Virus record (IMG/VR): IMGVR_UViG_3300013123_000049
Coordinates: 1-20,584 of that record
Reading direction: 5' to 3' (one strand)
Length of the DNA: 20,584 nt
Source: a virus
Below are positions 1-20,584 of this stretch, one piece after another; position 1 is the stretch's first letter, and each line of letters starts with the position of its first letter. The notes beneath the pieces are model-generated. The model ran no database searches and was not told the origin of the DNA. It saw only the letters and a program-made list of their open reading frames with translations. The position numbers and the translations under genes are program-made.

Positions 1-1
1 A

Positions 2-253
2 TGCGGTTGTAATCGTGATACATATTACACGTATTATAAGCAAGACGAAAAGTTTCGGGAAGCAGTCGATGAAATTGAAAATTTAACTTTAGATTTCGTT
101 GAATCAAAGTTGCACAAGCTTATTGAAGGTGGCGACACAGCGGCCACGATATTTTATTTAAAGACAAAAGGCAAAAAAAGAGGATATGTTGAACGAGCTG
201 AGGTACTAATTAATAAAATAGGACTTGACAAGTTTGAAGAATCGTATGAATAA
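2..253 (+). CDS. terS: Terminase small subunit, C-terminal part (5' end outside window)
   Basis: The reading frame is open from the window edge to TAA at 251-253, giving the last 83 residues. The small terminase binds the phage packaging site and hands DNA to the large subunit. Visible features are a helix-turn-helix-like start (GCNRDTYYTYYK), then an acidic helix (EAVDEIENLTLDFVESKL) and the segment TAATIFYLKTKGKKRGYVER. That succession is characteristic of homeodomain-like small terminases of the phBC6A51 type, as I recall the family. The stop codon overlaps the start of the large terminase (TAATG), so the two are translationally linked in the usual packaging order. The true start lies upstream of the window. 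Confidence 0.82.
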   Translation, partial: CGCNRDTYYTYYKQDEKFREAVDEIENLTLDFVESKLHKLIEGGDTAATIFYLKTKGKKRGYVERAEVLINKIGLDKFEESYE

Positions 254-1014
254 TGAAAATCCGTTTTTCTAAAAAATGGTTCAATCTACTTTATTTTATA
301 CTTAATGAAATATTACAAGATAACACTATTCGCATTGTGTTATGTTATGGTGGTAAGTCATCAGCAAAAACATTTTCAATAGCTCAAATACTTTTAAAAG
401 AGCTTATAATCGGACATAGTTCACTTGCGTACAGAAAGGAATCTGTAACAATACCCACAACATTAAGACACTCGTTAAATACAGCTCGCAAACTTTTATT
501 CATGGAAGATGTTGTTAATAAATATGACAGATATTTTAAAACAAGTCAGGCAGAAATAGCTTTAAAAGGACTTGATGATGAAGAAAAAGCCAAAGGAATA
601 GAATCCTATAAGTACATTTTACTCGATGAATTAAATCAATTTACTTTCGATGAGTTTATTAATTTTAATATTTCTTTACGAGGTATTGAAGGACAAAAGA
701 TATTTGGCACATGGAATCCTATCTCAGACCAATCCTGGTTAAAAATTGATTATATTGATAAAATTAAATGGCTTGACACTAAATATAAATTGCCGTGTGA
801 TAATTCATTTGTAAAAATTTCAGAAAATGGTAAAATTATTTTAATTAAAACAACTTATGAGGACAACTACTGGACGGTCGGAAGTCCCGATGGAACTTTT
901 GGGTATAGAGACGAAAATCTTATTGAAGAATATAAGCAATTAAAATTAACAAATTACAATAAATACAAGGTTAATGTATTAGGCGAATGGGGTAAGACTG
1001 AATATGGTGGGTAG
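253..1014 (+). CDS. terL: Terminase large subunit, ATPase half, ending at an in-frame TAG
   Basis: This is the packaging motor ATPase that pumps DNA through the portal. Visible motifs are a Walker A-like loop GGKSSAKT (residues 33-40), Walker B YILLDE (121-126) with the catalytic Glu, and the coupling motif FGTWNP (151-156). The ATG overlaps the small terminase stop. The frame ends at TAG 1012-1014 after GEWGKTEYGG. The same frame then continues open to 1710 and encodes the nuclease domain, so the 253 residues are only half of a normal large terminase; the complete frame would be 485 codons counting the TAG as one. The stop may be a nonsense mutation, a sequencing error, a suppressed or read-through codon, or a real split. 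The following genes look intact, so general decay is not evident. Confidence 0.88.
   Translation: MKIRFSKKWFNLLYFILNEILQDNTIRIVLCYGGKSSAKTFSIAQILLKELIIGHSSLAYRKESVTIPTTLRHSLNTARKLLFMEDVVNKYDRYFKTSQAEIALKGLDDEEKAKGIESYKYILLDELNQFTFDEFINFNISLRGIEGQKIFGTWNPISDQSWLKIDYIDKIKWLDTKYKLPCDNSFVKISENGKIILIKTTYEDNYWTVGSPDGTFGYRDENLIEEYKQLKLTNYNKYKVNVLGEWGKTEYGG
1012..1014 (+). other. In-frame TAG inside the large terminase frame
   Basis: TAG at codon 254 separates the ATPase and nuclease domains without any change of frame. The local peptide reads EYGG-TAG-FLKSW. Large terminases often have a charged or polar residue here, and GAG, CAG or AAG would each become TAG by one base change. No ATG, GTG or TTG occurs in frame between here and 1180. 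The codon is seen directly; its meaning is inferred. Confidence 0.85.
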
Positions 1015-1710
1015 TTTTTAAAATCATGGAATTCTGCCAAGCATACAGGCAGATACATATATAACCCTGAATGTGCTATTTATTTAAGTATTGACGAAAA
1101 TGTTAATCCTTATTTTCCGTGTGGCATTTTTCAAATCCAACCCAATCAAAAAGCAAGTTATTTAATAGACATAATTACGTTGGCAAACCCTGAAAACACT
1201 GTTAAAAAAATGGGTCGGGAAATTGTAAGGCGTTTGATGAGTTGGGGACATCGGGGTAAGATTTATATAACAGGCGATGCAACAAGTCAAAAGGAAGATG
1301 TTAAGCAAGAAAAAGGACATGACTTATTTACGCTTTTAATGATTGAATTAAAAGAATACAAACCAATTCGTTTAGTGTCAAAATCAAATCCGTCTGTAAT
1401 TATTTCCGGTAACTTTTTTAACGATATTTTAGAAAACAATTGTTTTGGACTTGAATTTAATGTTGACGAGTCATGTCGTAAGGCAATTCTTGATTTTGAA
1501 AACACTAAAGAAGATAAAAACGGAAAAATAGATAAAACAACGGTTGAAAATCCGATTACAAAAATAAGATACCAACCTTATGGGCATATTGTTGACTTAA
1601 CCCGATATTTTCTTTGTACTATATTTGCTAAAGAGTACCTAATGTATCAGACCGGACAGAATCCTCATCTATATAAATCCGGTCATAATTTAAGTCTTAA
1701 TAATTGGTAA
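1015..1710 (+). CDS. terL: Terminase large subunit, nuclease half (continues in frame after the TAG)
   Basis: This half holds the RNase H-like nuclease that cuts packaged DNA. The three acidic positions are visible when the frame is numbered from the ATG at 253: D281 in LSIDENVNPY, D342 in ITGDAT, and D448 in HIVDLTRYF. The only ordinary in-frame start is TTG at 1180, which lies after D281 (codon 1093-1095). Initiation there would remove the first catalytic Asp, so a working nuclease needs either translation across the TAG or a very unusual start. The gene ends at TAA, and a 60-bp gap follows before the connector gene. Confidence 0.85.
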   Translation, partial: FLKSWNSAKHTGRYIYNPECAIYLSIDENVNPYFPCGIFQIQPNQKASYLIDIITLANPENTVKKMGREIVRRLMSWGHRGKIYITGDATSQKEDVKQEKGHDLFTLLMIELKEYKPIRLVSKSNPSVIISGNFFNDILENNCFGLEFNVDESCRKAILDFENTKEDKNGKIDKTTVENPITKIRYQPYGHIVDLTRYFLCTIFAKEYLMYQTGQNPHLYKSGHNLSLNNW

Positions 1711-1730
1711 CTTAAAAAAATAATTTAATC

Positions 1731-1829
1731 ATGGAATTTAACAAACTTGCATGTTTAAAAAACAAATGTTGTGAGTTATTTAATTACAAAAGATTATTCT
1801 CGCATAATTCAAACCACAGAACTTAATGC
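1731..1829 (+). CDS. Possible 32-residue small ORF or gene remnant
   Basis: An ATG at 1731 opens a 32-codon frame beginning MEFNKLACLKNKCC. It runs into the start of the connector gene in another frame and stops at TAA 1827-1829. The ATG sits after an A-rich stretch similar to other starts in this window. The first 13 codons are the only part not shared with the downstream gene. It could be a translated leader, the truncated start of a lost gene, or chance. I cannot assign a function. Confidence 0.2.
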
Positions 1830-2652
1830 AATAACAAGTTCTGATATTAGCATTAGACAACTTGTTGAAGGAGCAACACAAATTGAATTACAAGAATATT
1901 TAATTCAGCGGTTCGATTGCTCAAAGGAATTTTCAGACACTTCGCAATGGAGCTTTTCGGTTGCTTACAAAGGAAACAACAGGGTTTATCTAAATGCAAC
2001 CGCCTACAGTGCAACCTCAACTTATACATTAAATGATTTAACCCTGCAAGCTGGCAATGTGTATATCTGCACATCGGCAATTATTACTCCCGAAGCATTT
2101 AATGTAGCTCATTGGGCGTTATTAGGGGCTCAATATGATTTGTTTTATGTAACGCTTCCAAAACCTTTATTCGACCAAGACACGATGTATTATAAAAATG
2201 ATGAAGTTTTTTGGAATGATAAAATTTACAAGGCTCAACGCGATAGTATTCCATTAACACGTGATGCAGCTTTACAAATGGAAAGCATTGAGACAACACA
2301 ATCGGGCAATAAAATACCCGGAGCAATCGATAGTGCTGAAATGTGGGGAACGGGAACATCTTATGCTTTAACAGCGGGAACATTGCCAACCGATATAACA
2401 AAATGGACTAAAGGCGATAATCGTAATCAGCATTTAGTTGAAATATTTATGGATTGTGTAGTTTACAAACTTTGTAAACGAATAGCTCCTAACAACGTGC
2501 CCGAAGCACGCCATAACGCTTGGGTGAGTGCTATTGAAACTTTAAAAAATTATTCAAACGGTAAATTAAATTCACAGTTACCCCTAATACAACCTAAGAC
2601 AGGACAACGAATCAGATATGGCGGAAATCCACGTGAAACTTATAGCTGGTAA
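1771..2652 (+). CDS. Probable head-tail connector (Mu gp36/DUF1320-like) with inserted beta modules
   Basis: The 293-residue product has an N-terminal helical part (YLITKDYSRIIQTTELNAIT, residues 3-22) and a C-terminal part (about 205-290: NQHLVEIFMDCVVYKLCKRI, then AIETLKNYSNGKL). The C-terminal part resembles neck proteins of the Mu gp36 group, which sit under the portal. Between them lie two short motifs, STYTLNDLTLQAGNVYIC...HW (83-115) and TMYYKNDEVFWNDKIYKAQ (138-156). These resemble the Tyr/Trp-rich repeats of small carbohydrate-binding-type modules. The start is GTG at 1771; no ATG is available near it in this frame. The position between terminase and portal fits a connector. The family call is by eye and moderately sure; the module reading is tentative. 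Confidence 0.6.
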   Translation: MSYLITKDYSRIIQTTELNAITSSDISIRQLVEGATQIELQEYLIQRFDCSKEFSDTSQWSFSVAYKGNNRVYLNATAYSATSTYTLNDLTLQAGNVYICTSAIITPEAFNVAHWALLGAQYDLFYVTLPKPLFDQDTMYYKNDEVFWNDKIYKAQRDSIPLTRDAALQMESIETTQSGNKIPGAIDSAEMWGTGTSYALTAGTLPTDITKWTKGDNRNQHLVEIFMDCVVYKLCKRIAPNNVPEARHNAWVSAIETLKNYSNGKLNSQLPLIQPKTGQRIRYGGNPRETYSW

Positions 2653-2655
2653 ATT

Positions 2656-4104
2656 ATGGCAGAAAAAAAATCATTATATAATCGAATTAAAAATTTCCAA
2701 TTGTGGAATATCACAGAAACTATTGAGACAAATAAAAAGAGCGACATAATACCACACGTAGAAAACGATGTTCATAGGGCATTTCGTTACCCTATTCCTT
2801 TACAAATTGAAAGAATACATCAGGATATTGCAAGTTGGCGATATGGCATTAAAGAAGCTGAAAATGCTTACTTTCCTCACAGAGTCAGAATGCAACAATT
2901 GTTTGTTGACACCGTCATTGAGGGGCATATTTGGGCTTGTATGCAAAAGTTAATTGATTTGGCCGTACAAAAAGAATATAAAGTTGGCTCACAAAACAAT
3001 GAAGGCAATTGGATTATTAATGAAGAGGCAACAAAAATATTTCATTCTAAAAAATGGTTCAGAGAATTATTGATAGAAATTGTCAACGCTAAATTCTATG
3101 GTTATTCATTAATTCAGTTAGGCGATTTAGAAATAAAAGGCAAAGATTATAATTTTAAAAATCTTATGCCTTTGAAACGCTGGAATGTAAGTCCTGACCG
3201 TTATCAATATGTTCAAATTCCTTATCAGACAACCGGACTTCAATTTTTCGATGAAAGTATAAAAGACGAAAATGGCGAGGCGTATTCAGATTGGCTTTGT
3301 TACATTCCTACGCCGTCAGAAAATGGGTCGTCAGTTTGTGGTTATGGTTTGTTATATAAAGTTGCCATGTATGGAATAATACTCCGCAATAATTTGGCAC
3401 ATAACACTGATTATAACCAGTTATTTACAGCTCCTTTCCGTTGGGCTAAAACCAACCTTGAATTTGACAGCGAAGAATATAAAAGACTCGAAAGTGCCAT
3501 GTCAAATATGGGCTCGATGGGATATTTGATTACGACTCCACAAGAGGAACTTGAATTTCTAAACGGCAATGCAGGCACTGGTCATCAGAGCTATGCCGAC
3601 CTTGAAAGTCGCTGCGAAAAAAAGATAAGTAAATTGTTTTTAGGACATGCTAACGGTTTGGACGCTCAAAAGCAAGCGTTAAGTAGTGGCGGGGCAAATG
3701 CAAATGTGTTAAATTCTGATGCAACACCGGAAGGAAAAGCATTATTAGAAGTTGAGAAAAGTCAAAATGATTTTGTTCTTTCAGTTCTCAATGAAATTGT
3801 TTATCCGAAATTAAGAAAGTTGGGATTTCCGCTACCAGAAAACGAAATGTTTTATTTACAAAATGATGCCGAAGATTATGAAATGAGATTAAAAAAAGAT
3901 GCCGAAAATAGAGGAGTTGCCGAAATTGCCCAAACAATGAAAAATGCAGGATTACAAATGTCAGCTGAATACTTCTCTGAACGTACAAATATACCAGCCG
4001 AAAAGGTTGAAATTCCGAGTTCGCCATTTGACAGCACATTTAAAAAGTCTTTTCAAGACAAGTTCAATAAAATTCACGCCTTATATAAACACAAACACGA
4101 TTAA
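2656..4104 (+). CDS. Portal protein (DUF935/Mu gp29-like)
   Basis: The 482-residue protein forms the dodecameric ring at the head vertex through which DNA enters and to which the tail attaches. It shows the arrangement of DUF935 portals: an early helical region around residues 55-100 (IASWRYGIKEAENAYFPHRV...), KWFRELLIEIVNAKFYGYSL (about 133-152), and GLLYKVAMYGIILRNNLAHN in the stem region. Next comes the segment KKISKLFLGHANGLDAQKQA, where the DUF935 family has its LG.t.t..../s.a pattern. The C-terminus is helical and Lys-rich. ATG follows the connector stop by 3 bases. Length and gene order (connector, portal, MuF) match Mu-type head modules. Confidence 0.85.
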   Translation: MAEKKSLYNRIKNFQLWNITETIETNKKSDIIPHVENDVHRAFRYPIPLQIERIHQDIASWRYGIKEAENAYFPHRVRMQQLFVDTVIEGHIWACMQKLIDLAVQKEYKVGSQNNEGNWIINEEATKIFHSKKWFRELLIEIVNAKFYGYSLIQLGDLEIKGKDYNFKNLMPLKRWNVSPDRYQYVQIPYQTTGLQFFDESIKDENGEAYSDWLCYIPTPSENGSSVCGYGLLYKVAMYGIILRNNLAHNTDYNQLFTAPFRWAKTNLEFDSEEYKRLESAMSNMGSMGYLITTPQEELEFLNGNAGTGHQSYADLESRCEKKISKLFLGHANGLDAQKQALSSGGANANVLNSDATPEGKALLEVEKSQNDFVLSVLNEIVYPKLRKLGFPLPENEMFYLQNDAEDYEMRLKKDAENRGVAEIAQTMKNAGLQMSAEYFSERTNIPAEKVEIPSSPFDSTFKKSFQDKFNKIHALYKHKHD

Positions 4105-4107
4105 AAT

Positions 4108-4947
4108 ATGGCTGAATATAATTTTAAATATTCCGATGAGCAACGTGATGCTTTAATTCGTCAGGTTTTTGAAGGCGTTATAACAATTGATACGTTACCA
4201 GAAGATTTAATCGAAGCAATTGTCAAGACATTAACACAAGCTGTTGAAGTAGGTTTTGGCGAAATTGTTTTTGGCGAAATTGACGAAAAACTCATCGAAC
4301 TTTTAAAAGAAAATGTATATATGTTTTCCACTGCTAAAACGTTTAGTGAAATTTCTGAAATGCAGTTTAGTTTGGTTGAAGACGGTAATATTATGCCATT
4401 TAATGCCTTTAAAGAAAAGGCAACTGAAATATTTACACGTTATCAGGGCGGTAAGATTATTGAAGCCAATGAAGAAATTATCAAGCCCGGATGGCTGGAA
4501 GCAGAATACAATACAGCCATAGCACAGGCGAATAACGCTAAAAAATGGAATCAGATTGAATCACAAAAAGAAGCATTACCTTATTTAAGATTTTCAACCG
4601 CAGGAAGTCCATGTGAAGAATGTTTACCACTTGAGGGAATTACCCTACCAGTGGACGACCCTTTTTGGGACGACTACGCTCCCGAAATTCATTATAATTG
4701 TCGTTGTGTATTAGAACAAGTTGACGATTATGAGGGTAAAGACACCGAAAGTAAACATGAAGATATTGATAATGCCATTGAGGCGGTTGATATGCCTGAC
4801 GAATTTCGTTTTAATCCTGGAAAAACAGGAAAAATATATAGCGATTCGCACCCTTATTATCAGGGGTTCGATAAAAAAGAATTTCAGGATTCAGAAAACT
4901 TTACTACCTTTAGAGTTTTAAATAAATTAAAAAAACAAAACAAATGA
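4108..4947 (+). CDS. Phage minor head protein, MuF/SPP1 gp7-like
   Basis: The 279-residue protein belongs with MuF-type minor head proteins, which associate with the portal and are packaged in the procapsid. The diagnostic part is at residues 160-203: SPCEECLPLEG, then PFWDDYAPEIHYNCRCVLE. This gives the C169/C172/H195/C198/C200 arrangement (CxxC ... HxxCxC) typical of the MuF C-terminal domain and suggestive of metal binding. The N-terminal region (1-120) is helical and acidic. The gene starts 4 bases after the portal stop, and its TGA overlaps the next ATG. After residue 205 there is a charged tail. No toxin-like C-terminal fusion, as found in some MuF proteins, can be recognised. Confidence 0.88.
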   Translation: MAEYNFKYSDEQRDALIRQVFEGVITIDTLPEDLIEAIVKTLTQAVEVGFGEIVFGEIDEKLIELLKENVYMFSTAKTFSEISEMQFSLVEDGNIMPFNAFKEKATEIFTRYQGGKIIEANEEIIKPGWLEAEYNTAIAQANNAKKWNQIESQKEALPYLRFSTAGSPCEECLPLEGITLPVDDPFWDDYAPEIHYNCRCVLEQVDDYEGKDTESKHEDIDNAIEAVDMPDEFRFNPGKTGKIYSDSHPYYQGFDKKEFQDSENFTTFRVLNKLKKQNK

Positions 4948-5189
4948 AAGTAAAAACAGTTCACTTTATTGATTTAATTCCCGGGCAACCTATTTACGAA
5001 ATGGAGTCGGGCGAGATTAGAGTGCCAATGCCCGATACGAAAGCGGGTCAAATCCTTTGGTTAAACGAAAAGCAGGCTTTAAACGTTCTTGTTGATAAGT
5101 CGGTGATTAATCAGGAATTTATTAGGCAGCATTTTTTAAATATTAAAAAGTGTATTGGTAAACTTGTGTTGACAAACAACAAAATTTAA
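4944..5189 (+). CDS. Small protein of unknown function in head module
   Basis: The 81-residue product begins MKVKTVHFIDLIPGQPIYEM and is not one I recognise. It has no signal peptide or membrane segment. The N-terminal half looks beta-rich (VHFIDL, IYEMESGEIRVPM) and the C-terminal half looks helical (KQALNVLVDKSVINQEFIRQHFL). The ATG overlaps the MuF stop (ATGA), and the next gene begins 6 bases downstream, so it is co-translated with head genes. A small accessory head or connector role is possible from position only. Confidence 0.6.
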   Translation: MKVKTVHFIDLIPGQPIYEMESGEIRVPMPDTKAGQILWLNEKQALNVLVDKSVINQEFIRQHFLNIKKCIGKLVLTNNKI

Positions 5190-5194
5190 TAAAA

Positions 5195-5710
5195 ATGGAC
5201 ACTCGATTATCAGATATGTTAAAACACACAGCAAATGCTCTTAATAAAGCTAAGCGTGTTCTACCTGTTCAACTTGGTAATATGGGTACAAGATATTGGC
5301 TTCAAGCCTTTCGTTTAGAATCATGGGAAGGTATAAAATGGGCAGAAGTTAAGCGTAGAATTCCGGGAACACCTGAATATCTTTATCCAAAGAAAAAAGA
5401 TAAAGGAAGACGTAAAAGAAACATATTATTTGGCAAGTCTGGGGGTACGTTAGGCGGTGCACATTTACATTTAAGAGCAAGTGTAAATACTTCTTTAACA
5501 AAAGCAGAATGGAACGGTATTGAATGGAAAGTACCTGTAAAATATGCTAAGGTTCATAATGAAGGGCTACAAGCTGGACGTGGTGCTGGTTTTAAAATGC
5601 CTAAACGTCAATTTATGGGTAACTCAAAAGAATTGCGTAAAGAAATGCGGGACCATATTATCTTTGTAATTGAACAGGCGTTGAGGCCGAGAAAGGAAAT
5701 GCCATTATGA
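5195..5710 (+). CDS. Virion morphogenesis / tail completion protein, Mu gpG-like
   Basis: The 171-residue basic protein resembles the phage virion morphogenesis family (Mu gpG, P2 gpS). These proteins act at the head-tail joining stage. The supporting part is the C-terminal half: VPVKYAKVHNEGLQAGRGAG, then FKMPKRQFMGNSKELRKEM. This follows the family pattern of YA.iHq.G followed by iP.R.FlG.s, ending in an amphipathic helix. The middle is rich in Lys and Arg (PKKKDKGRRKRN, about residues 67-80), which suggests contact with DNA or a negatively charged partner. The TGA overlaps the next ATG. It lies after MuF as in Mu-like clusters. Confidence 0.75.
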   Translation: MDTRLSDMLKHTANALNKAKRVLPVQLGNMGTRYWLQAFRLESWEGIKWAEVKRRIPGTPEYLYPKKKDKGRRKRNILFGKSGGTLGGAHLHLRASVNTSLTKAEWNGIEWKVPVKYAKVHNEGLQAGRGAGFKMPKRQFMGNSKELRKEMRDHIIFVIEQALRPRKEMPL

Positions 5711-6438
5711 TAAACTTTTTTACATCTCTCAAAACAAAAATTGAAAGCATTGCCAGCATTCAACATGTGCGAATGTGGAATAACCAGCTCGACACCTTAT
5801 TTAATGGCGAAAGTTATATGTTTCCCTTTCCTGCTGTATTTATTGAGTTTGACACGTCACAGATTCAGCAACTTGGCGAGGGTCGTCAGCTTTATAATCC
5901 GCTAATATTTAAGCTACATATTTGCAACTGGCAACTTGATGCCGGCGATGATGCAACTTTTGAGCAGAACCTTGAAATTTATACTTTAAAAAATACCGTA
6001 TATACTTATATTCAAAAGTTTCAACCCGGACTAACAGATGAAAACAACCCCGCTGGCAGTTGTATTCGCATATTGGAAGAGCAGGATTATTCACATAAAG
6101 GGGTTTATCATTACATTCAAACATATAAAACTACTTTAGTAGATTATCAAATGACCGAACCGGTAAATGGTGGTGAATTTGACCCGACACAAGATATTAT
6201 AACAAGTGGCACTTTAACTATAAACGAATATTACGAAATACTTAATGTTTCCGGCGGTGCTGATTTTATAAATGTTGGTGCTGCGTCTAATACTGTTGGT
6301 GTTATATTTAAAGCCACAGGAACGACACCAACAGCTTGGGGAACTGGAAGCGTACAATTGTACCACAGTAAGGTGGATATAGAGGCATTAAATGAACAAG
6401 AAGTAACAATAAACACCTATCAATTTCCAACATTATGA
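5707..6438 (+). CDS. Probable tail terminator with extra C-terminal beta domain
   Basis: The first 150 or so residues (INFFTSLKTKIESIASIQHVRMWNNQL ... TTLVDYQM) resemble the alpha/beta tail terminator or gp37-like proteins that cap the tail tube and meet the head. An N-terminal helix, the FPAVFIEFD strand and a final strand YHYIQTYKTTLVDYQ fit that fold. A further domain follows (about 163-225): SGTLTINEYYEILNVSGGAD, FINVGAASNTVG and VIFKATGTTPTAWGTGSV. It is a repeat-like beta motif that I associate with structural proteins of Bacteroidota phages. The fusion enlarges the protein to 243 residues. ATGA overlaps occur at both ends. The terminator role is inferred mainly from position and size. 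Confidence 0.55.
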   Translation: MINFFTSLKTKIESIASIQHVRMWNNQLDTLFNGESYMFPFPAVFIEFDTSQIQQLGEGRQLYNPLIFKLHICNWQLDAGDDATFEQNLEIYTLKNTVYTYIQKFQPGLTDENNPAGSCIRILEEQDYSHKGVYHYIQTYKTTLVDYQMTEPVNGGEFDPTQDIITSGTLTINEYYEILNVSGGADFINVGAASNTVGVIFKATGTTPTAWGTGSVQLYHSKVDIEALNEQEVTINTYQFPTL

Positions 6439-7280
6439 TAGCAGAAACAATAACAGCAATAATACAACGATTGACAATTCAATTAAAGGCGACATCTCCT
6501 TTTAATGGTTTTAACTTATCGCCTTCGTTAGTGTCTATCTGGTCTAATTTTATTAGCACATTTGCAACAGAAATAAAAACATTGCAAGAATTAATGAATA
6601 TATTTCAAACTGAAATTGAAACAGTTGTCGAAAAGGCTATACCCGGCACGGCGTCATGGATTCGGTCAATGGCTTTAAAATTCCAATACGATGCCTCAAA
6701 TCCACAAGCTGCACAGATTAACAGTGATTTTTCAATTGGTTACCCAACAATAGACTCAACGTTGCAGATTGTTAAATATTGTGCCGTTGTTCCTTATGCT
6801 GGTATAGTGAATATTAAGGTGGCAAAGGGAACGACTCCTACACCATTGGCAGCTTTAGAATTAACCGCTTTTCAGGCATATACTGATTTGTTTATGGCGG
6901 CCGGGTCAAGCGTTAATATAATTAGTGTTGCAACCGATATTATTCGTATTGATGCTGAAATATTTTTTAACGGACAATACGCTTCTGATATGGTCGCAGG
7001 CGGAACAGTTGAAACTGCAATTCTCAATTACTTAGCAAATCTTCCATTTAATGGGGTAGTAAAAGTAAGTGATATTGAAAAGGTTATTATGACTGTACCC
7101 GGAGTTACAGATGTAACATTTAGTCAGGTTTCTGCAACGCCAACAGGCGGAGCGCCTATTAACATGATTTTAGCAAATACAGAATATGTAAGAACGTACC
7201 AAACATATTCGGGAAGTATTGCAAACGACCCTGCTAATCCGTTGGCAACATCATTAACATATACAGTAAGTAATAATTAA
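6435..7280 (+). CDS. Baseplate wedge protein, J-like (Mu gp47/P2 gpJ type)
   Basis: The 281-residue product is shorter than typical J-like proteins, which are often 300-400 residues. J proteins form the wedges that ring the hub and trigger sheath contraction. The best evidence is the C-terminal third: GTVETAILNYLANLPFNGVV, then KVSDIEKVIMTVPGVTDVTF. This is the family pattern of a multimerising helix, a fnG.v..s.l segment and a GV.dV segment. The N-terminal part is helical (ITAIIQRLTIQLKAT, then an IWSNFISTFATEIKTLQEL helix). It lies upstream of the capsid genes, away from the spike and gp25-like genes, which is an unusual place for a J gene. Confidence 0.7.
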   Translation: MIAETITAIIQRLTIQLKATSPFNGFNLSPSLVSIWSNFISTFATEIKTLQELMNIFQTEIETVVEKAIPGTASWIRSMALKFQYDASNPQAAQINSDFSIGYPTIDSTLQIVKYCAVVPYAGIVNIKVAKGTTPTPLAALELTAFQAYTDLFMAAGSSVNIISVATDIIRIDAEIFFNGQYASDMVAGGTVETAILNYLANLPFNGVVKVSDIEKVIMTVPGVTDVTFSQVSATPTGGAPINMILANTEYVRTYQTYSGSIANDPANPLATSLTYTVSNN

Positions 7281-7982
7281 ATGAGCATTTACGATTACGA
7301 TATTACAAATGCAACGGCAAACCTAACGCCACCACATAAAAGGAAACCAACCACGTTGGCTTTCCTGAGTATATTTAATTGGATGTTACAGAAATTGCAT
7401 TATTTATTTTTTTATTCATACGCCGATGGTGATGCTGCGGGTGATTGGATAAGCGGAGTAACTTATGTTTTTGAAAGTAAAACAAGATATAATAATGCTA
7501 TATATGAATGTATAAACGGTACAGGTGTAACGAGTGCGATTAATCCGGCAACCGATACAACCAATTGGATAAAAGTACAAGATTCCTTTATCGGTTGTCG
7601 GGAACGAGTTAAATACACAGGAGCAAAAATAAGTATTGAATTTGCCCTAAACAGATATTTTAAACTTGTTACTACGCTTCCATTTTTAGGAGCAAATCAC
7701 ACAACGCAAATTTATATAACAAACAACGCTTCGTCGTCTAATAATTTTTGGTTAAGTAACGGCGGTTTAAATGCTCGTACATCTTATTTAAGTAACGGAA
7801 GTAATCAGCGTTATTTTTTGGGAAATGCTTATACCCCGGCATCTTATAATTTTACAATTTATGTTCCGATAGCTTTATTTAATAGTTTGGGAACAACTAC
7901 GGCAAACCGTGAAGGAGTAATTAGGTCGGTTGCCGACAAGCAAGTGCAATGTGGAAAAATTTATAACATAATAACATACTAA
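7281..7982 (+). CDS. Baseplate/tail protein with a carbohydrate-binding-like module
   Basis: The 233-residue product follows the J-like gene directly, in the position of Mu gp48-type baseplate proteins. Residues 23-46 form a helical, aromatic-rich segment (PTTLAFLSIFNWMLQKLHYL). Residues 56-98 make a compact module, WISGVTYVFESKTRYNNAIY then ECINGTG...NPATDTTNWIKV. Its W...Y....v.y....Y.c......P......W pattern is like small chitin- or cellulose-binding-type modules. The remainder is Asn/Ser/Thr-rich and beta-like, as in fibre or receptor-binding parts. It probably links the wedge to a fibre or binds a surface sugar. The role is inferred from context. Confidence 0.5.
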   Translation: MSIYDYDITNATANLTPPHKRKPTTLAFLSIFNWMLQKLHYLFFYSYADGDAAGDWISGVTYVFESKTRYNNAIYECINGTGVTSAINPATDTTNWIKVQDSFIGCRERVKYTGAKISIEFALNRYFKLVTTLPFLGANHTTQIYITNNASSSNNFWLSNGGLNARTSYLSNGSNQRYFLGNAYTPASYNFTIYVPIALFNSLGTTTANREGVIRSVADKQVQCGKIYNIITY

Positions 7983-7983
7983 A

Positions 7984-8745
7984 ATGAATATTATTAACAC
8001 GAATCAGATTGTTGACCCGAATGTTCAGCAACCATTTACAGGAAAGTCTTTGACGTTTTTACAAAATTCAACTAAAGAAATGCTGGATGCAATAGTTAGC
8101 GGAATGTTGGGTTATAAACCAAGCCCAACCGTGCCTGTGGCTCTTTATGGTGCTGTTGAGACAGCTTTAGGTGGAGGTGATTTCTCCTACTCGGAAGGAT
8201 ATATTTATTTTAATGGCGAAATTTATAAACTTGAATATGTCGCCTCGATACACATATTAACAGGCAAAGAGGTAACCATAACAACGACAGCCGACCCGAC
8301 AGCCGACCCTGTTGTGTTTTTCGATAACAGCACAAAAAACGTGCATGATGTTAGAAAACTTGTAATATCAGATGGCTGGGGAGGTGATTTTCAGTTTTCG
8401 AGTGTAATTTATTTGCAAAATATTGCCATTAAATCAAAATGTCTAAATATTGGGGTGTGGAATATGGACACTGCCGATAACAGTATTGTAGCACATGGGT
8501 TAAATTATTTAAAAATAAGAAATATTTCCGCAATAATATTTAACGATAGTTTGTCTTTTGCAACAGAATTAATTAGTTCAGATGATGGAGGTACAAGTGG
8601 TGACACAATGATATATTTTGACGCAACGTATATTCGTTTATACAGAAGAGTGGGAGGAATGTATGATTCGGTAGGTTACGCTAACACACCAACTATTGAC
8701 GGTGTGGTAACAAGAGGTTATATTAAAATAGATTATGTAATTTAA
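7984..8745 (+). CDS. Tail fibre or baseplate appendage protein
   Basis: The 253-residue product begins MNIINTNQIVDPNVQQPFTG, then KSLTFLQNSTKEMLDAIVSG. A beta-rich part follows with the segment YSEGYIYFNGEIYKLEYV (about 70-87). This start-plus-GYIyyNGEiY layout is one I associate with appendage proteins at the ends of baseplate operons in Bacteroidota phages. The C-terminal part (about 125-253) looks like a beta-sandwich. A perfect 12-bp tandem duplication (8286-8309) gives the TADPTADP linker. It is the last gene before a strong terminator. No enzymatic motif is seen; host attachment is inferred. Confidence 0.5.
   Translation: MNIINTNQIVDPNVQQPFTGKSLTFLQNSTKEMLDAIVSGMLGYKPSPTVPVALYGAVETALGGGDFSYSEGYIYFNGEIYKLEYVASIHILTGKEVTITTTADPTADPVVFFDNSTKNVHDVRKLVISDGWGGDFQFSSVIYLQNIAIKSKCLNIGVWNMDTADNSIVAHGLNYLKIRNISAIIFNDSLSFATELISSDDGGTSGDTMIYFDATYIRLYRRVGGMYDSVGYANTPTIDGVVTRGYIKIDYVI
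8286..8309 (+). repeat. 12-bp perfect tandem duplication
   Basis: GACAGCCGACCC occurs twice back to back inside the appendage gene. It encodes TADPTADP, a Pro-containing linker between the N-terminal and C-terminal parts. The unit length keeps the frame, so copy number could change linker length without breaking the gene. Confidence 0.9.
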
Positions 8746-8784
8746 AGTTTCTTTTGAGTTTTGTTTGTTTTCTCAAAGTGTTGT

Positions 8785-8812
8785 GGCTTCCAGAAATGGA
8801 AGCCCTTTTTTT
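8785..8812 (+). terminator. Intrinsic terminator closing the packaging/early baseplate operon
   Basis: GGCTTCC (8785-8791) and GGAAGCC (8798-8804) form a perfect 7-bp GC-rich stem with loop AGAAAT, followed by one C and seven T (8806-8812). It lies 39 bp after the appendage stop codon. The minus-strand side lacks a comparable T-run, so it works for + transcripts only. It overlaps the end of the convergent minus-strand gene by 2 bases. Confidence 0.88.
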
Positions 8813-9050
8813 ATTCATCTCTTAATTTATTCGGTCTCCGCTTTTCATTGGCTGTCATCTTTCTGTAATACTCAAGAAGTTCGTTTTGCTGATGTTGTGA
8901 GAGTTTTTTTTCAATCCATTCTTCAATAATTTCTTCGGTTAATTTACTTTTACTTTTGTGCTTTAAATAACAAAAAGCAATAGCGATTCTATATATTCTT
9001 GGTCGTAAATACACCTGAAATCGCCTCATCATAAACGGTTCAATTGGCAT
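8811..9050 (-). CDS. Small ribbon-helix-helix-like protein on the opposite strand
   Basis: The 79-residue product is the only convincing minus-strand gene. MRRFQVYLRPRIYRIAIAFC (residues 8-27) could be the DNA-binding strand and first helix. LTEEIIEEWIEKKLS (about 37-51) follows as a second helix after a KSKSK turn, matching the Arc/MetJ ribbon-helix-helix layout. A charged tail ends the protein. It could start at either end of the cluster MPIEPFMM; the outer ATG is given. A TATCTTTG box lies about 20 bp upstream. It converges with the terminator on one side and diverges from the capsid operon on the other, so a repressor or late-gene modulator is plausible. Length and fold are consistent, but the assignment is by pattern only. 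Confidence 0.55.
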   Translation of the reverse strand: MPIEPFMMRRFQVYLRPRIYRIAIAFCYLKHKSKSKLTEEIIEEWIEKKLSQHQQNELLEYYRKMTANEKRRPNKLRDE

Positions 9051-9069
9051 AATTCAAATTTTTAATTTC

Positions 9070-9077
9070 CAAAGATA
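9070..9077 (-). promoter_or_regulatory. Bacteroidota-type -7 promoter box for the minus-strand gene
   Basis: On the minus strand this reads TATCTTTG, a full match to the Bacteroidota -7 consensus TAnnTTTG. It stands 19 bases from the ATG at 9050, leaving a short leader. No convincing -33 TTG is seen at the expected distance, so the promoter may be weak or regulated. Confidence 0.5.
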
Positions 9078-9085
9078 ATATTTTT

Positions 9086-9136
9086 ATTAATAACTTACTA
9101 TTAACTTAAAATTAATCATTAACAAATTTTATTAAC
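9086..9136. promoter_or_regulatory. ATTAAC direct repeats in the divergent intergenic spacer
   Basis: The very AT-rich spacer between the minus-strand gene and the protease gene holds ATTAAC at 9100-9105, 9118-9123 and 9131-9136, with related ATTAATAAC at 9086-9094 and ATTAATC at 9111-9117. Ribbon-helix-helix proteins usually bind arrays of short repeats, so this could be the operator for the neighbouring gene. No TAnnTTTG box is visible on the + strand here, so the capsid promoter is not identified. In such AT-rich DNA chance repeats are possible. Confidence 0.3.
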
Positions 9137-9148
9137 TAACATTGCACC

Positions 9149-10327
9149 ATGTATTGCATTGACCAGAATAGTGATGAACCTATTTTAACGCTCTTTGACC
9201 AGATTGGACACGATGATGAACACCCTGAACAACCTTATGTTGACGGAAATGATTTTGCAAAAGAATTATTGTATCTCGACACATTAGGTAAAAAAAGAAT
9301 ACAAATTTATATTAACAGTGAGGGCGGTTCAGTAAAACAAGGATTCAGTATTATTTCAGCAATTCTCAACACAAAAACACCAATTGACACATTTGTTGTG
9401 GGAATAGCGTTTTCGATTGCCGGAATAATTTCACTGATGGGTCGTAAACGTGAGGCAATGGATTATGCGAGCCTAATGTTTCATAATCCTTATAATTCTG
9501 ATGGAAGCGAAGACAAGGGACTTGAGATTTTTCGCAAAAGTTTAATCACGGCAATTAGTTCTCGCACAGGATTGAATGAAAGTGAGGTTGAAAAAATAAT
9601 GAGTGAAACAACTTTCTACACAGCATCGGAAGCAGAGAAAAAAGGATTATTAACTGTTATACCAAGCGACAGCGTAAATAAACCAAGAAGTTTAAAAAAA
9701 GAAGATATTCAAAATTTTGCAAAAACAGTTTTAAATAAATTAATTGATAAACCTAAAAAAGAAAGTATGAAAGTAATAGCAAAAGCATTAAATCTTAACC
9801 CGGAAGCCAGCGAAGAAGCTATCCTTTCGGCTTTTAATGCAATTAAAAACAAGGCTGATGAACTTGAAGAAATAAAAAACAAGTTAGCTAAAGCCGAAGA
9901 AGAATGTACACATCTTCGTGATAAAATTGCAAAAATGGAAGAAGAAGGTAAGGCAAAAGAAAAACTCGAGGAAGAATGTAAAGCAAAAGCACAAGCCGAA
10001 GAAGCTAAAAATAAATTTTCAGCTGACGCAAAAGCAAAAATCGAAGAAGCCGGAAAAAGTCGGCGTCTTGATGTTAAAGCGATAGCCGGTTATGTAGCAC
10101 TTGCAAAAGATGAAACCAGCCTTAAAACAGTTATGGAAACTATTGAGGCTTTTCCGATTGTAATTAAAAGTCCTGAAATGAAGTTTCCAATGTCAAATAA
10201 ATTAATTGACAAATTTCCAATGATTGAGAGTGTTGGCACTGACAAACAAGGTAATCCTATTGCAGGGGACACCACTTCATTAATGAATGCAATAAATTCT
10301 TATAAATCTGAAAAAAATAATAAATAA
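9149..10327 (+). CDS. Head maturation protease (ClpP-like, S14/S49 type) fused to scaffold
   Basis: The 392-residue protein joins a protease to a scaffold. Residues 50-170 are ClpP-like: YINSEGGSVKQG (54-65), nucleophile S89 in GIAFSIAG, H112 in MFHNP, and TTFYTASEAEKKGL (154-167). A canonical catalytic Asp is not evident there; E153 or T154 stands near its place. Residues 207-310 are a charged coiled coil (KADELEEIKNKLAKAEEE...), typical of scaffolds removed during head maturation. The order protease/scaffold then capsid is that of Mu I/Z-T. An internal ATG at 9767 would give the scaffold alone. The ATG at 9149 is chosen because the N-terminal beta part of the fold follows it directly. Confidence 0.85.
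   Translation: MYCIDQNSDEPILTLFDQIGHDDEHPEQPYVDGNDFAKELLYLDTLGKKRIQIYINSEGGSVKQGFSIISAILNTKTPIDTFVVGIAFSIAGIISLMGRKREAMDYASLMFHNPYNSDGSEDKGLEIFRKSLITAISSRTGLNESEVEKIMSETTFYTASEAEKKGLLTVIPSDSVNKPRSLKKEDIQNFAKTVLNKLIDKPKKESMKVIAKALNLNPEASEEAILSAFNAIKNKADELEEIKNKLAKAEEECTHLRDKIAKMEEEGKAKEKLEEECKAKAQAEEAKNKFSADAKAKIEEAGKSRRLDVKAIAGYVALAKDETSLKTVMETIEAFPIVIKSPEMKFPMSNKLIDKFPMIESVGTDKQGNPIAGDTTSLMNAINSYKSEKNNK
9767..10327 (+). CDS. Possible separate scaffold from an internal start (Mu gpZ-like)
   Basis: An in-frame ATG (codon 207 of the protease gene) follows an A-rich stretch ending AAAAAAGAAAGT, like other starts in this window. It begins MKVIAKALNLNPEASEEAIL, a compact helix-type start that resembles the N-terminus of a stand-alone scaffold, and sits just after the protease domain. 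The product would be 186 residues of coiled coil plus a C-terminal tail that could bind capsid protein. In Mu, scaffold gpZ is made this way from inside gene I. Use of this start is inference. Confidence 0.45.
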   Translation: MKVIAKALNLNPEASEEAILSAFNAIKNKADELEEIKNKLAKAEEECTHLRDKIAKMEEEGKAKEKLEEECKAKAQAEEAKNKFSADAKAKIEEAGKSRRLDVKAIAGYVALAKDETSLKTVMETIEAFPIVIKSPEMKFPMSNKLIDKFPMIESVGTDKQGNPIAGDTTSLMNAINSYKSEKNNK

Positions 10328-10328
10328 A

Positions 10329-11570
10329 ATGAAAATTCCATCAATTTTTAAGTATGCAAAAGCATTGGGTCTAATGGTAGTACTTTCAATTGCTTTATCA
10401 TTTGTTTTTAATTTTGAAAACATCGTAAACCATGATACTACAACATTTTACACATGGATAGGTCGAACATTTGTTGCCTTATTAGTATTTAATTTAATTA
10501 TTGGTTTCGCCTTAAAGGGTGCGGGACTTGTTCCTAAAGGCTCATTAAAAAACGACTCTCTTGTAATTAGTGATACATCTTATGCTGGTACAGTAGCACC
10601 TTATTTTGTATTGCCGGCTTTATTTAGTTTTGACTCTGCCAATAAAAACGTTATCTACATAAAGGATGGTATTAAAAAGAAACATACCATTCCAACGATG
10701 GATTTTTCGGGACCACTGCAACCGAGGGTAGCGACACCTTCAAATTCTGGTGGAAATTTAACCATTTCCGCCCGTACTTTAACACCTAATGATGTTATGG
10801 CTTACCAAGAAATGAATCCAAGAAATTTCGAGGTACACTGGGATGCTGAAGATTTAAGCCAAACTCTTTTGGCTCGTCAACTTCCTCAAACAGTAGAAAA
10901 CTATATCATACTACTTTTATTGGGGCGTTCTTTTGAGCAATTTGAGGTTATGTTATGGCAAGGCTCGACACAGTATCAAAATAATGGCAACGTGCCTCAG
11001 TTTGATTTAAACGGAAATCCTAATCCTTATTATCAGATTCAATTTATGGATGGATTTATAAAAAGAATGATCGCCGATAGCTCGACATTTCAAGTTGCCA
11101 ATCCGGTTGTATTAACAAGTGCAAATATCGGCACAGCATTAAATGCAATTTATTCTTCAATAAGTATTAATAATAAGGCATTGCTTTCTTATTCAACTAA
11201 ATATGCTCGTCTTAAATTTTTAGTAAGCATTGAAACAGCTCGTATTTATGAAGAATATTTAACAACCCAACCTTACAAAAACAATGACACAACCGAAGCA
11301 GGATTGAACCGCTGGAAAGGATTCGATATTGTTGCATTAGCCGGTATGCCCGACAACACGATTGTCTGCACGGAAAGTATGAACACTCCCGAATCTAATT
11401 TATGGTTTGGTTTAAATAGCGTTTCTGATGAAAACTTTATGTTAGCTCGTTTATTTCCAAATTCTGAACTATTTTTCTTTAAAATGTTAATGAAGTTAGA
11501 CTGTAATTATGGAAGGTCAGAAAAAGTATTTATATACACCACGTTAACATCTTTAGATTTTATTCAATAA
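10329..11570 (+). CDS. Major capsid protein with two hydrophobic N-terminal segments
   Basis: The 413-residue product follows the protease/scaffold by one base and has the size of HK97-fold capsid proteins. The region after residue 120 supports this: a long helix (ETVENYIILLLLGRSFEQFE-like, preceded by QLPQ), a polymer loop region, NRWKGFDIVALAGMPDNTIV and a final LDCNYGRSEKVFIYTTL strand. The odd part is the N-terminus. Residues 12-29 and 43-62 are hydrophobic, membrane-type stretches separated by a polar link, and no alternative start follows until residue 118. The head protease could remove this part during maturation. The capsid call rests mainly on position, length and C-terminal pattern. 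Confidence 0.75.
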   Translation: MKIPSIFKYAKALGLMVVLSIALSFVFNFENIVNHDTTTFYTWIGRTFVALLVFNLIIGFALKGAGLVPKGSLKNDSLVISDTSYAGTVAPYFVLPALFSFDSANKNVIYIKDGIKKKHTIPTMDFSGPLQPRVATPSNSGGNLTISARTLTPNDVMAYQEMNPRNFEVHWDAEDLSQTLLARQLPQTVENYIILLLLGRSFEQFEVMLWQGSTQYQNNGNVPQFDLNGNPNPYYQIQFMDGFIKRMIADSSTFQVANPVVLTSANIGTALNAIYSSISINNKALLSYSTKYARLKFLVSIETARIYEEYLTTQPYKNNDTTEAGLNRWKGFDIVALAGMPDNTIVCTESMNTPESNLWFGLNSVSDENFMLARLFPNSELFFFKMLMKLDCNYGRSEKVFIYTTLTSLDFIQ

Positions 11571-11584
11571 TCAATAATCAATAA
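11564..11584 (+). repeat. TCAATAA heptamer, three perfect tandem copies
   Basis: TCAATAA is repeated three times, and the first copy contains the last codon and stop of the capsid gene (CAA TAA). The array fills the gap before the signal-peptide protein at 11589. Loss or gain of a unit would change only spacing and stop-codon number. Confidence 0.9.
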
Positions 11585-11588
11585 AAAT

Positions 11589-12032
11589 ATGAAAAAAATA
11601 ATTTTTCTTTTGTTAATAACAGCCATTACATTAAGCGTATCGGCTCAAAGATGGTCAAATGCTCCAGGTGATAATACTGGCAGGCAATTAACATTTGCTG
11701 ATAAAACCGTAACTATAACCGGACACGATTCAATTACGCCAGGTGCTTCATATACATATTATAATTTTAGCACTCTTACAAGTGCTGACACTATTTTAAT
11801 TCGTCAACATTCTGCAAAGAAATATGACAAAGTTATATTAAACTTTCTTTGTGATACATTAACTGCTGGGCGTGTTGTTACAATAGTAGCAGCCGGAACC
11901 GGCGGGTATAATAAAGCGTGGACAACATCGTCTGGAAATACAATGACAGTGAAAAAGAGTAAACACGCTCAATGGGTGTTTGAATTTAATGGCACTTATT
12001 GGGGTGAGGTATCAAGAGCGATTGAATATTAA
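11589..12032 (+). CDS. Small protein with Sec signal peptide, next to the capsid gene
   Basis: The 147-residue product begins MKKIIFLLLITAITLSVSAQ: two Lys, a hydrophobic core and a Bacteroidota-like cleavage site (SA|Q). There is no lipobox Cys. The mature part (about 127 residues) is beta-rich and ends HAQWVFEFNGTYWGEVSRAI, a form reminiscent of head decoration or fibre-tip beta-sandwiches. Its place directly after the capsid gene is where decoration proteins are usually found, but those do not normally carry export signals. It may be a virion protein exported for assembly, or a surface protein that alters the infected cell. I do not recognise a family. Confidence 0.55.
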   Translation: MKKIIFLLLITAITLSVSAQRWSNAPGDNTGRQLTFADKTVTITGHDSITPGASYTYYNFSTLTSADTILIRQHSAKKYDKVILNFLCDTLTAGRVVTIVAAGTGGYNKAWTTSSGNTMTVKKSKHAQWVFEFNGTYWGEVSRAIEY

Positions 12033-12078
12033 AAATTAACTCTATGAAAAAAGTATTATTATAATAAACAAATAAAAA

Positions 12079-12447
12079 ATGGATAATTATTTAATCGTAA
12101 GCAAAGACTTACAAGAAACAGTGGCAACGCACCCAAATATTAAAGAGATATATTATGATGCAAGTGGAAATCATTATTTTATGAAGTATCCTTATGTTTC
12201 TGATGATAAAACAAAAAAAGAATTAAATGGCGATTATGCTGTAATTCTTGAACAACACGTACAAAGTCGTAAAGACGGTAAGATATATCTTTTAAGGTCG
12301 CCAGTAAGAAACACAAAAATAGTTAAAACTATAAGTCGCGAAGACATTTTGAAAGCTAAAGCAACAACACTTTCGCTTTCGGGAACGTCTGGTCTTACCC
12401 CCGAAGAAATTGAAGCGGTAAATAAAATAAGAAACAGAAAAAACTAA
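12079..12447 (+). CDS. Unknown small protein in the head-tail region
   Basis: The 122-residue product has a mixed alpha/beta N-terminus (MDNYLIVSKDLQETVATHPN, then IKEIYYDASGNHYFMKYPYV), a segment KDGKIYLLRSPVRNTKIVKT, and a flexible Ser/Thr/Gly-rich link. It ends in a short helix, LTPEEIEAVNKIRNRKN. No signal peptide, membrane part or catalytic motif is seen. It lies between capsid and sheath genes, where phages keep connector or head-completion proteins, so a structural role is possible. The next gene starts 2 bases after its stop. Confidence 0.55.
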   Translation: MDNYLIVSKDLQETVATHPNIKEIYYDASGNHYFMKYPYVSDDKTKKELNGDYAVILEQHVQSRKDGKIYLLRSPVRNTKIVKTISREDILKAKATTLSLSGTSGLTPEEIEAVNKIRNRKN

Positions 12448-12449
12448 TA

Positions 12450-12653
12450 ATGGTTATTAAAAACAACATACAAGCTGCTCGTCATGCACATAAATATATG
12501 AAAGCTGATACATTAGTTGTCAGTTCCACAGGCGATATTCAGGTTAATGATAATGTTGTTGTAGCTTGTAAAACTTTTGAAAAGGAAGGTAAGACGTTTT
12601 TTATATTAAAGGGAGAACGTAAAAAATCAAAAAAAGATAACAATGGCATATAA
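12450..12653 (+). CDS. Unknown small basic protein overlapping the sheath gene
   Basis: The 67-residue product begins MVIKNNIQAARHAHKYMKAD and ends with a Lys-rich tail (GERKKSKKDNNGI). The middle, DTLVVSSTGDIQVNDNVVVACKTFEKEGKTFFIL, looks like a small beta-barrel. Its last 11 bases overlap the sheath gene start, suggesting coupled translation. I cannot assign a function. Confidence 0.5.
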   Translation: MVIKNNIQAARHAHKYMKADTLVVSSTGDIQVNDNVVVACKTFEKEGKTFFILKGERKKSKKDNNGI

Positions 12654-14256
12654 TCTCAACGACATTACTTTTAAACTTGGGCAAGGTGGAAATGGCACAA
12701 TTGCAAATGGAACTGATTTTATTTCGGGACTTTTGTTTTTCAATGACGCCCGGCCAGCATTAATGGGAGCTGATAATTTTTCAACTGGAAACGTTAAACA
12801 AATTTTTTCATTAACAGATGCAGAGGCATTAGGAATTGTTGACACTTATCCCGATGAAACAAAATCAACGGCAACTTTTGAGATAACTAATATTGGCACT
12901 GATGGTGAAACTATCGAGGCTGTTGTTACCGAATGGACTGGTGGAAATGGACAAGGGACTGTATCGCTCGGAATTTATACAAAAATAAGTGCTGACAATA
13001 CGCTCGTAATGGTAGCCACAGGTTTAGTTGCTGCTATTAATGCGGGAACAAATACACACGGTTATATCGCTTCTAATGTTGGCAGTACAAGTGCTATAGT
13101 AACCATTACAGCACGTGCCGGAATGGGCATTTATCTCAACTCCGGGACACCTTATTCAAAAGTTATTGTAACAATAGGTTCTGGCGCTCACATCGCTGCT
13201 ACTATCGTGCAAAATGTTATTGTTGGAGTGGCTTCACAATTAGCTGTTTATCATTATCATATTGACCGTTATTTTAAAGTAAAGCCTGACGGTTCACTTT
13301 ATATCGGAATATTTGATACTTCGGAAGCCGGCGACTTTAACGTAATTGATAATATTGTTACTTATAGCGAAGGTTCGATGGTTCAGCTTGGAATATGGGA
13401 TAGTACACAACCGTTCGATTTAACAATCCTAACTAAAATACAATCAAGAATTGACGGATTATCTGCACAACATAAATTATTAAGTGCTGTTGTTTACGCA
13501 GCCGACATCAAAGCATTAACCTCTCCTTTAGCAGATTTGGCTGGTGCAAATTATAACCTCGCTACACTTTCAAATAAAAATGTTAGTGCTATTATTGACA
13601 ATGATGGCAACGGTTTAGGACTTGATTTATTTTACGAACACGGAAAAAGTATTACTTCACTTGGAGCTTGTATAGGCTGTATTAGTGAAGCTGCAATTAG
13701 TGAAGATATTGGAAATCCAATTTCTCGTTTTAACCCGGACGACGGCAGCGAGTATGATACGTTAATGTTTGGAGATGGAACAATGTTTAATACGGTTTCA
13801 ACATCGCAATTAAATGCTTTAAATAACAATAGGTACATATTTCTTTCAAAAATTCCCAATACAACAGGAAGTTATTATTCAGACGACCACACTGCAATTG
13901 CTTACACAAATGATTACGCTTGGATTCATTCAAATAGAGTTATTGACCGCGTTGTAAAAGATTCATTTGTTGCACTTGTTCCAGTATTGAAAAGTCGTTT
14001 AAAATTAAATACTGACGGAACATTAACAGCTCAAACAATTGCCCACCTTATATCTATTGAAGGCGAGGTTATTAAACCGTTAATTGCTTCGGATGATTTA
14101 GCTGGCGATGCTGACAATTTTGATGCTTCAAAATGGGTGTTAGTAAGCCCGACACAAAAGCCAAATGTTACCAATAAATTAGTAATAGGTGTTAAACTCG
14201 CAGCTAATGGAATAGCTCACAGTATTGAAGTGCCAATCGGTTATGGAACAATTTAA
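12643..14256 (+). CDS. Contractile tail sheath protein (DUF2586-like)
   Basis: The 537-residue protein is the sheath that contracts around the tail tube. The C-terminal part shows the DUF2586-type series: FNPDDGSEYDTLMFGDGTMF (about 365-384), NRYIFLSKIPNTTGSYYSDD, HTAIAYTNDYAWIHSNRVID, then LIASDDLAGDADNFDASKW. Residues about 70-185 (FEITNIGTDGETIEAVVTEW ... GAHIAATIVQNVIVG) form an extra Gly/Thr-rich beta domain inserted into the N-terminal half. Such an insertion would decorate the sheath surface. It is followed at once by the tail tube gene, as expected. The presence of a sheath gives the myovirus call. The ATG inside the previous gene is the first plausible start. Confidence 0.82.
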   Translation: MAYNLNDITFKLGQGGNGTIANGTDFISGLLFFNDARPALMGADNFSTGNVKQIFSLTDAEALGIVDTYPDETKSTATFEITNIGTDGETIEAVVTEWTGGNGQGTVSLGIYTKISADNTLVMVATGLVAAINAGTNTHGYIASNVGSTSAIVTITARAGMGIYLNSGTPYSKVIVTIGSGAHIAATIVQNVIVGVASQLAVYHYHIDRYFKVKPDGSLYIGIFDTSEAGDFNVIDNIVTYSEGSMVQLGIWDSTQPFDLTILTKIQSRIDGLSAQHKLLSAVVYAADIKALTSPLADLAGANYNLATLSNKNVSAIIDNDGNGLGLDLFYEHGKSITSLGACIGCISEAAISEDIGNPISRFNPDDGSEYDTLMFGDGTMFNTVSTSQLNALNNNRYIFLSKIPNTTGSYYSDDHTAIAYTNDYAWIHSNRVIDRVVKDSFVALVPVLKSRLKLNTDGTLTAQTIAHLISIEGEVIKPLIASDDLAGDADNFDASKWVLVSPTQKPNVTNKLVIGVKLAANGIAHSIEVPIGYGTI

Positions 14257-14268
14257 AAAAATAAAACA

Positions 14269-14682
14269 ATGTCATTAATATTAAAAAACGGAGTTGTCGT
14301 TGGTAGTGCAAACGTTAGTGTTCTTATTGGTGGCGTTATCGTTACCGGCATAAAAGACATTGATATAAAAGTATCGCAAAAAAAAGAAAATATTATGGGT
14401 TTTCAAAAACAGCCCGTTGCGCGTGGACGTGGCGGTTATGAATACCCAGAAGGAACAATGACCATTCTTTTAGAGGAATGGAAATCTATTTGTCTCGCTT
14501 CACCTAACAGAGACCCATCGCAACTCGCAATGTTTCCAATTCCAATTGTTTACGACAATAATGTGTTGCTTTCTGAAACAATCGAAAATGTTGAGTTTAC
14601 AAGCGTGGGAAGGTCATATAAATCTGGCGATACTGCCTTATGGTTGACTGTAAACTTTATTTACGCAGGAATTACGCAATAA
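14269..14682 (+). CDS. Tail tube protein
   Basis: The 137-residue product is short and beta-rich, in the size range of tail tube proteins (about 115-170 residues) that stack as hexameric rings inside the sheath. It has repeated hydrophobic strands (SANVSVLIGGVIVTGIKDID, TMTILLEEW, ENVEFTSVG, LWLTVNFIYAG). It also has a loop, QPVARGRGGYEYPEG, typical of the exposed beta-hairpin of tube subunits. It sits between the sheath and chaperone genes, the normal place. The family assignment is from order and fold-like pattern, as no strict signature exists. Confidence 0.75.
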   Translation: MSLILKNGVVVGSANVSVLIGGVIVTGIKDIDIKVSQKKENIMGFQKQPVARGRGGYEYPEGTMTILLEEWKSICLASPNRDPSQLAMFPIPIVYDNNVLLSETIENVEFTSVGRSYKSGDTALWLTVNFIYAGITQ

Positions 14683-14703
14683 ACCAATAAAAAAACAAAC
14701 AAA

Positions 14704-15105
14704 ATGGACGAATTAACCGATGTTCAATGGTTAGAAAAAATAAACGAAGAAGCCGAAGCAAAAGCAAGGGAAATGGAAGCCCTGTTAGTTTGCGAAATTA
14801 AGCCAGTCGTTTATGTGGTCGAACCTTTAAAAGATGCTGCCGTAGCATTCCTTCGATTGCCCGATGCAAAACAGACCTTAAAATTATTAAGAGCTATGGC
14901 AGCCGATTATGAAAGTGGTTGTGAATTAATTGTACGCTCTCAACTTGTGCGTAATGTTACAGGTTATGAGGGTATTTGTTCAGACGCTCGTTTTATGAAC
15001 GAGGTCGGACAGTATGATTTTCATAATGCAAAATTAAACGCTTCTTTAGTTCTTGATGCTAAATTGCTGATTGACTTTTACGTTGACGAGTTTAAAAAAA
15101 AATAG
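14704..15105 (+). CDS. Tail assembly chaperone, zero-frame product (gpG analogue)
   Basis: The 133-residue product is the short form of the tail assembly chaperone, made between tube and tape measure genes as in lambda G/GT and in Mu- and P2-type phages. It is helical and acidic (EKINEEAEAKAREMEALLVC, KQTLKLLRAMAADYESGCEL, NAKLNASLVLDAKLLIDFYV). It ends DEFKKK at TAG 15103-15105, which directly follows a run of nine A. A -1 slip on this run leads into a second open frame up to 15314, so two products are expected. The position and frameshift are the main evidence; sequence similarity alone would not identify it. Confidence 0.8.
   Translation: MDELTDVQWLEKINEEAEAKAREMEALLVCEIKPVVYVVEPLKDAAVAFLRLPDAKQTLKLLRAMAADYESGCELIVRSQLVRNVTGYEGICSDARFMNEVGQYDFHNAKLNASLVLDAKLLIDFYVDEFKKK
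15094..15102 (+). promoter_or_regulatory. Slippery site for programmed -1 frameshift
   Basis: Nine A (AAA AAA AAA in frame, preceded by TTT and followed by TAG) contain the heptamer A AAA AAA at 15096-15102. A -1 shift gives ...KKIANEREAIEEF with no stop until 15312. In the -1 frame a TAA at 15093-15095 lies just before the run, so the switch must take place within these few bases. A -1 slip on an A-rich heptamer is the classic bacterial and phage mechanism. Confidence 0.85.
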
Positions 15106-15314
15106 CAAACGAGCGGGAAGCAATAGAAGAATTTGACAATATAAATAGCGAATTATTGCGAATGGACGCCGTAATTCGCTATTGTTTTAAAATAGAACCT
15201 GAAATGATTGAGGATTTTGAACAATATGCAAAACTTTATTCACAGGGGAAATTTATTTTAGATTATACAAATATTTTACAAACAAAGAGGGCAGCCGATG
15301 CAATGATTCAATAA
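15096..15314 (+). CDS. Frameshift extension of the tail assembly chaperone (gpGT analogue)
   Basis: In the -1 frame the sequence is open from the slippery run to TAA 15312-15314. It adds about 70 residues beginning IANEREAIEEFDNINSELLR and ending TKRAADAMIQ. There is no start codon or start region for it alone; a separate gene would leave 210 bp without a product between the chaperone and tape measure. The fused protein would be about 203 residues. Its T-like part normally binds tail tube and the tape measure. The tape measure ATG follows its stop by one base, which fits the known order. A 12-bp hairpin lies within this part. Confidence 0.8.
   Translation, partial: KKIANEREAIEEFDNINSELLRMDAVIRYCFKIEPEMIEDFEQYAKLYSQGKFILDYTNILQTKRAADAMIQ
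15144..15183 (+). promoter_or_regulatory. Perfect 12-bp RNA hairpin downstream of the slippery site
   Basis: AATAGCGAATTA (15144-15155) pairs exactly with TAATTCGCTATT (15172-15183). Inside the 16-base loop, GCG (15158-15160) can pair with CGC (15167-15169), leaving a six-base tip. The stem starts 41 bases after the slippery A-run, further than the usual 5-9 bases for a frameshift stimulator. It may help frameshifting, affect RNA stability, or set the ratio of tail products. Confidence 0.6.
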
Positions 15315-15315
15315 C

Positions 15316-16704
15316 ATGGAAGATGAATTAAAATATAAAATTTCTCTTGAAGACTTGTTTTCGCTGTCAATAGCAAAAGCCGAAGCCAGCGCCCATAAAT
15401 TTGAACGTACTTTAGACGGTGTTCAAAGCCACACACAAAAAGTAGGTGCACAAATGAAAAAAGAAAGTCGTGGTTATTTTGGCAGCTTTTTTCAGGAAGT
15501 AGTTGGAAAACTTGCCGGGGCTTTTGCTCTTTACGAATTAGCCGAAAAGATGGTTGAGTTTGGAAAACAATCTTTTGAGTTAGCCGAAAAGCAAGCCGAT
15601 GCCGAAAAGAAACTTTTAGTTGCCGTTAATGACAGGAAAGACGTTCAGGAGGCAATGATTAGAAGTGCAGATGAGTTGATGTATAAAACCGGCAAAGACG
15701 ATGAAGAGATTATAAGAGCACAAACCAACTTAATAACCTCTGGTCGTTCCGTTGGCGAATCAAATAAGATTATAAGCGTTGCGATGGGCTACGCAAGGGC
15801 AAAGGGTAAGGATTGGCAGAATGTTGTAAAGCAATTACAGGACACGTATGTCGGAGCTAAAAAAGAACTTGGGAGATATGAGAAAGCTATACATGACATG
15901 ACTGACGAGCAGCTTCGTAATGGTGAAGCGGTTGATTTTCTCGCCGAAAAATATAAAAACTTCATGGACGGTGCAAATCTAACAAGTGCCGAAAAACTTA
16001 AAAGACTTGGCACAATGTGGGAAGAAACGAAAGAAAGTCTTGGCGGATTTGTAGGTGAGCTTATGGAAGCCTCAAATTTTACCGACCATTGGACATCCGT
16101 TCTTAAAAACCTAAGCGTTGAATTAAAATCTTCGGAATCTGCATGGACTAAATTTGGAATGGTATTAGATGCTTTAGCAGGTGGTTCTTATAATGTTGTT
16201 CAGGCAAAAATAGAAGAAAATAGAAACGAAGCAGCTACCCGCTATTACGAAGAAGCCGAGAAGGAAGGTAAAAAGTCAGACGCAGCAAGGGTTAAGTATT
16301 ATGAATTGGCTAAAAAAGTAGCTGAAAAAAGACTTAGTGATGAGTTGTCATTATTTGGCGATGCAAATTCCACTGATTATGACAAAAGTAAAGTAGAGGA
16401 AGCGATTAAGCAATATAAATACCAAATTGACTTAATTACAAGAGCAGCCAAAAAATCACAAGACAAAAGACTTGAAGCCTTTAGAACTGCTAAACTTACA
16501 GGCGATGAGGCTGGACTTGGCGCTGGCATGTCAGAGCCAAAAGAAGGAAAATTCCAACAAATAACAATCACAATAAATAATCCATTTCAGAACATGAAGA
16601 ACACTTACGCAAATATGGAAGCAGGAGTTAATGATTTTATGGGTCAATTAGGACAGGCGTTGAATAAGGTTGTACAAGATGCAGGAATATTAGCAACGGA
16701 ATAA
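15316..16704 (+). CDS. Tail tape measure protein (short)
   Basis: The 462-residue product follows the chaperone pair and is long, helical and charged, as tape measure proteins are. It fills the tail tube and sets its length. Helical stretches run through most of the protein (e.g. LAEKMVEFGKQSFELAEKQA, about 77-96). Residues about 56-80 (FFQEVVGKLAGAFALYELAE) are the most hydrophobic part, possibly the membrane-active region. KGKFQQITITINNPF near residue 418 marks a short beta stretch before a final helix. With the usual 1.5 Å per residue it would give a tail of about 70 nm. No peptidase domain is seen. Confidence 0.8.
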   Translation: MEDELKYKISLEDLFSLSIAKAEASAHKFERTLDGVQSHTQKVGAQMKKESRGYFGSFFQEVVGKLAGAFALYELAEKMVEFGKQSFELAEKQADAEKKLLVAVNDRKDVQEAMIRSADELMYKTGKDDEEIIRAQTNLITSGRSVGESNKIISVAMGYARAKGKDWQNVVKQLQDTYVGAKKELGRYEKAIHDMTDEQLRNGEAVDFLAEKYKNFMDGANLTSAEKLKRLGTMWEETKESLGGFVGELMEASNFTDHWTSVLKNLSVELKSSESAWTKFGMVLDALAGGSYNVVQAKIEENRNEAATRYYEEAEKEGKKSDAARVKYYELAKKVAEKRLSDELSLFGDANSTDYDKSKVEEAIKQYKYQIDLITRAAKKSQDKRLEAFRTAKLTGDEAGLGAGMSEPKEGKFQQITITINNPFQNMKNTYANMEAGVNDFMGQLGQALNKVVQDAGILATE

Positions 16705-16706
16705 AA

Positions 16707-17417
16707 ATGGAAACAAGATATTTTAAACCAATTTCAGAAAAGAAACTACCTTCGGCGGAAAATTTTATTTTTCCAAAAAGTGCTCCAGATTTGCATAACC
16801 CAAAATTAAATATTCCTACGCTTGAAGAAATAGCCATCTCGTCAGGTCTGGTTGCCGGAAAAGGTGCTATCATGGCAAATACTTTGAGAGCAAAGAGAAT
16901 CCTTGAAACAATGACACCTATTAAATATGGAGCATTAGGATTTCCGATATACTCAAATCTTGTAATTAAAGCCGATACCTATCAGAATAATGCCGGAATA
17001 ACAATAGGAAGTTTTAAAGAGATTTGTCTTGACGCTGTGTTAATGGAAATAGGGCATGAAAATAATATTATAACAACAGACATACAAGGAAGAGCCAATA
17101 CTATAATTGAATATATCGGGTCGAGAAGTCCAAATATTCATATAACCGGAATTATTCCGGCTGTAACTCCCGGCGTTTATCCAACCGACACAGTTAGTAA
17201 CCTTATGATAGCTTTAAACAGTAATCGTTCTTTGCAAGTTGTGTCATGGTATTTGGCAATGGTGAAAATTTATAATATTGTTATTAAGGGAGACAGTATT
17301 AAACAAGAGGAAGGAAGTCAGGAATATCAACGGTTTGAGTTCGATGCTATAGCCGATTTCCCTGTGGAATTAAAATTACAAAAAACAATTAACAATACAG
17401 GGGGTATAATTGCATGA
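16707..17417 (+). CDS. Tail/baseplate protein, DUF6046-like
   Basis: The 236-residue product lies between tape measure and hub, where Mu-type phages encode the protein joining tube to baseplate. The central segment IITTDIQGRANTIIEYIGSR, followed by SPNIHITGIIPAV, gives the pattern of a G...t..EYIg...~.I.i.G motif. I recall that motif from the DUF6046 family of Bacteroidota phages. The C-terminus is beta-rich (QRFEFDAIADFPVELKLQK). It probably connects tube and hub, possibly as a gp53-like or tail-initiator element; that is inference. Its TGA overlaps the hub start (ATGA). Confidence 0.55.
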   Translation: METRYFKPISEKKLPSAENFIFPKSAPDLHNPKLNIPTLEEIAISSGLVAGKGAIMANTLRAKRILETMTPIKYGALGFPIYSNLVIKADTYQNNAGITIGSFKEICLDAVLMEIGHENNIITTDIQGRANTIIEYIGSRSPNIHITGIIPAVTPGVYPTDTVSNLMIALNSNRSLQVVSWYLAMVKIYNIVIKGDSIKQEEGSQEYQRFEFDAIADFPVELKLQKTINNTGGIIA

Positions 17418-18697
17418 GTATGCGTCCTTATACGATGATTACGATTGTTCAGCAACCTAATGATGTGTTTAAAATACAGCGGACAAAAACATTTTCTTTG
17501 GATTTTGTTAATTCGGGACAAGTTGTAAGCTCATGGCAGAACCTAACCGACACCGCAAAAATAACGCTTCCTCGAAATATTTATATTTTAGATGAATCCA
17601 ATAATCGTATAAATTTAGGCGGTCAGATAAATGGGCAGGGACCAACTATTTATAACAACGAGCATGTAATAAATGCGGTTGTTAATCAGGTTTTACAAGG
17701 GCAAATAATAGCAGTCAACGCAATTGATTACCCTGTAATTATGCGAGGTGATAAGATTAAAATTGAAGTTGGAATATTTTTTGACCAGATGAATGGACAG
17801 GGGGAAGTTTTAGAAAGCAATGTTATTTTTGAAGGTTATATCACAAAGATTAAAAACAGGATTCCAATCGAATTAGAATGTGAAGACGAGATGTGGAAAA
17901 TAAAACAAATACCTGTTGTTAATAAGGTTTGGAAAAGTTCAGACTACACAGTTCAGACAATGCTTACTGAAATGTTAGCTGGAAAAAATATAACCGTTAT
18001 TGATCGGGTTACAGGTTCGGTTCAAACAAATGTGGGTGATTTCAGAACACAAAACGAAACGGTTGGAGACATTCTTAATCGTTTAAAAACCGAAGGTAGT
18101 ATTTATTCTTATATGCGAGGCAATGAGTTACGCTGTAGTGGAATAGTTTATTACCCACAGGACAGGATTGAGTGTGTTTTTGCTTTTCAAGAAAACATCA
18201 TTAATGACGACTTGGAATATCAGCGAAAAGAAGATATTAACGTAGCAATTAAGGCGATAAGTCAAACAATTACAAAATCTAATTCTGAATTTAATAAAGA
18301 CAATTCGCCAAAACAAAAGAATGAAAGGCTTGAAGTATTGGTTGGGAAAAATGGGGTGATTAAAAAAGCTGACTGGGGCAACTATAAAGGTAGTATTGTT
18401 TCTTTACCCTTTTTAGGTATAACAACCGAAGAAGAATTAATAAGACAAGCCGAACTTTATCTACCTAAATTTTATTACACAGGATTCAAAGGGTCATTTA
18501 CCACGTTTGGAATTCCTATGGTAAAACATGGTTATTCGGCTGTACTTCGAGATAATATATTACCCGAACGCAATGGAGAGTATTTGATAAAATCAGTAAT
18601 AACAACTTTCGGAACGCAATCATTGAGACAAAAAGTTTTATTACATTTGCGTATTGACAGAGGTTATACAGTTGAACAACTTAATTCAGGTTTATGA
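17414..18697 (+). CDS. Baseplate hub protein (Mu gpP/T4 gp27-like)
   Basis: The 427-residue product is in the hub position, just before the spike. Hub trimers join the tail tube to the spike. The N-terminal region (SLDFVNSGQVVSSWQNLTDT, then AKITLPRNIY) is the beta part that begins such proteins, with an insert around residues 60-110. It continues with YPVIMRGDKIKIEVGIFFDQ, VIFEGYITKIKNRIPIELEC, a helix TVQTMLTEMLAGKNITV and ETVGDILNRLKTEGSIYSYM. This is the usual hub sequence of strand, EDEmW, then a domain with a helix pair. The C-terminal third ends in a strand-rich domain. Both ends overlap neighbouring genes by ATGA. Confidence is good for hub, lower for exact family. Confidence 0.75.
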   Translation: MSMRPYTMITIVQQPNDVFKIQRTKTFSLDFVNSGQVVSSWQNLTDTAKITLPRNIYILDESNNRINLGGQINGQGPTIYNNEHVINAVVNQVLQGQIIAVNAIDYPVIMRGDKIKIEVGIFFDQMNGQGEVLESNVIFEGYITKIKNRIPIELECEDEMWKIKQIPVVNKVWKSSDYTVQTMLTEMLAGKNITVIDRVTGSVQTNVGDFRTQNETVGDILNRLKTEGSIYSYMRGNELRCSGIVYYPQDRIECVFAFQENIINDDLEYQRKEDINVAIKAISQTITKSNSEFNKDNSPKQKNERLEVLVGKNGVIKKADWGNYKGSIVSLPFLGITTEEELIRQAELYLPKFYYTGFKGSFTTFGIPMVKHGYSAVLRDNILPERNGEYLIKSVITTFGTQSLRQKVLLHLRIDRGYTVEQLNSGL

Positions 18698-19284
18698 AAA
18701 ATGAACAAGAGCATACAGAAACAATTCAGGCGATAAGAACGGCGATTCGTAAGATTGCAAGGACTTATGGTGTTGATACGGTTGAGATAGTTGTTGCTGA
18801 GGTTATGGCTGTTGATAAAGTGAAAAGAACTTGTGATGTTAAGCCGGTAACAGGGAAAGGCGATACGCCTATTGAGGGAGTGTTTTTAAACGTTGTTCCA
18901 AATGACGGTGAAATAAAAGTCCCTGCAGTTGGTTCTATGGTTGTGGTTGTTCAATCTACTTATAACAAATCTTACGTAATAGGATTTAGCGACTTGACGG
19001 AATGGAATATAACGATTAGCAATACGGTTATTGATATGGTTGCCGGAACTATTCAATTTGGTGATGGAAGCTATGACGGATTAATTAAAATTATAGACAT
19101 AACAGCCAAATTAAATAATTTAGTAACGGAAATAACGGCTTTAAAAACTGCCTTTAATTCACACACACATCCGACAGCAGCAACCGGTTCCCCAAGTATG
19201 CCGACCATTTCTTTTACTGGAAATTTCTCAAACTTTAACAAAACAGATTATGAAAATAATAACATTAAACACGGAACAACTTAG
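18694..19284 (+). CDS. Baseplate spike protein (gpV/Mu gp45-like)
   Basis: The 196-residue product is the membrane-piercing spike. Residues 30-105 form an OB-fold-like part (VEIVVAEVMAVDKVKRTCDV, KVPAVGSMVVVVQSTYNKSY). These lead to a beta-helical middle (SNTVIDMVAGTIQFGDGSYD), a coiled helix (KLNNLVTEITALKTAFNSHT) and HTHP with H157 and H159. An HxH motif near the tip of such spikes binds iron in P2 gpV; here it is followed by a Gly/Ser/Pro tail. The gene ends in TAG and is in the same frame as the next gene, with four codons between. It overlaps the hub stop. No lysozyme domain is present. Confidence 0.75.
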   Translation: MKNEQEHTETIQAIRTAIRKIARTYGVDTVEIVVAEVMAVDKVKRTCDVKPVTGKGDTPIEGVFLNVVPNDGEIKVPAVGSMVVVVQSTYNKSYVIGFSDLTEWNITISNTVIDMVAGTIQFGDGSYDGLIKIIDITAKLNNLVTEITALKTAFNSHTHPTAATGSPSMPTISFTGNFSNFNKTDYENNNIKHGTT

Positions 19285-19296
19285 ATAATTAATAAT

Positions 19297-19611
19297 ATGG
19301 CAAATACAGTTGTAGATTTTAAGCAAGTTGATAACGACCTTTATTTTGATACGGTGAAAGGTGATTTTATTTTTACTCCGAGTGACAATCAGCATATTTT
19401 AGATATTTGCGTAAGTTGCCCGGGCTGGTGGAAGAATGCCCCGCAAATGGGGGCAAATCTACCTCAACTTTTAAAAAGTAAATTAAACGTTTCTTTAGTT
19501 GAAAACACGCTAAAAGCACAACTTGAGGCTGATATGTTTCAGGTTGTGCGTCCTGTTATTATAAAGAATGGAAATAATTATACAATAAATCCAAATGCAA
19601 GTAGGTTATAA
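19297..19611 (+). CDS. Baseplate wedge protein, gp25/W-like (Mu gp46)
   Basis: The 104-residue product begins MANTVVDFKQVDNDLYFDTV, followed by KGDFIFTPSDNQHILDICVS and CPGWWKNAPQMGANLPQLLK. That is the typical gp25-like layout: D-DLYFD...G--, a n.q.i..i....G.wk..P..G segment, then a helix. These proteins link the sheath's first ring to the wedge. The length is normal for the family. It follows the spike and precedes the X-like proteins, as in Mu-type order. Its stop lies 17 bases into the next gene. Confidence 0.78.
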   Translation: MANTVVDFKQVDNDLYFDTVKGDFIFTPSDNQHILDICVSCPGWWKNAPQMGANLPQLLKSKLNVSLVENTLKAQLEADMFQVVRPVIIKNGNNYTINPNASRL

Positions 19612-19903
19612 AATACAATACGGTCAATCTATATATGATGTGTGCCTTATGCTTTATGGTAGCCTCGATTATTTATTTACATTTTTAACAGATAATAATT
19701 TAACGCTTTCCTCGACAAATATTACAGGACTTACAATTTATTACAATAATACATTAGGAATTGATAACCGGCAATCGCTTCGCAGAACAGGAAGTGTTAT
19801 TTATTGTACAGCACCACTTCCAACCCTTCCGATAGGTGCAAAATTTACCGAAGAAGGCGGAATTAAATTTACCGAAGAAGGTGGAATTAAAATAATAGAA
19901 TGA
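19595..19903 (+). CDS. LysM-like tail protein X, copy 1
   Basis: The 102-residue product begins MQVGYKIQYGQSIYDVCLML and continues YGSLDYLFTFLTDNNLT. GQSIYDV...YGS.DYL..l..dN is the LysM-like pattern of phage gpX-type proteins, which attach to the baseplate or bind peptidoglycan. A strand-rich part follows (residues 40-80). It ends with two exact 8-residue repeats, KFTEEGGI, encoded by a 24-bp tandem repeat, then KIIE. It is 30-40% similar by eye to the next gene, in both the LysM-like part and the tail. It overlaps the gp25-like gene at the start and the second copy at the end. Confidence 0.68.
   Translation: MQVGYKIQYGQSIYDVCLMLYGSLDYLFTFLTDNNLTLSSTNITGLTIYYNNTLGIDNRQSLRRTGSVIYCTAPLPTLPIGAKFTEEGGIKFTEEGGIKIIE
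19841..19888 (+). repeat. 24-bp tandem repeat encoding KFTEEGGI twice
   Basis: Two 24-bp units (19841-19864 and 19865-19888) are identical but for one C/T difference in a Gly codon. They encode KFTEEGGI KFTEEGGI at the end of copy 1. The silent difference suggests a recent in-frame duplication. Confidence 0.9.
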
Positions 19904-20202
19904 TTTATATAACAAAATATAATCAGAGTATTTATGACGTTTGTTTGCAGACTTACGGAACGTTAGATTATCTTTTAAAGCTCGTAACCGACAATAATAT
20001 TAATAACTTAAATACACAGATTTTAACAAAAACTTCTTTTATTTTTGATGAGAGGTTAGTAATTGACAGATTGTTAAAAGATAATAACAACCGACAAAAT
20101 GTAACTTATAACACAGCGACTCAGGTGTTTGGAGTTAAACTAACCGAAGAAAGTGGAATAAAAATTACTGAAGATGGAGTTATTAAAATAATAGATTTAT
20201 GA
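19900..20202 (+). CDS. LysM-like tail protein X, copy 2
   Basis: The 100-residue product begins MIYITKYNQSIYDVCLQTYG, then TLDYLLKLVTDNNINN. It is clearly related to copy 1 (QSIYDVCL, YG.LDYL, TDNN). Its C-terminus holds two diverged 8-residue repeats, KLTEESGI and KITEDGVI (20137-20184), then KIIDL. The two copies differ in the middle, where copy 2 has DERLVIDRLLKDNNNRQNVT. The start overlaps copy 1 (ATGA) and its stop overlaps the fibre gene. A tandem duplication followed by divergence is the simplest reading; the two products may form different rings or bind different cell-wall partners. Confidence 0.65.
   Translation: MIYITKYNQSIYDVCLQTYGTLDYLLKLVTDNNINNLNTQILTKTSFIFDERLVIDRLLKDNNNRQNVTYNTATQVFGVKLTEESGIKITEDGVIKIIDL
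20137..20184 (+). repeat. Diverged 24-bp repeat pair at the end of copy 2
   Basis: Two 24-bp units (20137-20160 and 20161-20184) match the tandem repeat of copy 1 with several changes. They encode KLTEESGI and KITEDGVI before the closing KIID. The shared repeat shows that the two genes kept the same C-terminal motif. Confidence 0.75.
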
Positions 20203-20584
20203 AAAAAACGATACTGTCAATACTTTTACTTATTGTTGTTATTTCAGGATATTCGCAAAAGATTAGCCAATATACACGAACAACAAATCTTTACGGAAAT
20301 ACTCCACCATACCTTGCGGATTCGGCTTTAATGGACGTGTCTGTTTATAACTATGCAGGGAGCTATTCCACACGTGCATTTACTTATAGTTCATTTAGAG
20401 CTTTATTAGCAGCCTCGTTGGCTGGAAATGATACTAATTATTTAAAGACGACAGGGGATAATGGATATGGTACATATAATTTTTACGGCGACTTTCAAAC
20501 GCAAAGTGGCGTAAATTTGTTATTAAATAAACCATATCTAACGTATAGTAATTACTGCGGTGCAGGGCATATATATGGTACTGA
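20199..20584 (+). CDS. Fibre-like protein with Sec signal peptide (3' end outside window)
   Basis: The open frame runs from ATG 20199 (ATGA overlap with copy 2) to the window edge, giving 128 residues. It begins MKKTILSILLLIVVISGYSQ: two Lys, a hydrophobic core and a SQ-type Bacteroidota cleavage site without a lipobox Cys. The mature part (KISQYTRTTNLYGNTPPYLA..., then YLKTTGDNGYGTYNFYGDFQ and TQSGVNLLLN) is Gly/Tyr/Asn-rich and resembles the start of a trimeric tail fibre. A host-attachment role is likely from position at the end of the baseplate genes. It is the second protein with an export signal in this cluster. Confidence 0.7.
   Translation, partial: MKKTILSILLLIVVISGYSQKISQYTRTTNLYGNTPPYLADSALMDVSVYNYAGSYSTRAFTYSSFRALLAASLAGNDTNYLKTTGDNGYGTYNFYGDFQTQSGVNLLLNKPYLTYSNYCGAGHIYGT

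Follow-up and report, generated by a model that had tools for sequence, protein, structure and literature searches.

The question raised by this locus is whether an in-frame TAG inside the terminase large subunit gene of a tailed phage is a device by which DNA packaging is controlled or a defect of one record. The stretch of DNA analysed (the window) comprises the 20,584 bases of one virus record, a fragment of a phage; besides the terminase, its gene content is that of a contractile-tailed phage, with portal, head protease, virion structural protein, tail sheath, and baseplate hub. Three options for the codon had been offered in an earlier note made from the sequence alone: suppression or read-through that lets host or phage control packaging, a nonsense mutation that arose recently, or an erroneous base. 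From comparison with a near-identical record and with wider relatives, the TAG very probably reflects one G-to-T nonsense change that this record alone shows, be it a real inactivating allele or a base error; a role as a device for read-through or suppression can almost certainly be dismissed.

Results

The interrupted terminase gene

Coordinates of the features discussed are collected in Table 1. The terminase frame contains one stop, the TAG at codon 254, and reading through it gives a product of 485 amino acids that is matched in profile searches by Pfam PF04466 (Terminase_3; 6.6e-16) and by PHROG 2 (terminase large subunit; 4.9e-22). Single-sequence search gave no solved structure for the terminase. 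A further 231 codons are open 3' of the TAG, and the nuclease residues encoded there are intact (D281, GAC; D342, GAT; D448, GAC). No ATG, GTG, or TTG lies between the TAG and D281; the earliest is TTG 1180, beyond this first catalytic aspartate. The open reading frame and both profile matches bear out the description in the earlier note of an otherwise complete terminase with an in-frame TAG, and the codons agree with what it had said of the three aspartates and of the first start after the stop. The flanking genes, which it had called intact, do have open frames; the other genes of the window are open as well, which argues against general decay.

Table 1 Features of the window bearing on the terminase TAG, with positions and strand. 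Remarks refer to the near-identical record (L002/L082) and to the homologues in L084.
Feature	Position	Strand	Remark
Small terminase gene, 3' part	1..253	+	TAA stop 251-253 overlaps next ATG; contains differences 124 and 145
Terminase large subunit gene (ATPase and nuclease domains)	253..1710	+	Interrupted at codon 254; intact homologue in L002/L082
TAG codon, this record only	1012..1014	+	GAG in near-identical record; GAG/GAA in all relatives
Probable tail assembly chaperone ORF ending in TAG	14704..15105	+	L084 homologue also TAG, same place
Tail/baseplate-region gene ending in TAG	18694..19284	+	L084 homologue stops with TAA at matching residue

A near-identical record with an intact gene

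Scanning of viral contigs yielded a second record for this phage (IMGVR_UViG_3300013126_000854; L002, full contig L082), the one near-identical record found (n=1). A 42-base exact pattern that allowed any base at the variable position likewise matched only one near-identical contig among the viral contigs; the same pattern gave no match in genome contigs, and megablast of the whole window gave none in phage records. The L082 alignment spans positions 1-8950 of the window (8,950 bases, 0 gaps) and shows 3 mismatches (99.97% DNA identity). The mismatches (window/L082) are 124, T/A; 145, C/T; 1012, T/G. The first two lie in the small terminase gene and are synonymous third positions (ATT/ATA and GCC/GCT, respectively). 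Around the third, L082 reads GGTGGGGAGTTTTT and the window GGTGGGTAGTTTTT; G at 1012 gives L082 a GAG codon (Glu) and thus an uninterrupted terminase gene. Because an uninterrupted frame for ATPase and nuclease is present in L002/L082 and absent here, where codon 254 is TAG, the terminase gene of this record is a broken copy. A second contig from the sample of L082, L083, is identical to positions 17194-20455 of the window (3,262 bases). Taken together, these two comparisons cover about 12.2 kb, in which the TAG is the only protein-altering difference.

Codon 254 in wider relatives

The earlier note had proposed that the closest relatives be compared at this position. Codon 254 is Glu (GAG or GAA) in 80/80 relatives fetched from viral contigs (43-100% identical), a tally in which L082, the full contig of L002, counts that record a second time. 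No stop was found in the aligned terminase frame of any fetched relative, and no split terminase among them. E254 belongs to the 58 alignment columns that do not vary among 20 representatives (90% identity), and it stands immediately after an invariant Gly-Gly.

Reading of TAG in this phage

No tRNA genes were found in the 20.6 kb window, and no internal TAG in window genes besides terminase codon 254. Two genes are terminated by TAG, the chaperone ORF and the gene of the tail/baseplate region (Table 1), and their L084 homologues stop at the same places; in the second pair the L084 homologue ends in TAA at the matching residue, which makes TAG a true stop in this phage. Recoding of TAG (code 15) was rejected on these three grounds: the lack of other internal TAG codons, the use of TAG as terminator, and the lack of a tRNA in the window.

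Other features of the window

The tail assembly chaperone probably carries a programmed -1 frameshift (15091-15312): the ORF listed in Table 1 terminates in TTTAAAAAAAAATAG, and the overlapping -1 frame continues as far as about 15312. L084 shares both the slippery run and the downstream frame (41% and 53% identity). Tailed phages are known to have this arrangement. A single minus-strand ORF (79 amino acids; 8811-9050) is located between two plus-strand structural blocks, just 5' of the head protease gene. Two adjacent small genes (19595-19903 and 19900-20202) close with similar short repeats (KFTEEGGIK and KLTEESGIKITEDG; 19841-19913 and 20137-20209).

Discussion

The G-to-T difference at 1012 turns the codon for an invariant glutamate, GAG, into TAG. 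Translation would then end after the ATPase domain, at 253 amino acids, and the nuclease domain would be left with no usable start ahead of its first catalytic aspartate; a true TAG allele would for this reason be expected to leave the phage without a functional packaging motor, unless an undamaged copy or a suppressor came from elsewhere. Loss of terminase function is thus the predicted outcome of such an allele. The argument of the earlier note that a simple two-gene split would leave an inactive nuclease is sound; what it points to is loss of function and not read-through. A true split of the terminase into two genes is itself of negligible probability: ORFs 253-1014 and 1180-1710 exist in a mechanical sense, but the latter is without the first catalytic aspartate, and the genes of close relatives are intact and single.

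Of the three options, nonsense mutation and base error are those that stand, in view of the GAG of the near-identical record and of relatives that all have Glu and no stops. Functional read-through, by which a host or phage tRNA would suppress the TAG and so control packaging, is highly improbable. The open codons beyond the TAG, with their intact nuclease residues, are compatible with it, yet follow equally from a recent change. Programmed read-through predicts a stop that is conserved in close relatives; here the TAG is missing from a record 99.97% identical in DNA and from all other relatives, it is the only internal TAG among window genes, others of which end in this codon, and the window is devoid of tRNAs. 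The residue replaced is moreover an invariant Glu, as against the conserved Gln of the TAG-recoding phage phAss-1 (PMC10607447). More improbable still is a strain in an amber-suppressor host that tolerates, or makes use of, a TAG only recently gained by its packaging gene. With glutamate in the near-identical record and in the 80 relatives, the codon is best read as an ordinary knock-out or base error and not as a control switch.

As to which of these two the private G-to-T change represents, they appear about equally likely, and we lean slightly to base error, since a replicating phage would not be expected to have a lethal allele as its consensus. An error of sequencing or assembly at 1012, where a G run is altered (GGGG to GGGT), has roughly an even chance; position 1012 is the sole non-silent difference in the 12.2 kb compared, the gene is essential, and the residue affected is invariant, although consensus bases of assemblies are usually correct at good coverage. 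Just under even is the chance that the nonsense (amber) allele is real, having arisen recently and inactivated the gene in a phage or in a prophage copy. In favour of this, the record represents a true sister strain, with two synonymous differences from L082 that resemble normal strain variation, and a prophage copy could bear such a mutation without immediate loss; against it, the remaining window genes are intact, wider decay is not apparent, and nothing pointing to integration was found.

The TAG is of little importance beyond annotation, and the record should not be cited for a regulated or split terminase. It serves as a reminder that, where an isolated in-frame stop is met, a near-identical record should be checked before recoding is proposed.

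Comparison with known systems

In classical amber mutants of phage genes, one base change creates a TAG in an essential late gene. The change in the window is of the same one-base kind, although a base error may account for it. The phage phAss-1 and its relatives with recoded stop codons resemble the window in that their terminase large subunit gene also has TAG in frame (PMC10607447). In phAss-1 (translation table 15), TAG occurs in 41 ORFs, three suppressor tRNAs are present, and the recoded TAGs of the terminase are at conserved Gln sites (PMC10607447). The window, in contrast, has one internal TAG, at an invariant Glu, and no tRNA. Full-length terminase homologues are found in the Flavobacterium phages FPSV-S1 and lotta8-1 (Bacteroidota-type tailed phages), with about 33% identity over 96-97% of the query and with the same domain content as the window terminase (PF04466, PHROG 2); these homologues align in one piece, whereas the copy in the window is interrupted by one stop, at codon 254.
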